A stretch of DNA of 64,000 bases from Pedobacter nyackensis (GTDB lineage: Bacteria; Bacteroidota; Bacteroidia; Sphingobacteriales; Sphingobacteriaceae). Every line of letters begins with the position of its first letter. The first letter of the stretch is position 1. The stretch lies in NCBI RefSeq assembly GCF_900176505.1, contig NZ_FWYB01000003.1, positions 1 through 64,000 of the forward strand, given 5' to 3'. Below are positions 1-64,000 of the stretch, in pieces. Made by a program: the position numbers and the translations under genes. The notes under the pieces are model-generated. The model did no database searches and had not been told where the DNA came from. It saw nothing but the letters and a program-made list of their open reading frames with translations.

Positions 1-1443
1 AGAAGGAGAAACCGAAGCACTACCATTCGTTCCACCGAAACAAGACACATTTGTCTGTGAACCGGTAGCAGTACTAATTGCCGAAGGCTGTGTAACAGAA
101 ACGGGAACCGTTCCCGTACAACCATTGGCATCGGTAATGGTTACGGAATATGATCCTGCTAAAAGAAGAACCCTGTCTTCGGTAGTAATACCACCACCCC
201 AGTTGAATGTATAAGGGCCCGTACCACCTGTTGGTGTCAGGTTAATCGCACCAGTGTTACCGCCGTTACAAGCTACATTTGTGACAACTGTAGTTCCTGA
301 TACAGGAGCCGAAGGCTGGGTAACAGAAACGGTAACCGTCCCTGTACAACCATTGGCATCAGTAATAGTTACACTGTAGGTTCCTGCCGCAAGGCTAATC
401 CTATCTTGGGAAGTAATACCACCACCCCAGTTATAAGTATAACCAGGTGTTCCACCAGTTGGTGTAAGATCGATTGAACCGTTAGTTCCTCCAAAGCAGG
501 CTACATTGGTGACAAGCGTAGTTCCTGCTACAGCCAAAGGCTGGGTAACAGAAACGGGAACCGTTCCCGTACAACCATTGGCATCGGTAATGGTTACGGA
601 ATATGATCCTGCAGCAAGGGCAGTCCTGTCTTCGGTAGTAATACCACCACCCCAGTTGAATGTATAAGGGCCCGTACCACCTGTTGGTGTCAGGTTAATC
701 GTAGCATTGTTACCGCCGAAGCAGGCTACATTGGTGACCACCGTAGTTCCTGATACAGGAGCCGAAGGCTGTGTAATGGTAACGTTTTTCGTTATTACTG
801 TTCCTTCAGCATCAGTGATGGTACAATCATATACACCTGCTGTTAATCCAGAAGCTGTAGCTCCCGTTCCTCCTGAAGGGCTCCAGGAGTAAGTATAAGA
901 AGCCGCTCCACCACTAGCTGTAACTGAAGCAGTACCATTACTACCCCCGAAACAAGATACGTTACTTTGGCCGGTTGTCGCTGATAAAGCAGCATTTGTT
1001 GTAAAGGTCAAATCGGCCCCATAGCTAGTTCCAAATGAGTTAGTAGCAAACGCTCTAAAATGAATTGTCGTGTTTGGTGGGACGCCAGTTGCAATTCCGC
1101 TAAAACTTCCTGTACCGGTTCCAGTCGATACAGCTGGGTCTACATTGATTTCTGGATCGGCAAATGTACTCCAGACAATACCTCTCCAGGTTACTGGATC
1201 TCCGCCGTCATTGGTCACATCGCCTCCTAAAGTGGCTTTTACCGCACCAACATTTGTTGCGGCGGATGTTACTACTGTTGGTGCTACCGGCACAGCTTTT
1301 ACATTTGACACCATACGCCCCGGAGGATCAATGTCACTTGAGGCCATGACCTCAGTCTTTACCGCTAAGGTGAAAAATAATAACGCAAATGCGATCATAC
1401 CTTTCCTTAATAAGTAGTTAAAAAAGAGTAATTGTTTTTTCAT
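1..1443 (-). CDS. SprB-repeat surface protein, N-terminal part (C-terminus beyond window)
   Basis: An open frame of 481 codons runs from an ATG at 1443 to the left edge of the window, so the C-terminus is missing. The start is followed by a basic and hydrophobic segment (residues about 1-32) that looks like a signal peptide. Residues about 45-150 form a fibronectin-like region (ATNVGAVKATLGG ... TTIHFRAFATNSFGTSYG). After that come about five SprB-type repeats, each with a Cys-Phe-Gly-Gly-x-Asn-Gly motif and a conserved ITDANGC stretch. SprB-type repeats occur in very large Bacteroidota cell-surface adhesins, often exported by the type IX system. The sorting domain that would prove this lies outside the window. 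Adhesin is an inference; extracellular location is well supported. Confidence 0.85.
   Translation of the reverse strand, partial: MKKQLLFFNYLLRKGMIAFALLFFTLAVKTEVMASSDIDPPGRMVSNVKAVPVAPTVVTSAATNVGAVKATLGGDVTNDGGDPVTWRGIVWSTFADPEINVDPAVSTGTGTGSFSGIATGVPPNTTIHFRAFATNSFGTSYGADLTFTTNAALSATTGQSNVSCFGGSNGTASVTASGGAASYTYSWSPSGGTGATASGLTAGVYDCTITDAEGTVITKNVTITQPSAPVSGTTVVTNVACFGGNNATINLTPTGGTGPYTFNWGGGITTEDRTALAAGSYSVTITDANGCTGTVPVSVTQPLAVAGTTLVTNVACFGGTNGSIDLTPTGGTPGYTYNWGGGITSQDRISLAAGTYSVTITDANGCTGTVTVSVTQPSAPVSGTTVVTNVACNGGNTGAINLTPTGGTGPYTFNWGGGITTEDRVLLLAGSYSVTITDANGCTGTVPVSVTQPSAISTATGSQTNVSCFGGTNGSASVSPS
80..780 (-). repeat. Tandem SprB repeats, about 225-228 bp per unit
   Basis: The block containing GTACAACCATTGGCATC recurs near 115, 343 and 568, that is with periods of 228 and 225 bp (76 and 75 codons). 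The units near 80-250 and 530-700 are almost identical in DNA, while the middle unit has diverged more. The period keeps the reading frame, so units could be gained or lost by slippage or recombination without breaking the protein. Confidence 0.85.
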
Positions 1444-1503
1444 ATAAAAGGTTTAAAAATGATGAGTACGAAACAAACGTGTTTTTCTGGTTAATTTTGT
1501 TGC

Positions 1504-1511
1504 CAAATTTA
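1504..1511 (-). promoter_or_regulatory. Candidate -7 promoter box for the SprB-repeat gene
   Basis: On the minus strand this reads TAAATTTG, an exact match to the Bacteroidota -7 consensus TAnnTTTG, about 60 bp before the ATG at 1443. A short inverted repeat, ACTTG/CAAGT at 1511-1525, lies directly upstream. I found no convincing -33 TTTG element, so this rests on one box. Confidence 0.4.
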
Positions 1512-1719
1512 CTTGTATCGCAAGTATTTCTGTCATTGCTAGATCCGAATAGTGGTACGGGATTATAATTCCGTACTCCTTTTTTCTTGTGATAGGTTAA
1601 ATTGTTTATCTTAAATTAATTATTTGCTAATGTTTAGCTAATTGCCCGATGGGGATTATTGCACTTTATATCCTTTTATCGAAGCGTTGCGCCCCAAGGC
1701 ATTAATTTAAATTATTTCG

Positions 1720-1727
1720 TAAGTTTG
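1720..1727 (+). promoter_or_regulatory. Candidate -7 promoter box for the UDP-sugar dehydrogenase gene
   Basis: TAAGTTTG matches TAnnTTTG and ends only five bases before the ATG at 1733. If it is used, transcription would start at or next to the start codon and the message would be leaderless or nearly so. No clear -33 box was found at the usual distance. Confidence 0.4.
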
Positions 1728-1732
1728 CGCCC

Positions 1733-3004
1733 ATGTCAGCAGCAAATAAGCCACACATTGCAATCATAGGTTTAGGTTACGTCGGGCTACCTTTAGCCAT
1801 CGAGTTTGCCAAACAATACCAGGTTCTCGGTTTCGATATCAATGAAACCCGGATACAAGAACTTTCGGCAAATAAAGATATTACCAAAGAAGCCGATTTA
1901 ACTGCATTGCAGGAAGTGCTTGGTAAAGGACTTACCCTTTCTTCAGATGTCGATATGTTGCAGGAATGTAACGTGTATATCGTTACCGTTCCTACACCAA
2001 TTGATCAGTTCAAGGCACCGGATTTAAAACCATTATTAGCCGCGACAGAAATGCTGGCGAAATACCTGGAAAAAAGTGATATCGTCATCTACGAATCTAC
2101 CGTTTATCCGGGCTGTACAGAAGAAGACTGTGTGCCGGTGCTGGAGAAATATTCAGGACTGAAATACAATGTTGATTTCTACTGCGGTTATTCGCCGGAA
2201 AGGATCAATCCGGGAGATAAAGTAAATACCCTGACTAAAATCATGAAAGTTACCTCAGGCTCTACACCTGAAGTGGCCAATTGGATCGATGCACTATACG
2301 GTAGCATTATTACTGCAGGTACCCATAAAGCACCCAGCATCAAAGTAGCAGAAGCTTCAAAAGCAATTGAAAACGCACAGCGTGATGTGAACATCTCCTT
2401 TGTAAACGAGCTGGCGCTGATCTTCGATAAAATGGAGATCGATACTGCTGATGTAATCGCTGCTGCGGGAACAAAATGGAACTTCTTAAAATATAAACCA
2501 GGATTGGTAGGTGGACACTGTATCGGTGTGGATCCTTATTACCTGGCACATAAATCCAATGCACTCGGCTATACTCCTCAGGTTATCCTGTCGGGCAGAA
2601 GGGTAAATGAAAACATGGGTGTTTTCGTAGCCAGCAAAGTTGTAAAAATGCTGATCGCTAAAGATATCAATGTTAAAGGCGAGAAAGCACTGATTCTGGG
2701 CTTCGCGTTTAAAGAGAACTGTCCGGATGTGAGAAACACAAAAGTGATCGATATCTATACGGAATTGAAACAGTATGGTATGGATGTGCATGTGTATGAT
2801 CCATGGGCTATTGCGGAAGAAGTGCATGAAGAGTATGGCATCACACTGGAACAAAAGTTGGATGATGACTATAAAGCCATCATCATTGCGGTAGCGCACA
2901 ATGAATTCCTGAGCATCGATTATGCGAAGTATAAAGCCAGCGGAGCTATTATTTTTGATACCAAATCATTTATCGACCGCAGCTTTGCAGATGCGAGACT
3001 GTAA
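1733..3004 (+). CDS. UDP-N-acetyl-hexosamine 6-dehydrogenase (WbpA/TviB type)
   Basis: This 423-residue protein belongs to the UDP-glucose/GDP-mannose dehydrogenase family. It oxidises C6 of a UDP-sugar to the uronic acid with two NAD+. The N-terminal Rossmann motif [10 protein letters not shown] is at residues about 13-22, a central helical dimerisation domain follows, and the catalytic cysteine lies in [14 protein letters not shown]. The sequence is closest in style to the UDP-GlcNAc/UDP-GalNAc dehydrogenases of O-antigen and Vi-antigen pathways (WbpA, WbpO, TviB) rather than UDP-glucose dehydrogenases. It is followed after 54 bp by the GDP-mannose dehydratase gene, so it belongs to a cell-surface polysaccharide pathway. 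A diverged paralogue lies at 59082-60371. The exact substrate cannot be read from sequence. Confidence 0.9.
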   Translation: MSAANKPHIAIIGLGYVGLPLAIEFAKQYQVLGFDINETRIQELSANKDITKEADLTALQEVLGKGLTLSSDVDMLQECNVYIVTVPTPIDQFKAPDLKPLLAATEMLAKYLEKSDIVIYESTVYPGCTEEDCVPVLEKYSGLKYNVDFYCGYSPERINPGDKVNTLTKIMKVTSGSTPEVANWIDALYGSIITAGTHKAPSIKVAEASKAIENAQRDVNISFVNELALIFDKMEIDTADVIAAAGTKWNFLKYKPGLVGGHCIGVDPYYLAHKSNALGYTPQVILSGRRVNENMGVFVASKVVKMLIAKDINVKGEKALILGFAFKENCPDVRNTKVIDIYTELKQYGMDVHVYDPWAIAEEVHEEYGITLEQKLDDDYKAIIIAVAHNEFLSIDYAKYKASGAIIFDTKSFIDRSFADARL

Positions 3005-3058
3005 GAAAAAATAAATAAATCCGTATGTTTACGGCTGTAAATTAAAAGACAAAAATTG

Positions 3059-4195
3059 ATGAAGGTAGCTTTAATAACTGGTGTTACAGGACAGGATGGT
3101 GCATATTTAGCAGAGTTCTTGCTAAAAAAGGGATATTTTGTACACGGTATAAAAAGAAGAGCCTCATCATTCAATACCGATAGGATTGATCATTTGTATC
3201 ATGATCAGCACGAACAAGGTGTAAGTTTCAAACTGCATTATGGCGATCTGACCGATTCAACCAATTTAATTCGCATCATCCAGGAAACACAACCTGATGA
3301 AATTTATAACCTCGCGGCCATGAGCCACGTGCATGTAAGTTTCGAAATGCCCGAGTATACCGCCAATGCCGATGGTATTGGTACCTTAAGGTTATTAGAA
3401 GCCATCCGCATTTTAGGAATGGAGAAAAAGACCAAGATTTACCAGGCATCAACTTCCGAACTGTACGGATTGGTGCAGGCTGTTCCACAAAGTGAAACTA
3501 CGCCTTTCTATCCGCGTTCGCCATATGCTGTAGCTAAAATGTACGGTTACTGGATCACGGTTAACTACAGGGAAGCTTATCAGATGTATGCCTGCAACGG
3601 GATCTTGTTTAACCACGAAAGTCCGCTTAGAGGCGAAACCTTCGTAACCCGTAAAATTACCCGCGCAGCGTGTAAAATTGCCTTAGGACTACAAAATTGC
3701 CTTTACCTTGGTAACCTGTCTGCACAAAGAGATTGGGGCCATGCCAAAGATTATATTGAAGCGATGTGGTTAATCCTACAACAGGAACAACCTGAAGATT
3801 ATGTTATCGCTACCGGAATCACTACCACAGTAAGAGACTTCGTTAAAATGAGCTTCGCCGAACTGGGTATTGAAGTGGAGTTTAGCGGAAAAGATGAGTA
3901 CGAGCGTGGTGTGATTATTGACGTTGATCAGGAAATGTTGGTAAAACTAGGCTTAAATGATACTTACCTGAAACCGGGAACCGTAGTGGTACAGGTAGAT
4001 GAGAAATATTTCCGCCCAACTGAAGTTGACTTGTTGCTGGGCGATCCAACTAAAGCCAATACCAAACTGGGCTGGAAACCTAAATACGATTTACCTGCAT
4101 TGGTGAAGGATATGATGCAATCTGATTTGCACCTCATGAAAAAAGACGAATACCTGAAAGAAGGTGGTTTTAAAACCTTAAACTATTTCGAATAG
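3059..4195 (+). CDS. gmd: GDP-mannose 4,6-dehydratase
   Basis: This 378-residue short-chain dehydrogenase/reductase converts GDP-D-mannose to GDP-4-keto-6-deoxy-D-mannose in the cytoplasm. That product is the precursor of GDP-fucose, GDP-rhamnose and GDP-perosamine. The nucleotide-binding motif [16 protein letters not shown] is at the N-terminus. The family signature [16 protein letters not shown], the catalytic YAVAK motif and [16 protein letters not shown] are all present. I chose ATG 3059 over the TTG at 3056 because it gives the canonical MKVALITG start. The partner reductase or aminotransferase that would define the final sugar is not in this window. The gene follows the UDP-sugar dehydrogenase in what looks like one operon. 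Confidence 0.96.
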
Positions 4196-4274
4196 GGAGG
4201 ACTTAATTCCTTCGCTTCCAGTACTCGGGATATCCTAGATATTACTATCTTGCTTTTTAATTTTAGGATAACCA

Positions 4275-5099
4275 ATGATCATTATTATTCAGTGTAAAGA
4301 CCGGGTAGGACTGGTTGCCGACATATCGGCTATATTATCGGAAGCAGGGTTGAACATCATTTCCATGCGTGAGCATGTGGATAAAGCCGGGGAACGGTTT
4401 TTTATGCGCCTGGAAGTGGACGGTACGACAGATGAAGTTGCCCTGGAAAAAAGCATGGAGCAGGTTTTACCCGAGGGCGCGCTGATCCATGTCAATCCGG
4501 TTCCTGATAAAAAGATCGTGGTGATGGTAACCCGCGAATACCATTGCCTGGCTGATATCCTGATCCGGAACAGTTTTGGTACGCTTGGCGCTGAGGTGCT
4601 TTGTGTGATTGGAAACCATAGCATCCTGCAAAAGATTTGCGAACGCTTTGATATTCCCTTTTATCTGATTCCTTACCATGAGGAAAAAGCAGTTTCCGAA
4701 CGGGAGATCATTCATAAAATTAATTCCTATAATCCTGATTTCATTGTTCTGGCTAAGTTTATGCGGATTTTATCACCGGCATTCGTAGCCAGTTTCCCAA
4801 ATAAAGTGATCAATATCCACCATTCCTTTCTACCTGCCTTTGCAGGGGCAAATCCTTACAGGCAAGCTTTTGAAAGAGGGGTTAAACTGATTGGTGCAAC
4901 AGCGCATTTTGTGACCGATGAGCTGGATGAAGGACCGATTATTGCGCAACAGATTATACCGGTTAACCACTCCTTTACCGCTGCCGATATGGTGAAATCA
5001 GGGAAGGAAATTGAAACTGCTGTACTGGCAAAAGCCTTGCGCCTGGTTTTGAATGACAGGGTATTCGTCTACCAGAATAAAACAGTTGTTTTTGAGTAG
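4275..5099 (+). CDS. purU: Formyltetrahydrofolate deformylase
   Basis: This 274-residue protein hydrolyses 10-formyltetrahydrofolate to tetrahydrofolate and formate, balancing one-carbon pools and feeding formate to PurT. Residues about 2-75 form an ACT regulatory domain (CKDRVGLVADISAILSEAGL). Residues about 85-270 form a formyl-transferase fold with the active-site segment NIHHSFLPAF and the DELDEGPII motif around the catalytic aspartate. Length and domain order are normal for PurU. It stands 79 bp after gmd and converges on the XRE gene with a gap of only 10 bp. It has no evident functional link to the polysaccharide genes upstream. Confidence 0.95.
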   Translation: MIIIIQCKDRVGLVADISAILSEAGLNIISMREHVDKAGERFFMRLEVDGTTDEVALEKSMEQVLPEGALIHVNPVPDKKIVVMVTREYHCLADILIRNSFGTLGAEVLCVIGNHSILQKICERFDIPFYLIPYHEEKAVSEREIIHKINSYNPDFIVLAKFMRILSPAFVASFPNKVINIHHSFLPAFAGANPYRQAFERGVKLIGATAHFVTDELDEGPIIAQQIIPVNHSFTAADMVKSGKEIETAVLAKALRLVLNDRVFVYQNKTVVFE

Positions 5100-5109
5100 T
5101 GCTCAAATC

Positions 5110-5427
5110 TTATTTTCCTCCTTCGTAAATCCTGATGATTTCGTATTGAAGTTTAATGACCGCACTATCTTTTTTTGCCAGTATGTTTTTTAGCTGCGCT
5201 ATATTTAAGTAATGCTTGTTTTTTTCTTCTGGTGTAGTGACGAGCTCCGCAGGTTCTACATTGAATACTCCTGCAATTTGATTTAATCTGGAAAAATTTA
5301 AGTCTGTATCGCCGGCTTCAATTTTAGAAAGGGCTGGCGTTGTTATTCCTAGTTTTTTGGCCAGGTGTCCCTGAGTCCAGCTTCTTTGCTGGCGCAGGTG
5401 TCTAATGTTTTTGCTGATTGCGTTCAT
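5110..5427 (-). CDS. XRE-family transcriptional regulator
   Basis: This small DNA-binding protein has a lambda-repressor-type helix-turn-helix at residues about 5-60: IRHLRQQRSWTQGHLAKKLG followed by TTPALSKIEAGDTDLNFSRL. A C-terminal tail of about 40 charged residues follows. The frame stays open upstream to an ATG at 5556, which would add 43 residues unlike the family. I prefer the ATG at 5427 (105 residues) because the HTH then begins five residues in, as is usual. Its targets are unknown. It could regulate itself or neighbours, or serve as an isolated host regulator. Confidence 0.75.
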   Translation of the reverse strand: MNAISKNIRHLRQQRSWTQGHLAKKLGITTPALSKIEAGDTDLNFSRLNQIAGVFNVEPAELVTTPEEKNKHYLNIAQLKNILAKKDSAVIKLQYEIIRIYEGGK

Positions 5428-5682
5428 GTTTTTCTTTTCAAGATACTGAAATATCGGGAAAAGATCCTCGTGTTGGGTTGTGTTTTTGTATTCTAACTCA
5501 ATATACCAGTTGCTTGAAAGCAAGCGCAGAATTATATTCTGTGAAGAGGAGTTCATTTGGTTACGAGAAGTATATTCTAATCAATGTCGACTAAGAGACA
5601 ACCTCCCAAAGGGTTGTTTGCAAATTGCCTGCTCCATTATGGATACAGGCAATTTTATTGAATGATTAGGAAATTATTCCAG

Positions 5683-6501
5683 TTAAGGCTTAAGCCCAAG
5701 CACGGCTACAACCGGTAAATGATCCGATTGTTCAGGAGCTGAAATCACTTCATGAGCCTGAACAAGCAATGGTTTCCTAGTGGTAAAGCCTATAAAATCA
5801 ATACATTTAACCGGTTTATCAGCAGGTATTGTTGGCCCACAGGTAAAACAAGTTCTTGTGAATACCTGATCCATTGCCATAATCACCTCGCTACCGGGCA
5901 CTGCATTAAAATCTCCTGTAATAATAAATGGGGTGCTTTCCTTTAATGCAATTGCATTGATCTCTTTCATCTGCATACTTCTGTTTGTCGGATTACTTGT
6001 CGCATCCAGATGTGTGTTTGCAAAACGAATAACTTTGCCCGAAGGCAAAACTACGCTTGCCGTAACTAATACACGCGGTTCTGCATTTGTAGCAGGATCA
6101 GAACTCAGGGGGTAAACCTGAACATCACTAAGTTTGTATTTACATAAAATTGCCACACCATATGCTCCTCCCTGATAATCGATTGCTTTGGCGAAGTAAT
6201 AGTTCATATTGGTCTTTGCAGCGAGTTCTTTTGCCTGGTTCAGTGCTTTGCCCGAGCGTGTCGTATTTACATCAATCTCCTGTAACCCTACAAAATCAGG
6301 TTTTGCAGTATTAATTACTGCGGCAATTGCATTCAAGTCGATCACATCAGGTTTTGCGGGGGGATTGCAATGATGAACGTTGTACGACATTATTTTAATG
6401 GTTTCCAGATCTTTGCCTCCGGGCTTAGCGATATGCTTTTTCTCCGAACAAGACAACAACAAAAGGCAGCCAGCTGTGATAAAGCAGAATAGATTCTTCA
6501 T
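5683..6501 (-). CDS. Endonuclease/exonuclease/phosphatase-family lipoprotein
   Basis: This 272-residue protein has a lipoprotein signal with the lipobox LLSC at residues about 15-18, so it should be membrane-anchored outside the cytoplasm. The rest is a DNase I-like fold: SYNVHH (metal and active-site Asn), LQEID, the GDFNAVPGSE motif and the C-terminal SDHLPVVAVL motif with its catalytic Asp-His. All key residues are present. Members of this superfamily cleave phosphodiesters or phosphomonoesters in nucleic acids, lipids or sugar phosphates, and sequence does not tell which. It starts 3 bp after the SusD gene ends, as the last gene of the sigma-controlled SusCD operon. It therefore probably acts on the ligand that this pair imports. 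Confidence 0.88.
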   Translation of the reverse strand: MKNLFCFITAGCLLLLSCSEKKHIAKPGGKDLETIKIMSYNVHHCNPPAKPDVIDLNAIAAVINTAKPDFVGLQEIDVNTTRSGKALNQAKELAAKTNMNYYFAKAIDYQGGAYGVAILCKYKLSDVQVYPLSSDPATNAEPRVLVTASVVLPSGKVIRFANTHLDATSNPTNRSMQMKEINAIALKESTPFIITGDFNAVPGSEVIMAMDQVFTRTCFTCGPTIPADKPVKCIDFIGFTTRKPLLVQAHEVISAPEQSDHLPVVAVLGLKP

Positions 6502-6504
6502 GTT

Positions 6505-8088
6505 TTAATAGTTAGGATTCTGAGTAAATCCAGGGTTCGCCTGCATTTCTAATTGTGGAATTGGCCATAAGAAATCTCTGTTTGCCTTTGCCAATCGCGT
6601 TTCAACAGGTACTGCAATCCCGGTTAAGGGATCAATAGCTCCGGTAACGGGTCCATTCATAACCTGTTCAAATATCCCCCAACGTCTGATGTCAAAATAC
6701 CTTACACCTTCAAATGCAAGCTCTACTCTTCGCTCACGCCTAACCAGTTCACGTAATTTCTCCTTCGTATTATACACCGCTACATTTACATTTGGCATTC
6801 CAGCGCGGTTCCTAATTTCATTTAAGTACTTAACAACATCAGGATTTGTAAAGTCATCTGTTTCTATTAAAGTCTCTACATAGGTTAATAAAACCTCGGC
6901 ATACCTGATAATCATAAAGTCGAGGGTTTTTGAGCCGGTCTTATCTTTTGGGTCAAGGTATTTGTTTTGCCAATATCCGGTCGCGGTTGAGTTCTGTGCA
7001 CCAATTTTATCAGCGTTAAGTGGATTCAGATCAAAAGGCTTCAGTACAAGAGCTGCGTAGGTCTGTAGTGGAAACAATACCGAAAATGCTAACCTCGGGT
7101 CCCTGTTGTTTTTATATTTGGGGTCTTTTAAATAAATGGCTAGTGAATCGGGGCCCAGTTCGTAAATTGTTTTGCCCTGTTTGGTTTCATAACTGTTGAT
7201 CATATCAGCGGTTGGCGACAACACCGTTTTACCACCCAGGCCCTGTGGAGCAAAAGTATCCCAGGCACCAGAACAACCATTTTCCCTAAAAAATATACGT
7301 TCTTTGTTTAGCTCTCCGGTGTAAAGAAACAAATCTGCATAGCTATTCTTCACGTTTGCACTCTTATAAAGCGCATAAATATCCAGTTTAATAACTTCCT
7401 TTGCAGCATTTTTAGCCACCTCGTAGTTCTTGTAAAAAGTAGCCAACCTGGTAATCAATGCCCAGCATACTCCCGAAGTTATTCTTTTAATGTCTGCATT
7501 GGTGTATTCCTTTGGCAAGTTACCGGCACATTCCGTTAACTCCGCCAACACAAAATCATAGACTTCCTTTTCGGTATTTCTTTTCAGGTAGCTGGCATCG
7601 GGAACCACAGAATTAGTCATCAATGGCACACCTCCAAAAAACAACAATAACTCCATATGGTAATAAGCCCGTAGCGCTCTGGCTTCATATTTATATCTTG
7701 TTTTCAACTCTTCGCCCATATAGCATTTATCTACATTTTCTAAAAAGCGATTCGCACGTCTGATTGTTTTATAATCGTCTCTCCATATGCCCAATCCCAC
7801 ACCCCAGGTGCCAGTCTGCAAGCCTTTTACATAAGACTCATAATCACCCCGGAAAGTCTGACGTGCAACATTTTCATCCGCCATCGCAGATAAAAATAAG
7901 GTTTGCCTGCCCGAAGCTCCATCAGGAATACCTACATATGCAGTGTTTAACGCATTTGTTGCATCAGCCTCTGTTCTCCAGAATTCTTCATCCGAAATAC
8001 TCGTTGGATGATCATGTGTCAGAAACTTTTCGCATGATGTTAGCGTTGCCAGCATCATGACTATGATAAAATAAAATTCCTTTTTCAT
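6505..8088 (-). CDS. SusD/RagB-family outer-membrane lipoprotein
   Basis: SusD proteins are surface lipoproteins that cap a SusC porin and capture the ligand. The start at 8088 gives a short signal with the lipobox LTSC, followed by EKFLTHDHPTSISDEEFW, a typical SusD opening. The N-terminal TPR-like helices and the C-terminal RagB/SusD signature RRERRVELAFEGVRYFDIRRWG are present, and the length of about 527 residues is normal. An in-frame ATG at 8097 would add three residues. The gene follows susC after 3-12 bp and precedes the phosphatase-fold lipoprotein. The ligand is unknown. Confidence 0.93.
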   Translation of the reverse strand: MKKEFYFIIVMMLATLTSCEKFLTHDHPTSISDEEFWRTEADATNALNTAYVGIPDGASGRQTLFLSAMADENVARQTFRGDYESYVKGLQTGTWGVGLGIWRDDYKTIRRANRFLENVDKCYMGEELKTRYKYEARALRAYYHMELLLFFGGVPLMTNSVVPDASYLKRNTEKEVYDFVLAELTECAGNLPKEYTNADIKRITSGVCWALITRLATFYKNYEVAKNAAKEVIKLDIYALYKSANVKNSYADLFLYTGELNKERIFFRENGCSGAWDTFAPQGLGGKTVLSPTADMINSYETKQGKTIYELGPDSLAIYLKDPKYKNNRDPRLAFSVLFPLQTYAALVLKPFDLNPLNADKIGAQNSTATGYWQNKYLDPKDKTGSKTLDFMIIRYAEVLLTYVETLIETDDFTNPDVVKYLNEIRNRAGMPNVNVAVYNTKEKLRELVRRERRVELAFEGVRYFDIRRWGIFEQVMNGPVTGAIDPLTGIAVPVETRLAKANRDFLWPIPQLEMQANPGFTQNPNY

Positions 8089-8100
8089 ATTTAACATATA

Positions 8101-11100
8101 TTAAAATTGAACGTTTAAACCAACTGTGTATGTTTTCATAATTCCATAAGTCCATTCATCTCCCCGGCTTTCCGGATCCGTGATTTTTAAGGAAGAATAG
8201 GTAACAGGGTTTTGCGCATTTACATAAAACCTGATTGAATTGATGCCCATCTGTTTCACAAAGGAATTATTCAGGTCATAACCCAACTGAATGTACTTTA
8301 CCCTCAGGTAAGCTGCATTCTGGAACCAGAAATCAGATGACAATCTGTTATTAGAAGGGGCCGTCGAGATCCGTGGATAACGGGCGTCTGTACGTTCCGG
8401 AGTCCAGTAGTTCTCTGCATAGTAAATAGTTGGTACACCGCCATTTCCACTCATATCTAGTGGAAATGCGAATTCATTTAGCAAGGGGGCATTACTTTTT
8501 CCGGTTCCCTGTAATAAAAATTCGAGATTAATCTTTTTATAAGCAATTCTGAAATTTGCAAAATAATCTAACAGTGGGTTTGGATTGCCAATATTGGTTT
8601 GATCATCAGCATCGATAATGCCATTCTTATTTATATCCAGATATTTAATATCGCCGGGTTTTGTACCTGTTAATATTGGAGTCAATGGATTCCCATTGCT
8701 ATCAAAATCGCTACTTTGCAACAATCCGTCAGTCCGATAACCATAAAAACTGCCAATACTACCACCTTCTTCATTCACTGTAGTTGTAGTTAAGTATGGT
8801 CCACCCTTTAAAGATAGAATCGTGTTTTTATTATAGGTAATTCCGGGCGAAAATGTGAAATCTACATGCTGGCCAAACTTCTCATTATAATTCAAAGACA
8901 GTTCGACACCTCTGTTTTTAACTTCTCCGGCGTTAATAGGTACTACACCTTCAAAACCACCGATTAAAGGCAATTGCGGGTTAAGAATAATCCCATCGGT
9001 AAGCTTGTTGTAATAATCAAAGGTTAGTCCCAGTTTATTTTTAAAGAGCGATAAATCCATACCGATATCCAACATGTTCACCGTTTCCCATGAAACATCT
9101 GCATTTCCATAAGTTGTTTCCTGCCCGTTGCTGTTACTAATTAAGGTCTGGTATTTGTATAATCCTATATTCTCATTTCCAAGCTGTCCGTATGATGCTC
9201 TCAGTTTCATGTTATTAATAAACTTCATCCCCTTCATAAAACCCTCGTTGTGAACGTTCCAGCCCACAGCTCCTGAGGGGAAAAAGCCAAATTTGTTTCC
9301 CGGACCAAAGCGTGAAGAACCATCGGTACGAACGGTTCCTTCCAGCAGGTACTTGTCTTTATAAGAGTAATTTAATTTAGCATAACCAGACATCATTGAA
9401 TATACTTCCCAGTCACCACTATTCGTCTCCTCCTGAGAATAGCCAGCCATGGCAAATAAATAATGATCTTTAACATTCAGGGTATAATCGATATTACCTC
9501 CCATATAGTAGTAGGTCGTTCTGGCCATAGTTGCAGTTCTTTGTGCAGACCAGGATTGCAACAGCTGTCCGGTATTATAGTCGAAGAAATTATAAGCATC
9601 TCTTACATCTCTGCTTGCATCGCTGTTCAACCTGAAGCTAAACTGACCTTTAACATTAAAGTTCCTAAATACCTCCCATTTGGGTTGCATATTGATGCTG
9701 GTTTGCCCACTTTCATAATTTCTAACGCCTCCTTTTTCAGCGTAGGCCAATGGGTTTACAATGTCCACATATCTCCCATAAATGGTAGGTATACCTTCTT
9801 TTTCCGGATATTTAGGTAAAATGGTTGGCGGTGTGCGGTAAATGTCCTGCAAGAGCCTGTTTCCATTAGATCCACTCGGTCTGTTTGGTTGTGTGGTATT
9901 TCTTTTTATGGCAAGCATGTCCAGATTAACAAGGAAATTCTTACTCAATGAAGTAGAAGTATTCGCTCTGATGGTGATTCGGTTAGCATCGTTTATGGGT
10001 AACATTCCCTTTTGATAAAGGTAATTCCCCGTTAGTGCAAACCTGCTGGTATTGTTACCACCACTTACAGAAACTGAATGACTGGTAATTTCGGCCGATC
10101 TGTCTATGATCAGGTCAGCCCAGTTGGTATTTGGGTATTTAACCGGATCAACATTATCGATGGTATTTTGAATGTCTTCATTTGAATAAAACAAGGGCTT
10201 ACCGGCATTGAGCTGACCTTCATTATACATATTCATGTAAGTAGACGCATCAACGGTTTTGGGTAAATAGGAAGGCGAAGCCAAACCAAAATAACTATCA
10301 TAAGCAACTTTAACCTTTCCTGGCACTCCTCTTTTAGTGGTTACCAGGATCACGCCATTCGCTGCTCTTGCTCCATAAATCGCTGCTGCTGCGGCATCCT
10401 TCAATACCGTAACGCTTTCTACCGTAACAGGATCAATGTAGTTCATATCCATAGGAATCCCATCAACCAGCACCAGCGGATTAGAATTGCCTAAAGTGCT
10501 GATTCCCCTGATTTTTATCGTAGCTGCGTCGCCACCTGGTAAGCCAGAGCCCTGGGTTACATTAATCCCCGTTACGCCACCCTGAAGTGCTTGTGATAGG
10601 GAGGTGATCGGTTTTCCTACAATTTGGGAATTCACATCAAGGGAAGCGATTGAACTTGCAATGTGGTTCTTCTGTTGTTCAGATAAACCAACAACTACGA
10701 TCTCATTCAAGGCTGAAACGTTCTCCTTCAGGGAAACATTCAAACTTCTGTCAGCTCTCAAAACGGTATATTCTGTACTCAGAAAACTAATCATGGAGAA
10801 AACCAATACATCATTTTTTCTGGCTTTAATGGTAAAGTATCCATCTCCATCAGTTGTGGTTCCTGTTGTTGATCCTTTTATCCTGATGCTGACTCCCGGA
10901 AGTACACTTGGTGGCTCATGCGTGTCATATACGCGTCCGCGAAGTGTTAGCAAACTGTCTTGCACAAGGCCCCGAGCCCTTTCCTTCGACAGAATTACAA
11001 TTTGTCTGCCCGAAATGGTATAAGTAAGTCCGCTATCTTCTAAAGCTTTATCTAAAATCTCTTTAACTGTCTTTTTGTTCAGTTTTAAGTTTAGCTCTTC

Positions 11101-11352
11101 GTACTTATTTAATTTAATAAAATCGTCTTTATAAAGGATTTGGTAATCACTTTGCTTTTGAATTTGCTGAAATAATTCTGGTAAATTACCCCTTACAAGG
11201 TCTATATTCATCCGCAATTGAGCGGATGTATTGGCAAAAGTGGTCATCATTCCCATCCATAATAAAACCACTGTAACTTTCATAGTTCTTATTATTTTAG
11301 TTTTGAGCCTTAAATGGAATGCATGAGGTTCACATACATGAAGTTTTTTCAT
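8101..11352 (-). CDS. SusC/RagA-family TonB-dependent transporter with STN domain
   Basis: This 1083-residue outer-membrane transporter has a long N-terminal leader and signal (residues about 1-45). An STN domain follows (about 50-125, LPELFQQIQKQSDYQILYKDDF), then a carboxypeptidase-regulatory-like domain (about 135-215), a plug with the SusC signature DAAAAAIYGARAANGVILVTTKRG, and a C-terminal barrel ending in YTVGLNVQF. The STN domain is the part that signals to a FecR-type anti-sigma factor in the periplasm. This fits the fecR and ECF sigma genes directly upstream in the same orientation. Transport is TonB-dependent. The ligand is unknown; the partner phosphodiesterase-fold lipoprotein hints at a phosphate-containing compound. 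Confidence 0.95.
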   Translation of the reverse strand: MKKLHVCEPHAFHLRLKTKIIRTMKVTVVLLWMGMMTTFANTSAQLRMNIDLVRGNLPELFQQIQKQSDYQILYKDDFIKLNKYEELNLKLNKKTVKEILDKALEDSGLTYTISGRQIVILSKERARGLVQDSLLTLRGRVYDTHEPPSVLPGVSIRIKGSTTGTTTDGDGYFTIKARKNDVLVFSMISFLSTEYTVLRADRSLNVSLKENVSALNEIVVVGLSEQQKNHIASSIASLDVNSQIVGKPITSLSQALQGGVTGINVTQGSGLPGGDAATIKIRGISTLGNSNPLVLVDGIPMDMNYIDPVTVESVTVLKDAAAAAIYGARAANGVILVTTKRGVPGKVKVAYDSYFGLASPSYLPKTVDASTYMNMYNEGQLNAGKPLFYSNEDIQNTIDNVDPVKYPNTNWADLIIDRSAEITSHSVSVSGGNNTSRFALTGNYLYQKGMLPINDANRITIRANTSTSLSKNFLVNLDMLAIKRNTTQPNRPSGSNGNRLLQDIYRTPPTILPKYPEKEGIPTIYGRYVDIVNPLAYAEKGGVRNYESGQTSINMQPKWEVFRNFNVKGQFSFRLNSDASRDVRDAYNFFDYNTGQLLQSWSAQRTATMARTTYYYMGGNIDYTLNVKDHYLFAMAGYSQEETNSGDWEVYSMMSGYAKLNYSYKDKYLLEGTVRTDGSSRFGPGNKFGFFPSGAVGWNVHNEGFMKGMKFINNMKLRASYGQLGNENIGLYKYQTLISNSNGQETTYGNADVSWETVNMLDIGMDLSLFKNKLGLTFDYYNKLTDGIILNPQLPLIGGFEGVVPINAGEVKNRGVELSLNYNEKFGQHVDFTFSPGITYNKNTILSLKGGPYLTTTTVNEEGGSIGSFYGYRTDGLLQSSDFDSNGNPLTPILTGTKPGDIKYLDINKNGIIDADDQTNIGNPNPLLDYFANFRIAYKKINLEFLLQGTGKSNAPLLNEFAFPLDMSGNGGVPTIYYAENYWTPERTDARYPRISTAPSNNRLSSDFWFQNAAYLRVKYIQLGYDLNNSFVKQMGINSIRFYVNAQNPVTYSSLKITDPESRGDEWTYGIMKTYTVGLNVQF

Positions 11353-11400
11353 ATTTTTGTTAATGAGTTAAATAATAGCTTGAATTGGTTATTGTTTGAA

Positions 11401-11420
11401 GGAGGTGTTGGCGCATCTCC
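11401..11420 (-). other. Hairpin between anti-sigma gene and susC
   Basis: GGAGGTG and CATCTCC form a 7-bp stem with one G-T pair and a 6-base loop. On the minus strand, where the genes lie, no T-run follows the stem, so it does not look like a full terminator. It may slow RNA polymerase or protect the 5' end of the susC message, allowing different levels for fecR and susC. On the plus strand a T-run follows, but no plus-strand gene ends here. Confidence 0.35.
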
Positions 11421-11436
11421 TTTTTTTATCAAATAG

Positions 11437-12525
11437 TTAGCGTTTTCTCAGTTCGAGCCTCCTTTCTACACCATTATAAACGTATGGTGTTCCTGCGCAT
11501 AAAATGTTCAATACGTCATCTGCACTAGATTGAAAATCCAGCCTTCCTGAAAATTTCTCATCGGACAGGTCTAAATTCTGGATGCTGATCTCCATATTAT
11601 AATATTTAGCAACCCGCTGTATGATTGCATCTAAAGATTCACTGTTTACATCAATATAGCCTTCCTTCCATGACCGAAATTCGGTTGTTTTAACTTCAGC
11701 TATTGCAAGTGTATTTTCTTTAAGGTTGTAATTGATCCGCTGACCAGGCACCAATTGATGTTCTTTTTTATTTAGCCAGGTGCCTGTCGAAAATACAATG
11801 CTACCCTGAACCAGGACGGCATAGTTATTATCGTTCCCCTCACTGGAACTTACATAAAACTCTGTACCCAGTACGCTGATATTCATGTTGCTTGAACGTA
11901 CATTAAAAGGATGCTCCTTGTCGTGCGTCACGTCAAAATAAGCTTCGCCTTCCAGATATACTTCCCTGATATCTCCCGAAAACTTAACCGGATAAATTAA
12001 TCTTGAACCGGAGTTTAACCAAACCTTTGTACCGTCAGGAAGTTTGATTGCCGAACGCTTTCCATTTCCCACAACGAATGTGTTGAAATCATTTGTGGTG
12101 ATGATGTTTTCTTCTTCACTTTCGTTGGAAGGTGCTGTTACATCTGTATTTGTTTTTGATGTCTTACTGCTAACATTCATGCTTTTTTTACCTACATTTT
12201 GTGCAGCAAAATCAAGTAGTTTATGGGTTGGTGTATTTTTCTGAAACTGCCAGATTCCAATGCCCAATACCATCAGCAGCATTGCTGCAATCTGCATATA
12301 GCGTCTCCATGGATATGATGTAGGTTTGTTGATGGTCTTTTCCTGAATTCTTTCCCATAGCTCGGCCTGTTCCAATAAGGGCATACGTTCATTGCCTACC
12401 CTTTTTAAGGTTTGCCTGATCTCGCCGGCAAGCTCGCGCTCGCTATCCGACATCAGCCTTTCTCTACCTTCAGGAATGCGGTCCGACAAAAAGTCTTCCG
12501 CGTTATAATTATTCTTTGAATCCAT
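11437..12525 (-). CDS. FecR-family anti-sigma factor
   Basis: This 362-residue inner-membrane protein has a cytoplasmic N-terminal part (residues about 1-75) that should hold the ECF sigma factor. One membrane segment (about 76-94) and a periplasmic FecR domain follow (GNGKRSAIKLPDGTKVWLNS through YLEGEAYFDV). A C-terminal DUF4974-like domain lies near residues 290-360. When ligand-loaded SusC contacts it through the STN domain, the sigma factor is released. It lies between the sigma gene (89 bp upstream) and the STN-type susC (84 bp downstream), the standard order for this trans-envelope signalling system. Confidence 0.95.
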   Translation of the reverse strand: MDSKNNYNAEDFLSDRIPEGRERLMSDSERELAGEIRQTLKRVGNERMPLLEQAELWERIQEKTINKPTSYPWRRYMQIAAMLLMVLGIGIWQFQKNTPTHKLLDFAAQNVGKKSMNVSSKTSKTNTDVTAPSNESEEENIITTNDFNTFVVGNGKRSAIKLPDGTKVWLNSGSRLIYPVKFSGDIREVYLEGEAYFDVTHDKEHPFNVRSSNMNISVLGTEFYVSSSEGNDNNYAVLVQGSIVFSTGTWLNKKEHQLVPGQRINYNLKENTLAIAEVKTTEFRSWKEGYIDVNSESLDAIIQRVAKYYNMEISIQNLDLSDEKFSGRLDFQSSADDVLNILCAGTPYVYNGVERRLELRKR

Positions 12526-12614
12526 TATACGTCAATAGTATCTAACAGAGTAAAGAACTTGTGTTTTATAGACGCCAAAAAGAACAAATATTTGAAAATA
12601 TATTCAAAAGTGCT

Positions 12615-13184
12615 TTAAGCCAGTGCTTTATGGATATGGCTGATTGTCATTTTTTCTCTCAATTGCTTTACACCCCGATATACAAGCGTACGGCAGGTCT
12701 CTAAAGAAATATTCATGATCAGGGCAATTTCCTCATATTCCAGTTCGGCATTGAATCTCAGATAGAGTGCTTCCTTTTGCCTGCTTGGTAATAATTCTAA
12801 TTGTTTATTCAACTTTAATAAAAGCGCGGATTGGTTTTCGTCGTGTATAACTTGTTCTTCGATACTAGGGGAAAGTAAAAAAGGTATTTCAAAGCTATGG
12901 TTAGCGGCTGCTGCATTCTTTTTTAGCACCAGACAAATCTTACGTTTTAAAGATGTAAACAGATATGATTTTACGTTTACTTCAATAGCCAATGTCTCCC
13001 GGTACTTGTATAGGTCAACAAACAGGTCCTGGATACCATCCTTAACCAGTTCACCGTCATCTGTAAATCTTAATCCAAAAGCATATAGTACATCAATAAA
13101 TTGCTTGTACAATAAATTCAAAGCATTGTCATCTCCATTAATGAATGAAGTCCATAAATCTCTATCTGCGTTTTTAAACATCAT
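12615..13184 (-). CDS. ECF RNA polymerase sigma factor (Bacteroidota FecI-like)
   Basis: This 189-residue sigma-70 family protein contains only regions 2 and 4. Region 2 covers LYKQFIDVLYAFGLRFTDDG to about residue 95. Region 4 covers LELLPSRQKEALYLRF followed by the HTH EIALIMNISLETCRTLVYRG. It should direct transcription of the fecR-susC-susD-phosphatase operon when released by the anti-sigma factor. Two adjacent ATG codons (13184 and 13181) are possible starts. It is the first gene of the minus-strand operon. Confidence 0.94.
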   Translation of the reverse strand: MMFKNADRDLWTSFINGDDNALNLLYKQFIDVLYAFGLRFTDDGELVKDGIQDLFVDLYKYRETLAIEVNVKSYLFTSLKRKICLVLKKNAAAANHSFEIPFLLSPSIEEQVIHDENQSALLLKLNKQLELLPSRQKEALYLRFNAELEYEEIALIMNISLETCRTLVYRGVKQLREKMTISHIHKALA

Positions 13185-13514
13185 TCATCAGGTTTATGCA
13201 AAGCGGCTGGCAACGCTAATTGTATTTGGTTAAGTATCGAATGGATTGAAACGATCTCAATATTAGGGAAAATTTTCTAAAACCTTATCGAATTTAATAC
13301 TGCAAACCTACGTCGGGGATATAATGTTAAGTGTAAGTCCTTGTTAAGAATGTATTAAGTCTGTAAGGACATTGGATAATAGAGAGTCCATCTTTGCTTT
13401 CAACCATATTTTATTTCGTTAAGCGTAGCCATTCTGGTGGATTCCACCAAATTTCCCAGTAGGTGGTGGTGCCCATTTGTGTTCAGTGTATTTTGGCTGA
13501 AATAATTTTCACAT
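13185..13514. other. 330-bp intergenic region with GGTGG palindrome
   Basis: This divergent spacer separates the sigma-factor operon (minus) from a truncated nuclease gene (plus). It contains no ORF I would support. A perfect inverted repeat TGGTGGA-T-TCCACCA lies at 13435-13449, and further GGTGGTGGT half-copies follow at 13462-13470, 45-80 bp before the nuclease start. These may be an operator or the edge of an acquired segment. I could not place a confident promoter box on either strand. Confidence 0.5.
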
Positions 13515-13943
13515 ATGCTAAGCCCTACAGTCGTATCCGACATTAAAAGTATTATAAATACCGCGAGAGAAAAAGCTATACGTGCTGTTGATACTGAACG
13601 GGTACTGATGTACTGGCATATTGGTCAGAGAATATTTCTTGAAGAACAGCAAGGGAAAGAAAGAGCCGATTATGGAAGGTATCTTATAAAGTCGCTTTCC
13701 GAGAAACTTGAGCCAGAATATGGCACTGGTTTTTCATTTCGCCATTTGAACTGGTACCGTCAATTTTATCGCACGTTTCCAATTGTGAACGCACTGCGTT
13801 CACAATTGAGTTGGACCCACTATAGGCTTCTTATTCGCCTTGAGAGCCAAGACAAAATAGAGTTCTATATAGCTGAAGTCGTAAAAAACAATTGGTCTTC
13901 ACGGCAACTCGAACGACAAATTTCTGGGCCATCGCCTTGTTAA
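13515..13943 (+). pseudogene. Truncated YhcG/DUF1016-type nuclease (N-terminal domain only)
   Basis: The 142-residue frame matches the N-terminal DUF1016 domain of YhcG-type proteins: IINTAREKAIRAVDTERVLM, YWHIGQRIFLEEQQG, the RHLNWYRQFY motif and LSWTHYRLLIRLE. Full-length members are about 340 residues and end in a PDDEXK nuclease domain. Here the frame runs into unrelated sequence after WSSRQLERQI and stops, and I could not find the nuclease half downstream. The gene is therefore probably a broken remnant, although a stand-alone N-terminal domain is possible. It lies 217 bp before the first susC of the large glycan locus. Confidence 0.75.
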
Positions 13944-14160
13944 TCATTGCACAATTTAGCTTTCTATCCAAACGCCAGTACTTCAAAATTTTGCTATTAT
14001 CTCCCTCATTATTAGCGGCCTTCATGGCTGTTATTATATAAAACAACACCTCTCATTTGACAAGAAAAATATTTATTTAAATCAGCTTTTTTCCTTAACT
14101 TGTATATAAACCTAGATGGTTCATATTCTTTTAGTTACCTAAACCTAAAATTGACCAATT

Positions 14161-17100
14161 ATGAATCTTAAACTTTTACTTATTATTTTCTTGTCTGCCT
14201 TAAGTACTGCAAATGTATTTGCACAAGAAAAAAAGACAATCACTGGTATTGTCAGGGATGCGGCTGGCATCCCATTGCCGGGAGTTAGTATCAATGAAAA
14301 AGGAAGTACGACGGCTACTTCAACGGACAACTATGGTAAATTTGCCATTCGTGTAAATGCGAATGCTACCCTTAAATTTTCCTTTTTGGGGTATGCTTCG
14401 CAAGAAATTGCAATTGGCGACAATGCCACAATCAATGTAACACTGCTGGAAGATACCAGAGCATTGAGTGAGGTAGTCGTTACAGCCTTGGGTATTAAAA
14501 AGGAAAAAAGGCAATTGGGATTTTCTGTTACAGAAGTAAAAGGAGATGTCCTAGCCAAATCAAATGAAGTAAATCCAATTAATGCATTACAGGGAAGAGT
14601 GGCCGGGGTGCAAATTGATCAGGGCGCTGGTGGTCTGTTTGGAAATGCAAAGATTCTGATCCGTGGAAACTCTACGACTCGCAAAAACAACCAACCCATA
14701 TTTGTAGTTGATGGAGTAATCATGGACAATGATGTGTTCGAAGGTACAGGCAGGGATTTTGGTAATGATCTTAAAGATTTAAATGCAGACAATTTTGAAA
14801 CGATATCCATTTTAAAGGGATCTGCCGCTGCGGCCTTATATGGTTCAAGAGCTATGAATGGTGTAGTGTTGATTACTACTAAAAAAGGATCATTAAGGAA
14901 AGGTATTGGAATTACTTTCAATCATGCAACCAGCATTTCAAATCCTTATTCAGGCCCGGACTTTCAAAATGAATTTGGAGGGGGGTCTGTGGGTGGTTTT
15001 TTTACAGATAACAGAGATCCAAATTATCAAGCTGATAACTGGACAACAAAAGTTTTCCCTATTAACCCTTCTACCGGACTGCCTTATATAGATAAACAAA
15101 TCGGGAGAGAGTTGGAAAACTGGGGTCCAAGAATGTTGGGGCAGGATGTAACCAATTATGATGGAACGCCAACGAAGTATTTACCTCAACCAAATAATTA
15201 CCTGGATGCCTTTCAAAATGGTGTAGGTAACAATACAAATGTTGCACTGGAGGGAGGAACAGAAAACTCCACATTCAGATTAACATACAATCATAATGAC
15301 GCCAAAGGTGTAACCAGAAACAATGACCTTACAAAAAATGCATTTGATCTGAGGGCTACACATAATTTCAATAAAAGGATAAGTATAGACGCAAGTATTT
15401 CTTACACCAATTTTAATGGGAAAAACCCACCAAGATTGGGTGGACTCGATGCATTTGGTTCTTTTAACCTTGGGCACATGTATACCTGGGTATTACCACG
15501 TAATTACGATACCAAGTATTGGATACAAAAGGATAAATACACCAGTATTTTAGGTGGTGCACCTGATCCGAATAATGCTAATGAGCCAAATGGTGCTCCG
15601 GAATCCAGATTCTGGTATTCTCTTTATAATAACAATTATACGCAAAATGAGCAATTGTTCAGGGGCCGTGCTGCCGTAACCACGGTATTAACCGACTGGG
15701 CAAAATTAGTACTGGAGGGCAATTTTAGTAATATTTACACCAAAACTGAAACTTCAGAACTAGGTTTAGGAATTAACTTTACCGGCGGATCTTATGGCCT
15801 TGGCTTTAGTAATAAGCAAAGCAACTCTTTAAAGGCTATGTTAATGATGAACAAAGACATCAGCGAAGACCTTACACTTAATGGCTATATTGGTGGGGAA
15901 TCACAGCGCAACAGAGTTGATTTTGAAAACAGCACAACCGCTGGCGGACTGCTTTATCCGGGAGGATTCTTCCTTTCCAACTCTACTAATCCGGCTACTG
16001 TTAATGGTGGTGTTTTAAGTAGAAAGAATTATAATTCGTTGTATGCCAGTGCAGATGTAGGATATAAGAATATGTTGTTCCTTCAGGCAACATGGCGCGG
16101 CGATTGGTCATCAGCACTGACTTATTCAGATGGAAGTGGAAACAATTTTTATAATTATCCGGCAGTCAGTTTATCCTGGATATTCTCTGAAACATTTAAA
16201 ACGCTTCCTTCATGGATCAGCTTTGGAAAACTGAGGACCAATATTTCTGCGCTAGGTAATGATACTGATCCTTATAAACTAAATTCAGGCTTTTTGATCA
16301 ATGGATTTACAAATGCAAATGGCGGTACAGTGCCAATCTCTACTTACAGCACCAGTACCGTAAATCAGCCTAACCTTCAGCCTGAAAGAAAAATAGCTAA
16401 AGAAATAGGTCTGGAAATGCGCTTCCTGAAAAGCAAATTAGGTTTGGATTTCAGTTTTTATCAAGACAATACTAGAAATCAAATCATCAATATACCAACA
16501 CCTGTTGAATCGGGCGTTGGGGCTATTCTGATCAATGCAGGTAATATCCAGAATAAAGGTATTGAACTGGCGATTGATGCAACACCTGTAGCAACAAAAA
16601 ACTTTACCTGGAATACAGCATTAAACTTCTCCAGAAACAGAAATTTAATTGTTGAATTGTATCCTGGAAGATCAGAACTTAATCTTGATGCTAATATTAC
16701 GGAAATAAGTACCTGGGCGGTTGTAGGTAAAGCTTATGGCACCTTACGTAGTCAAATTCATTCTACCAAATTCCAGGCGAAAGATGGAAGCGGTAACAAT
16801 ATTGATGATCCAAGGAATGGAAAGCCGATCCTGTCATGGCGTAGTGATGCCAGAGCTGCATTCCCGGCCAGAAGTAATCAGTTTCAGGATGTAGGTGATA
16901 TCAATGCTAAGTACAGGGCGGGATTTGACAATACTTTCACCTATAAGAGCTTTAGTTTTAATTTCTTACTTGATGCTAAAATCGGTGGTGATTTTGTAAT
17001 GGGATCTTACCGTTTCGGTACGCACACCGGTGCTTTGGCCAATACGCTGGCAGGAAGGGATGCAGCAACGGGTGGTATTACCTGGACGAGTAAATACAAC

Positions 17101-17556
17101 AACGTACAATATGACGATGGAATGATTCCTGATGGGGTATTTCCGGCGGGACAAATGATAGCACAGCCAAATGGAAGTCAGGTTAATGTAGGTGGCATGA
17201 CCTTTCAGGAAGCTTATAACCAGGGATTCGTAGAGCCCACACATGCTCCTCAGTTTTATTATCGTTATGGTTCATCTTCTACCGGTGTTTCAGATTACTG
17301 GATTAAGGAAAATTCATACATATCATTACGTCAGGTTGGGCTAACCTACAGCTTCCCTCAGCGTATATATGAAAAAATGAGGCTGAATGGCCTGACCCTT
17401 TCTGCTGTCGGACGTGACTTAGGGTATATTTATCATACCCTGCCTTTAAATTTCAATCCGGCATCTAACAATTCAAATAACACCGCTTATTCAGGTGAAA
17501 ATGGATTTTTGCCAATGGTACGGTCTATAACATTCTCAGTGAGGGCATCATTCTAA
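14161..17556 (+). CDS. SusC/RagA-family TonB-linked outer-membrane protein
   Basis: This 1131-residue transporter starts with a signal peptide (residues about 1-21, ending at AQE) and has no STN domain, so it does not use FecR-type signalling. A carboxypeptidase-regulatory-like domain (about 25-105) leads into LSEVVVTALGIKKEKRQLGF, a plug with AAAALYGSRAMNGVVLITTK, and a large barrel ending in SITFSVRASF. It opens the large glycan utilisation locus, with its SusD partner 46 bp downstream. It should import oligosaccharides made at the cell surface. Codons about 27-49 are duplicated as a decayed fragment at 49418-49484, about 35 kb downstream. Confidence 0.95.
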   Translation: MNLKLLLIIFLSALSTANVFAQEKKTITGIVRDAAGIPLPGVSINEKGSTTATSTDNYGKFAIRVNANATLKFSFLGYASQEIAIGDNATINVTLLEDTRALSEVVVTALGIKKEKRQLGFSVTEVKGDVLAKSNEVNPINALQGRVAGVQIDQGAGGLFGNAKILIRGNSTTRKNNQPIFVVDGVIMDNDVFEGTGRDFGNDLKDLNADNFETISILKGSAAAALYGSRAMNGVVLITTKKGSLRKGIGITFNHATSISNPYSGPDFQNEFGGGSVGGFFTDNRDPNYQADNWTTKVFPINPSTGLPYIDKQIGRELENWGPRMLGQDVTNYDGTPTKYLPQPNNYLDAFQNGVGNNTNVALEGGTENSTFRLTYNHNDAKGVTRNNDLTKNAFDLRATHNFNKRISIDASISYTNFNGKNPPRLGGLDAFGSFNLGHMYTWVLPRNYDTKYWIQKDKYTSILGGAPDPNNANEPNGAPESRFWYSLYNNNYTQNEQLFRGRAAVTTVLTDWAKLVLEGNFSNIYTKTETSELGLGINFTGGSYGLGFSNKQSNSLKAMLMMNKDISEDLTLNGYIGGESQRNRVDFENSTTAGGLLYPGGFFLSNSTNPATVNGGVLSRKNYNSLYASADVGYKNMLFLQATWRGDWSSALTYSDGSGNNFYNYPAVSLSWIFSETFKTLPSWISFGKLRTNISALGNDTDPYKLNSGFLINGFTNANGGTVPISTYSTSTVNQPNLQPERKIAKEIGLEMRFLKSKLGLDFSFYQDNTRNQIINIPTPVESGVGAILINAGNIQNKGIELAIDATPVATKNFTWNTALNFSRNRNLIVELYPGRSELNLDANITEISTWAVVGKAYGTLRSQIHSTKFQAKDGSGNNIDDPRNGKPILSWRSDARAAFPARSNQFQDVGDINAKYRAGFDNTFTYKSFSFNFLLDAKIGGDFVMGSYRFGTHTGALANTLAGRDAATGGITWTSKYNNVQYDDGMIPDGVFPAGQMIAQPNGSQVNVGGMTFQEAYNQGFVEPTHAPQFYYRYGSSSTGVSDYWIKENSYISLRQVGLTYSFPQRIYEKMRLNGLTLSAVGRDLGYIYHTLPLNFNPASNNSNNTAYSGENGFLPMVRSITFSVRASF
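14240..14307 (+). repeat. Direct repeat, copy A (inside susC)
   Basis: This 68-bp stretch of the intact susC gene, running from TCACTGGTATTG to AAAAGGAAGT, is repeated at 49418-49484 in the same orientation. The two copies differ by one substitution (C/G) and one missing G in the second copy, so 66 of 68 aligned positions are identical. It encodes the TGIVRDAAGIPLPGVSINEK part of the regulatory-like domain. Neither of the other two susC genes in the window shares this DNA. Confidence 0.95.
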
Positions 17557-17602
17557 AAGCGTTAATGAGAAAGGTTTATTTAAAAAATTAATTATTCAGA
17601 TC

Positions 17603-19297
17603 ATGAGAAGATTATTATTAATATATATAAAACTCGCAGCAGTTATAACCTGCCTGGTTTGTGTCTCATCTTGTAAAAAGAACTTTGGAGAGATCAATAC
17701 AAATCCAAGTAGTGTTACGGTACCGGATATAAAGTTTTTATTTAGCTATTCAGAGGATAGATTGGCTACGTACCAGGGTACAGAATGGATATGGGAAAGC
17801 ATGGAACAGCTTTGGCGTTTTACGCAACACATTACTTCCGATCCTTATGAGATATCCAATAATGTGAATAGCAGATACAATGCTTTTTATCAATCCATAT
17901 TACCCAACCTTTTCGAAATCAGAAAGCAAATAAATATGAAAGCGGATAAGGATGCTTTTCAGAAAATGGCTGCTGTCACTTATGTCGTACAGGTAATGCA
18001 AGGAATTAAGGTAACAGATATGAATGGTTCTATTCCTTATAGTGAAGCTTTGAAAGGGAGATATGATGGTAGCTACAGTCCTGTATTTGATAACCAGGAA
18101 ACCCTTTTCAATACCTGGCTTAAAGAACTGGATGATGCCATAGCTGTATTGGCAAATAATTCATTACCGGCACAACAAAGTTATGGTACTAATGATATTT
18201 ATTACAAAGGCGATTGGACAAAATGGGTAATGCTGGCCAATACCTTAAAGCTGCGTATCGCTGCGAGGTTAGAAAATCAAAACCAGACCAAAACAAGGGA
18301 AATTTTTCAACAGGTAATGAGTAATGCAATAGGACCTATCAGCGTTGATAATGCGCAATTGTCTTACTCAAGCGTTGATTATTTCGGTCCGGCTGATATT
18401 GATTACCGATCTCCCCGTTACGCTACTACTTCAATTATGAATTTTTTGAAATCAGCGAATGACCCCAGACTACCTGTGTATTTTGACAAGAATGATTTAC
18501 AGGGAGACTTTAGAACTGTTCTTACTCAAAATGGTGCAACACTTCCTTCCTTTATTAATATCAATGATCCATTGATTATGTACCAGGGCGGCCCGGCCGA
18601 TTGGACTGTTAATCCTACCTTTGCCGCCTACATAAAGAATGCTTTTCAGGTGGGTAGCACTACAACAAGGTATTTTCTGATTTCCCGTATTAACCGAAAA
18701 TTCTTTGCACCCAGGTTTGGTGGAAATACCACCGGTGTATTTACAGATGTAATGGTGAGCAATGCTGAATCTTGCCTGCTTGTTGCAGAATTTATTCAGA
18801 AGGGCTATGCAGGCGGTGTAAATACAAAAGGTACGGCCGAAGACTGGTATAAAAAGGGAATTACCTCTTCTATTAAAACCATGAACAGTATCGCAGTGGC
18901 AGCAGCATCAACCCCTGCGTATAGCACCGGCGATGGAACAACAGAAATCAATGCCTACCTGGCTAATGCCAGGGTGATGTTTAACGGAACTGGTAACCTG
19001 GAAAAGATCTATATACAACAATACCTTAACCTGTTCCGCAATCCTACAGAAGCATTTGTTTTTTGCCGTAGAACCGGATATCCCAGAAATAATTCTACCT
19101 ATTATCCAAGAGAAGTATTTAATGAACTTATCCCACGCCGTTTCTGGACAAATGATCCAGGCGAAGTGAACAGGGCCAATTGGCAAAAAGCCTTACAAGA
19201 GCAGGGTTTTACACCATTGGCGCAAGATGTACCAACTTTAAACAGTCAAAGAATCTGGTATGATAAAAATGCCCCTGCTTTTGGAGGAGGTTCATAA
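17603..19297 (+). CDS. SusD/RagB-family lipoprotein (SusD-like type 2)
   Basis: This 564-residue surface lipoprotein has a signal with the lipobox VSSC at residues about 21-24. KKNFGEINTNPSSVTVPDI follows, the usual opening of the SusD-like 2 branch. Tetratricopeptide-like helices include YVVQVMQGIKVTDMNGSIPY, and the C-terminal part carries YIQQYLNLFRNPTEAFVFCR. It is the ligand-capture partner of the susC gene 46 bp upstream. A strong terminator-like hairpin follows the stop, so susC and susD probably form their own transcription unit with partial read-through. Confidence 0.93.
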   Translation: MRRLLLIYIKLAAVITCLVCVSSCKKNFGEINTNPSSVTVPDIKFLFSYSEDRLATYQGTEWIWESMEQLWRFTQHITSDPYEISNNVNSRYNAFYQSILPNLFEIRKQINMKADKDAFQKMAAVTYVVQVMQGIKVTDMNGSIPYSEALKGRYDGSYSPVFDNQETLFNTWLKELDDAIAVLANNSLPAQQSYGTNDIYYKGDWTKWVMLANTLKLRIAARLENQNQTKTREIFQQVMSNAIGPISVDNAQLSYSSVDYFGPADIDYRSPRYATTSIMNFLKSANDPRLPVYFDKNDLQGDFRTVLTQNGATLPSFININDPLIMYQGGPADWTVNPTFAAYIKNAFQVGSTTTRYFLISRINRKFFAPRFGGNTTGVFTDVMVSNAESCLLVAEFIQKGYAGGVNTKGTAEDWYKKGITSSIKTMNSIAVAAASTPAYSTGDGTTEINAYLANARVMFNGTGNLEKIYIQQYLNLFRNPTEAFVFCRRTGYPRNNSTYYPREVFNELIPRRFWTNDPGEVNRANWQKALQEQGFTPLAQDVPTLNSQRIWYDKNAPAFGGGS

Positions 19298-19333
19298 TAG
19301 GTTAAACACATAAATATGGTCAGCACATAAAGT

Positions 19334-19370
19334 AAACGGTCAGGTTCTGGAAACAGGGCTTGACCGTTTT
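19334..19370 (+). terminator. Intrinsic terminator behind susD
   Basis: AAACGGTCA (19334-19342) pairs perfectly with TGACCGTTT (19361-19369). The stem continues inward for seven more pairs including three G-T wobbles and closes on a GAAA tetraloop. The T-run is short (TTTT, 19367-19370), so read-through is possible. Confidence 0.6.
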
Positions 19371-19572
19371 GCAGTTTTAGTAGGAACCCGTCCACATATG
19401 TTGCAACATACTGTAAAGTATTACTTCTTGTACCCGATACGGAGATTTCCTGCAAACCCTTTTTTAAAACTGTTCCCTGATATAGTGGGAAGCTGACTTC
19501 CGCTTTTGATTCTCTTCAAAAAAAAACTGGAACTATTGCGATTTATAATAAACTGTATTATATTCGTGATAT

Positions 19573-19588
19573 GTTCATACATATGAAC
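19573..19588. promoter_or_regulatory. Candidate GntR operator (dyad)
   Basis: GTTCATA-CA-TATGAAC has perfect 7-bp arms around a 2-bp centre. It lies about 150 bp before the first DUF5054 gene. A dyad of the same geometry, GTATATA-TG-TATATAC, lies before the second susC (38180-38195). GntR proteins of the HutC/UTRA branch bind short dyads beginning GT and ending AC, and such a regulator is encoded at the end of this locus. Confidence 0.4.
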
Positions 19589-19738
19589 AAAGTGCCATTG
19601 GCTGTCTTTACTTTGTTCCAGGACGTCATAAATGGGGCTTACTTCCCATTACAGGATTAACGGGTGATATGGATGCCGTAAGAACAATATCCAAAAGGTT
19701 GGCCTTTGCGTAGAAGGTATTAGTTTAATCAGATTTTT

Positions 19739-22414
19739 ATGAGACAAAAAATAAAGGTGCTTTTTATTGTTATGCTATTAACAACAGGAGCACTTGCACA
19801 AGGGCAGAATAAAAATAATCAGGGCATTTCGAAAGTGACTGACGTATGGGTCGTATTTAAAACCCACTTTGATTTAGGATTTACTGATTTGCCGGAAAAC
19901 GTTTTTAAACGTTACCGGGAAGAAATGATGGATAAAGCTTTGGGTGTAATAGAAAAAAATACAGCTACATCGACACAAAAGCAATTTGCATGGACAGTCC
20001 CCGGCTGGCCATTGTATGCTCAAATATTAGGCCCTTTGCAAACCCCCGAACGCAAAGCAAGGATAGAAAAAGCGATTAAAGATGGTTCCATTGTTGTTCA
20101 TGGACTTCCCTTTACTACGCACACTGAGTCGCTGGATTATGAAGATTTGGTTCGTGGACTTGGTTATTCGTCCCAAATTGGTCGCACTTATGGACTTCCG
20201 CTCACCATCAGTGCAAAAATGACTGATGTGCCAAGCCATTCCTGGGTATTACCTACTTTATTGAATCATGCTGGTATAAAATTTTTACAATTAGGTTGTA
20301 ATCCGGCCAGTCAATATCCGCGATTTCCGGAACTATTTTGGTGGCAAGGTGCTGATGGTTCAAAAATACTGTGTAATTACACTGCTTTGTATGGTTCTGA
20401 CATTAAACCAACGAAAGATTGGCCAAGTAAGAACTATTTGGCCATGCAAATGACAGGCGATAACCATGGACCACCTTCTGAGAAAGATATTGATAAACTG
20501 TTAACATACGCAGAAAAGGAGATGCCAGGGGTGAAAATTCATTTTGGAACCCTCGACGATTTTGCCAAAGCGGTTTTAGCTGAAAATCCCAGGCTGCCTA
20601 CTGTTAAAGGTGATGCTCCCGACACCTGGATTCAGGGATTACTTTCAAATCCTCAGGAAACAAAGCTTGCACGAAATATCCGTCCATTACAATCAGTGCT
20701 TGATGGACTAAATACACAAATGAGAATTTGGGGCATACCTGGTGGATCTATTTCGGAAAAACTGGCAAAAGCTTACGAGCAGAGCCTTTTGTATGCTGAA
20801 CATACATGGGGTATGAATGCAGAGTATGGGCCACGCTACAGCTATGGTGATGATTGGAAAAAATGGATGGCAGAAGCTGCGGCAGAGCCTATTCCTGAAA
20901 ATGGAGATTATTCAAAACTAAAAAATAGTTATGCAAGCGACACGAAAATAGGAAGTAAAAGAAAATGGTTGAATTCATATGATAAAAAACGTGAATACAT
21001 CCTTAATACAAACAACATTGTAAGTGATGAATTAAAAAGTCATCTTGATTTACTTGCAAAATCGGTAAATGCCGCGGGAAAACGTTTAGTAGTTTATAAT
21101 CCGTTACCTTGGAAAAGATCAGGAATCGTTGAAAATCCCTGGGAAAAAGGAAAATCGTTTTATGTTAAAGAAATTGAAGCATCTGGTTATGCTACCTACA
21201 CTCAAAATGATTTAAAAGAATTAACAACTACAAATGATGAGCAATCTGCATTTAGCACACCTTATTTTAAAATAGTTTTTGATTTAAACAGAGGTGGAAT
21301 ATCTTCATTGATAGAAAAAACAACTGGTCGTGAATTAGTTGATAAATCCTCAAAATACGCAGTTGGTCAGTTTTTGCATGAGCGGTTTAGTACAAACGAA
21401 GTCGATAAATGGTTTAATGTTTACAGCAGGATAAAAGATGGATGGGGTTTAAATGATTTGGGGAAACCCGGAATGATGAATGCTGAAAAAGCGCCATATT
21501 TAACGTTTACGCCCAATGATTGGAAAATCTCTGTTTCTCATTCAGACATTGCAGATATCGCAACTTTGACAGCTGTTGACACAAAAGGCTTTGCAAAGAA
21601 TTATACATTAACATTTACCTTCCCTCGAAGTGCTGCTTATGTAGATATAGAATGGTTTGTTGATTCTAAAACACCAGATAAACAACCAGAAGGAGGGTGG
21701 CTTTGTTTCCCTTTTGCCGTCAATAAACCTATATTCACAGTTGGTCGTCTAGGTGGCCCAATAAATCCTGCAACAGACATTATTCAAGGTACTAACAAAT
21801 ATTTGATGGCTGTAAATTCAGGGGTTTCAATTACACAGGCAGATAAGTCAGGCGTTGCGCTATCGCCAATGGATTCTCCTTTAATTAGCCTGGGTGAACC
21901 TGGATTATGGAAGTTTTCAATGGATCATGAACCAAAGATACCATCAGTATTTGTCAATATTTATAATAACATGTGGAATACTAATTTTCCATTATGGCAA
22001 GAAGGTACATGGAGTGAAAGGGTTCGTATCTGGGCTGTTGATAAACACGCTGCAACGGTGCCAAACCTAACCCAAAATTCATGGGAGGCCCGTTTGCCTT
22101 TATTAACAGGAATTGCAGAAGGAGAAGCGGGAAAACTATCAGTGAAAAAGAATGGTATATCCACTTCACGCCTCAATGTTTTGGTCACCGCTTTTGGTGA
22201 AAACCCTGATGGAAAAGGAATTATTTTGCGTTTGTGGGAACAAGGAGGGATTTCTGGTAATATGACGGTTAGATTACCTACAGGGTCAATTTACACTAAA
22301 GCAACTCCCATAAATCTTCGTGGCGAAGTTATTGGAAAACCTATCTCTGTTTCCAATAATAAACTGACGTTTTTTCTGAATGCATTTGCACCCGTTAGTT
22401 TTGTGATGGAATGA
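19739..22414 (+). CDS. DUF5054 protein, GH38-like (alpha-mannosidase fold), copy 1
   Basis: This 891-residue exported protein has a signal peptide of about 20 residues ending at ALAQ. The catalytic half resembles GH38 alpha-mannosidases in its metal and active-site spacing. THFDLG at residues 42-47 gives a His-x-Asp metal pair, TDVPSHS at 162-168 has an Asp where GH38 places its nucleophile, and EHTWG at 354-358 supplies a second metal His. Residues about 450-890 are the beta-rich C-terminal half. The N-terminal region matches what I know as DUF5054. Activity on alpha-mannosides is inferred from this fold and from the GH92 genes nearby. Related copies lie at 22469-25225 and 45923-48616. Confidence 0.8.
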   Translation: MRQKIKVLFIVMLLTTGALAQGQNKNNQGISKVTDVWVVFKTHFDLGFTDLPENVFKRYREEMMDKALGVIEKNTATSTQKQFAWTVPGWPLYAQILGPLQTPERKARIEKAIKDGSIVVHGLPFTTHTESLDYEDLVRGLGYSSQIGRTYGLPLTISAKMTDVPSHSWVLPTLLNHAGIKFLQLGCNPASQYPRFPELFWWQGADGSKILCNYTALYGSDIKPTKDWPSKNYLAMQMTGDNHGPPSEKDIDKLLTYAEKEMPGVKIHFGTLDDFAKAVLAENPRLPTVKGDAPDTWIQGLLSNPQETKLARNIRPLQSVLDGLNTQMRIWGIPGGSISEKLAKAYEQSLLYAEHTWGMNAEYGPRYSYGDDWKKWMAEAAAEPIPENGDYSKLKNSYASDTKIGSKRKWLNSYDKKREYILNTNNIVSDELKSHLDLLAKSVNAAGKRLVVYNPLPWKRSGIVENPWEKGKSFYVKEIEASGYATYTQNDLKELTTTNDEQSAFSTPYFKIVFDLNRGGISSLIEKTTGRELVDKSSKYAVGQFLHERFSTNEVDKWFNVYSRIKDGWGLNDLGKPGMMNAEKAPYLTFTPNDWKISVSHSDIADIATLTAVDTKGFAKNYTLTFTFPRSAAYVDIEWFVDSKTPDKQPEGGWLCFPFAVNKPIFTVGRLGGPINPATDIIQGTNKYLMAVNSGVSITQADKSGVALSPMDSPLISLGEPGLWKFSMDHEPKIPSVFVNIYNNMWNTNFPLWQEGTWSERVRIWAVDKHAATVPNLTQNSWEARLPLLTGIAEGEAGKLSVKKNGISTSRLNVLVTAFGENPDGKGIILRLWEQGGISGNMTVRLPTGSIYTKATPINLRGEVIGKPISVSNNKLTFFLNAFAPVSFVME

Positions 22415-22468
22415 AAGGGATTAATTGCAGCATGGCATTAAAATATTAAACAATCATTAAAGAAAATT

Positions 22469-25225
22469 ATGGCTACAAAAAAGATTAATCCTACAGCTAT
22501 CTGTTCAGAAAGACAGGTTAAGCATTTTGTTTACATTGTGGCGTATAAAGAGAAGCTGTGTAAGCTTGTTAGCAAATGTATTTTTCCTGCTTTGCTCATA
22601 ACAGCATCTTTATCTGCATTTTCTCAGAACTACAACAAACCCATCTCACCTATACCCGTACCAGCATCAGTATCAAATTTGCTACCTGGAAAAAAAGCAC
22701 CTGTAGTAACCGATATCTGGGTAGTATTTAAAACCCATTGCGACCTGGGTTATACCATGTCTGCAGGTGCGGTATTTAAAAAGTATCGTGAAAATATGAT
22801 GGACAATGCCATCCGTTTAATAGAAGCCGATAAGAAAAAACCGGTTGATGAACGTTTTAAATGGACCATTGCCGGATGGCCCATGAAAGGAGCCATATTG
22901 GGGCCATTGCAAACACCTGAGCGAAAACAAAAAGTGGAACAGGCACTCCGGGATGGTACTATGAGTGTACATGCCTTACCTGCCACTATGGAATCGGATG
23001 TAATGGAACAGGAAGACTATGTAAGAAGTTTGATCTTCTCTTCTCAGATTGCCCGTGACTATGGCCATAAGTTACCTATTGCGGCAAAGATGACCGATGT
23101 GCCCGCCCACAGCTGGTTGCTTCCTACTTTATTGCATCATTCGGGTATAAAATTTTTGCAAATAGGATGTAATTACACAGTGCAGCCGGTACGCCTGCCA
23201 CAACTTTTTTGGTGGGAAGGACCCGATGGATCGAAAGTACTTTGCAACTACACGCCTCATTATGGTTCTGGTGTAACTCCTCCAGAGAATTGGCCCTCTA
23301 AAAATTACCTCGCCGTAATAATGACGCATGATAATGAGGGTCCTCCGTCATCCAAAGAAATTGAAGGCGTAAAAAAGCAAGTGGCTGGAATGCAAGGCGT
23401 TCGCTTGCATTTTACCGATCTGGAAGAATATGCAAAAGTTTTACTGGCCGAAAATCCACAAGTGCCTACCATTCGTGGCGATATGGTTGATCCATGGATC
23501 CATGGTGTAATGGCGATGCCACAGGAGTCGAAAACAGCCAGGAACATTCGCCCGCTCGAACCGGCCTTAGATGTATTGAATACACAATTGAAAGGATGGG
23601 GCATTCCAACCACTTCCTTAACCGAGCCATTGGCAAAGGCTTATGAAAACAGTATGCTCTTTAGCGAACATACTTTTGGCGCCGCCTCACCAGGTTATGG
23701 TGCATTTTCAAAAGATGGAAAAACACAACTGTCGGAAGCTGAACGTTATAAATACAATGAGGACTTCATTAAAGCAAGAAAAGAAGGCTTTTATGAAAAA
23801 TTCGAATCCAGTTTTAGAGATAAAGCGAAATATATCAATACCACGGATAGCATTATTGGAACTAACATTACTGCACGCTTGAACCTGTTAGCCAATCATG
23901 TAAGAGCAAACAAAGGCGATATTGTCGTGTATAATCCATTGCCCTGGATGCGAAGCGGGGTTGTTGATTTTAATGGCGGAAAAATAGCAGTAGAGAATAT
24001 CCCTGCCAATGGTTACAAGATAGTCAAGAATACCGCGTCAAGATATACGGTGTCAGATGCCAGCAAAACTACGCTAAATACAAAATTTTATACGGTAAAC
24101 TTTGATACCCGGAAAGGAGGAATTGTTTCATTAATTGAAAAATCAACTGGCAAAGAATTGGTTGATCAACATTCGAATTATGCACTGGGTCAGTTTCTGC
24201 ACGAACGTTTCAGTTTTGCACAAACCAAAGATTATCACGACAGAAATTATACAAGAAATAATTTTGCTGCAGGTCTAAAACCAAATTTACCTAAAGACAT
24301 TTCTTATCTGGCTTCCACACCTACTGATTGGAAAATGAAAGTTGAACAATCCCCCGTTGCCGATAAGGTTACATTGGTTACAACCAATGCAAATCCTATT
24401 GCCGAATCGGTTGCTATTACGTTCACTTTCCCGAAAGCATCTGCTTATGTGGATGTGGAATGGAATGTTACCAATAAAATACCCAATACCGTTCCTGATG
24501 GAGGATGGCTTTGCTTTCCGTTTAATGTAAATAAACCAAAATACATCGTAGGTCGTTTGGGTGGTGCGATAGATTTAGCAAAAGATCAGATTGTAGGCGG
24601 TAACCGCTATCTCTACGGCGTACAATCTGGTGCATCCTTGGTTGCTCCGGATCAATCAGGCGTTGGAATTTGTCCTATTGATGCACCTTTACTCAGTTTT
24701 GGCGAACCAGGGCTATGGAAATACGATTATGATTATTTCCCAAAACAACCATCTGTATTTGTGAATTTATATAACAATATGTGGAATACCAATTTCCCTT
24801 ATTGGACGGAAGGTTCCTGGAGCGAGCGGGTGCGTATCTGGGGCATCAAAAAAGGAGAAAAAGCGACAGAAAATCTCGCCATTCAATCATGGGAAGCAAG
24901 AACACCTCTTATGGCTGTTGCTGCAACAGGAAAGGGAACAAAACTGCCATCACAGCAAACTGGTATTTCTGTTTCACGTAAGGGGATACTGGTTACGGCG
25001 TTTGGTGAAGATCCTGACGGTAACAAAGGTGCCTTATTACGCCTGTGGGAACAAGGTGGCGTTTCAGGAAATACCACAGTTACATTGCCCAAAGGATCAC
25101 ATTATACTAAAGCAATTCCAGTTAACCTTCGAGGTGAAATAAGCGGGAAACAACTATCGGTTTCCAACGGTAAACTGACGTTTTTCCTGCATAATTATGC
25201 ACCTGCAAGCTTTATACTTCAGTAA
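22469..25225 (+). CDS. DUF5054 protein, GH38-like, copy 2
   Basis: This 918-residue paralogue lies 54 bp after copy 1. The hydrophobic signal segment (about 39-52, ending AFSQ) is preceded by an unusual 38-residue extension, so the true start may be later than the ATG at 22469, although no other in-frame ATG precedes the signal. The key positions are kept: THCDLG (His90, Asp92), TDVPAHS and SEHTFG. The cysteine between the metal residues replaces the phenylalanine of the other copies. The similarity to copy 1 runs the whole length and includes the C-terminal SWEARTPLM and LRLWEQGG motifs. It probably arose by tandem duplication and then changed specificity. Confidence 0.78.
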   Translation: MATKKINPTAICSERQVKHFVYIVAYKEKLCKLVSKCIFPALLITASLSAFSQNYNKPISPIPVPASVSNLLPGKKAPVVTDIWVVFKTHCDLGYTMSAGAVFKKYRENMMDNAIRLIEADKKKPVDERFKWTIAGWPMKGAILGPLQTPERKQKVEQALRDGTMSVHALPATMESDVMEQEDYVRSLIFSSQIARDYGHKLPIAAKMTDVPAHSWLLPTLLHHSGIKFLQIGCNYTVQPVRLPQLFWWEGPDGSKVLCNYTPHYGSGVTPPENWPSKNYLAVIMTHDNEGPPSSKEIEGVKKQVAGMQGVRLHFTDLEEYAKVLLAENPQVPTIRGDMVDPWIHGVMAMPQESKTARNIRPLEPALDVLNTQLKGWGIPTTSLTEPLAKAYENSMLFSEHTFGAASPGYGAFSKDGKTQLSEAERYKYNEDFIKARKEGFYEKFESSFRDKAKYINTTDSIIGTNITARLNLLANHVRANKGDIVVYNPLPWMRSGVVDFNGGKIAVENIPANGYKIVKNTASRYTVSDASKTTLNTKFYTVNFDTRKGGIVSLIEKSTGKELVDQHSNYALGQFLHERFSFAQTKDYHDRNYTRNNFAAGLKPNLPKDISYLASTPTDWKMKVEQSPVADKVTLVTTNANPIAESVAITFTFPKASAYVDVEWNVTNKIPNTVPDGGWLCFPFNVNKPKYIVGRLGGAIDLAKDQIVGGNRYLYGVQSGASLVAPDQSGVGICPIDAPLLSFGEPGLWKYDYDYFPKQPSVFVNLYNNMWNTNFPYWTEGSWSERVRIWGIKKGEKATENLAIQSWEARTPLMAVAATGKGTKLPSQQTGISVSRKGILVTAFGEDPDGNKGALLRLWEQGGVSGNTTVTLPKGSHYTKAIPVNLRGEISGKQLSVSNGKLTFFLHNYAPASFILQ

Positions 25226-25245
25226 AAATCACATAATATAAAAAG

Positions 25246-27195
25246 ATGGCCCTTATGAAAATAATTTTACGATGTACATTATTAAGTATCATTAGCTGGG
25301 GTATTTATGCGCAAAACAGTTTTGCCGACAGCAGCAAATCCCGTTATAAAGAATACCACGTATCAATAAAGGGTAATAATGCAAACGATGGAAGCCAGAC
25401 AAAACCATTTAAAACCATTTCTGCAGCTGCTAATGTAGCGATGCCCGGAGATGTAATCACTGTTCATGCAGGAGTTTATCGTGAACAAATTACACCGCCA
25501 CGCGGAGGAAATTCTGATAATGAACGCATTGTTTATCAGGCAGCAAAAGGAGAGAAGGTAGAGATTAAAGGTTCGGAAATAATTAAGGGATGGCAAAAAG
25601 AAAAAAACGATACCTGGGTTGTGAAAGTCCCCAATACGCTTTTCGGCAACTTTAACCCCTTTAATGATTTAATCCGTGGCGATTGGTATTGGCCACCTAA
25701 AGGGAGCAAGTTTCATACAGGAGCCGTGTACCTTAATGGCGATTGGTTGATGGAAGCGCTGACGAAAGAAAATGTCATGAAAGCTGCCAATGAAAAAAAC
25801 ACACTTTGGTGGGCAGATGTTGATTCGACTACAACCACGATATGGGCGCAGTTTAAAAATGTTGATCCTAATCAAGAAACGGTCGAGATTAATGCACGTC
25901 AAAAAGTTTTTTACCCTGAAAAACCATTTACTAATTTCATAACGGTTCGTGGTTTTATTATGGAGCATGCAGCGACCAATTGGGCACCGCCAACGGCAGA
26001 ACAAATGGGATTGATTGGCACCAATTGGAGCAGAGGTTGGGTGATTGAAAACAATGTTGTTCAATATTCCAAATGTGTGGGTATAGCACTCGGTAAGTAT
26101 GGTGATGCTTTCGATAACAAAGATACCGAATCGGCAGAAGGATATGTAGGTACCATCAATAGAGCGTTAAAGTTTGGATGGAATAAAGGGACTATTGGAG
26201 GACATTTGGTGCGTAACAATAAAATTGCTTATTGTGAGCAAACTGGTATTGTTGGCAGCATGGGATGCGCATTCAGTATTGTTGAGGGCAATACTATCCA
26301 TGATATTCATGTCAGAAAATTATTTAGTGGTGCAGAAATGGCGGGCATTAAATTTCACGGTGCCATTGATGTGCAAATCCGCAACAACCATATCTATAAA
26401 ACGAATATGGGTGTTTGGCTCGATTGGATGGCACAAGGGGCGCAGGTGAAAAATAATTTGATGCATGATAATGATTTGGATATCTTTTTAGAAGTAAATC
26501 ACGGACCGATGCTGGTGAGCAATAATATTTTACTTTCTAAGGTCAGTTTATACATGAATTCAAGAGGTGCTGCGATTGCACATAATATTTTTGGTGGTAA
26601 AATGAATGTTATATCATATGATAGTCGTTTAACGCCATACCACAAGCCGCATGCTAGTGATGTAGTAGGATTGCACGATAACCCCGCTGGCGATATTCAA
26701 TTCATCAACAATTTATTTGTGAATGGCGGGGATGCAAGCCAGTATAAGAAAAATATTTTACCCGTAATGTTCGATGGTAACGTATATACAAAAGGAGCAG
26801 TAAGAGCCGTGTCGGGCAATAAGCAAAGAAGTTTTGGTGATATGAGTGCAGAAGCAAGAGAAAAAATTAAAAGTGTTCCAGATAAAGACGCCGAGGAAAA
26901 GAATTTTATAGCAGATGAAAATTTTGATGCAGGAGCAAAGCTGATTAAGGAAGGGGATAAAATGTATCTGGAAATTTCATGGGATAAAAATTGGCTCACT
27001 AAACAAAAAAGAAAATTGGTAACAACAGCTTCATTAACAAAAGCGATCGTTTCTAATTTACCCTTTGAAAATGTAGATGGTTCACCCTTAAAAATCGATG
27101 TTGATTATTCTGGAAATAAACGCAATGTGCTTAATCCTTCGCCGGGTGTATTTGAAATAGTAAAAACCGGGAAACAAAAAATAAAAGTGTGGTAA
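25246..27195 (+). CDS. Secreted right-handed parallel beta-helix protein
   Basis: This 649-residue exported protein has a signal near residues 1-24 (ATG 25246 or 25255). It opens with YHVSIKGNNANDGSQTKPFK and AAANVAMPGDVITVHAGVYRE, the classic entry into a pectate-lyase-like parallel beta-helix. Helix coils rich in Asn-Asn follow (VIENNVVQYSK, LVRNNKIAYCE, QIRNNHIYKTN, NNLMHDNDLD). Proteins of this type are polysaccharide lyases, epimerases or glycoside hydrolases such as GH141 and GH120. I cannot assign the family or catalytic residues. It lies 20 bp after DUF5054 copy 2 and 40 bp before the first GH92, so it should act on a non-mannosyl part or side chain of the same glycan. Confidence 0.8.
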   Translation: MALMKIILRCTLLSIISWGIYAQNSFADSSKSRYKEYHVSIKGNNANDGSQTKPFKTISAAANVAMPGDVITVHAGVYREQITPPRGGNSDNERIVYQAAKGEKVEIKGSEIIKGWQKEKNDTWVVKVPNTLFGNFNPFNDLIRGDWYWPPKGSKFHTGAVYLNGDWLMEALTKENVMKAANEKNTLWWADVDSTTTTIWAQFKNVDPNQETVEINARQKVFYPEKPFTNFITVRGFIMEHAATNWAPPTAEQMGLIGTNWSRGWVIENNVVQYSKCVGIALGKYGDAFDNKDTESAEGYVGTINRALKFGWNKGTIGGHLVRNNKIAYCEQTGIVGSMGCAFSIVEGNTIHDIHVRKLFSGAEMAGIKFHGAIDVQIRNNHIYKTNMGVWLDWMAQGAQVKNNLMHDNDLDIFLEVNHGPMLVSNNILLSKVSLYMNSRGAAIAHNIFGGKMNVISYDSRLTPYHKPHASDVVGLHDNPAGDIQFINNLFVNGGDASQYKKNILPVMFDGNVYTKGAVRAVSGNKQRSFGDMSAEAREKIKSVPDKDAEEKNFIADENFDAGAKLIKEGDKMYLEISWDKNWLTKQKRKLVTTASLTKAIVSNLPFENVDGSPLKIDVDYSGNKRNVLNPSPGVFEIVKTGKQKIKVW

Positions 27196-27235
27196 GTTAA
27201 ACAGTTAATTAAATAGTATATAACCCTAAAATAAA

Positions 27236-30200
27236 ATGAAAAAGTCTGTTTTTTTAATACTAGTCATGTATAATTTAGTATCCTATTCGCAGAGAAATAG
27301 TATCTGGCAAGTAGGAAAAGCAGACAATTCTCCCAATGAATTTGCGCTAGCACCAAATAAATTCAAGGCTTTTATAGGTCATGATTTTGGTTATGAAGAC
27401 AAGTTCTATTTAATTGGATTTTCAAAAGAAAAAGAAAATTTTCCTTATGTGCTGCCAGGTCCGGCAGATACTTGGGGAGGCACCTGGCCGACTTCGGGAT
27501 GGAGAACAAATCAGGTTAATATTTTATTTGGTGTTCAAAAGTTATCCGTAAATGGAGAATATAAATTAGAAATTAAGTTGGCCGATTATGCGAAAAAATT
27601 CTTGCCCTTAATTAAAGTTTCTGTTAATAATTATGATAAAATTATCCAATTAGGAGCACCCGGTTATGATGTGAATAAGCAAGTTCACCCAAAACTAAAT
27701 GAACCATATATAGATACCTTGTCAATTACTGGGAATTTAGTAGCTGCCACTCCAAAAATAATTGAAATTCCCATAGCACATAACGTAATTAAAAAAGGGG
27801 GGAACAGGGTTACAATAACGGTCTTGCAAGGCTCTTGGATACTATTTGATCAGATTCAAATGGATGGCCCCGCAAGTACATTATCAAAATCAACCAAATT
27901 GTTTGTTAGAAATGTTGCACCTGCCAATTATTCTTTAGGTAAAGGCGATAAAGAAATCCAACCTTTATTAGTAAACGTTGAACATCTGTTGGGGAAACCA
28001 AAACTAAGTGTTGAATTAGATGGCAAAAATGTATTTAATGAAATTGTTGAAAATGGAAATTATGAATTTGAAGTTCCTATGTCAATAGTTTCTGCGCCAA
28101 TTCGAAGTAGATATAAAATTTTTGTAGATAATAAAATCGTTGAAGAAGGACTCGTTAATCGTTCTAAACAAAAGAAGCAAACGCCAGCTGATTATGTAGA
28201 CACTCGTATGGGTACTTCACATTCCCGATGGATGATTGGCCCTGGCCCATGGATGCCATTTAGTATGGTTAAAATGAGTCCAGACAATCAGAATTCCGGT
28301 TGGCAGGCAGGGTATGAACCAGCTTATGAAAGCATTGGAACTTTTAGTCATATTCATGAATGGACATTAGGTGGATTAGGTGTTTTTCCAACAAACGGAA
28401 AGTTGAAAACATATATTGGAGATGATTTAAAATCCGAATCGGGCTATAGATCTAGAATAGATAAAAAGTCTGAAGAAGCTCCTATTGGATATTATACAGT
28501 GCTTCTTAAAGATTATGATATCAAAGCCGAAGTGACTTCGACTACCCGTTGTGGTTTTCAAAGATATACTTTCCCTAAAGATAAGGCCGATTCACGAATT
28601 TTGGTTGATTTGCATGTGCCTTCAGAATATAATTATCAATTGAAAGAAATTTTTATTCGTAAGGTAGGTGAAAACAGAATCGAAGGATTTTCTCATCAGT
28701 TATCTTCTCGTGTTTGGAGTAATGATGCCGATCAAGATTATACGGTCAACTTTGTTATTGAGTTTGATCAGCCAATAAAGAAGATGGGGAGGTGGATAGA
28801 TGGGGATATTAAGTATGAAAATTCAATAAGCGCAAAAGACATTAAAAATGCTGGAGTTTTCTTAGAATTTGACACCAAAAAAAATCCTGTTGTTCAAACA
28901 CGTTCAGGGATTTCTTTAGTAAACATAGCAAATGCTAGTCAAAATTTAAAAACAGAAGTAACTAAACCATTTGGTTGGAATTTTGATGCTGTTCGAAATA
29001 ATCAAGTAAAAACTTGGAATGATATCTTTAATCGTGTTAAAATTACGACAACAAACAGGCTCGATAAAATTCGTTTTTACAATTCAATGTACCGTTCGGT
29101 TTGCAGCAGAAATATTTGGAGCGACTTAAACGGCGAATGGAAAGGAACAGATGGTAAAATTCAAAGACTTAAAGGGAAAGATGATGTAGCCTTGGGATGT
29201 GATGCCTTTTGGAATACCTTTTGGAATTTAAACCAATTCTGGAACCTTGTAACCCCGGAATGGAGTAGCAAATGGGTGAAATCTGAGTTAGCGATGTATG
29301 ATGCTTACGGATGGTTAGCCAAGGGACCAGCAGGAATGAACTACGTTCCCGTAATGGTGGCAGAGCATGAAATTCCTATGATGGTTAGCGCCTATCAAAT
29401 GGGAATAAGAGATTTTGACGTTAACAAGGTTTTGGAAGCGGCCGTTAAAATGCAATCTACACCAGCCCAAAAAATATTTACAGGCTTTGCAGGCAATAGA
29501 GATCTGGTAGAATATCTGAAACTTCATTATGTTCCTTCAGATAAAGGGCGTTTTTCTAATACTATGGAATATTCTTATGATGATTGGTGTGTGGGTCAAT
29601 TAGCAAAATCAATAGGAGATTCGTCGGTTTATAAAACGTATAACGATAGAGGTTATTGGTGGAAAAATGCTATTGATAAGTATGGATATTGTCATATGAA
29701 GTTGAGCAACGGAGAATGGGCTCCAAATTTCGACCCTTTCCGTAGCGGTGCCAACGATCAATATGTTGAAGGAAACGCATGGCAACTGACCTTCTTTGTC
29801 CCACAAGATGTACCAGAATTAGCCAAAATGATTGGTAAAGAAGAGTTCACAAAAAGACTTGATTGGGGATTCAGCCAAAGTGAGCCATGGAGATACAATG
29901 GAATGAATGATCAATATTGGGACTACCCAGTCGTACAGGGAAATCAACAGTCAATGCACTTTGCCTATCTTTTTAACTGGGCTAATAAACCGTGGTTAAC
30001 ACAAAAATGGAGTCGTTCTATCATTGACCGTTATTATGGAAATGGAGTTGCCAATGCTTATCTTGGAGATGAGGATCAAGGGCAAATGAGTGCCTGGTTT
30101 GTTATGGCTTCAATAGGTTTGTTCCAAACAGATGGGGGAAGCCGATCAACGCCTATATATGAAATAGGAAGCCCACTTTACCAGAAGATTGAAATAGATT

Positions 30201-30409
30201 TAGGAAAGAAGTATGGCCGAGGAGAGAAATTCATAATTTCAGCCAACAATTCCAGCAGGCTTAATAAATATGTACAAAAGGCTACGCTGAATGGAAAACC
30301 ATTAAATAATTTCTTGTTTCCAGCTAGCGAACTTCTTAAGGGAGGTACATTGATTTTAGAAATGGGTTCTGAACCAAATTATAAATGGGGAACAAACAGT
30401 AAAATGTAA
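27236..30409 (+). CDS. GH92-family alpha-mannosidase-like enzyme 1, with N-terminal beta-sandwich
   Basis: This 1057-residue exported protein has a signal of about 19 residues. Residues about 20-225 form a separate domain (IWQVGKADNSPNEFA ... WILFDQIQMDG) of the kind seen at the end of rhamnogalacturonan lyases, likely carbohydrate-binding. The GH92 part starts at YVDTRMGTSHSRW (about 321). The general-acid region VEGNAWQLTFFVPQD and the acidic pair of DEDQGQMSAW (about residue 945) are intact. GH92 enzymes are calcium-dependent inverting exo-alpha-mannosidases. The GNEPS segment of alpha-1,2-specific members is GNQQS here, so another linkage is likely. To the eye the gene is more AT-rich than its neighbours. 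Confidence 0.88.
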   Translation: MKKSVFLILVMYNLVSYSQRNSIWQVGKADNSPNEFALAPNKFKAFIGHDFGYEDKFYLIGFSKEKENFPYVLPGPADTWGGTWPTSGWRTNQVNILFGVQKLSVNGEYKLEIKLADYAKKFLPLIKVSVNNYDKIIQLGAPGYDVNKQVHPKLNEPYIDTLSITGNLVAATPKIIEIPIAHNVIKKGGNRVTITVLQGSWILFDQIQMDGPASTLSKSTKLFVRNVAPANYSLGKGDKEIQPLLVNVEHLLGKPKLSVELDGKNVFNEIVENGNYEFEVPMSIVSAPIRSRYKIFVDNKIVEEGLVNRSKQKKQTPADYVDTRMGTSHSRWMIGPGPWMPFSMVKMSPDNQNSGWQAGYEPAYESIGTFSHIHEWTLGGLGVFPTNGKLKTYIGDDLKSESGYRSRIDKKSEEAPIGYYTVLLKDYDIKAEVTSTTRCGFQRYTFPKDKADSRILVDLHVPSEYNYQLKEIFIRKVGENRIEGFSHQLSSRVWSNDADQDYTVNFVIEFDQPIKKMGRWIDGDIKYENSISAKDIKNAGVFLEFDTKKNPVVQTRSGISLVNIANASQNLKTEVTKPFGWNFDAVRNNQVKTWNDIFNRVKITTTNRLDKIRFYNSMYRSVCSRNIWSDLNGEWKGTDGKIQRLKGKDDVALGCDAFWNTFWNLNQFWNLVTPEWSSKWVKSELAMYDAYGWLAKGPAGMNYVPVMVAEHEIPMMVSAYQMGIRDFDVNKVLEAAVKMQSTPAQKIFTGFAGNRDLVEYLKLHYVPSDKGRFSNTMEYSYDDWCVGQLAKSIGDSSVYKTYNDRGYWWKNAIDKYGYCHMKLSNGEWAPNFDPFRSGANDQYVEGNAWQLTFFVPQDVPELAKMIGKEEFTKRLDWGFSQSEPWRYNGMNDQYWDYPVVQGNQQSMHFAYLFNWANKPWLTQKWSRSIIDRYYGNGVANAYLGDEDQGQMSAWFVMASIGLFQTDGGSRSTPIYEIGSPLYQKIEIDLGKKYGRGEKFIISANNSSRLNKYVQKATLNGKPLNNFLFPASELLKGGTLILEMGSEPNYKWGTNSKM

Positions 30410-30432
30410 ATCTTAACCTATATAACAATACC

Positions 30433-32775
30433 ATGCTAAAAGGAAACTTACTTTTACTAATTATTCTACTGACCATCTTTTTTCAGTCGATGGCTCAGTC
30501 GGTCACCAGGAAATTAACAGATTACGTTAATCCGTTTATTGGTACAGCAAAATCTCGTTGGTTCTTTTTTTCATCGGCAAGTCGCCCTTTTGGCATGGTA
30601 AGCCTTAGTCCGGATACCTGGGCCTTGGGTAGCTGGAACTCTGGTTACTTATATGATTCAACGGCTGTTCGCTGTTTCAGTCACATTCATTGCTGGGAAA
30701 TTTCAGGTGTTCCTGTAATGCCTACTACAGGTACTGTTAAAGGGCATTTGGGCTTCGAAGCTACAAAATCAAGGTTTTCGCATAAAAATGAAATCGCAAA
30801 GCCGGGATACCATAAAGTGGTGTTGGATAATTATGGGATAACGGCAGAACTGACTTCTACAAACCGGGTTGGTTTTCACCGGTACAGTTTTGGAAATATC
30901 GATACAGCTAATGTTCTTTTTGATGTTGGTGCGGCCTTGGGTCAGGGCAAAATGGATTCGGCATCCATACAAATGAATAATGAAAAAGAGTTGTCGGGCT
31001 ATTCGGTTATGTCGCCAACAAACCGTAGAAAAAAACCTTTAACTGTTTATTTTGTGGTTCAATTTAACACGCCTTTTTCAAAATTTGGCGGATGGAAGAA
31101 AAATGGATCTGCCAAGCAGCGAACATTACTTGAAAATGTAAAAGCCGTTTCGGGGAAAGAAGCAGGGGGCTATGTTTCTTATTATAAGCCCAAACAACCG
31201 GTTTTAGTAAAGGTAGGTATCTCATTTGTCAGCCTGGAGCAGGCGCGATTAAATCTTGAGGCCGAACTTCCGCATTGGAATTTTGATAAAGTGGTCAGCG
31301 AATCAACAGACGAATGGAATGCCGAACTTGGAAAAATACAAGTGTCGGGTGGTACAGAAAAGCAGAAGGTTAAATTTTATACCGATTTGTGGCACACGCT
31401 TTTAGGTCGCCATATTTATAGTGATGCAAACGGGAAATATGCAGACAATACAGGTGTCAAAACTGTGATCAGACAAGTACCTTTAGATAAAAAGGGGAAA
31501 CCGCTTTTCAATGTCCATAATTCTGATTCCTTTTGGGGCTCTGAATGGAATTTGAATATCTTATGGTCAATAGCTTACCCAAAGGTAATGAGTGATATGG
31601 TATCAACCTTAGTTGAATACTATAAAAATGGAGGATTGATTGCCCGTGGGCCAAGTGGAGGTAATTATACCTATGTGATGATGGGTGATCAGGCAACCCC
31701 ACTAATAGCAGCAGCATATAACAAGGGTATTCGCAGCTTTGATGTGGCGGCTGCCTATGCCGGATGTATTAAAAATTCCATGCCTGGTGGCATCAGAGAT
31801 CATGCAGGATATGAGGTGGTGGGATATCCATTCGTAGATCAATACATTAAAATGGGTTTTGTACCTGAAGGTGTAGATGGCAAAGGCTGGCAAAGGGGAG
31901 GATGTGCATATACACTTCATTTTTCTTATCAGGACTGGTGTATGGCGCAGTTTGCAAAGGGGAGAAATAAGGGGGCGGATTATCAGCAATATCTAAAGCG
32001 TTCGTTTAATTACCGAAATATTTTTGATAAATCAACAGGTTGGATGCGGCCAAAAGAACTGGATGGTAGCTGGATGAAAGATTTTTCTCCGACAGCCAAA
32101 GGTTTTACCGCAAAAGGTTTTATTGAAAGCAATTCGGCAATTTATTCCTACTATGTTCCACATAATATGGCCGATTTAATTAAACTGATGGGAGGTAATG
32201 AAACGTTTGCTGATAAACTACAAAAGCAATTTGAGTTAGCTGCACCTCTGAAATTCATTGTTCCTCATGGCCATCATGCTGAAGGTTGGTTAGATTATGA
32301 AAATCAGCCCTCATTACACATGGCACATTTATTTAATTATGCTCAAAAGCCTTGGCTTACACAATATTGGGTTCATAGGATTAAAGAAGAGTGTTACGGT
32401 GATACCACACCGTATGGTGGTTATAATGGCGATGAGGATCAGGGACAAATAGGAAGTCTTAGTGTACTGATGGCAATGGGATTGTTTGATGTAGAAGGTG
32501 GGGCCTCTGTTAATCCACATTATCAAATCACAAGCCCGATTTTTGATAAAATAGTTATTCAGCTGGATGAACGTTATTATCCGGGCAAGTCATTTGTAAT
32601 CAAAACAATTAACAATAAACCGAGTAGTATTTACATTCAGTCGGCCAAATTAAATGGAATTCCTCTCAATGATTTTCGGTTCCAGCATAGCACGCTGGCA
32701 AAAGGTGGAGTTTTGGAAATTAAACTGGGTGATACACCTAATAAAAATTGGGGAATAGGAAATACTAGACTTTGA
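30433..32775 (+). CDS. GH92-family alpha-mannosidase-like enzyme 2
   Basis: This 780-residue protein has a signal of about 21 residues (ending SMAQ) and then only the GH92 core, starting at YVNPFIGTAKSRWFFF. The acidic pair lies in GDEDQGQIGS (about residue 667). The general-acid region reads FIESNSAIYSYYVPHN, keeping the Glu but losing the usual AsnAlaTrpGln sequence. The sugar-binding segment is ENQPSLHMAHLFNYAQKPW. These changes suggest an altered subsite rather than loss of catalysis. It lies 23 bp after GH92-1, and the TTG region of the next gene overlaps its stop, so the four GH92 genes are one transcript. Confidence 0.88.
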   Translation: MLKGNLLLLIILLTIFFQSMAQSVTRKLTDYVNPFIGTAKSRWFFFSSASRPFGMVSLSPDTWALGSWNSGYLYDSTAVRCFSHIHCWEISGVPVMPTTGTVKGHLGFEATKSRFSHKNEIAKPGYHKVVLDNYGITAELTSTNRVGFHRYSFGNIDTANVLFDVGAALGQGKMDSASIQMNNEKELSGYSVMSPTNRRKKPLTVYFVVQFNTPFSKFGGWKKNGSAKQRTLLENVKAVSGKEAGGYVSYYKPKQPVLVKVGISFVSLEQARLNLEAELPHWNFDKVVSESTDEWNAELGKIQVSGGTEKQKVKFYTDLWHTLLGRHIYSDANGKYADNTGVKTVIRQVPLDKKGKPLFNVHNSDSFWGSEWNLNILWSIAYPKVMSDMVSTLVEYYKNGGLIARGPSGGNYTYVMMGDQATPLIAAAYNKGIRSFDVAAAYAGCIKNSMPGGIRDHAGYEVVGYPFVDQYIKMGFVPEGVDGKGWQRGGCAYTLHFSYQDWCMAQFAKGRNKGADYQQYLKRSFNYRNIFDKSTGWMRPKELDGSWMKDFSPTAKGFTAKGFIESNSAIYSYYVPHNMADLIKLMGGNETFADKLQKQFELAAPLKFIVPHGHHAEGWLDYENQPSLHMAHLFNYAQKPWLTQYWVHRIKEECYGDTTPYGGYNGDEDQGQIGSLSVLMAMGLFDVEGGASVNPHYQITSPIFDKIVIQLDERYYPGKSFVIKTINNKPSSIYIQSAKLNGIPLNDFRFQHSTLAKGGVLEIKLGDTPNKNWGIGNTRL

Positions 32776-32798
32776 GCAGTCAACATAAAATATTTACG

Positions 32799-35186
32799 AT
32801 GAAAAAAAATTGGATTACGGTCTTGAAAACCGGAAGAAAAGTAAAAAGTGCATGTAAACCTGTAAGGATACTGATTGCTCTAATCACGCTTCCTGGCCTC
32901 TTGCTCGCACAATCAACCAGTTCGCTATTGCAATATGTCAACCCCAATATTGGAACGGCTCATTGCCGTTGGTTTCATTATGCACCTGGGGCTTTCCCTT
33001 TTGGGATGGCTAAGCCAGCTCCCTCAACCAACGGTAGCCTGGGCAATGCCAGTGGTTGGGAAGCCACAGGTTACGATTATCGAAATGAATCAATAGAAGG
33101 CTTTCCTAATTTTCATGAATTCCAGGTCGGTGGAATTGTGTTTGCTCCCATAACCGGGCAATTGCAAACTATTCCGGGCAGACTCGAAAAGCCAGATGAA
33201 GGTTATCGCTCAAAGTTCGACAGGAAAGATGAAATTACCACTGCAGGTTATTATGCTGTTTTGTTGAAAGACTACGGTATAAAAGCTGAAGTAACTGCTA
33301 CACCACGGGTGGCCTTTCATCGTTATACGTTTCCTGAAAATAAACAATCGCATATACTTTTTGATATTGGAAATAAACAGGGGGAAAGCGGTGAAGTAAA
33401 AGACGCAAAAGTGGTTCTTACAACCGATGGCCGCATTGAAGGCTTTGTAACTACGTTACCGAGATATGTCCAAAAGTATCAGCCCGGCGCTGTAATAACC
33501 ATGTTCTTTTCGGCAGTGCTGGATAAAAAACCAACATCATTTGGTGTATTCACTGGAAAAGAAGTTATAGTCGGTGGAAATGAACGATCAGGTAAAGGGG
33601 CAGGACTATATCTCACGTTTGATACGAAAGAAGGAGAAAGTATTACCATAAAAGCAGGTCTTTCTTATACTTCTGTTGGAAATGCCCGGTTAAATTTAAC
33701 TGCGGAAGCCGAACAATTAAAATTTGATGATGCCCGGAAAAAATCAGCAGTTGCATGGAATAACTACCTCAGCAGAATACAAATTGAAACACCCATTTAT
33801 AATGATAAAGTGAAATTTTATACGGGCCTCTATCATGCGTTGTTGGGTCGTGGGCTTGCCAGTGATGTAAATGGTGCTTATCCAAAAAATGATGGTTCAG
33901 TTGGACAAATACCATTGGATAGAAATCGGAAGCCACTTCACCATCATTATAACACAGATGCTATATGGGGGGCTTTCTGGAACCTTTCACAGTTATGGGT
34001 TTTGGCTTATCCCGAATATTATTCTGATTGGGTAAAAAGCCAGCTATTAGTGTATAAAGATGCCGGCTGGCTGGGAGATGGTATTGCTAACAGCAAATTT
34101 GTTTCGGGTGTTGGAACCAATTTTGTAAGCCTTGCTATTGCCAATGCTTACCTTTCAGGTATTCGTGATTTTGATATTGCGTTAGGCTATGAAGCCGCAC
34201 TTAAAAATGAACTGGATGGAAAAGATCGTCCTTTTGGGGCTGGTAAATCAGATGTTGCCCAGTTTGTGAAAAAGGGTTATGTGGGCCATTTAGATAAAGG
34301 GAATGGGGGAAGTGAAACATGGCAGTTTTCAGCTTCTCATACACTTGAATATTCTTTCAGCAGTTATGCCGTTGCACAGTGGGCAAAATTATTGGGGAAG
34401 GAAAAAGATTACCAGCAATTAATGCAATTATCGAGAGGATGGCAACATCTGTTCAATCCGAAACTTAAATTGATTCAGCCTAAATTGGAAAGCGGAGCGT
34501 TCATTGCCAACTTCAAACCGGCTCAACCCTGGAGAGGATTCCAGGAAGGTAATGCCTGGCAATACAGCTTTTATGTTCCACACGATCCTTTGGGATTGGT
34601 TGCCAGGATAGGACGTGATACGTTTAATTTACGCCTGGATAGTGTTTTTAGTACAGCACAAAAAAATGCTTTTGGCGGCGGCAAAGTGATTGATGCTTTT
34701 GCCGGTGTTGAAAGTTTATACAACCATGGCAACCAGCCCAGCCTCCATACTTCCTGGTTGTTTAATTTTTCTCAAAAACCTTCGTTAACCCAAAAATGGG
34801 TAAGAGCTATTTGTAATGAGTTTTATGGCGTAGAAGGCATTCATGGATACGGATATGGACAGGATGAAGATCAGGGTCAGTTAGGAGCCTGGTTTGTCAT
34901 ATCAAGTATGGGATTGTTTGACGTTGCCGGCTTAACCGATAGTAAACCACAACTGGGCTTAGGAAGTCCGTTGTTTACTAAAATTAAAATTAAGGGCAAT
35001 AAAAAATATTACGATGGAAATGATTTTGAAATTGAAGTGAAAAATAATAGTGCGGAAAATATATATGTGCAATCTTTCACCTTAAATGGAAAGACGCTAC
35101 ATCAACCTTTTATTCAATTGAGTGCTGTGCAAAAGGGGGGTAAGTTGATTGTCAAAATGGGTAAAGAACCCAGGGACCAATATTAA
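32799..35186 (+). CDS. GH92-family alpha-mannosidase-like enzyme 3
   Basis: This 795-residue exported protein starts at the ATG at 32799. A TTG at 32772 would add nine residues inside the previous gene and is less likely. The signal segment is preceded by a 20-residue basic stretch and ends near LLLAQS. The GH92 core opens with YVNPNIGTAHCRWFHY and has EGNAWQYSFYVPHD for the general-acid region. GNQPSLHTSWLFNF and the acidic pair in DEDQGQLGAW (about residue 689) follow. It is the copy closest to the general GH92 pattern in the acid region, but it has Gln where alpha-1,2 enzymes have Glu in the GNEPS motif. Confidence 0.88.
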   Translation: MKKNWITVLKTGRKVKSACKPVRILIALITLPGLLLAQSTSSLLQYVNPNIGTAHCRWFHYAPGAFPFGMAKPAPSTNGSLGNASGWEATGYDYRNESIEGFPNFHEFQVGGIVFAPITGQLQTIPGRLEKPDEGYRSKFDRKDEITTAGYYAVLLKDYGIKAEVTATPRVAFHRYTFPENKQSHILFDIGNKQGESGEVKDAKVVLTTDGRIEGFVTTLPRYVQKYQPGAVITMFFSAVLDKKPTSFGVFTGKEVIVGGNERSGKGAGLYLTFDTKEGESITIKAGLSYTSVGNARLNLTAEAEQLKFDDARKKSAVAWNNYLSRIQIETPIYNDKVKFYTGLYHALLGRGLASDVNGAYPKNDGSVGQIPLDRNRKPLHHHYNTDAIWGAFWNLSQLWVLAYPEYYSDWVKSQLLVYKDAGWLGDGIANSKFVSGVGTNFVSLAIANAYLSGIRDFDIALGYEAALKNELDGKDRPFGAGKSDVAQFVKKGYVGHLDKGNGGSETWQFSASHTLEYSFSSYAVAQWAKLLGKEKDYQQLMQLSRGWQHLFNPKLKLIQPKLESGAFIANFKPAQPWRGFQEGNAWQYSFYVPHDPLGLVARIGRDTFNLRLDSVFSTAQKNAFGGGKVIDAFAGVESLYNHGNQPSLHTSWLFNFSQKPSLTQKWVRAICNEFYGVEGIHGYGYGQDEDQGQLGAWFVISSMGLFDVAGLTDSKPQLGLGSPLFTKIKIKGNKKYYDGNDFEIEVKNNSAENIYVQSFTLNGKTLHQPFIQLSAVQKGGKLIVKMGKEPRDQY

Positions 35187-35226
35187 AAAAATCTTCAAAG
35201 TAATTTCAAAAAAACAAACATCAGGC

Positions 35227-37980
35227 ATGAAAAATAAATCACTCATAATCTTATGGCTTATACTTTGTCCTTTCTTATTGTTTGCCGGACCAGGTAGTAT
35301 AGCAAGTAAGGCAAGAATAACGGCTTCTTCCGAACTTGATAACAAAAGTGGTGCAAATCATATTGTGGATGGGGTTATCAGGGCCAACGGAACGGGAGAA
35401 TGGGTCTCAAAAAGTAAGGTGACATTTTGGGGGCAAATAGATTATCCCTGGATAAAATTGGATTGGGATAAAGCACAAACTATTAATCAAATTATTTTAT
35501 TCGATCGCTCAACAACGGACGCTCATATAGCTGGGGGCACTTTGTTTTTTAGTGACGGAACACAAATACCTGTTTTTGAAATACCGAATAATGGAGCTCC
35601 CAAAGTTGTTTCTTTCAAAGAACGCACTATAGAGTGGGTCCGTTTTGAAGTAACAGATGGAGACGGGGCAGCTCTTGGTTTATCAGAAATTGAAGTGTAT
35701 CCAGCTACAAAACAGCTTGTATACCCAGTTTCTTTAGTTAACCCTTATGTTGAATCTGCTCGTGGGCGTTATTTTTTCTTTGTGACGGGAAGTCAGCCTT
35801 TTGGAATGATCAGTGCAGCACCATTAACGCGAAACAAAAATCAATATGGTGGGGGATATAACTACAATTCAAAAGAGGTGCTGGGGTTTCCTCAAATTCA
35901 TTGCTGGATGCTTTCGGGCATTACGCTGATGCCTACAACGGGAAACATCGCACCCAATAAAGGTGAGCAGGGCTGGAAGTCAAAATTCTCGCATGAGGGC
36001 GAAATTGTTCAACCAGGTTATCATCGGTTATATCTTGACGACTATGATACCTGGGTTGAACAAACAGCAGGCGATCGGGTAAGCTTTTACAAGTTTACTT
36101 ATACCAAAGATGCTTTAGCGAATGTTTTAGTAAACCTGGGTGGTTATGTTGGGGAATCGACGATGAATGATGCAAGGGTAATAAAGGTAAGTAGTACGCG
36201 TATTGATGGTTCTGTTAATACCACGGGTCGACTTTGGGGTGGTCCGGAAAACATCCGGATTTATTTTGCAATTGAATTTGAAAAACCTTTTGAAACATTA
36301 AATGGTTGGGATGGGAAGCAGGATCTTTCAAATGTTAGCGCGTTGAAAGGTAGTCCAGAAAAAAGAGCGAAAAATGCGGGAAGTATGAGTTATTACGATT
36401 CTCCAACAACAGGGGTATCCGCTCAATACAAAGTAAAAGCAGGTGAATCGCTTCAAATGAAAATAGCCATTTCTTATACCAGTATTGAAAATGCACGTAA
36501 GAACCTGGCGTCAGAATGTAACCATTGGAACTTTAATAAACTTCGGGAAGATTCTCAAAATGAGTGGAACCAAATGTTGGGGCGCATTGCAGTAAAAGGT
36601 GGCAGCGATAACCAACGAATAAAATTTTATACCGACTTGTGGCATGTGTTATTAGGAAGGCATAAACTGGATGATGTATCTGGAGATTATCCCGATAATA
36701 CAGAGGGTGAAAGAGTTGGTAGCTCCACTGTTAATACTAAGTTTAAAATTCGAACCCTGCCAAAGGATAAAAATGGAAAAGTAAAATTCCACATGTATAA
36801 TTCTGATGCGTTTTGGTTAACTCAGTGGAATTTGAACGTGTTGTGGGGGCTCGCCTGGCCTGAAGTAGTGGATGATTTTGCAGCTAGTTTAATTCAATAT
36901 GCTGAAAATGGAAAGTTACTTCCAAGAGGCCCATGTGGCGGAGGATATTCATATATCATGACCGGGTGCCCGGCAACGAACCTCATCACAAGTGCTTATC
37001 AGAAAGGGATTCTGACAAAGAAAAGCCCACTTACTGCTTTTCAAATGATGAAGCAAAATCATGAACCGGGAGGGATGATGGGTGGAAAAGATGAACTGGC
37101 TTTTTATATCAAAAATGGATATTACCCCTCTAATGCAGGCATCACACTCGAAATTAGCTTCCAGGATTGGGCCTTGGCACAGATGGCGAAAAAAATGGGC
37201 AAAGAAGGAGATTATAAGTATTTTTTCAAGCGTTCACAGGGCTGGACAGAACTTTATGATAAGGAGAATAAATTAATTTTTCCAAAAGATAAAGAAGGGA
37301 AATGGTTACATAAGAATCCACTAAGCGGAGCAGGTTGGGTAGAGGCTAATGCATGGCAAGGCACATGGTCAGTCTCACATGGATTAGATCAATTGGGTAA
37401 ACTAATGGGGGGAAAAGATACGTTGTGTTCAAAATTGAATTATGCTTTTGAAAATTCAAAACAAAGTGATTTTGTATTTGGCTATAGAGATGGGTATATA
37501 AGTTATGCGAATCAACCGGGATGTTCCAATGCACACATTTTTAATTACGCCGGCCGTCCCGATTTGAGCCAGTACTGGGTGCGAAGAGTGAAGGAACAGG
37601 CTTTTGGGGCAACTACCCCAGATAAAGGGTATGGCGGACACGACGAAGATCAGGGTCAGATGGGAGGAGTTAGCGCGCTAATGGCAATCGGATTGTTTAG
37701 TGTAAATGGGACGAGTGCTATCAACCCTACTTATGATATTACAAGCCCGATTTTTGATGAAATAGTAATCAAGCTTAATCAGAAATATTATCCAGGAAAA
37801 GAATTTGTGATTAAAACCTATAATAATTCCGAAAAGAATTGCTACATACAAAAAGCGACACTGAACGGAAAAGTTCAGAATGGATTTACTTTTTCACACA
37901 GCGATTTTATTCGTGGCGGAAAGCTGGAACTATGGTTGGATGGTAAACCCAATTTTAAGTGGGGAACGCAACAAAATTGA
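35227..37980 (+). CDS. GH92-family alpha-mannosidase-like enzyme 4 with discoidin-like domain
   Basis: I start this 917-residue protein at ATG 35227, which gives a clean signal peptide (KSLIILWLILCPFLLFAG). The earlier ATG at 35149 lies within the previous gene. Residues about 25-165 form an F5/8 type C-like beta-sandwich (SIASKARITASSELDN ... LGLSEIEVYP), probably a glycan-binding module. The GH92 core begins near VNPYVESARGRYFFF. The general-acid region is VEANAWQGTWSVSH and the acidic pair lies in DEDQGQMGGV (about residue 806). The segment ANQPGCSNAHIFNYAG is the most diverged of the four copies. A strong terminator follows 79 bp after the stop and closes the GH92 operon. Confidence 0.88.
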   Translation: MKNKSLIILWLILCPFLLFAGPGSIASKARITASSELDNKSGANHIVDGVIRANGTGEWVSKSKVTFWGQIDYPWIKLDWDKAQTINQIILFDRSTTDAHIAGGTLFFSDGTQIPVFEIPNNGAPKVVSFKERTIEWVRFEVTDGDGAALGLSEIEVYPATKQLVYPVSLVNPYVESARGRYFFFVTGSQPFGMISAAPLTRNKNQYGGGYNYNSKEVLGFPQIHCWMLSGITLMPTTGNIAPNKGEQGWKSKFSHEGEIVQPGYHRLYLDDYDTWVEQTAGDRVSFYKFTYTKDALANVLVNLGGYVGESTMNDARVIKVSSTRIDGSVNTTGRLWGGPENIRIYFAIEFEKPFETLNGWDGKQDLSNVSALKGSPEKRAKNAGSMSYYDSPTTGVSAQYKVKAGESLQMKIAISYTSIENARKNLASECNHWNFNKLREDSQNEWNQMLGRIAVKGGSDNQRIKFYTDLWHVLLGRHKLDDVSGDYPDNTEGERVGSSTVNTKFKIRTLPKDKNGKVKFHMYNSDAFWLTQWNLNVLWGLAWPEVVDDFAASLIQYAENGKLLPRGPCGGGYSYIMTGCPATNLITSAYQKGILTKKSPLTAFQMMKQNHEPGGMMGGKDELAFYIKNGYYPSNAGITLEISFQDWALAQMAKKMGKEGDYKYFFKRSQGWTELYDKENKLIFPKDKEGKWLHKNPLSGAGWVEANAWQGTWSVSHGLDQLGKLMGGKDTLCSKLNYAFENSKQSDFVFGYRDGYISYANQPGCSNAHIFNYAGRPDLSQYWVRRVKEQAFGATTPDKGYGGHDEDQGQMGGVSALMAIGLFSVNGTSAINPTYDITSPIFDEIVIKLNQKYYPGKEFVIKTYNNSEKNCYIQKATLNGKVQNGFTFSHSDFIRGGKLELWLDGKPNFKWGTQQN

Positions 37981-38058
37981 TTTGGTAAAAAGCATCATCT
38001 CGATCCAGTGCTTTTTGATTCATTCTTTGTAGAATGTTTGTTTGTATGTACATTTTGC

Positions 38059-38085
38059 AAGCCCTCCATCCAGAGGGCTTTTTTT
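38059..38085 (+). terminator. Strong intrinsic terminator after the GH92 genes
   Basis: AAGCCCTC (38059-38066) and GAGGGCTT (38073-38080) form a perfect 8-bp GC-rich stem with a 6-base loop, followed by a run of seven T (38079-38085). It separates the GH92 block from the second susCD operon. Confidence 0.85.
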
Positions 38086-38179
38086 GCGCAATTGGCTGTT
38101 GTGTAGAGCTATCGTAGAGAGCTATTGAACCTGTTTGTCGAAAAAAGTAAAAAAAGAATTGCGATTTAAAATATTTAAT

Positions 38180-38195
38180 GTATATATGTATATAC
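38180..38195. promoter_or_regulatory. Candidate GntR operator (dyad) before the second susC
   Basis: GTATATA-TG-TATATAC has perfect 7-bp arms and a 2-bp centre, the same geometry as the dyad at 19573-19588. It is 75 bp before the susC start. Its AT-only composition makes chance occurrence easier, so support is modest. The 3' side is rich in AAAC/GTTT words but shows no clear -7 box. Confidence 0.35.
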
Positions 38196-38270
38196 AAACG
38201 GCAGTTCTGTAATGGTTAGGATTATTTGATCGTTGTTTGGCTAACAAACCAAATTTCAAACTAAACTATT

Positions 38271-41200
38271 ATGTATCGAAGAATTTTTACTTGGCTAAGA
38301 GTGAAATACCTCTGCTATCTGCTTCTGTTAATGGCTACGGCTTTTAAATCAGTTGCTCAATCAAACATCACGATCACCGGTAAAGTAACGGATGTAAAAG
38401 GCGGGCCCTTGCCCGGAGTAAGCGTTAAGCTGAAGGGTAACACTAATGGTGATGTTACTAACGGAGAAGGAAAATATGCTATTAAATTATCAAGTGGAGG
38501 AGGAACCCTCGTTTTTTCATTTGTAGGCTATAAGAAACAAGAAATAGTTATTGCAGGCCGAAGGATCATTAATGTTGAGCTACAAGAAGACGATAACGCC
38601 CTGGAGGAGGTTGGTATTGTGGCGGCCTTCGGGGCAACACAAAAGAAGGGGACTCTGGTAGGTTCTATTACCACCATTAATCCTAAAGAATTAAAAGGGC
38701 CTACCAGTAACTTAACCACGATGTTGGCCGGTAAATTGCCAGGAGTAATTGCCTATCAAAGAAGTGGAGAGCCAGGTGCTGATAATGCGCAGTTCTTTAT
38801 CAGGGGGGTTGCTTCTTTTGGATCAGGAAAGATTGACCCACTTATCTTGATCGATGGGATGGAGTCTACGCCTACTGACCTTGCAAGGATGCAACCAGAT
38901 GATATTGCGGCCTTTTCAGTGTTAAAAGACGCATCTGCTGCAGCATTATATGGTTCCAGAGCTGCAAACGGCGTGATACTGGTTTCGACCAAATCTGGTG
39001 TTGAAGGCAAAACAAAGTTTAGCTTCAGGGCCGAAAACTCTGTTTCTGGTAACACGCAAAATTTCAAGCTGGCCGACAATATTACCTATATGAAGATGGC
39101 AAACGAGGCGGTATTAACCAGAACCCTACCGGGCCTCAAATCTAACCCGGAGCCATATTCTAAAACTAAGATTGACCGTACAGCTGCAGGCATGAATCCG
39201 TACTTATACCCAAATAACGACTGGATGAGCGCATTGATTAAGGACTATACCATGAATCAGCGTTTTAACATGAGCATGACTGGAGGGGGGAAAAATGCCC
39301 AGTACTACATTGCAGGTACGCACAATATAGATAATGGGGTGTTAAGAACTGAAGCGCTCAATAAATATGATAACAATATTAAATTAAAGACCTCCCAAAT
39401 ACGTTCAAACGTAAATGTTAAATTAACGCCAACCACCGAAGGAATTGTAAGAACTTCAGGTACTTTTGACGATTATCAAGGACCAATAGGTGGTGGGTCC
39501 GGTATTTTTAGTCAGGCCATCTCGTCCAATCCGGTATTGTTTCCAGCCATTTACCCGGCATCGGCATCACCATTTGAGAAACACCCTTTATTCGGAAATG
39601 CATTAATTGGTAATAGTACGACTAATTTCTACAATAACCCGTATGCCAATATGGTTTCGGGCTTCCAACAATACAATACGTCAACTTTAAATGTACAATT
39701 GGAATTAAAGCAAGACTTTAAGTTTATTACGCCAGGGCTTAGCGCTCGATTGATGGCTTATACCCAAAGGTATTCTTATTTCGATTTCAGCAGGAGGTTT
39801 AATCCCTACTACTATAGTGCAACGCCGACTGATGGAAGTGGACAAAATTATAACATCAGCTTGTTGAACGAATTTTCAATTTTCGGAGCACCTACAGAAT
39901 ACCTCAATTATGTGCCAGGTGAGCGTAAAGCAAATACTAAAACCTATATGGAGGCTGTAGTAAATTACAGTAATACATTTGGTGGAAAACATACAGTGGG
40001 GGGAACGTTGATTACTTTATTGAGCAATTATGTAACAGCGAATGCCAACGACCTTCAAGCGGCTCTTCCTGCCAGAAACCAGGGGCTTTCGGGTAAGGTT
40101 ACCTATGGTTATGACACCAGGTATCTTTTTCAAGCAGATTTTGCGTATAATGGTTCTGAGCGTTTTGCTAAAAAAAACCGATTTGGTTTTTTTCCTACAG
40201 TTGGTGTAGCCTGGAACGCATCTAACGAGAAATTTTTTGAGCCACTACGCGCTGCCATTTCTAACCTAAAGCTTAGGGCTAGTTATGGTATGGTTGGTAA
40301 CGACCAGATTGGAGAAGCAAAAGATCGGTTCTTCTATTTAGCTAATGTGAACTTAAATAGTGGTGGAGCATTTTTTGGTGCCGATAACGGATATTTTAGA
40401 CCTGGTGTTGCTATCAGTAGATATCCAAATGAAAATATTACCTGGGAAGAATCAAGAACCCTAAATTTAGCGATGGATTTGAGCTTGTTTAATAGCTTAA
40501 ATTTTGTTTTTGAGGCTTACAAAACGCATAGGAGCAATATTTTAATGCAAAGAAGTTCCATTCCAACTACCATGGGGCTTGCTGCCAATATCCAGACCAA
40601 CGTAGGCGAAGCTGAATCACAAGGTATTGATGTTTCGATGGATTACAATAAAACTTTTGGAAACTTTTGGCTTCAGGGCAGGGGAACATTTACGTATGCC
40701 ACTAATAAATTGCTGGTTAATGAAGAACCGGATTACGGTGCTTTAACCTACCTCTCCAGAGTTGGTAACCCACTTGGCCAAACTTATGGTTATATAGCCG
40801 AAAGGTTATTTGTTGATGACGAAGAGGTAAGAAACTCTCCTCTTCAATCCTTCGGAAATGAGCCGGTTAGAGGGGGAGATATCAAATATAGGGATGTGAA
40901 CAGAGATGGTGTAATTAGCGGACTAGATATCGTTCCTTTAGGTTTGCCTACCTCTCCTGAGATTGTATATGGTTTTCAGGTAGCTACTGGTTATAAAAAA
41001 TTCGAGATCGGTATATTCTTTCAAGGTTCTACCCGCTCTTCATTCTGGATTGACCCTGCTAAAATTACACCATTTGCCTTATACGGAGTTGACAATGGCC
41101 CTGTGAATCGTCAGAATGGTCTTTTGCAAGGGATTGCTGATAGCTATTGGTCTGAAGACAACAGAAATATGCAGGCATTTTGGCCACGTTTAAGCTCTTC

Positions 41201-41462
41201 TGTTAACCCAAATAATACCCAAACATCTAATTGGTGGATGCGAAACGGTTCTTTTTTAAGGATGAAATCCGTAGAAGTGGGTTATAATATTTCGGGGAAA
41301 TCAATTCAGAAACTAGGTATTGGTTCCATTAAGGTTTATGCCAATGGTACTAATTTATTTGTTAAAAGCAGCTTCAAAATGTGGGATCCTGAACAAGGAG
41401 GTAACGGATTAGGTTATCCTCTTCAAAAGGTATTCAATTTTGGACTTAACGTGAATTTCTAA
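38271..41462 (+). CDS. SusC/RagA-family TonB-linked outer-membrane protein, second of the locus
   Basis: This 1063-residue transporter has a signal of about 30 residues (ending SVAQS). A carboxypeptidase-regulatory-like domain follows (ITGKVTDVKGGPLPGVSVKL, about 35-110), then the linker LEEVGIVAAFGATQKKGTLV, the plug signature SAAALYGSRAANGVILVSTK, and a barrel ending in NFGLNVNF. It has no STN domain. It heads a second operon with its own SusD and two accessory lipoproteins. Having two unrelated SusCD pairs in one locus suggests import of two products, such as main-chain and side-chain fragments. Confidence 0.95.
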   Translation: MYRRIFTWLRVKYLCYLLLLMATAFKSVAQSNITITGKVTDVKGGPLPGVSVKLKGNTNGDVTNGEGKYAIKLSSGGGTLVFSFVGYKKQEIVIAGRRIINVELQEDDNALEEVGIVAAFGATQKKGTLVGSITTINPKELKGPTSNLTTMLAGKLPGVIAYQRSGEPGADNAQFFIRGVASFGSGKIDPLILIDGMESTPTDLARMQPDDIAAFSVLKDASAAALYGSRAANGVILVSTKSGVEGKTKFSFRAENSVSGNTQNFKLADNITYMKMANEAVLTRTLPGLKSNPEPYSKTKIDRTAAGMNPYLYPNNDWMSALIKDYTMNQRFNMSMTGGGKNAQYYIAGTHNIDNGVLRTEALNKYDNNIKLKTSQIRSNVNVKLTPTTEGIVRTSGTFDDYQGPIGGGSGIFSQAISSNPVLFPAIYPASASPFEKHPLFGNALIGNSTTNFYNNPYANMVSGFQQYNTSTLNVQLELKQDFKFITPGLSARLMAYTQRYSYFDFSRRFNPYYYSATPTDGSGQNYNISLLNEFSIFGAPTEYLNYVPGERKANTKTYMEAVVNYSNTFGGKHTVGGTLITLLSNYVTANANDLQAALPARNQGLSGKVTYGYDTRYLFQADFAYNGSERFAKKNRFGFFPTVGVAWNASNEKFFEPLRAAISNLKLRASYGMVGNDQIGEAKDRFFYLANVNLNSGGAFFGADNGYFRPGVAISRYPNENITWEESRTLNLAMDLSLFNSLNFVFEAYKTHRSNILMQRSSIPTTMGLAANIQTNVGEAESQGIDVSMDYNKTFGNFWLQGRGTFTYATNKLLVNEEPDYGALTYLSRVGNPLGQTYGYIAERLFVDDEEVRNSPLQSFGNEPVRGGDIKYRDVNRDGVISGLDIVPLGLPTSPEIVYGFQVATGYKKFEIGIFFQGSTRSSFWIDPAKITPFALYGVDNGPVNRQNGLLQGIADSYWSEDNRNMQAFWPRLSSSVNPNNTQTSNWWMRNGSFLRMKSVEVGYNISGKSIQKLGIGSIKVYANGTNLFVKSSFKMWDPEQGGNGLGYPLQKVFNFGLNVNF

Positions 41463-41481
41463 TTTTTTTTAAGAAAAAGAG

Positions 41482-43449
41482 ATGAAACTATTTAAAACTA
41501 CATATTTTATTTTATCAGCTATGGTATTAACGCTCGTTATGCCATCCTGTAAAAAAGGCTTTCTGGACATTGTGCCGGACAATTTACCCACGCTTGATAA
41601 TGCTTTTGTTAATCGAAGTGAAGCAGAAAAGTATCTGTTTACTTGCTACAGTTCTTTACCAGATGAAGCAAATCTAAATACTAACCCTGGTATGAATACA
41701 GGTGACGAGTTTTGGATTAATCCGATTACTGCTCCTTTCGCTCAGATCGGTACGCTTGAACCGTTTAATATTGCAAAGGGTTTGCAAAGTAAGATAAGCC
41801 CGGCCATGAATTACTGGGATGGATCTGGTGGTGGAAAATCGCTATGGTTAGGCATTCGTAACTGTAATATTTTCTTAGAGAATGTTGACAAACCAATCGA
41901 TTTACAACCTTTTGAGAAAGAACGTTGGATTGCTGAAGCAAAGTTTCTGAAAGCGTATTTGCATTGGTACTTGTTCAGAATGTATGGCCCTATTCCTATC
42001 GTTGATAAAAATATAGCAGTTGACGCAAATGTTGAGGAAGTAAGAGTAAGTCGCCAACCGGTAGATTCTGTAGTCAATTACATTTCAAATTTATTGGATG
42101 AAGCCACAGCTGGAGGATCAGGAGTAGGATTGCCAGATAAGATCGTGAATTTATCTACCGAATTGGGACGGATCACTAAGCCTGCCGCCCTGGCCATTAA
42201 AGCTCGATTGCTGGTAACAGCTGCCAGTCCGTTATTTAACGGAAATCCAGATTTTAACAGCTTAAAAAATAAGGATGGGCAAGCCTTGTTTAACCCTACT
42301 TATGATGCAAAGAAATGGCAACGTGCTGCTGATGCTTGTAAAGCGGCCATTGATGCAGCAGAAGCGCAAGGAGTGGCTTTATATAAATTTTCGCCAAGCA
42401 GTCTTCAAACCGCTGATAATGCTACAAAAATTGAAATGAGCATTAGGAATGCAGTGTGTGAAAAATGGAACAAGGAATTATTATTTAATAGCATTGTGGG
42501 CAGTACAAGGAATATTCAAATGAACGCTTGTCCGAATTTATTTTTAGCTCCTAAGTTCGATAATGGCTTAAGTGCGCAATTGGCGCCTACACTAAAAATG
42601 GCCGAAATGTTTTATACCAAAAATGGTGTGCCTATTAACGAAGACCGAACCTGGGATTATGATAATCGTTATAATTTGAAGACCGTTACCGCTTTAGACT
42701 CGGCGATGGTGAAAGATTACCTAACGGTAGGACTGCATTTTGAAAGAGAGCCTCGTTTTTATGCTGATGTTATGTTTGACGGTGCAAAAATGTATATGCA
42801 AAGCAATCAAAAACCCGCAATACCGATCTATGCTAAAAGAAATGCAATTTCAGGAAAGAAACAAAATATAATCTATTCAATAAGCGGCTATTATACCAAA
42901 AAACTAATCAATATGAATTTGGTAGTTGGTGATAACGGCGGGGTGACCACAGAAAATTATCCGTGGCCGGTCATGAGACTTGCAGATCTTTATTTGCTTT
43001 ATGCGGAGGCCTTAAACGAAACGGGAGATTTGGCAACCCCATTAATCTATCTTAACAAAATTAGAGAGCGTGCAGGTTTGCCAACAGTAGAAACTTCATG
43101 GACCAATTTCTCAACAAATCCTGGCAAGTACACCAATAAAGATGGATTAAGAGAGATCATACAGCGGGAGCGTACAATCGAATTGGCATTTGAAGGCAGT
43201 CGTTTCTGGGATTTGAGAAGGTGGAAGCAGGCAGCTAACGTACTCAATGCACCCATTTATGGCTGGAACGTTGATGTAGAGGGTGGTGCGACTACCAGTA
43301 TTGCGGACCTTAATAAAAATGCTCAGGAATATAACACGCGGGTACTGTTATTTAATCAAACCTTTGTTAGTCCAAGAGATTATTTTTGGCCAATAAGAGA
43401 AAATAACTTACAGGTAAATCAACGTTTAGTACAAAATTTGGGTTGGTAA
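41482..43449 (+). CDS. SusD/RagB-family outer-membrane lipoprotein, second of the locus
   Basis: This 655-residue protein is long for a SusD. The signal ends at the lipobox MPSC, followed by KKGFLDIVPDNLPTLDNAFV. The RagB/SusD features are clear: FLKAYLHWYLFRMYGPIPIV in the N-terminal helices, and YLNKIRERAGLP and QRERTIELAFEGSRFWDLRRWK near the C-terminus. The ligand-binding region contains insertions compared with the SusD at 6505-8088. It lies 19 bp after its susC partner. Confidence 0.95.
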   Translation: MKLFKTTYFILSAMVLTLVMPSCKKGFLDIVPDNLPTLDNAFVNRSEAEKYLFTCYSSLPDEANLNTNPGMNTGDEFWINPITAPFAQIGTLEPFNIAKGLQSKISPAMNYWDGSGGGKSLWLGIRNCNIFLENVDKPIDLQPFEKERWIAEAKFLKAYLHWYLFRMYGPIPIVDKNIAVDANVEEVRVSRQPVDSVVNYISNLLDEATAGGSGVGLPDKIVNLSTELGRITKPAALAIKARLLVTAASPLFNGNPDFNSLKNKDGQALFNPTYDAKKWQRAADACKAAIDAAEAQGVALYKFSPSSLQTADNATKIEMSIRNAVCEKWNKELLFNSIVGSTRNIQMNACPNLFLAPKFDNGLSAQLAPTLKMAEMFYTKNGVPINEDRTWDYDNRYNLKTVTALDSAMVKDYLTVGLHFEREPRFYADVMFDGAKMYMQSNQKPAIPIYAKRNAISGKKQNIIYSISGYYTKKLINMNLVVGDNGGVTTENYPWPVMRLADLYLLYAEALNETGDLATPLIYLNKIRERAGLPTVETSWTNFSTNPGKYTNKDGLREIIQRERTIELAFEGSRFWDLRRWKQAANVLNAPIYGWNVDVEGGATTSIADLNKNAQEYNTRVLLFNQTFVSPRDYFWPIRENNLQVNQRLVQNLGW

Positions 43450-43497
43450 TTTTTATAATTCATCAATTATTTAAATGGATAATTAAACTTAAGTAAA

Positions 43498-44676
43498 ATG
43501 AAACGATTAATAAATAGATTGTTCATCGGTATGTTAGTTGTAATGACTACACAAGCCTGTAAAGAATCAGAAACAAGCACTATAGTAAATGATGGGGTGG
43601 CACCCGGTCCGGTAACCGGGCTAACCGTAACCAATCTTAGTGGGGCGGCAACCATAAAGTACAATCTACCTTCAGACCCTGATGTACTGTATGTAAAAGC
43701 AGTATATAAAACGAAACAAGGTATTGAAAGAGAGACGAAGGTAAGTTACTACAACAATACGATCACTGTTGTTGGCTTTGCAGATACCGACGGGTATGAA
43801 GTAAAATTATATGCGATAGACAAAGGCGGAAATACATCTCAACCGACATCGGTTACCGTCAACCCGCTAATGCCTCCCTTTAGAATAATCCGTAATAGCT
43901 TAGGGGTAATATCTAATTTTGGCGGGATTGATGTGAGTTTTGAAAATGCTACCCAGGCTGATGTGGCCATCGTCGTTATTGCCCCAAATGCCTTGGGGGA
44001 TTATACTGCCGTTAATACCAATTATACGACGTTAAAAAAAGGAGTATTTTATACCAGAGACCTGAAAGCAGAGGAAACAAAGTTCGGTATTTATGTACGC
44101 GACAGGTGGGGCAATATTTCTGATACCTTACAAACAACACTTACACCTATATACGAAGAAAGGTTAGACCGGAAATTGATGAAAGGAATAAGCTTGCCAT
44201 CAGATCCAGGTTTAGCCTATGGAGGATCGCTAAATGGTGTTTTTGATGGAAGTGTGACTGGTGGAACCTACCATAGCAACGATGCGGCAAGAATGCCTCA
44301 ACAGTTTACTTACGATATGGGTGTAACCGCTAAATTAAGTCGCCTGGCCTGGTGGATGAGACCCGATGGAGGTGGTTATTATGCGATACACGCGCCAAGA
44401 AAAATTGAGATTTGGGGTTCAAACGCGCCAAATCCAGACGGAAGTTATGATGGCTGGACAAAGTTAGTGGATTACGAGCAAATTAAACCTTCTGGCTTGC
44501 CAGTTGGGCAGTTAACTACGGCAGATAATGATGCCGCCAAAGCAGGTGAAACCGTTTTGATACCATTGGATGCACCAAAAGTGCGTTACATTAGGTTTAA
44601 AACACTAACTAATTGGTCTGGTGGAACTTATGTATGCTTTTATGAATTGGCCATGTGGGGTAATCCGAAACAATAG
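43498..44676 (+). CDS. DUF4959/DUF5000-type surface lipoprotein
   Basis: This 392-residue lipoprotein has a signal ending in TQAC. The first third (PGPVTGLTVTNLSGAATIKY onward) matches the fibronectin-like DUF4959 region. A middle beta-sandwich follows (RIIRNSLGVISNFGGIDV). The last third, from about residue 240 (GGTYHSNDAARMPQQFTYDM ... KVRYIRFKTLTNWSG), is a discoidin-like DUF5000 domain. Proteins of this layout follow susCD genes in many Bacteroidota glycan loci and are thought to be surface glycan-binding proteins. No catalytic motif is seen. It lies 48 bp after susD. Confidence 0.82.
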   Translation: MKRLINRLFIGMLVVMTTQACKESETSTIVNDGVAPGPVTGLTVTNLSGAATIKYNLPSDPDVLYVKAVYKTKQGIERETKVSYYNNTITVVGFADTDGYEVKLYAIDKGGNTSQPTSVTVNPLMPPFRIIRNSLGVISNFGGIDVSFENATQADVAIVVIAPNALGDYTAVNTNYTTLKKGVFYTRDLKAEETKFGIYVRDRWGNISDTLQTTLTPIYEERLDRKLMKGISLPSDPGLAYGGSLNGVFDGSVTGGTYHSNDAARMPQQFTYDMGVTAKLSRLAWWMRPDGGGYYAIHAPRKIEIWGSNAPNPDGSYDGWTKLVDYEQIKPSGLPVGQLTTADNDAAKAGETVLIPLDAPKVRYIRFKTLTNWSGGTYVCFYELAMWGNPKQ

Positions 44677-44703
44677 AATTATAATTATTTAATGAATTAA
44701 ATC

Positions 44704-45765
44704 ATGGAAAGAATAAAATATTTGATTTATCCCTTTCTTATTGTAGCAGGATTATGTGTAATCTCTTGTTCAAAAGAAGACGGGTTTAAAGAATTTACAA
44801 AGAATGGGGAAATTACATACCCTGGAAAGCCAATTACAGTAATTGCTCAAGCAGGAAATAAACGGGTGCTATTAAGAGTGGTATTGGGACCAGATCCTGC
44901 AATTACAAAAATAAAGACGTATTGGAACAGTAGGACCGATTCTTTAGAAACCCCTGTGGTAAGAAGTAATGGAGATACGGTAAATATCTTTGTTACGCAA
45001 CGTTTGAACGAGGGGGCGAATAATTTCGAGTTGTACGCGTATAACAATAAGGGCGACAAATCTATAGTAACCAATGTATCAGGAACGATGTTTAGCGATA
45101 ACTACCTGAGTACGGTGCCGAAGACCAACAGGTCGATTACCTCGCTTAAATTTAGTGCTTTTGGTAAGGCTACAATTGCCTGGGGTCCCGCTTTAACAAG
45201 CGAACAGTTTATTGAATTAAAATATCTGAATGCAAAGGGAGTGGACACAACGCTTATTGCTCCCTCGCAGTCGATAACCACATTACCCAGCTATAAATTA
45301 GGAACAGCAATAACCTATCGTTCTATATATGCACCAGAGGCGACTGCTTATGATGTGTTAACAGTTGCTCCAAGTACGGTAGATTTAACTAAAGGAACCT
45401 ATTCGGCTGTTACGTCGGGTTACTTATATTCTTCAACTACTAAAAAATTACTAGGCGCTGCAAAAGCCTGGGTTCCAAGTGGTACAAATGGTATTATTAT
45501 AACTTCAGGAGATATAGGTGCTACTACCCAAGCCTTGATCGTTATTAACCCAGATAATACCTTAACCATTACGGCTGCTCCGGGGTCTGCAAATGGTCCG
45601 TTTACGATGTATACTTCGGGCTTACCAACACCTTATACAGCTGGCTGGCTAAATTCGGCAGCTTGCAACAACACTTATGATCCGGTTACCAAAACCTATA
45701 AAGTAAGGTATGGCATTAGTGGAACAGGTGCTCGTGTTATTGAAGAAATTATTGCACTTAACTAA
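44704..45765 (+). CDS. DUF4998-type surface lipoprotein
   Basis: This 353-residue lipoprotein has the lipobox VISC. The N-terminal region (KEFTKNGEITYPGKPITVIA, RVVLGPDPAITKIKTYWN) matches what I recognise as DUF4998. The C-terminal half from about residue 200 is a beta-rich domain with no motif I can name. It lies 27 bp after the DUF5000 lipoprotein and ends the second susCD operon, before a hairpin at 45833-45861. A role in holding the glycan at the surface is inferred from position. Confidence 0.78.
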   Translation: MERIKYLIYPFLIVAGLCVISCSKEDGFKEFTKNGEITYPGKPITVIAQAGNKRVLLRVVLGPDPAITKIKTYWNSRTDSLETPVVRSNGDTVNIFVTQRLNEGANNFELYAYNNKGDKSIVTNVSGTMFSDNYLSTVPKTNRSITSLKFSAFGKATIAWGPALTSEQFIELKYLNAKGVDTTLIAPSQSITTLPSYKLGTAITYRSIYAPEATAYDVLTVAPSTVDLTKGTYSAVTSGYLYSSTTKKLLGAAKAWVPSGTNGIIITSGDIGATTQALIVINPDNTLTITAAPGSANGPFTMYTSGLPTPYTAGWLNSAACNNTYDPVTKTYKVRYGISGTGARVIEEIIALN

Positions 45766-45832
45766 TTTTTACCCCGGTTTTCTTGAGACCTTGGGGATAT
45801 AAATTTTATAACCATTTAATAATTAATATTTT

Positions 45833-45861
45833 GAACACCTGAGCGTTAAGCTTGGGTGTTC
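45833..45861 (+). terminator. Hairpin closing the second susCD operon
   Basis: GAACACC (45833-45839) pairs perfectly with GGTGTTC (45855-45861). Five more pairs, including two G-T, extend inward to a GTTAA loop. The T-run that follows is poor (CTTCAT), so this is a weak terminator or an mRNA 3'-stabilising stem. Confidence 0.5.
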
Positions 45862-45922
45862 TTCATCTATATGAGTGCTTTTTAAATAGAAACATACAAT
45901 CATTTCATAATAACCTTAAGCA

Positions 45923-48616
45923 ATGAACAAATCGACGCTTGTCTTATTTTTTCTAATAGTGGTATGCATTGCCAAAAACAATGTTTGGGCGCAAACGGTA
46001 GTACCTCAAAAAAACAAACAACCCGACAGTGCTGCAATTAATAAAAATGTTAAAGAAATTATTGTGGTGTTTAAAACACATTTCGATATCGGCTATACAC
46101 ATCGTGTAAAAGACGTGGTTCAATATTACCGAACCGAAATGATTGATAAAGCACTCAAAGCCATGAGTACTTCACAGACAGTGCCAAAAGGACAAGAATT
46201 TAAATGGACTGCCCCAGGATGGGTAATGGCTAAGGCTATGGAACCATGGCAGGGGCAAACTCCAGAGCGGAGGAATAAACTTGATTACGCGTTCCGCAAC
46301 GGGCGATTCATTACCCACGCAATGCCTTTCACGATAGAAACGGATGTTTGTGAACCCGAAGTAATTACCCGTGGACTTGGTTTTGCATCTCAACTTTCCC
46401 GCCAATACCAGCTCCCACTTCCAATATCGGCAAAGGTTACAGATATGCCCTCACATTCAGGAGAGCTGGCAACGGTCTTGGCAAATGCAGGTGTGAAGTT
46501 TTTACATATTGGTTGTAATTGGCCTAGCGGTTATGTGCGCACACCGGGAATATTCTGGTGGCAAGGACCGGATGGTTCCCGCTTGCTTACTTTTTATTCG
46601 AGTAATTATGGTACGGCAACCGGATTGGGCTGGCCACACGAATGGGGCAAAGGCGATAAATTTATTGGACGGAATTTAATGCCACCAGCCGACTGGCCTT
46701 ATAAAGTATGGCCGGCAATTTTAGTAACAATGGATAACTCCGGACCACCTAAAGAAAGTGAAGTAAAGGCTTTGTTTGATGAAATTCATAAAAAAATGCC
46801 TGGTGTTAAGGTAAGGACGGGCAGTATGGACGATTTTTATAATGCTTTTATGGTAGAGAAGCCAACCTTACCTGTTTTTAAAGAAGAAATGCCCGATACC
46901 TGGGTTCACGGTGTAATGTGCGATCCGGGTGGTGCAAAGCTATCCAGAGAAACTGTGCCCTTGTTAGCAGCTGATGAATTAATGAACACCCAATTGAAAA
47001 ATTGGGGAGTGCCGGCAACCGCTATCAGCGACTCTGTAAAAAAAGCTTTTGAGATGATGGTTCTGTATGCCGAGCATACTTGGGGCGGGTCGGCTTCGGT
47101 AAATAGTTATGGTGAGGCTTTTAAAAAACTACCAGCCACAAAATATGCTGCCCTTGAAGCTTCCTGGGAAGATAAAACGAATTATGTGCGAAACGCCTCG
47201 CGCATTGCTAATCAAGTGAAACAGGATAACCTGAGATGGCTGGCGCAATCCGTAAAAGCTACGCCGAATAGTATAATTGTGTACAACTCATTACCTTGGC
47301 AGCGTAGCGGGATCATAGAGGTAAATGGAACATCAATGTTTGTGAAAAATATCCCTGCAGGTGGCTATACTACAGTTCCCTTGCCTGCTAAACAGGTAAC
47401 AACAACTTCGGGCAACAAGTACATCGAAAATCAATTTTATAAGATCACCTTCGATACTGATAAAGGCAACATCCTATCGCTTATAGATAAACGAACCGGC
47501 CATGATTGGGCAGCCAATCTATCGGGACACCAGACGGGAACCTATATTAATGAGCGGTTTACTTACGAGCAAACTGCAAAGTATACAGCAGACTATCAGG
47601 AAAAACGGGCATGGCAAATGTTTGGCGAAAGTGGCAATTGGTTGCATCCGGGGATAGCCAAGCCGGGTATGATTTCCGAAAAACAAGTACCTTATCGCAA
47701 AGCTTCTCCCGGGGGTGGTAAATTAACCGTCAGCAATAGTGCTTTGCAGCAAATAGCAACGCTGGAAATGCCTGCCGATACCGCTAACCATTTACCTGCA
47801 TCACAATTAAAGGTAACACTGGTAAACGGGCAGCCTTATCTTGATTTGGAAATAACCATCCTCAACAAAGCAAAAGACAACTGGCCGGAAGCAGACTGGC
47901 TGGCACTTCCGTTTAACATCAGGAGTCCTGTTTTTAAGGTATATCGCCCATTGGGAATAATGAACCCTGCAACAGATATTGCAATCGGCGCCAACAAAAA
48001 CATATATGCCGTAGGACAAGGTGTTACCATAACCGATCCAGAAGGTAAAGGGATTGCAGTAGCACCAATTGATCACCCACTTATCAGTTTGGATACAACA
48101 GGCATTTGGCAATTCTCACATGATTTTATACCAAAGAAGCCTATTGTCTATGTTAACCTATACAATAACCAGTGGAATACCAATTACCGATATTGGTACC
48201 CTGGTACCTGGAGCTCCCGGGTAAGAATATGGAGCTTTAATGGTAATACTGCAAAAGAAGAACAGATGGCTGTTCCTGCTTTGGAAGCACGGAATCCATT
48301 ACAGGTAGTAAGAACTGAAAACAGTGCAGGCAAACTACCTGCCCAACAAAAAGGAATTGAGCTTTCCCGCAGAGGCATTGTTATAACAGCATTTGGGCAA
48401 GATCCAGATGGAAATAATAGTATCCTGTTGCGCGTTTGGGAGCAAGCCGGTAAAAGCGGTATCGTTAATATTACACTACCTGGAGGTAAAACATTCCGTA
48501 AAGCTACACCGGTTAATCTTCGCGGAGAAGTAAACGGGAAGCCTGTTAACATTGTTCAGGGAAAATTCAGTTGTACAATCAAGGCATTTGGACCGGCTAG
48601 TTTTGTGTTGGAGTAA
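45923..48616 (+). CDS. DUF5054 protein, GH38-like, copy 3
   Basis: This 897-residue exported protein has a signal of about 24 residues ending VWAQ. The GH38-like key positions are kept: THFDIG (His53, Asp55), TDMPSHSG with the putative nucleophile Asp, and AEHTWGGS. Compared with copies 1 and 2 it has a longer loop around residues 225-265 (TATGLGWPHEWGKGDKFIG). It has Gly where they have Trp after the nucleophile motif. These differences suggest a different aglycone or linkage. It sits alone after the second susCD operon and 56 bp before the GntR regulator gene. Confidence 0.8.
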   Translation: MNKSTLVLFFLIVVCIAKNNVWAQTVVPQKNKQPDSAAINKNVKEIIVVFKTHFDIGYTHRVKDVVQYYRTEMIDKALKAMSTSQTVPKGQEFKWTAPGWVMAKAMEPWQGQTPERRNKLDYAFRNGRFITHAMPFTIETDVCEPEVITRGLGFASQLSRQYQLPLPISAKVTDMPSHSGELATVLANAGVKFLHIGCNWPSGYVRTPGIFWWQGPDGSRLLTFYSSNYGTATGLGWPHEWGKGDKFIGRNLMPPADWPYKVWPAILVTMDNSGPPKESEVKALFDEIHKKMPGVKVRTGSMDDFYNAFMVEKPTLPVFKEEMPDTWVHGVMCDPGGAKLSRETVPLLAADELMNTQLKNWGVPATAISDSVKKAFEMMVLYAEHTWGGSASVNSYGEAFKKLPATKYAALEASWEDKTNYVRNASRIANQVKQDNLRWLAQSVKATPNSIIVYNSLPWQRSGIIEVNGTSMFVKNIPAGGYTTVPLPAKQVTTTSGNKYIENQFYKITFDTDKGNILSLIDKRTGHDWAANLSGHQTGTYINERFTYEQTAKYTADYQEKRAWQMFGESGNWLHPGIAKPGMISEKQVPYRKASPGGGKLTVSNSALQQIATLEMPADTANHLPASQLKVTLVNGQPYLDLEITILNKAKDNWPEADWLALPFNIRSPVFKVYRPLGIMNPATDIAIGANKNIYAVGQGVTITDPEGKGIAVAPIDHPLISLDTTGIWQFSHDFIPKKPIVYVNLYNNQWNTNYRYWYPGTWSSRVRIWSFNGNTAKEEQMAVPALEARNPLQVVRTENSAGKLPAQQKGIELSRRGIVITAFGQDPDGNNSILLRVWEQAGKSGIVNITLPGGKTFRKATPVNLRGEVNGKPVNIVQGKFSCTIKAFGPASFVLE

Positions 48617-48649
48617 CTATTCTAAGTTTTTATTTATTAATCTTTTCGT

Positions 48650-48657
48650 TATACTTG
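48650..48657 (+). promoter_or_regulatory. Candidate -7 promoter box of the gntR gene
   Basis: TATACTTG matches TAnnTTTG with one difference and lies 15 bp before the ATG at 48673. A TTG at 48655, which could be read as a start codon, falls inside this box. That supports ATG 48673 as the real start. Confidence 0.4.
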
Positions 48658-48672
48658 CATAGCCTTAAACTT

Positions 48673-49407
48673 ATGAAGTTCTCCATTGATCATAAAAGCC
48701 CTGTTTCTCTTCACATTCAAGCTGAAGAATTGTTGAGGAAGCTTATACAAGACCCTCAATATCAGGATGGGAAAATGCTTCCAAATGAAATTGAGCTTTC
48801 CAGGCGGCTTTGTATATCGAGGACAACATTAAGACAAGCATTAAATAAGCTGGTTTATGAAGGCTTACTCATTAGAAAAAAGGGAGTCGGAACAAAAGTT
48901 GTTGATGCGAAGTCGATCAGTTCAAAATCTAAAAACTGGCTAAGTTTTTCACAGGAAATGGCTGCCCGGGGAATCCCTTTAAAAAGCTTCGAATTGCATA
49001 TCAGCTGGGTCTATCCTGAAGAAAAAATCGCAAACTTTTTTGAAATCAAAACAGATAAAAAAATTCTGAAACTGGTTCGTCTAAGAGGACGTCCGGAAGG
49101 GCCCTTTGTTTATTTTGAATCTTATTTTCATCCTAGAGTAGGCTTAACAGGAGATGAGGATTTTAAACGTCCTTTATATGAAATGCTGGAAAATGATCAT
49201 TCCATTGTCGCTTACATATCCTCTGAAGAGATTAGTGCCCGCCTGGCAGATAAATTTATTGCAGAAAAATTAGAAGTTGAAGTAGGAAGCGCAATTTTAC
49301 TACGTAAAAGATTTGTATATGATATTGCTGAAAGGCCAATTGAATATAATTTAGGCTATTATAAAGCAGATAGTTTTATCTATACAGTTGAAAGCAGAAG
49401 AGAATAG
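48673..49407 (+). CDS. GntR-family transcriptional regulator with UTRA domain
   Basis: This 244-residue regulator has an N-terminal winged helix (residues about 3-70: SLHIQAEELLRKLIQ, GKMLPNEIELSRRLCISRTT, LRQALNKLVYEGLL). A UTRA ligand-binding domain follows (about 95-240: FSQEMAARGI, KILKLVRLRGRPEGPFVYFE, AILLRKRFVYDIAERPIEYN). HutC/UTRA regulators are usually repressors released by a sugar or sugar phosphate. It is the only regulator in the 35-kb glycan locus, with no hybrid two-component, SusR or ECF gene, so it probably controls the locus. Candidate dyads are at 19573 and 38180. Start choice is explained at the promoter entry. Confidence 0.92.
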   Translation: MKFSIDHKSPVSLHIQAEELLRKLIQDPQYQDGKMLPNEIELSRRLCISRTTLRQALNKLVYEGLLIRKKGVGTKVVDAKSISSKSKNWLSFSQEMAARGIPLKSFELHISWVYPEEKIANFFEIKTDKKILKLVRLRGRPEGPFVYFESYFHPRVGLTGDEDFKRPLYEMLENDHSIVAYISSEEISARLADKFIAEKLEVEVGSAILLRKRFVYDIAERPIEYNLGYYKADSFIYTVESRRE

Positions 49408-49417
49408 AGTACAGACG

Positions 49418-49484
49418 TCACTGGTATTGTCAGGGATGCGGCTGGCATCGCATTGCCGGAGTTAGTATCAATGAAAAAGGAAGT
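49418..49484 (+). repeat. Direct repeat, copy B: decayed fragment of the first susC
   Basis: These 67 bp begin 11 bp after the gntR stop and repeat 14240-14307 of the first susC, with one C-to-G change and one deleted G that shifts the frame. Read in the susC frame it gives TGIVRDAAGIALPELVS and reaches a stop at 49498-49500. The susC frame is, by coincidence or by fusion, in frame with the gntR stop codon. No further susC sequence is recognisable on either side, so this is a short scar rather than a gene. Confidence 0.93.
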
Positions 49485-49494
49485 TGTAATGGAG

Positions 49495-50235
49495 CTATAG
49501 GCTCAAGTTAGTTATCTCGCTAATAGCATACAGAGGAAGATTGGTGAGCCAGTCTTCCTTTTTGAAATCAGACATGGAAGTTCTTATGGCCAGAGGTGGA
49601 TTATATTTGTCGGTGAAGCTTTTTAAGCTTTTGGCGCGAAGGTTTTCTTCTGCTTTTACTTCTACCGGTATGATGTTGCTGGCGTGTTGCAAGAGGAAGT
49701 CGATCTCTGCGGTGGCCTTTTCTGCCGACCAGTAGTAAATGGTGATTTCTTTATTTGTTTTCATTTGTTGCAGGACATATTGTTCTGTGAGTGCTCCCTT
49801 AAATTCTTCGAATATTGCGTTTCCCTCCAGCAGTGTTTTGACATCAATATCACCCATAGCAGCCAACAGGCCAACGTCAAGTAAGAATAGTTTGAATGCA
49901 CTGTGATCTTCGTATGCTTTCAATGGCATGGCGGGTTTACCAGCGCGGTAGACTTTGTGGACCAGTCCGCAGTCGATGAGCCAGGACATAGCCAATTCAT
50001 AGTCTTTGGCACGGGAGCCCTGTTTTATGAGGCTGTATATGAACTTTTTGTTTTCCTTTGCCAGCTGGGCTGGTATAGCGTTCCACAGCATTCTGATCCT
50101 CGGCACAATTTCGTGAGGAGCATGCTTTGAAAAATCCTGTTCATAAGCGTCCAAAATGCGTTTTTGTATCGCTCTTACTTCTGTGAAATCGCCCTGCCTA
50201 AAAGCAAGTACGGCTTTCGGAGTATTTACAAGAAA
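49495..50235 (-). pseudogene. N-terminally truncated AAA/DUF4143 ATPase-family protein
   Basis: The minus-strand frame encodes about 240 residues of the C-terminal DUF4143 half of the AAA_14/DUF4143 family, recognisable from AVLAFRQGDFTEVRAIQKRI upstream of the first ATG (50154) through AYEQDFSKHAP, FLLDVGLLAAM and TEQYVLQQM. A PDDEXK-like signature AEIDFLL ... PVEVKA lies near the end. Full-length relatives are about 400 residues and begin with a P-loop ATPase domain, which is absent. Homology stops near 50235, where an unrelated plus-strand remnant begins. The gene is thus broken at that junction. Confidence 0.82.
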
Positions 50236-50240
50236 CCCGG

Positions 50241-50699
50241 ACCATTGTTGCAGCCGCCGAATTTATCACTTTACTGCAGAGTAGTGACATTATTCACAAC
50301 CGTCATAGGTCTGTTTTGTATGACCAGGGCATTGTTGATCTCCTGAGTAAGGACAAAATCTGCGGGTACATTCAAAAAATGAGGAAGGATAAGCAAGGTC
50401 ATAAGTTTGAAGCCTGGCTACACATTAGAAATTACATAGGTCATATAGTCGCCTGCGAAAAGCCGAAGGCTGGCTTAAGTTTGTGGGTGGCTTTTCCTGA
50501 TGCAGAATTACTGGCCGAATCCTTGTCTTTTTTCGAAAAATCTGGTTTTAAAGTACTGTATTTCCCTGGTTCCAGGAGGCCAGGGCCAGGTCTGAAGTAT
50601 GTTCGTTTTGGCTTTGGCACATGGAATGTTGATGAACCTACGGAACCGTTAAAATTACTCTGCGAGAAACTAAGCTCCGTTCGTAAAGGCTGTTCATGA
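50241..50699 (+). pseudogene. C-terminal remnant of a MocR-type PLP-dependent aminotransferase
   Basis: The open plus-strand frame from about 50241 (TIVAAAEFITLLQSSDIIHN) to the stop at 50699 matches the end of MocR/ARO8-type fold-I aminotransferases: VLYDQGIVDLL, GYIQKMRKDKQ, AGLSLWVAFPDAELLAES and YVRFGFGTWN. The GntR helix-turn-helix and the PLP-lysine region are missing. The frame has no ATG where the homology begins. It starts where the DUF4143 remnant ends, so two unrelated genes were joined here by a deletion or rearrangement. Confidence 0.7.
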
Positions 50700-50721
50700 A
50701 GCGGTCGTAAATCTATCCCTA

Positions 50722-50997
50722 TTGCGACGCCTCTTTATACTCTTAAAAATCTTTAATGTTTTAGTGAAAATTTTAAGCGAATTGACTGAAATCAGGTCAA
50801 TCCTTAATTTAAAGCACGTTGACCAGCAGTTCGAAAATGAACAACTGCTGGACAATAGTGATGCTAAAAGTCTACTCAAAATCTGTGATAGAACGCTATA
50901 TGAGTGGCGTAAACAGAACCTGATCTCCTATAGGGTAATCGGTAATAAATACTATTATCTGAAGTCCGACCTGCTTAAAATGAAGAAAGGTAAATAG
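50722..50997 (+). CDS. Small helix-turn-helix (MerR/excisionase-like) protein
   Basis: This protein of up to 91 residues has a C-terminal HTH of the type common in Bacteroidota mobile elements: LLDNSDAKSLLKICDRTLYE, WRKQNLISYRVIGNKYYY, LKSDLLKMKK. The N-terminal 35 residues look like a short amphipathic helix. The start is uncertain because no ATG is present; candidates are TTG 50722 and GTG 50764. It is followed by a spacer full of dyads and then by the DUF6266 genes. A role as their regulator is likely by position, but it might instead be a leftover excisionase. Confidence 0.65.
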   Translation: MRRLFILLKIFNVLVKILSELTEIRSILNLKHVDQQFENEQLLDNSDAKSLLKICDRTLYEWRKQNLISYRVIGNKYYYLKSDLLKMKKGK

Positions 50998-51079
50998 GAC
51001 AAAATCGGAATTATTCGGAATTGTCCGGAGGAATTCGGATGCAAGCTGTTGTTTTTTAGTTTTTTATGTTTTCCGATTC

Positions 51080-51087
51080 TACATTTG
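51080..51087 (+). promoter_or_regulatory. Candidate -7 promoter box for the DUF6266 operon
   Basis: TACATTTG matches TAnnTTTG exactly. Transcription would start near 51093, giving a leader of about 200 bases. The palindrome at 51098-51111 would then lie just past the start point, where a bound repressor could block. No clear -33 box was found. Confidence 0.45.
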
Positions 51088-51097
51088 AACCGTTGTT

Positions 51098-51111
51098 GAA
51101 TTGCGCAATTC
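51098..51111. promoter_or_regulatory. Perfect 14-bp palindrome, candidate operator
   Basis: GAATTGC-GCAATTC is a perfect dyad with no spacer, placed about 10 bp after the candidate -7 box. The small HTH protein encoded at 50722-50997 is the obvious candidate to bind it. This assignment is by position only. Confidence 0.45.
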
Positions 51112-51167
51112 CTCCAACCAGCCTCCCAGTACGAAAGGTGGAAAAAAGGAAGTTTAAAGGATGTTCG

Positions 51168-51228
51168 TAGGACCTTTATAGGGTCTGGCGTCCTTTGAAG
51201 GACCTTTAAGATACCTGTAAAGGTCCTA
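51168..51228. repeat. Cluster of AGGACCTTTA inverted and direct repeats
   Basis: TAGGACCTTTA (51168-51178) and its exact complement TAAAGGTCCTA (51218-51228) form an 11-bp inverted repeat. Between them lie GTCCTT-TG-AAGGAC (51190-51203) and AAGGACCTTTAA (51198-51209). In RNA these can form mutually exclusive hairpins, and in DNA they offer several identical binding sites. The cluster lies 72-132 bp before the first DUF6266 gene. Confidence 0.7.
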
Positions 51229-51299
51229 AGTTGAAAACATGGATCTGAGACAGATTGGGGAGGGAATTAAAAATGTTGTAACCCATAAAAAAAAACAAA

Positions 51300-51941
51300 A
51301 TGGCAATAATTAGAAATGGTATTTTAGGACCGGTTTCCGGAAAGTTAGGTTCGGTAGTATTTGTACAAACTAAGGGCGGTAATTTTGTGCGGCAAGCGCC
51401 AAAAAAGAAACCAAAGGGTAGTCCACGTTCTCCTGCCCAGACTGCTAACCAGCAGAAAATGAAATTCTTCAACGAGTTTTTGACTCCCTTTTATCCTTTT
51501 TTCACCGTTGGTTTTCAAAATCTTCCGCCAGGTAAAACGGCCCTAAGTATCGGCTATTCGGTAAACTACCACAGGGTATTTACGGGCGAATACCCGAAAT
51601 TGGGTGTGGATTGCAGTAAGGTGGTGATCAGTGAAGGAACGCTTCCCCAGTTGAACGAGCCGGAAATGAAACTCATTGCTGATGATATTCTGGAACTTAC
51701 CTGGCAGCAGAATACAAATCCCAAAGCATCTTTTGATGATCAGGTGATGTTGGTGGTATACAGTCCCGAGCTTAAAATTGCGGACGGATTTACCGGTGGA
51801 GCAAAACGTACTTCAAGGCAATGCTTGTTTAGGTTTGATCGTAGACTTGTTGGAAAGCAGCTGGAAGTATATGTTGGGGTAACTTCCATGAACCGGAAAA
51901 AAGTAGCGGATAGTGTTTATTTAGGGAGGATAGAGGGATGA
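51300..51941 (+). CDS. DUF6266 family protein, copy 1
   Basis: This 213-residue protein begins MAIIRNGILGPVSGKLGSVV and continues with the basic PKKKPKGSPRSPAQTANQQK, the opening I recognise as DUF6266. It has no signal peptide or membrane segment. The middle and end are beta-rich (ILELTWQQN, MLVVYSPELKIADGF, LEVYVGVTSMNRKKVADSVY). The function of the family is unknown. A second member lies at 52556-53203. The stop overlaps the next start (ATGA), so it is co-translated with the following gene. Its position ahead of a lysis-type trio suggests a product that may be released by that trio. Confidence 0.85.
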   Translation: MAIIRNGILGPVSGKLGSVVFVQTKGGNFVRQAPKKKPKGSPRSPAQTANQQKMKFFNEFLTPFYPFFTVGFQNLPPGKTALSIGYSVNYHRVFTGEYPKLGVDCSKVVISEGTLPQLNEPEMKLIADDILELTWQQNTNPKASFDDQVMLVVYSPELKIADGFTGGAKRTSRQCLFRFDRRLVGKQLEVYVGVTSMNRKKVADSVYLGRIEG

Positions 51942-52336
51942 TGAAAACGACATATCAATATGTGCCGGTTACAGACCGGCCCGATCGCTTGTCCATTCTG
52001 GCCGATAGATGTCTGGAGCACGTGCTTAGGCAAATGGAAAACAAAGCTGAATCCAGCTCAGAAGATCACCGGATCAGGGTAGTGTTTTCTGTTGACGTAC
52101 TGGCTTATTTCTTTAAGCTTTTGCACAAGTCTGGTGCGCTGGATAGCGGACCACTTACTCAGCTGATGGAGGCCATTTCCAAAAACTTTGTAACTAAAGG
52201 TCTGGGACAAAACTTCATCTCGCCATATAGCTTAACTACCAAGTATAAGCAGGTAGTGCAAGGTACGGCTCGGACTGTAAGAGCCTTATTGGCTAAAATG
52301 CTAAAGCAGCTGGATGATGAATTTGAACTAATTTAA
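51938..52336 (+). CDS. Unknown protein between the DUF6266 genes
   Basis: This 132-residue protein overlaps the upstream stop by 4 bases, behind an unusually good Shine-Dalgarno stretch (TTAGGGAGGATAGAGGG). I do not recognise a named family. The last 55 residues (LTQLMEAISKNFVTKGL, GQNFISPYSLTTKYKQVVQG, RALLAKMLKQL) are helical. They loosely recall the C-terminal tails of RteC-type proteins from Bacteroidota mobile elements. The N-terminal half contains RIRVVFSVDVLAYFFKLLHK. No signal peptide is present. It is probably a cytoplasmic partner or regulator of the DUF6266 product. Confidence 0.65.
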   Translation: MMKTTYQYVPVTDRPDRLSILADRCLEHVLRQMENKAESSSEDHRIRVVFSVDVLAYFFKLLHKSGALDSGPLTQLMEAISKNFVTKGLGQNFISPYSLTTKYKQVVQGTARTVRALLAKMLKQLDDEFELI

Positions 52337-52360
52337 AATTTTTCAAAAAAAAGTAAATGC

Positions 52361-52440
52361 CCTGTGGTATGTCTCAAGCGGGTTTTTGGGGTGTTTTTGC
52401 TAAGGGGTACGGTACCCCCTGGGACTGCCACAGGTTTTTT
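52361..52440 (+). terminator. Nested hairpin with T-run, terminator or leader structure
   Basis: CCTGTGG (52361-52367) and CCACAGG (52428-52434) form the outer stem, reinforced by nearby GTC/GAC pairs. Inside is a second dyad, GGGGTAC-G-GTACCCC (52404-52418). The outer stem is followed by TTTTTT (52435-52440). It could end the first DUF6266 transcript or act as a structured leader for the second, whose start is 115 bp downstream. Confidence 0.55.
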
Positions 52441-52555
52441 CAATTCTGTCTCTTTGTAATGTCATTTGCAAACAACAATGAGGATAACCATCCTTCTTGT
52501 TCTACTCAGGTAAATGGCATTAACAAATTTTTTAACCATTTAAATTTTAAAAATT

Positions 52556-53203
52556 ATGGGACTTATTGAAGAAGGAATGTTTGGTGCATTTCGTAAAAGA
52601 ACGGGAAAACTGGTTGGCGCCCGATGGAGAAACCTGGATGTAATCAGGACGTTACCTCGTAAAAGTAGTAAGCCACCTACCCAGGCGCAAATCGATCAGC
52701 ACTTGAGGTTTGCTTTGATCACCTCTTTTTTTAGTCGGATCAGCAACCTGATTGATGCTTATTTCGGTAAAGGAGATAGCACACCTACCCAGATGAACCT
52801 GGCGGTATCTTATCATTTGAAGCAAGCAATTACCGGGGTCTCGCCTAACTTTACAATTGATTATGCTAAAGTAAGGTTTAGTGTAGGTAATCTCAGTTTA
52901 GCTGATAGCCTTGCTGCCGATTCAGTTACAGCTGCAAAGGTTGACTTTACCTGGCAGGATGATGGGGAGGATAATAAGCTGAAGGATGCTACCGACATGG
53001 TTAACGTGTTGATCTACAATTCTACCAAGGATAAGTTTGTTATCCGCATGAAAGCGGCACCGAGGTCGGCCTTGACCTACAGTTTACAACTGCCGCCGAA
53101 TTTTAGCGGTGACTCAGTTCATTGTTTTGTCAGTTTCACATCGGTGATGAAAAAGCAGTTACATAGTCGTAGTGAGTACTTAGGCCTGGTGCCGGTGCTG
53201 TAA
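52556..53203 (+). CDS. DUF6266 family protein, copy 2
   Basis: This 215-residue protein carries the same N-terminal plan as copy 1 (GMFGAFRKRTGKLVGARWRN, then PRKSSKPPTQAQIDQHLRFA) and the same beta-rich C-terminal half (VDFTWQDDG, MVNVLIYNSTKDKF, VHCFVSFTSVMKKQLHSRSE). The two copies are clearly diverged, so this is an old duplication. It has no signal or membrane segment. A 9-bp stem terminator follows the stop. Function is unknown; a structural or secreted role is speculation. Confidence 0.85.
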   Translation: MGLIEEGMFGAFRKRTGKLVGARWRNLDVIRTLPRKSSKPPTQAQIDQHLRFALITSFFSRISNLIDAYFGKGDSTPTQMNLAVSYHLKQAITGVSPNFTIDYAKVRFSVGNLSLADSLAADSVTAAKVDFTWQDDGEDNKLKDATDMVNVLIYNSTKDKFVIRMKAAPRSALTYSLQLPPNFSGDSVHCFVSFTSVMKKQLHSRSEYLGLVPVL

Positions 53204-53231
53204 TGACGGCTTAGTAACAAGCTAAATTAAC

Positions 53232-53267
53232 AGAGGGCCATTTTGTTTGAGTAGGGAATGGCCCTCT
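53232..53267 (+). terminator. Intrinsic terminator after DUF6266 copy 2
   Basis: AGAGGGCCA (53232-53240) and TGGCCCTCT (53259-53267) form a perfect 9-bp stem with an 18-base loop, followed by CATTTTAT. The ATG at 53258 lies within this structure and is therefore an unlikely start for the next gene. Because the T-run is short, some transcription may continue into the lysis-type genes. Confidence 0.65.
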
Positions 53268-53296
53268 CATTTTATGAAATGTTTTATTTAAAAATC

Positions 53297-53704
53297 ATGA
53301 ACACATTAAAAATTAACAATGAAGAGCTTGCTATGAAGGCTTTTGTTGAAAGTGAAAACCGCGTAAATCGTTCCGTAAATTATGTGCCTTTTATATTGTT
53401 AGGCCTGTTGTTGTTGCTTTGGCCAATATTGCAGCACTTCATTATGCGTGGTGCCCCTAATGTTGCCTACCTGGATCCAAACATCTGGCTGTTGGTTTTA
53501 TTAAGCCTGATTTGCTTTCTGATCTCGATCGGTTTATGCTGGTGGTTACTGCAGCAGTTTTGGACGAGTATAGGTTTGCCTTCAATAGGCGATATGGTTT
53601 TACAATTTAAACAATTACAGGGATGGCAACAATTAGGTTTTTACTGGGCGTCATTTGGCTTCTTGCTATTGGCAGCAGTTGGGGTATTGATCGCAATATT
53701 ATAG
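53297..53704 (+). CDS. Holin-like protein with three membrane segments
   Basis: This 135-residue protein starts at ATG 53297. The earlier ATG at 53258 lies in the terminator stem of the previous gene. After a polar 28-residue N-terminus it has three predicted membrane segments at about 30-50 (YVPFILLGLLLLLWPILQHF), 62-87 (NIWLLVLLSLICFLISIGLC) and 112-133 (GFLLLAAVGVLIAIL). Size and three spans fit a class I phage holin. No sequence family is recognised. The case rests on its position directly before, and overlapping by 82 bases, a cell-wall hydrolase-type gene and a spanin-like gene. Confidence 0.6.
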   Translation: MNTLKINNEELAMKAFVESENRVNRSVNYVPFILLGLLLLLWPILQHFIMRGAPNVAYLDPNIWLLVLLSLICFLISIGLCWWLLQQFWTSIGLPSIGDMVLQFKQLQGWQQLGFYWASFGFLLLAAVGVLIAIL

Positions 53705-54186
53705 GACATGGATCTACTTATAACAACAATTATAGAGGGTTCAGTTACGACGATAATAGTAGAAAGAAACTGGTATCAGCGGCACAAAATGAAGTTGGCG
53801 TACAAGAAATTGGGGGCAATGCTGGCGCGCAGGTGGATCAGTACAACGCGTACGTTGGTTTCAAAAAAGTACCCTGGTGTGCGTCGTTTGTTTCGTGGTG
53901 TTTTGGGCAAGTCGGGTATCCGCAACCGAGAACTGCTTGGAGTCCTGCGCTTTTTCCCGTTGCTCGGCTTACCAAGGATCCGATGGCTGGAATGGTGATG
54001 GGTATTTATTTTAAGGACCTTAAGCGGATAGGGCACTGTGGAATTTTGGAACGGCAGCAAGGAGATTTTTGGCAAATAATTGAGGGGAATACCAATGTTA
54101 AGGGCAGTAGGGAAGGCGATGGGGTTTGGCGAAAAATAAGGCATAGAAGAGCTATACATTGTTTTGCGGATTGGTGTAAAAAATGA
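53623..54186 (+). CDS. CHAP-like peptidoglycan hydrolase (endolysin-type)
   Basis: This 187-residue protein has an N-terminal hydrophobic segment (about 4-20), either a signal peptide or a signal-anchor. A cysteine hydrolase domain of the CHAP/TIGR02594 type follows: AAQNEVGVQEIGG, VPWCASFVSWCFGQVG (catalytic Cys86), RTAWSPALFPVA, the catalytic His138 in IGHCGI and a third polar residue in IIEGNTN. It should cut peptidoglycan peptides. It overlaps the holin-like gene by 82 bases in another frame and the following lipoprotein gene by 4 bases. Such tight packing is typical of phage lysis cassettes. Confidence 0.78.
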   Translation: MATIRFLLGVIWLLAIGSSWGIDRNIIGHGSTYNNNYRGFSYDDNSRKKLVSAAQNEVGVQEIGGNAGAQVDQYNAYVGFKKVPWCASFVSWCFGQVGYPQPRTAWSPALFPVARLTKDPMAGMVMGIYFKDLKRIGHCGILERQQGDFWQIIEGNTNVKGSREGDGVWRKIRHRRAIHCFADWCKK

Positions 54187-54563
54187 GTGATATGAAAACA
54201 ATAATAATTGCTATGGTACTGCTCTTATCTGGCTGCGCTTTGTTTAAGAACACCAGCAAGACCAATGTAAAGGAAATCCAGCAATTTTCGAAGGAGGTTG
54301 ATTTCCGAGAGTTTGTTTTGAAGAGTGGTACTAAAGAAACACAGGTGTTCAGTTATCGGAACGATAGTGGATTTTATCAATACCAACGGATAATGGAGCA
54401 AGTGGATCAGTCAGCTTCCAGGGAATTGAAAACTGGAGAAGAAGCATTGGTGAAAAAGGAACTGCTAAGTAAGAAAACTGAACCGCCAGAATTTTTGGGT
54501 TGGTTTGTTGTGATGCTTATAAGTATGTTATGCTACTTATTATATAGAAGATTTTATCGGTAA
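54183..54563 (+). CDS. Unimolecular-spanin-like lipoprotein with C-terminal membrane anchor
   Basis: This 126-residue protein has a lipoprotein signal with the ideal lipobox LSGC (Cys18). A polar segment of about 80 residues (19-100) follows, then one C-terminal membrane span (about 104-121, FLGWFVVMLISMLCYLLY), followed by basic RRFYR. An outer-membrane lipid anchor at one end and an inner-membrane span at the other is the layout of u-spanins such as phage T1 gp11, which fuse the two membranes in the last step of lysis. The start overlaps the hydrolase stop (ATGA). No homology to a named spanin is claimed; the call rests on layout and neighbours. Confidence 0.62.
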   Translation: MSDMKTIIIAMVLLLSGCALFKNTSKTNVKEIQQFSKEVDFREFVLKSGTKETQVFSYRNDSGFYQYQRIMEQVDQSASRELKTGEEALVKKELLSKKTEPPEFLGWFVVMLISMLCYLLYRRFYR

Positions 54564-54616
54564 TCCTGTTGTGGCACAATAAATGTTAAATGCAATGGGA
54601 ATTGTATTTGAAAAAT

Positions 54617-54624
54617 TACATTTG
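54617..54624 (+). promoter_or_regulatory. Candidate -7 promoter box of the outer-membrane barrel gene
   Basis: TACATTTG matches TAnnTTTG exactly, 31 bp before the ATG at 54656. The start codon also has a GGGG-containing ribosome-binding stretch (AATAGGGGGAATTAA). This marks the start of the surface-polysaccharide cluster as separate from the lysis-type genes. Confidence 0.5.
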
Positions 54625-54655
54625 TATTGTAATAAATAACAATAGGGGGAATTAA

Positions 54656-55348
54656 ATGAAAAAATGTTTACTTGTCGCGCTCTCTCTTTTACTAACTAAT
54701 GCCGCTTTTTCGCAAATGAGCGGTGATTATAACTACAGCATCGCTGTTCGTGGATACAGCTTGATGCAGATGCCTAAAGTCTTAAACCAAAAAAACTCGG
54801 ACAAATTCCGGGAAGCTGCTTTTAGTGGTGGTATCCTGAAATTTAATGACAACCAGATCAGTTATCGACTGAGTGGTAATTACTTCAAAAAGGATGTTCA
54901 AATCGTGAACAATTGCCTGAACTGTGAAGAAGCCAATGGAAAGATGACGGATTATAGTTTTAAGATTGGGTTTGAGAAGAATATTAATTTCTCGATAATT
55001 CAGCCTTATTTCGGATTTGATATGGGGTATCGGAGTAATAAATTTGTAGGTATGTTATCTTCAAAAAGTTCGGCGGATGCAGCCGCAGTGGCGATTGTAC
55101 CGGGCCCTGATGGTGTTGAAGCCAGCAAGTCGGGCTTTACTGCGGCACCGATACTTGGGGTAAAGGTTAATCCGATACCGCAAGTAACGCTATTTGCAGA
55201 GGGGAACCTTGAGTTCTTCTATTCATACGAGCGGCAGGAGACAGCAGGACCGAATCAGGAACGGACTTTTAAAAAGTTCAATAAATCTGAATTCCTGGTG
55301 AATCCTGTATCTATAGGTGTACAGATCAATTTAGGGAGTAATAGGTAG
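54656..55348 (+). CDS. Small outer-membrane beta-barrel protein
   Basis: This 230-residue protein has a signal peptide (residues 1-19, ending AFSQ). Alternating hydrophobic strands follow, typical of the outer-membrane beta-barrel superfamily (YSFKIGFEKNINFS, IQPYFGFDMGYRSNKF, VTLFAEGNLEFFYSYER), with a barrel-like end VNPVSIGVQINLGSNR. It lies before the Wza-like export gene and probably belongs to the same envelope cluster. Its exact role is unknown. Confidence 0.78.
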   Translation: MKKCLLVALSLLLTNAAFSQMSGDYNYSIAVRGYSLMQMPKVLNQKNSDKFREAAFSGGILKFNDNQISYRLSGNYFKKDVQIVNNCLNCEEANGKMTDYSFKIGFEKNINFSIIQPYFGFDMGYRSNKFVGMLSSKSSADAAAVAIVPGPDGVEASKSGFTAAPILGVKVNPIPQVTLFAEGNLEFFYSYERQETAGPNQERTFKKFNKSEFLVNPVSIGVQINLGSNR

Positions 55349-55392
55349 TGTTATGCTTGTGTTAAGCCTTTATCACAATTCAATTAAATTGA

Positions 55393-55400
55393 TATATTTG
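55393..55400 (+). promoter_or_regulatory. Candidate -7 promoter box of the polysaccharide export operon
   Basis: TATATTTG matches TAnnTTTG and lies 71 bp before the ATG at 55472. Transcription would start near 55406 with a leader of about 65 bases. No convincing -33 element was found. Confidence 0.4.
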
Positions 55401-55471
55401 CAACCGATACGAAAACCTATGAAATTGTCGAATAAATTCAACGATTTCTATTAAACCTCTCAATACTGAAT

Positions 55472-57946
55472 ATGAATTTTAAGAAATCGATCACCGCAAT
55501 ATTATTTTTATTTGCAGTTTTGATCACCCAGGTTGCATTTTCGCAATCTAACTATTCTAATGTAAAAGTTGATGAGTTATCTGATGCGCAGATCAGGGAA
55601 ATGATTTCGCGCGCAGAATCTATAGGGTATAATGATGCTCAATTGGAGCAAATGGCTAAGGCGCAGGGAATGAAAGCCGAAGAGGTGGAGAAACTGCGTG
55701 CAAGAGTTGCCAAAATCAGAAGTGGAAAAGAGGATCAGGCTGCATCTAAAGCACAAGAAACAGACAAGGGCAGACAATTTGAAGGTGGAACTCAAGGGCG
55801 CAGAGATAGTACAACTACCAAAGTTGATCTATTTGAAAGTTTACGACCTAAGATTTTTGGTGCGGAATTGTTTGCTAACAGCAACATCTCATTTGAACCA
55901 AATTTTAGAATGGCTACGCCGAGGAATTATGTGATTGGTCCTGATGATGAGTTACTGATTGATTTGAGCGGTGATAACGAAGCTGATTACAAGTTAAAGG
56001 TTAATCCTGAAGGAATTATCCGCTTGCAATATACCGGACCGGTTTCGGTTGGTGGATTGACAATTGAACAAGCTATAGCAAAAATACGTACAAAATTAGC
56101 AGGTACTTATCCAGGTTTAAGAACCGGACGCACTAGTGTTGCTGTTAATCTAGGTAACATCAGAAGTATTAAAATCACTTTATTGGGTGAAGTGGTCAAG
56201 CCAGGTTCTTATACCCTATCTTCTTTATCTACTGTTTTTAATGCTTTGAATGCTTCTGGAGGTCCGAATATGAATGGTTCCTTCCGTAAGATTCAGGTGA
56301 TCAGAGGAAATAAGATTGTTGCTACTGTTGACGTATATGATTTTCTGTTGAATGGAATTCAGAAAACCAATATCCGCTTACAGGATCAGGATGTGATTAA
56401 CATTCCGGTTTACCAAAGTAGGGTAGAGATGTCGGGCGAAGTAAAGCGCCCGGCTTTGTTTGAGGTTTTAAGCAATGAGAGCCTAGCTGATGTTATTCGT
56501 TTTGCAGGTGGCTTTAGCAATGAGGCTTATACAGCACAGATTAAAGTTTTACAGAATACCAATAAGGAGCGTAGGATTACTGATGTGACAGCAGAAAAAT
56601 TTGACACCTATGGTCCGTTAAACGGGGATAAATACATTGTTGAAGGTATTTTAGATCGCTTTGAGAACAGGGTAGAAATAGCAGGTGCTGTTTTTCGTCC
56701 GGGTAAATTTGAGCTGGACAAAGGTTTAACCTTAAAAGGTCTGATCGCTAAAGCTGATGGATTAAAGGAAGATGCGTTTTTAAACAGAGGTTATATCAAC
56801 CGTTTAAATGCGGATAATACATTGGCCTTGATTTCTTTTGATGTGGCTAAGGTATTAGCGGGAACAGATCAGGACATCGCTTTGCAGCGTGAAGATAGGG
56901 TAACAATTTCTTCTTTATTTGATTTAAGAGATGAGTACAAGCTGAGCATCCAGGGTGAAGTTCGTGCGCCTGGTGATTTTGACTATGCAGATAACATGAC
57001 TTTAGCGGATATGATACAATTGGCAGGTGGTTTTAAAGAAGGAGCTACACCTAATCGTATTGAGATTTCGAGAAGGGTGAGGAATAGCGATTCTCTTTCA
57101 AAATCGGCTATTACTGCGGAGTTGTTTACCATTAATATAGACAAGAACTTAAGGCTTGAAGGTGACCCTTTTATATTGAAGCCTTATGATATTGTTACTG
57201 TTCGTAATTCGGCAGGTTATGCAATACAGAAACAAGTTAAACTGGAAGGTGAAGTATTGTATCCGGGTGTTTATACGATTTCATCTAAAGATGAGCGGAT
57301 TTCTGATTTGATTAAAAGAGCAGGCGGATTGACGCCAATTGCTTATGCAGAAGGTGCTTCGCTAAAGAGACCTGGAGCAGAGAAAGTGAATCCTGATGAT
57401 AAGAATGCGATTGACAATAAGGAAGAAGAGAATAAGAAGTTTTTGAGTTTAAAACGTGCACAGGAGGCTGGCGTTAAGGATACGCTTCATGCAGATGTAG
57501 AACAGAAATTGATTCAGTCGGATTTAGTAGGAATTAGTTTAGAACGCATTTTACATAAACCACATTCAAGATACGATCTGATTGTAGAAGATGGTGATCT
57601 AATTCGTGTACCAAGACAATTGCAGACGGTTAAAGTAACCGGAGAGGTTTTGAATCCTAATAGCATTGTTTACTTGCCTGGTAAAAGCTTTAAGCAGTAT
57701 GTGAATGGTGCGGGAGGTTTTACAACCAGTGCTTTAAAAAAGGGTGCATATATTAAATATGCGAATGGTTCTGTTGAAGCAGGTAGTAAGTTCTTATTCT
57801 TTAACAATTTCCCGAAGGTGAGACCCGGAGCGGAGATATTAGTGCCGAAGAGGGCAGAGAGAGAAAGAATGTCAGCACAGGGATGGATTGGATTGGGTAC
57901 TGCTTTGGCTTCATTAGGGGCTATAATAGTTAGTTTGCTTAGATAG
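55472..57946 (+). CDS. Wza-like polysaccharide export protein with multiple SLBB domains
   Basis: This 824-residue envelope protein has a signal peptide (about 1-24). A helical charged region (about 35-110) is followed by a Poly_export domain (about 148-245, YVIGPDDELLIDLSGDNE). About six SLBB-type units follow, each with a G-E-V-x-x-P-G pattern: LLGEVVKPGSY, MSGEVKRPALF, IAGAVFRPGKF, IQGEVRAPGDF, LEGEVLYPGVY and VTGEVLNPNSI. The C-terminus has a hydrophobic span (WIGLGTALASLGAIIVSLL). Wza is about 380 residues with two SLBB units, so this is the long Bacteroidota form. It should form the outer-membrane exit channel for the polysaccharide made by the downstream genes. Confidence 0.92.
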   Translation: MNFKKSITAILFLFAVLITQVAFSQSNYSNVKVDELSDAQIREMISRAESIGYNDAQLEQMAKAQGMKAEEVEKLRARVAKIRSGKEDQAASKAQETDKGRQFEGGTQGRRDSTTTKVDLFESLRPKIFGAELFANSNISFEPNFRMATPRNYVIGPDDELLIDLSGDNEADYKLKVNPEGIIRLQYTGPVSVGGLTIEQAIAKIRTKLAGTYPGLRTGRTSVAVNLGNIRSIKITLLGEVVKPGSYTLSSLSTVFNALNASGGPNMNGSFRKIQVIRGNKIVATVDVYDFLLNGIQKTNIRLQDQDVINIPVYQSRVEMSGEVKRPALFEVLSNESLADVIRFAGGFSNEAYTAQIKVLQNTNKERRITDVTAEKFDTYGPLNGDKYIVEGILDRFENRVEIAGAVFRPGKFELDKGLTLKGLIAKADGLKEDAFLNRGYINRLNADNTLALISFDVAKVLAGTDQDIALQREDRVTISSLFDLRDEYKLSIQGEVRAPGDFDYADNMTLADMIQLAGGFKEGATPNRIEISRRVRNSDSLSKSAITAELFTINIDKNLRLEGDPFILKPYDIVTVRNSAGYAIQKQVKLEGEVLYPGVYTISSKDERISDLIKRAGGLTPIAYAEGASLKRPGAEKVNPDDKNAIDNKEEENKKFLSLKRAQEAGVKDTLHADVEQKLIQSDLVGISLERILHKPHSRYDLIVEDGDLIRVPRQLQTVKVTGEVLNPNSIVYLPGKSFKQYVNGAGGFTTSALKKGAYIKYANGSVEAGSKFLFFNNFPKVRPGAEILVPKRAERERMSAQGWIGLGTALASLGAIIVSLLR

Positions 57947-58000
57947 GCGCATAAAATTTAAAAAAAAAACATTTTTCTATCTTTTTATAAATTATGATAA

Positions 58001-59089
58001 ATGGCGACTACTGAAAGTCTCAATAATATTAATACTAAGCAAAGGAGTGATGAAGTCACTTTGAGGGATCTAATTATACAAATTAAACAATGGTGTAATT
58101 ATCTTATTTCTAAATGGGTAATTATTTTAATAGTTGGTGTAGTCGGTGCGATCCTTGGTCTTCTGTATTCTTCCTCTCAGGGAGTGGTCTATAAAGCAAC
58201 TACAACCTTTGTGCTTGAAGACAGCGGAAGTAAGGGTGGATTGGGTCAATACTCAGGGTTAGCAGCAATAGCTGGTATTGACATGGGTGGGGGTGGAGGA
58301 TTGTTTTCGGGAGATAATATCCTTGAGCTGTACAAGTCTAGGAGCATGATTAAGAAAGCCCTTCTACGAACAGCAATGTTCAAGGAAAAAGAGCAAACAG
58401 TGATTGATCGCTATATAGAATTTAATGATCTAAGAGAAAAGTGGGCTAAGGACCCAAAACTTAAGGATGTTAGTTTTTCTAATGATCGGGAGTTTACAGT
58501 TGTTCAGGATAGTATCTTAAATAGGATGATCATAGATATCCGTAATAACAACCTGTTTGTGAACTATTTTGAAAAGACAAAATCAATAATAGAGGTGGAA
58601 GTTAAAGGACCAGATGCTTTATTTGCTAAGGCCTTCAACGAAAGTATTGTTGCTACAGTTAATGAGTTTTATATTCAGACAAAAGCAAAAAAATCTTTGG
58701 AAAATCTAGTTATCCTGCAACATCAGGTTGATTCAGTTAAAGCGGTTTTAAATGGTTCAATTTTTAGTAGTGCTGCAACAATGGATGCAACACCAAATTT
58801 AAATCCTACCAGACAAGTCTTGAGGGCACCGGTGGAACGGTCCAGAATTAATGCAGAAACTAATAAGGTAATCCTTGCTGAATTGGTTAAAAATCTGGAA
58901 ATATCTAGAATTTCAGTCAGAAAGGAAATGCCATTAATCCAGGTGATCGATTATCCTGTTTTACCTTTGGAAATTGAAAGGATGTCCAAATCTAGTGGAA
59001 TTATTTTAGGCGGCTTTTTAAGTGGCTTTTTAATCATTTTTATATTATCATCAGTGTTCTTCTACAAAAAAATAATGTCAAGTGAATAA
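58001..59089 (+). CDS. Wzz-type chain-length determinant / polysaccharide co-polymerase
   Basis: This 362-residue inner-membrane protein has the Wzz layout. The first membrane span is at about 39-58 ([20 protein letters not shown]). A large periplasmic part rich in helices follows, and the second span is near the C-terminus (about 335-357, [20 protein letters not shown]). The typical post-span sequence [11 protein letters not shown] is present. It has no cytoplasmic kinase domain. It should set chain length or couple polymerisation to the Wza-like channel encoded 54 bp upstream. The last 8 bases overlap the start of the dehydrogenase gene. Confidence 0.9.
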
Positions 59090-60371
59090 GTATAAAATCG
59101 CAGTAATAGGCCTCGGTTATGTGGGTTTACCATTGGCAGCAGAGTTTGCCAAAAAATACGCTACAGTTGGATTCGATATCAATAAAAAAAGAATTAAAGA
59201 GTTAAATGAGTGCATTGATAGCACATTGGAACTCAGTAATGAAGACCTAAAAATGGTTGTTCAAGGTGACAAGTACAGTCCTTTTGGTCTGGTTCCTACG
59301 GACGACATTAATTTAATTAAAGATTGTAATGTCTATATTATAACCGTACCTACTCCGACTGATAAGAATAATCGTCCGGTTCTTACACCGTTATATAAGG
59401 CAAGTGAGACTGTGGCGAAAGTGATAAAGAAAGGAGACATCGTCATCTATGAGTCTACAGTATATCCAGGCGTAACAGAGGATGAGTGTATTCCGGTTAT
59501 TGAGAAAGCCTCAGGACTAAAATTCAATGAAGATTTTTATGCTGGTTATTCTCCGGAACGTATTAATCCTGGAGATAAGGAACATACTGTAAGTAAGATA
59601 TTAAAAGTTACTTCTGGATCTACTGCTGAGATTGCCGAAATTGTGGATCAATTATATAAAAGTATCATTGTTGCCGGGACACATAAAGCACCTTCGATCA
59701 GAGTGGCTGAAGCGGCGAAGGTAATTGAAAATTCACAACGTGATATCAATATTGCCTTTGTGAATGAACTTTCAAAAATTTTCAATCTCCTTGGAATAGA
59801 TACCAATGAGGTTTTGGAAGCAGCAGGGACTAAATGGAATTTCCTGAAATTCAAACCCGGTCTCGTTGGTGGTCATTGTATTGGCGTGGACCCATATTAT
59901 CTTGCTCAAAAAGCACAGGAAGTTGGTTATCATCCAGAGATCATCTTAGCTGGAAGAAGGCTTAATGATGGCATGGGTGAGTATATTGCTCATGAGGTAA
60001 TTAGACTTATGGTTAAAAAGGATATTCCTGTTAAGTCTGCTAGAATATTAATTATGGGTATCACTTTTAAGGAGAACTGCCCAGATGTGAGGAATACCAA
60101 AGTTGTCGATATCATTAAGATCTTGAAAGAATTTAGCATAGATATCACACTATGGGATCCATGGGCTAATCCTGAGGAGGTCTTTCATGAATATGGAATC
60201 AAATCTCTAAATGAATTATCCGATGGCGATCATTCATTCGATGGCGCGATATTGGCAGTTGCTCATAAGAGTTTTTTGGATTCAGACCTAAAAGCACTTT
60301 TAAAACCTAATTCTGTAGTTTATGACGTTAAATCTGTTTTGGAAAAAGTAGATGTTGATGGGAGACTTTAA
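59082..60371 (+). CDS. UDP-N-acetyl-hexosamine 6-dehydrogenase, second copy
   Basis: This 429-residue protein is a paralogue of the enzyme at 1733-3004 and shares its motifs [28 protein letters not shown] and the catalytic [16 protein letters not shown]. It starts with GTG, 8 bases inside the wzz-like gene, which indicates translational coupling. With the oxidoreductase, aminotransferase and acetyltransferase downstream it completes a WbpA/B/E/D-type set. The most likely reaction is therefore UDP-GlcNAc to UDP-GlcNAc-uronic acid. The two copies differ along their whole length, so this is not a recent duplication. Confidence 0.92.
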
Positions 60372-60374
60372 TTT

Positions 60375-61355
60375 ATGAAACTTAATAAATATCATACCAT
60401 GGATCTATCAAATTACTCTTTTCTTATCACTGGTGGTGCTGGATTTATAGGCTCAAATTTAGTAGAATATCTCTTGAACAACAATGCAAAATTAGTTCGT
60501 GTTCTTGATAATTTTGCTACAGGGAAAAGAGAAAATATAGCACCTTTCCTTCAAAATGAAAGATTTCAGTTGATTGAAGGAGATATTAGAGATTATAATA
60601 CTTGTAAAGATGCTGTTGCAGCCATTGATTTTGTCTCACATCAAGCTGCTTTAGGTTCAGTTCCACGATCTATAAATGATCCTATTACGACCAATGAAGT
60701 AAATATTGCAGGATTCTTAAATGTGCTAAATGCGGTTCGTGAGTGTGGTGTAAAAAAAATGGTGTATGCTGCATCTTCTTCGACTTATGGAGATAGTAAA
60801 ATATTGCCAAAAGTTGAAAATGTAATCGGCAATCCATTATCACCTTATGCAGTTACGAAATATGTTAATGAACTATATGCTCAAGTGTTTGCAGACCTAT
60901 ATAGTTTAAATAGCGTAGGGCTTCGCTATTTCAATGTGTTTGGGCCTAAGCAAGATCCTAATGGAGCATATGCTGCAGTAATTCCACTATTTATGAAATC
61001 TGCTCTGGCAAAGGAGTCTCCATATATCAATGGAGATGGAGAACAAACCCGAGATTTCACATATGTAGAGAACGCGGTTCAGGCAAATGTGAAAGCATTG
61101 TTGTCTGAAACAAATGGACATGAAGTGATGAATATTGCATTTGGTGAAAGAACTTCCTTAAATCAATTATGGAATTATATCACCGATTTGGCGGATGTCT
61201 CTCTGAAGCCAATTTACAGGGAGAATAGAGCTGGTGATGTTAGAGATAGTTTGGCAAATATTTCAAAAGCTACAAATACTATTGGATATGAACCCAAATT
61301 TTCCGTTGTAGAAGGTCTTGAAATTACATATAACTGGTATAAAGGCCATGAATAA
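60375..61355 (+). CDS. UDP-GlcNAc/UDP-GlcNAcA 4-epimerase (WbpP/TviC type)
   Basis: This 326-residue extended short-chain dehydrogenase has the motif TGGAGFIGSNLVEYLL, HQAALGSVPRSINDP (the WbpP/TviC signature around the sugar), the Ser residues of YAASSSTYGDS, the catalytic YAVTK and GDGEQTRDFTYVENAVQAN. It interconverts gluco and galacto forms of UDP-HexNAc or its uronic acid. The start may be 60375 or the ATG at 60402, which is closer to the Rossmann strand. It sits between the dehydrogenase (3-bp gap) and the aminotransferase (8-base overlap). Confidence 0.9.
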   Translation: MKLNKYHTMDLSNYSFLITGGAGFIGSNLVEYLLNNNAKLVRVLDNFATGKRENIAPFLQNERFQLIEGDIRDYNTCKDAVAAIDFVSHQAALGSVPRSINDPITTNEVNIAGFLNVLNAVRECGVKKMVYAASSSTYGDSKILPKVENVIGNPLSPYAVTKYVNELYAQVFADLYSLNSVGLRYFNVFGPKQDPNGAYAAVIPLFMKSALAKESPYINGDGEQTRDFTYVENAVQANVKALLSETNGHEVMNIAFGERTSLNQLWNYITDLADVSLKPIYRENRAGDVRDSLANISKATNTIGYEPKFSVVEGLEITYNWYKGHE

Positions 61356-62478
61356 TGAGATTCAAATGGTTGACTTGAAAAGTCAATATCTGAAAATTAA
61401 GCCTGAAATTGATGAGGCCCTGTTAAATGCGGTTGAAGGTGTTGCTTATATTAATGGCCCCCAGGTAAAGCAATTTGCAAATAGTTTAAGGGAGTTCAAT
61501 AAAGTTGCTTCAGCTGTTACTTGTGCGAACGGAACAGATGCTCTTCAAATTGCCATGATGGCTTTGGATTTTAAACCTGGAGATGAAGTCATTGTTCCTG
61601 CCTTTACTTACATCGCTACGGTGGAAGTAATTGCTTTATTGGGCCTTGTACCTAAATTTATCGATGTAATAGAAGATACCTTTGAGCTTGACCATACGAA
61701 ATTGGAAAACTTAATATCTGATAAAACGGTTGGTATCATTCCAGTACATTTGTTCGGCCAATGTTCTAATATGGAGGCTATTCTATCCATCGCAAAGAAG
61801 CACAATATTGCAGTAATTGAAGACACTGCTCAGGCTATGGGAGCAGAGTATATTTTTAATGATGGCTCAAAACTTTTTGCTGGAACGATAGGAGATATTG
61901 GTACAACCTCTTTTTTCCCTTCTAAGAATCTGGGTTGTTTTGGTGATGGAGGAGCTTTGCTAACTCAAAATATTGAATTGGGCGAAAAGGTTCATATCAT
62001 AGCCAATCATGGTCAAAGAAAGAAGTATTATCATGAGGCTATAGGTGTAAATTCTAGACTAGATACAATTCAAGCAGCGATTCTGGATATAAAGTTAAAA
62101 TATCTTAATGATTATAGTTTCGAAAGGCAAAAAGTTGCTAAGAAATACGATGAATTGTTAAATGGGCTGCAAGGACTGAATATCCCGGCAAAGGCACCTT
62201 ATTCCACTCACGTTTATAACCAATATACCTGTCGCATTGAAAATAATAGGAGAGACGAGTTAAAGATTTATCTTCAGGATAAAGGAATTCCTACTATGAT
62301 TTATTACCCCGTACCGGTTCATTTACAAGACGCTTATCAGGTTTATGGATATAAAGAAGGAGATTTTCCAGTTGCTGAAAAATTATGTAAAGAAGTTATT
62401 TCTTTTCCAATACATACAGAAATGAAAGCAGAAGTTCAGGATTATATTATAGAAAACATAATTGGCTTTTTTAACTAA
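61348..62478 (+). CDS. DegT/DnrJ/EryC1-type sugar aminotransferase (WbpE-like)
   Basis: This 376-residue PLP enzyme starts at ATG 61348, 8 bases inside the epimerase gene. Motifs include [53 protein letters not shown] and the PLP-binding lysine in [15 protein letters not shown]. The AQAMGA form and overall sequence resemble WbpE/WlbC. These enzymes transaminate the 3-keto sugar made by the WbpB-type oxidoreductase to UDP-GlcNAc3N-uronic acid. That oxidoreductase and the matching acetyltransferase lie directly downstream. Confidence 0.92.
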
Positions 62479-62479
62479 T

Positions 62480-63058
62480 ATGGAAGATAAATATTTTGTA
62501 CACCAGACTGCAGTGATAGACGAAGGAGCAACGATAGGAACAGGCGTGAAAATCTGGCATTTTTCTCATATCATGTCTAACTGTGAAATTGGGGATAACT
62601 GTAATATAGGTCAGAATGTTGTGGTTTCGCCACGTGTTAAATTGGGACGGAATGTTAAAATACAAAATAACGTTTCCATTTATGAAGGAGTAACTTGTGA
62701 TGATGATGTATTTCTGGGCCCATCAATGGTATTTACCAATGTCATCAACCCTAGAAGTGCCATAAACAGAAGAGGCCAGTACTCTAAAACAAATGTCGGA
62801 AAAGGAGCATCTATTGGCGCAAATGCGACGATTGTATGTGGCCATGATATTGGTCAGTATGCTTTTATTGGTGCGGGAGCTGTGGTCACGAAAACCGTTC
62901 CTGATTATGCGTTAGTTGTGGGAAACCCAGCTAAGCAAATTGGTTGGGTTGGCGAATATGGACATCGTTTAAATTTTAACGGAGATGGTGTAGCTGTTTG
63001 TGAAGAGAGTCTTCAGGAATACAGGTTAGAAAATAATGTTGTAAACAGGATAAAGTAA
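62480..63058 (+). CDS. Left-handed beta-helix N-acetyltransferase (WbpD/WlbB-like)
   Basis: This 192-residue protein is built of hexapeptide repeats ([56 protein letters not shown]). [14 protein letters not shown] and [16 protein letters not shown] are typical of WbpD/WlbB. It transfers acetyl from acetyl-CoA to the 3-amino group, giving UDP-2,3-diacetamido-2,3-dideoxy-glucuronate. ATG 62480 follows the previous stop directly. An upstream TTG (62462) lies inside the aminotransferase gene and is less likely. Confidence 0.92.
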
Positions 63059-63060
63059 AA

Positions 63061-64000
63061 TGACATCTAAAGAAAAAATAAGATTTGCAGTAATTGGTTG
63101 TGGACATATTGGAAAGAGACATGCTGAAATGATTGTTCGTAATGAGGAATCTGAATTGGTAGCTTTAATTGATACGAAAGAAAGAAGTGACTTAGGTATT
63201 GATCAATATGATGTTCCGTTCTTTAAGTCTTTAGAAGATTTTTTACAGACTAACATTGAGGTAGATGTCATTAATATTGCCAGTCCAAACGGCTTTCATG
63301 CAGAACAATCGTTGAAGTGTCTGGCTGCAAAAAAACATATTGTCGTAGAAAAACCTATGGGTTTACGCAAACAGGATGCAGAAAGTGTAATATTCAAGGC
63401 TTTACATGTACACAGACACGTATTTGCAGTGATGCAAAATCGATATTCTCCGCCTTCAGTTTGGATTAAAGAATTGATAGAAAGCAATAAGCTGGGGAAA
63501 ATATTTATGGTTCAGATGAACTGTTATTGGAATCGTGATGATCGTTATTATAAACCGGAAAGTTGGCATGGTAAAATAGATCTGGATGGTGGGACATTGT
63601 TTACTCAATTTTCTCATTTTATAGATATCATGTATTGGTTGTTTGGAGATATTGAAAATATTCAGGCTAAGTTTGACGATTTTAATCATAAAGATCTGAC
63701 TGATTTTGAGGATTCAGGTTTTGTAAATTTTGATTTTGTGAATGGAGGAATGGGATCTATTAATTATTCTACCGCTGTTTGGAACAAAAACATGGAAAGT
63801 TCCATGACCGTTGTTGCTGAAAATGGATCAATAAAGATTGGAGGACAATACATGAACGAGGTAGAATATTGTCATGTTAAAGATTACGAGATGCCAAAAT
63901 TGAGCCCAACTAATCCGGGTAACGATTACGGGGCTTATAAAGGCTCCGCAGCAAATCACCATTATATTATTGAAAATGTTGTGGATGTATTAAAGGGAAG
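63061..64000 (+). CDS. Gfo/Idh/MocA-family sugar 3-oxidoreductase (WbpB/WlbA-like), truncated by window
   Basis: An open frame from ATG 63061 runs to the right edge (313 codons shown). It begins MTSKEKIRFAVIGCGHIGKR, an NAD-binding Gfo/Idh/MocA N-terminus. INIASPNGFHAEQSL and the catalytic-lysine motif VVEKPMGL follow. The C-terminal domain has DLDGGTLFTQFSHFIDIMYW with its conserved histidine. In the WbpB type, the enzyme oxidises C3 of UDP-GlcNAc-uronate and feeds the aminotransferase encoded just upstream. It lies 2 bp after the acetyltransferase gene, so the pathway genes are one coupled operon. Only the last few residues should be missing. Confidence 0.92.

What the first reader, a model, noticed from the sequence alone, without database searches (positions are those of the whole stretch)
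51300..54563. DUF6266 pair followed by a holin/endolysin/spanin-like trio with no phage structural genes
Seen: two diverged DUF6266 proteins with an unknown protein between them, then a three-span membrane protein, a CHAP-like hydrolase with Cys/His/polar triad, and a two-ended anchored lipoprotein, the last three overlapping one another. Known: holin, endolysin and spanin genes occur together in phages and in holin-dependent (type 10) secretion of large proteins. Inferred: this may be a domesticated lysis or release cassette dedicated to the DUF6266 products, controlled by the upstream HTH protein. No capsid, tail, terminase or integrase gene is visible in the 64 kb. A decayed prophage is the main alternative.
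Basis: partly seen in the sequence, partly recalled or inferred. Interest (0 to 1): 0.82.

Follow-up and report, generated by a model that had tools for sequence, protein, structure and literature searches.

The report
Captured phage lysis cassette with cargo
Soil bacteria of the genus Pedobacter keep a three-gene cell-bursting kit, related to the lysis genes of viruses that infect their phylum, tied to a family of proteins of unknown function that the bursting probably releases; this looks like a lysis-based secretion system in a phylum for which I found none described.

Summary
Window 51300-54563 holds two DUF6266 genes (PF19781, well over cut-off) around a probably truncated gene, then a holin-like three-span protein, an exported endolysin-like hydrolase and a u-spanin-like lipoprotein. 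A decayed prophage is unlikely. Of 80 genome loci found with the hydrolase alone (79 Pedobacter, 1 family-level MAG), 66 carry DUF6266, 70 counting relatives that share its N-terminal module, and 76 the holin-like gene. Holin and hydrolase frames overlap by exactly 82 nt in 71 of 79. Flanking genes look like host genes, all parts are under purifying selection, and 75 of 79 hydrolases form one clade apart from phage relatives. The same trio is the lysis module of Bacteroidota tailed phages, so it was probably captured about once, then spread. A terminator-like hairpin often separates DUF6266 from the holin-like gene. DUF6266 has a fibronectin-III C-domain and no signal-peptide-like start; its N-module recurs on other proteins in the same slot. 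Best reading: a type-10-secretion-like programmed-lysis module releasing DUF6266 proteins (release inferred, not shown). Rivals: abortive-infection lysis, or DUF6266 as lysis timer. Outside the genus DUF6266 is usually without lysis genes (one exception in 33 neighbourhoods), often beside Argonaute or other defence genes.

The parts
50722..50997 (+). HTH_17 (excisionase/MerR-like) DNA-binding protein, 91 aa; candidate regulator
   Evidence: PF12728 E 3.5e-10; its family is found in 38 of 83 neighbourhoods, 36 of 38 copies on the cassette strand
51300..51941 (+). DUF6266-A, 213 aa, no signal-peptide-like start; candidate cargo
   Evidence: PF19781 85.4 bits; one of 15 DUF6266 matches in the genome
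51938..52336 (+). 132-aa protein resembling the C-terminal part of a 275-448 aa family (f17), probably truncated
   Evidence: clusters with 7 longer proteins in cassette neighbourhoods; overlaps DUF6266-A by 4 nt
52556..53203 (+). DUF6266-C, 215 aa: N-terminal beta/alpha module (about 1-105) plus FN3 domain (about 111-215); first gene of the conserved lysis unit, candidate cargo
   Evidence: PF19781 134.6 bits; AlphaFold2 pLDDT 91, pTM 0.81; FN3 matches
53232..53267 (+). terminator/attenuator-like hairpin, 11-bp perfect stem, between DUF6266-C and the holin-like gene
   Evidence: fold z -3.39 for 53204-53320, 0 of 200 shuffles as good; a selected set of equivalents covaries
53258..53704 (+). 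holin-like protein D, three hydrophobic spans; true start probably 53300
   Evidence: no significant family match in Pfam, PHROGs or NCBIfam; relatives in 76 of 80 loci
53623..54186 (+). exported endolysin-like Cys-His hydrolase E (signal peptide or SAR-type N-terminus)
   Evidence: phrog_9589 endolysin E 6.9e-14; C86, H138, N156 invariant in 14; hydrophobic N-terminus in all 14
54183..54563 (+). u-spanin-like lipoprotein F, lipobox plus C-terminal hydrophobic segment
   Evidence: topology; Rz-like spanin phrog_6073 E 0.0023 only

Best explanation
A host-maintained programmed-lysis (type-10-secretion-like) module of Pedobacter. Shown: a holin-like / Cys-His hydrolase / u-spanin-like trio related to the lysis module of Bacteroidota tailed phages sits behind a DUF6266 gene, in host-like context, mostly as one diversified lineage under purifying selection. 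Inferred: when switched on (perhaps by the HTH_17 protein, perhaps in few cells), DUF6266 protein builds up in the cytoplasm because it has no export signal; a leaky terminator hairpin keeps lysis-gene expression below it; the holin-like protein then depolarises or opens the inner membrane, the exported hydrolase cuts the wall, the spanin joins the membranes, and the cell bursts. The FN3 proteins of the operon, and perhaps the DUF6266 paralogues elsewhere in the genome, are released for a population-level use such as binding, matrix or antagonism. The N-terminal module is the constant part and the C-terminal domain is exchangeable.
For: Order DUF6266-D-E(-F): of 80 loci found with E alone, 66 have DUF6266 (70 counting f31 proteins that share its N-module) and 76 have D; gap to D 200 nt or less in 59 of the 69 loci with such a gene upstream; D/E overlap exactly 82 nt in 71 of 79. 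Genomes: strong E (140 bits or more) in 22 of the 38 same-genus genomes searched for both, 21 of the 22 with DUF6266, against 10 of the other 16. Nearest flanking proteins of 150 aa or more (150 of 154 taken): regulators, SusD and other host families; among the 25 of 68 PHROG families shown none is named structural, many are unnamed. Median dN/dS: DUF6266 0.11, D 0.18, E 0.19, F 0.31. 75 of 79 cassette hydrolases form one clade, SH-aLRT 96. Phage origin: 19 of 80 viral-contig loci carry D and E together; L049 has terminase, portal, major head, sheath and tape measure genes around them. Hairpin: in 44 of 65 spacers at most 1 of 20 shuffles reaches the stem; covariation in a selected set. N-terminal hydrophobicity: DUF6266 median 0.91, highest 1.98 (86 rows), E median 2.73, lowest 2.07 (14 rows). 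Slot swap: proteins sharing only the N-module precede D in L142, L178, L144, L175. A second, unrelated lineage: in L323 a DUF6266 gene lies 88 nt upstream of an ORF that joins membrane spans to an E-like hydrolase.
Against: No expression, lysis or secretome data. D matches no holin family and F matches spanin families only weakly. The hairpin could simply end the DUF6266 transcript, leaving the trio a separate unit. 12 of the 15 DUF6266 genes in this genome are not in the slot before D, and 9 of them are outside cassettes altogether; 10 of 16 same-genus genomes without strong E still carry DUF6266, and one genome with two strong E genes (G193) has none; outside the genus DUF6266 lacks lysis genes in 32 of 33 neighbourhoods. 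So neither part strictly needs the other. A spanin homologue was not recovered in every locus: 46 of 83 in the main cluster plus two clusters of 4, and 31 of 83 pass a strict topology test.
Confidence: 0.57

Rival explanations
1. DUF6266 (or its N-module) is the sensor or timer of lysis, an antiholin-like or ligand-gated control protein, and not the cargo.
For: The N-module is shared by the other proteins found in the slot just before the holin-like gene while the C-domain varies; DUF6266 is the most constrained gene of the unit; FN3 folds bind ligands (general knowledge).
Against: Up to 25 DUF6266 copies per genome, mostly without a trio; a hairpin often separates the two cistrons and would favour more DUF6266 than holin.
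Confidence: 0.2
2. An abortive-infection system: phage attack triggers the captured lysis genes, with DUF6266 as sensor.
For: Outside the genus DUF6266 neighbours match many defence models (224 PADLOC models, many redundant, over 139 proteins), above all Argonaute genes; one pAgo partner has an HTH resembling MADS1 (E 9.4e-5).
Against: Genes flanking the Pedobacter cassettes match only 10 PADLOC models, at most 2 of 150 proteins each (the samplings differ: one gene per side against three per side).
Confidence: 0.13
3. A decayed or cryptic prophage remnant.
For: D, E and F relatives lie in tailed-phage contigs; the left flank of the window cassette holds a gene fragment; a few loci are broken or lack D.
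Against: Purifying selection on every part, one clade for 75 of 79, same order in dozens of species, no terminase match in the genome and no integrase on the contig, and no DUF6266 hit in any of the 80 phage loci as held.
Confidence: 0.04
4. A relic or satellite of a small mobile element or rolling-circle virus in which DUF6266 proteins are virion or element parts and the trio is its lysis module.
For: The 8-kb record OP209177 carries three DUF6266-like proteins (E 1.6e-19, 6e-9, 1.4e-4), a G2P-like Rep and a CHAP endolysin. In L323 DUF6266 and a membrane-plus-hydrolase ORF lie near what looks by eye like a tyrosine recombinase. FLiP-like ssDNA prophages are reported from Pedobacter (PMC13269007, passages).
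Against: I recognised no Rep or integrase by eye in the cassette gene lists (not profile-tested there); the record's endolysin is of another family; FN3 is not a capsid fold; no further record like it was found in the phage collection.
Confidence: 0.06

Closest known systems
Type 10 secretion systems (Serratia marcescens ChiWXYZ, Yersinia entomophaga YenLC, Salmonella T10SS)
   Same: Holin, endolysin and spanin genes outside phages, derived from phage lysis modules, placed near regulators and host genes, releasing proteins without signal sequences (PMC10847048: passages; PMC13284979: abstract).
   Different: Other phylum; one u-spanin-like gene instead of an i/o-spanin pair; cargo candidate is the first gene of the unit and is an FN3 protein of unknown function; hydrolase has its own export signal; fixed 82-nt holin/hydrolase overlap; up to several diverged copies per genome.
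Lysis module of Bacteroidota tailed phages (e.g. IMG/VR contigs L049, L099)
   Same: Same gene kinds in the same order (lipoprotein after E seen in L049, L060, L099); hydrolase 33-44% identical in the 19 loci with D; similar out-of-frame D/E overlap, also 82 nt in 6 of 19.
   Different: In L049 the trio lies between head and tail genes; no DUF6266 in the 80 loci held; overlap length varies (67-103 nt) instead of being nearly always 82.
DUF6266 (PF19781)
   Same: Both window proteins are members over the curated cut-off.
   Different: Outside Pedobacter mostly without lysis genes, often beside defence genes.
Explosive lysis for tailocin release (Pseudomonas; PMC7815802, seen in a search listing only)
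   Same: Host-borne lysis used to free cytoplasmic products.
   Different: No tail-like particle genes recognised here.

Membership tests
Type 10 secretion system | holin, endolysin and spanin genes clustered | tested here: met
   Cluster present; endolysin by PHROG, holin and spanin by topology only, so met at the level of resemblance
Type 10 secretion system | cluster lies outside a bacteriophage | tested here: met
Type 10 secretion system | transcriptionally coupled cargo | tested here: inconclusive
   DUF6266 or N-module gene 200 nt or less upstream on the same strand in 59 of 69, but a terminator-like hairpin often lies between
Type 10 secretion system | cargo release depends on the cluster | not testable with these tools
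   needs deletion and secretome
DUF6266 (PF19781) | score over curated cut-off 23.4 | tested here: met
   85.4 and 134.6 bits
CHAP (PF05257) / TIGR02594 | score over curated cut-off | tested here: not met
   21.5 against 26; 41.8 against 70.55; so called endolysin-like, not filed as a member
phage endolysin (PHROGs) | significant profile match and conserved Cys/His | tested here: met
   E 6.9e-14; invariant C86, H138, N156
u-spanin | N-terminal lipobox plus C-terminal transmembrane segment | tested here: met
   window copy; 31 of 83 loci pass the same strict test
u-spanin | joins inner and outer membrane to complete lysis | not testable with these tools
   needs lysis assay
holin | match to a holin family | tested here: inconclusive
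   no significant match in Pfam, PHROGs, NCBIfam; three spans and position fit
prophage | packaging, integration or other phage genes nearby | tested here: not met
   PHROG scan of 150 flanking proteins, 25 of 68 families shown; uninformative
fibronectin type III fold (C-domain) | structural match over the domain | tested here: met
   Foldseek best E 1.5e-4; VIA best Z 8.8, rmsd 2.1 over 94 residues, 13 of 1000 chains at Z 8 or more; fold only

The most novel reading that the evidence does not exclude
DUF6266 belongs to a superfamily built on a constant N-terminal module for which no PDB match was found, fused to exchangeable C-terminal domains and plugged into different cell-fate machines: a captured phage lysis trio in Pedobacter, and Argonaute pairs in other Bacteroidota. 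The module would be a shared sensing or docking unit of a new programmed-death or immunity system, and the Pedobacter form is lysis on demand.
Probability: 0.2. Interest if true: 0.88.

Novelty: new variant of a known kind. Interest (0 to 1): 0.72.

Why it matters
If true, lysis-based secretion is not confined to the groups where it is known: a genus of common soil bacteria carries diverged, selected copies of a captured phage lysis module tied to one protein family. That gives a functional handle on DUF6266, found in 26 of 395 sampled Bacteroidota genomes, up to 25 copies in a genome, and named in no paper of the searched library. It also makes a debated question testable in harmless laboratory species: whether such systems work by killing a few cells (PMC10847048) or without lysis (PMC13284979).

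Tried and rejected
Decayed prophage: rejected on selection, phylogeny and flanks. Window position: I fetched the stretch upstream of the same polysaccharide gene from 12 of the 16 other same-genus genomes that matched; none of the last 14 ORFs listed in each hit the three cassette profiles. So the site is variable; this is not an exact empty-site test.

The neighbour f17 and the pAgo partner were suspected to be one family; profile comparison says no (probability 0.15%). DUF6266 in plasmids: none. DUF6266 in IMG/VR with the window protein: none, with patterns that reach close relatives only. f31 and 252-aa families in phages: none. Relatives of the OP209177 proteins: only itself in the phage collection, none in IMG/VR. 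Sigma-70 and simple terminator scans found no more than shuffles. N-module alone against the PDB by Foldseek: best E 2.2; the model is fair (pLDDT 84, pTM 0.62), and a missing match does not prove a new fold. The smaller hairpin set A11 showed one covarying pair only and did not beat its shuffles. The careful tree did not finish; the quick tree is quoted.

Limits: the 80 genome loci are the best 80 of 230, ranked by similarity to same-genus hydrolases, so genus bias is partly built in; the phylum search found 12 of 390 genomes outside the genus, all weaker (64-102 bits). PHROG, Pfam and PADLOC tables for batches show the first 25 rows. dN/dS uses 35 pairs from 20 loci and the pairs are not independent. 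The 16 spacers of the covariation set were picked by me from 65 because their stems looked alike, one (L174) was then dropped, and the structure was read from one of them, so the pairing percentage is biased upward.

The first two lowered the best explanation from 0.58 to 0.57; L323 raised the mobile-element rival from 0.05 to 0.06.
Full report
What is there. The window (contig C31 of a 6.08-Mb, 33-contig genome) carries, on the + strand: an HTH_17 gene (50722-50997), DUF6266-A (51300-51941), a 132-aa gene (51938-52336), DUF6266-C (52556-53203), a three-span membrane protein D (53258-53704, start more likely 53300), a Cys-His hydrolase E (53623-54186) and a lipoprotein F (54183-54563). D and E overlap by 82 nt in different frames, E and F by 4 nt. 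E resembles phage endolysins (phrog_9589, E 6.9e-14) without reaching the Pfam CHAP or TIGR02594 cut-offs; its Cys, His and Asn are invariant in 14 relatives. F has a lipobox and a C-terminal hydrophobic segment, the topology of a u-spanin (recalled definition). D matches no family.

It recurs. DUF6266 has 15 matches in this genome: 3 in the slot before D, 3 more within cassettes, 9 elsewhere between ordinary genes. The genome has three D genes and three strong E genes, at the same three places. A scan of genome contigs with the E alignment alone, which holds no DUF6266 information, gave 80 loci (best 80 of 230), 79 named Pedobacter and one Sphingobacteriaceae MAG. The DUF6266 profile hits 70 of these; four of the hits (L144, L148, L149, L175) are f31 proteins that share only the N-module, so 66 have DUF6266 proper (one search gives 69 of 83 with the three loci of this genome). 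D is in 76 of 80. Of the 10 loci without a profile hit, two have a 252-aa N-module protein before D (L142, L178), two begin just upstream of D (L133, L205), four lack D (L155, L176, L189, L200) and two have neither (L132, L184). With this genome's loci added, the D/E overlap is exactly 82 nt in 71 of the 79 that have D. The usual unit is HTH - DUF6266 - D - E - F, often with more DUF6266 genes around it. In the 38 same-genus genomes searched for both families, 22 have a strong E (140 bits or more); 21 of these have DUF6266 and one, G193, has two strong E genes and none. Of the other 16, 10 have DUF6266 (counted by me from the tables, not corrected for relatedness). The match positions of G193 agree with L178, which has the 252-aa protein in the slot.

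It is not a decaying prophage, as far as tested. The nearest non-module neighbour of 150 aa or more on each side of the 80 loci (150 of 154 such proteins, the 4 longest dropped) includes LytTR, AraC, GntR, SusD and other host families; among the 25 PHROG families shown of 68 matched, none is named structural, and many carry no name. Pairwise dN/dS medians are 0.11 for DUF6266 (30 pairs), 0.18 for D (30), 0.19 for E (27), 0.31 for F (26) and 0.21 for HTH (7), the D/E overlap excluded. In a tree of 147 hydrolases, 75 of 79 cassette copies form one clade (SH-aLRT 96) apart from the phage copies; the other 4, all from P. glucosidilyticus, fall near phage copies with weak support, and one origin for all is not ruled out (quick method, midpoint root). 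This genome has no terminase match and no integrase on this contig.

Where the trio came from. Of 80 viral-contig loci with E relatives, 19 also have D, with a 67-103 nt overlap (82 in 6 of them), and none has a DUF6266 hit in the stretch held. One of these, L049, also carries terminase, portal, major head, tail sheath and tape measure genes; L099 has a terminase. A third, L060, was only weakly matched by PHROGs. So the trio is a tailed-phage lysis module of this phylum, and the Pedobacter form looks like a captured lineage.

What DUF6266 is. AlphaFold2 gives a confident model (pLDDT 91, pTM 0.81): a small N-terminal beta/alpha module and a C-terminal fibronectin-III domain (Foldseek best E 1.5e-4; VIA Z 8.8, rmsd 2.1, 94 residues). 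The N-module alone matched nothing in the PDB by Foldseek (best E 2.2). The family lacks the strongly hydrophobic N-terminus of E. In four loci the place before D is filled by other proteins (a 252-aa family in L142, L178; f31 in L144, L175); f31 shares about 90 N-terminal residues with DUF6266 (probability 96.7%, E 4e-10), and the 252-260 aa family about 65 (87.7%, E 3e-6). The constant part is therefore the N-module.

A hairpin between cargo and lysis genes. Many spacers between DUF6266 and D hold an inverted repeat of changing sequence, often followed by T-rich DNA: 40 of 65 have a perfect stem of 8 bp or more, and in 44 of 65 at most 1 of 20 single-base shuffles reaches the observed stem. 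In 15 aligned spacers, chosen because their stems looked alike (L174 dropped), 93.3% of cells pair, with 11 double changes, 0 of 500 shuffles; a second set of 7 gave no significant covariation. In the window the spacer folds at -28 kcal/mol, z -3.39, 0 of 200 shuffles. Of 11 DUF6266 genes of this genome that are not before D, 4 have a stem of 8 bp or more within 60 nt after the stop. The reading as a leaky terminator that keeps lysis expression low is an inference.

How it probably works. Cytoplasmic DUF6266 accumulates, the trio is made at a lower level, and the cell bursts and frees it. This is how type 10 systems are described: holin/endolysin/spanin clusters outside phages that release proteins lacking signal sequences by lysis of a subpopulation (PMC10847048, passages read), although a later paper reports non-lytic export in Salmonella (PMC13284979, abstract read). 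Searches for DUF6266, type 10 secretion with Bacteroidota, Pedobacter with holin and endolysin, Bacteroidetes with lysis cassette and spanin and a wider set listed no paper whose title or abstract start describes this system; the library holds open-licence PMC papers only.

What argues otherwise, and beyond. Most DUF6266 genes have no trio. Outside the genus I read 33 neighbourhoods (20); none has D, and one, L323, a 70% GC contig, has a DUF6266 gene 88 nt upstream of an ORF that joins membrane spans to an E-like hydrolase (E 1.3e-18), near what looks by eye like a tyrosine recombinase. That single case supports a wider DUF6266-lysis link and also a mobile-element origin. In one class of the phylum, 7 of the 8 highest-scoring DUF6266 loci have an Argonaute gene within about 4 kb and the eighth, cut by its contig end, has a partner-like gene (four of the seven built that profile, and those four match PADLOC pAgo models independently). 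Neighbours of DUF6266 outside the genus match 224 PADLOC models (139 of 140 proteins, up to three per side; models are redundant), neighbours of Pedobacter cassettes 10 (150 proteins, one per side). So an immunity link for DUF6266 is possible, but the cassettes themselves do not lie in obvious defence islands.

Noticed in passing
L240, L241, L242, L245, L246, L316, L317 (other class of the phylum); L236 about 6 kb away: DUF6266 near a pair of genes: a 317-460 aa protein and a long prokaryotic Argonaute (PADLOC PDLC02385 for the four scanned). Possibly a DUF6266-associated pAgo system.
   Followed up: partly
L323 6073-8302: In a 70% GC genome outside the genus, DUF6266 lies 88 nt upstream of an ORF that joins membrane spans to an E-like hydrolase, with a recombinase-like gene upstream (by eye): a possible second origin of the DUF6266-lysis link.
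   Followed up: partly
L047 (OP209177.1) 403-1158, 1996-2604, 2729-3499, 3581-5290, 7526-7957: An 8-kb record filed as a tailed phage holds three DUF6266-like proteins, a G2P-like rolling-circle Rep, a PAPS reductase and a CHAP endolysin, so it may be a small rolling-circle element and not a tailed phage.
   Followed up: partly
L321 1949-8751: A DUF6266 gene appears to sit inside a CRISPR-cas gene row (Cas names read by eye from the sequences, not profile-tested).
   Followed up: no
window 49495-50154 and 50316-50699: Left flank holds what look like two gene fragments: the C-terminal half of an ATPase/DUF4143 protein (PDC-S01 positions 222-433) and a piece similar to the end of a MocR-like regulator, a sign of rearrangement.
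   Followed up: partly
window 54656-57946; L142, L147, L158, L162, L164, L165, L200: The cassette (in L200 only a hydrolase remnant) lies near the polysaccharide export (SLBB) gene in this genome and in several other species, but in none of 12 sampled relatives, as if this were a recurrent entry site.
   Followed up: partly
L014 7009-8311 and L017 6641-7952: Two lone DUF6266 pairs in this genome are copies of each other as pairs (53% and 50% identity, same order).
   Followed up: no
L235 7487-7927, L237 9128-9568, L239 9104-9553: A similar 146-149 aa protein sits beside DUF6266 in three genomes outside the genus, a possible further partner (seen by eye).
   Followed up: no
D/E overlap, window 53623-53704: 82 nt encode both the third membrane span of D and the export signal of E, nearly fixed in length across the genus but variable in phages.
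   Followed up: partly
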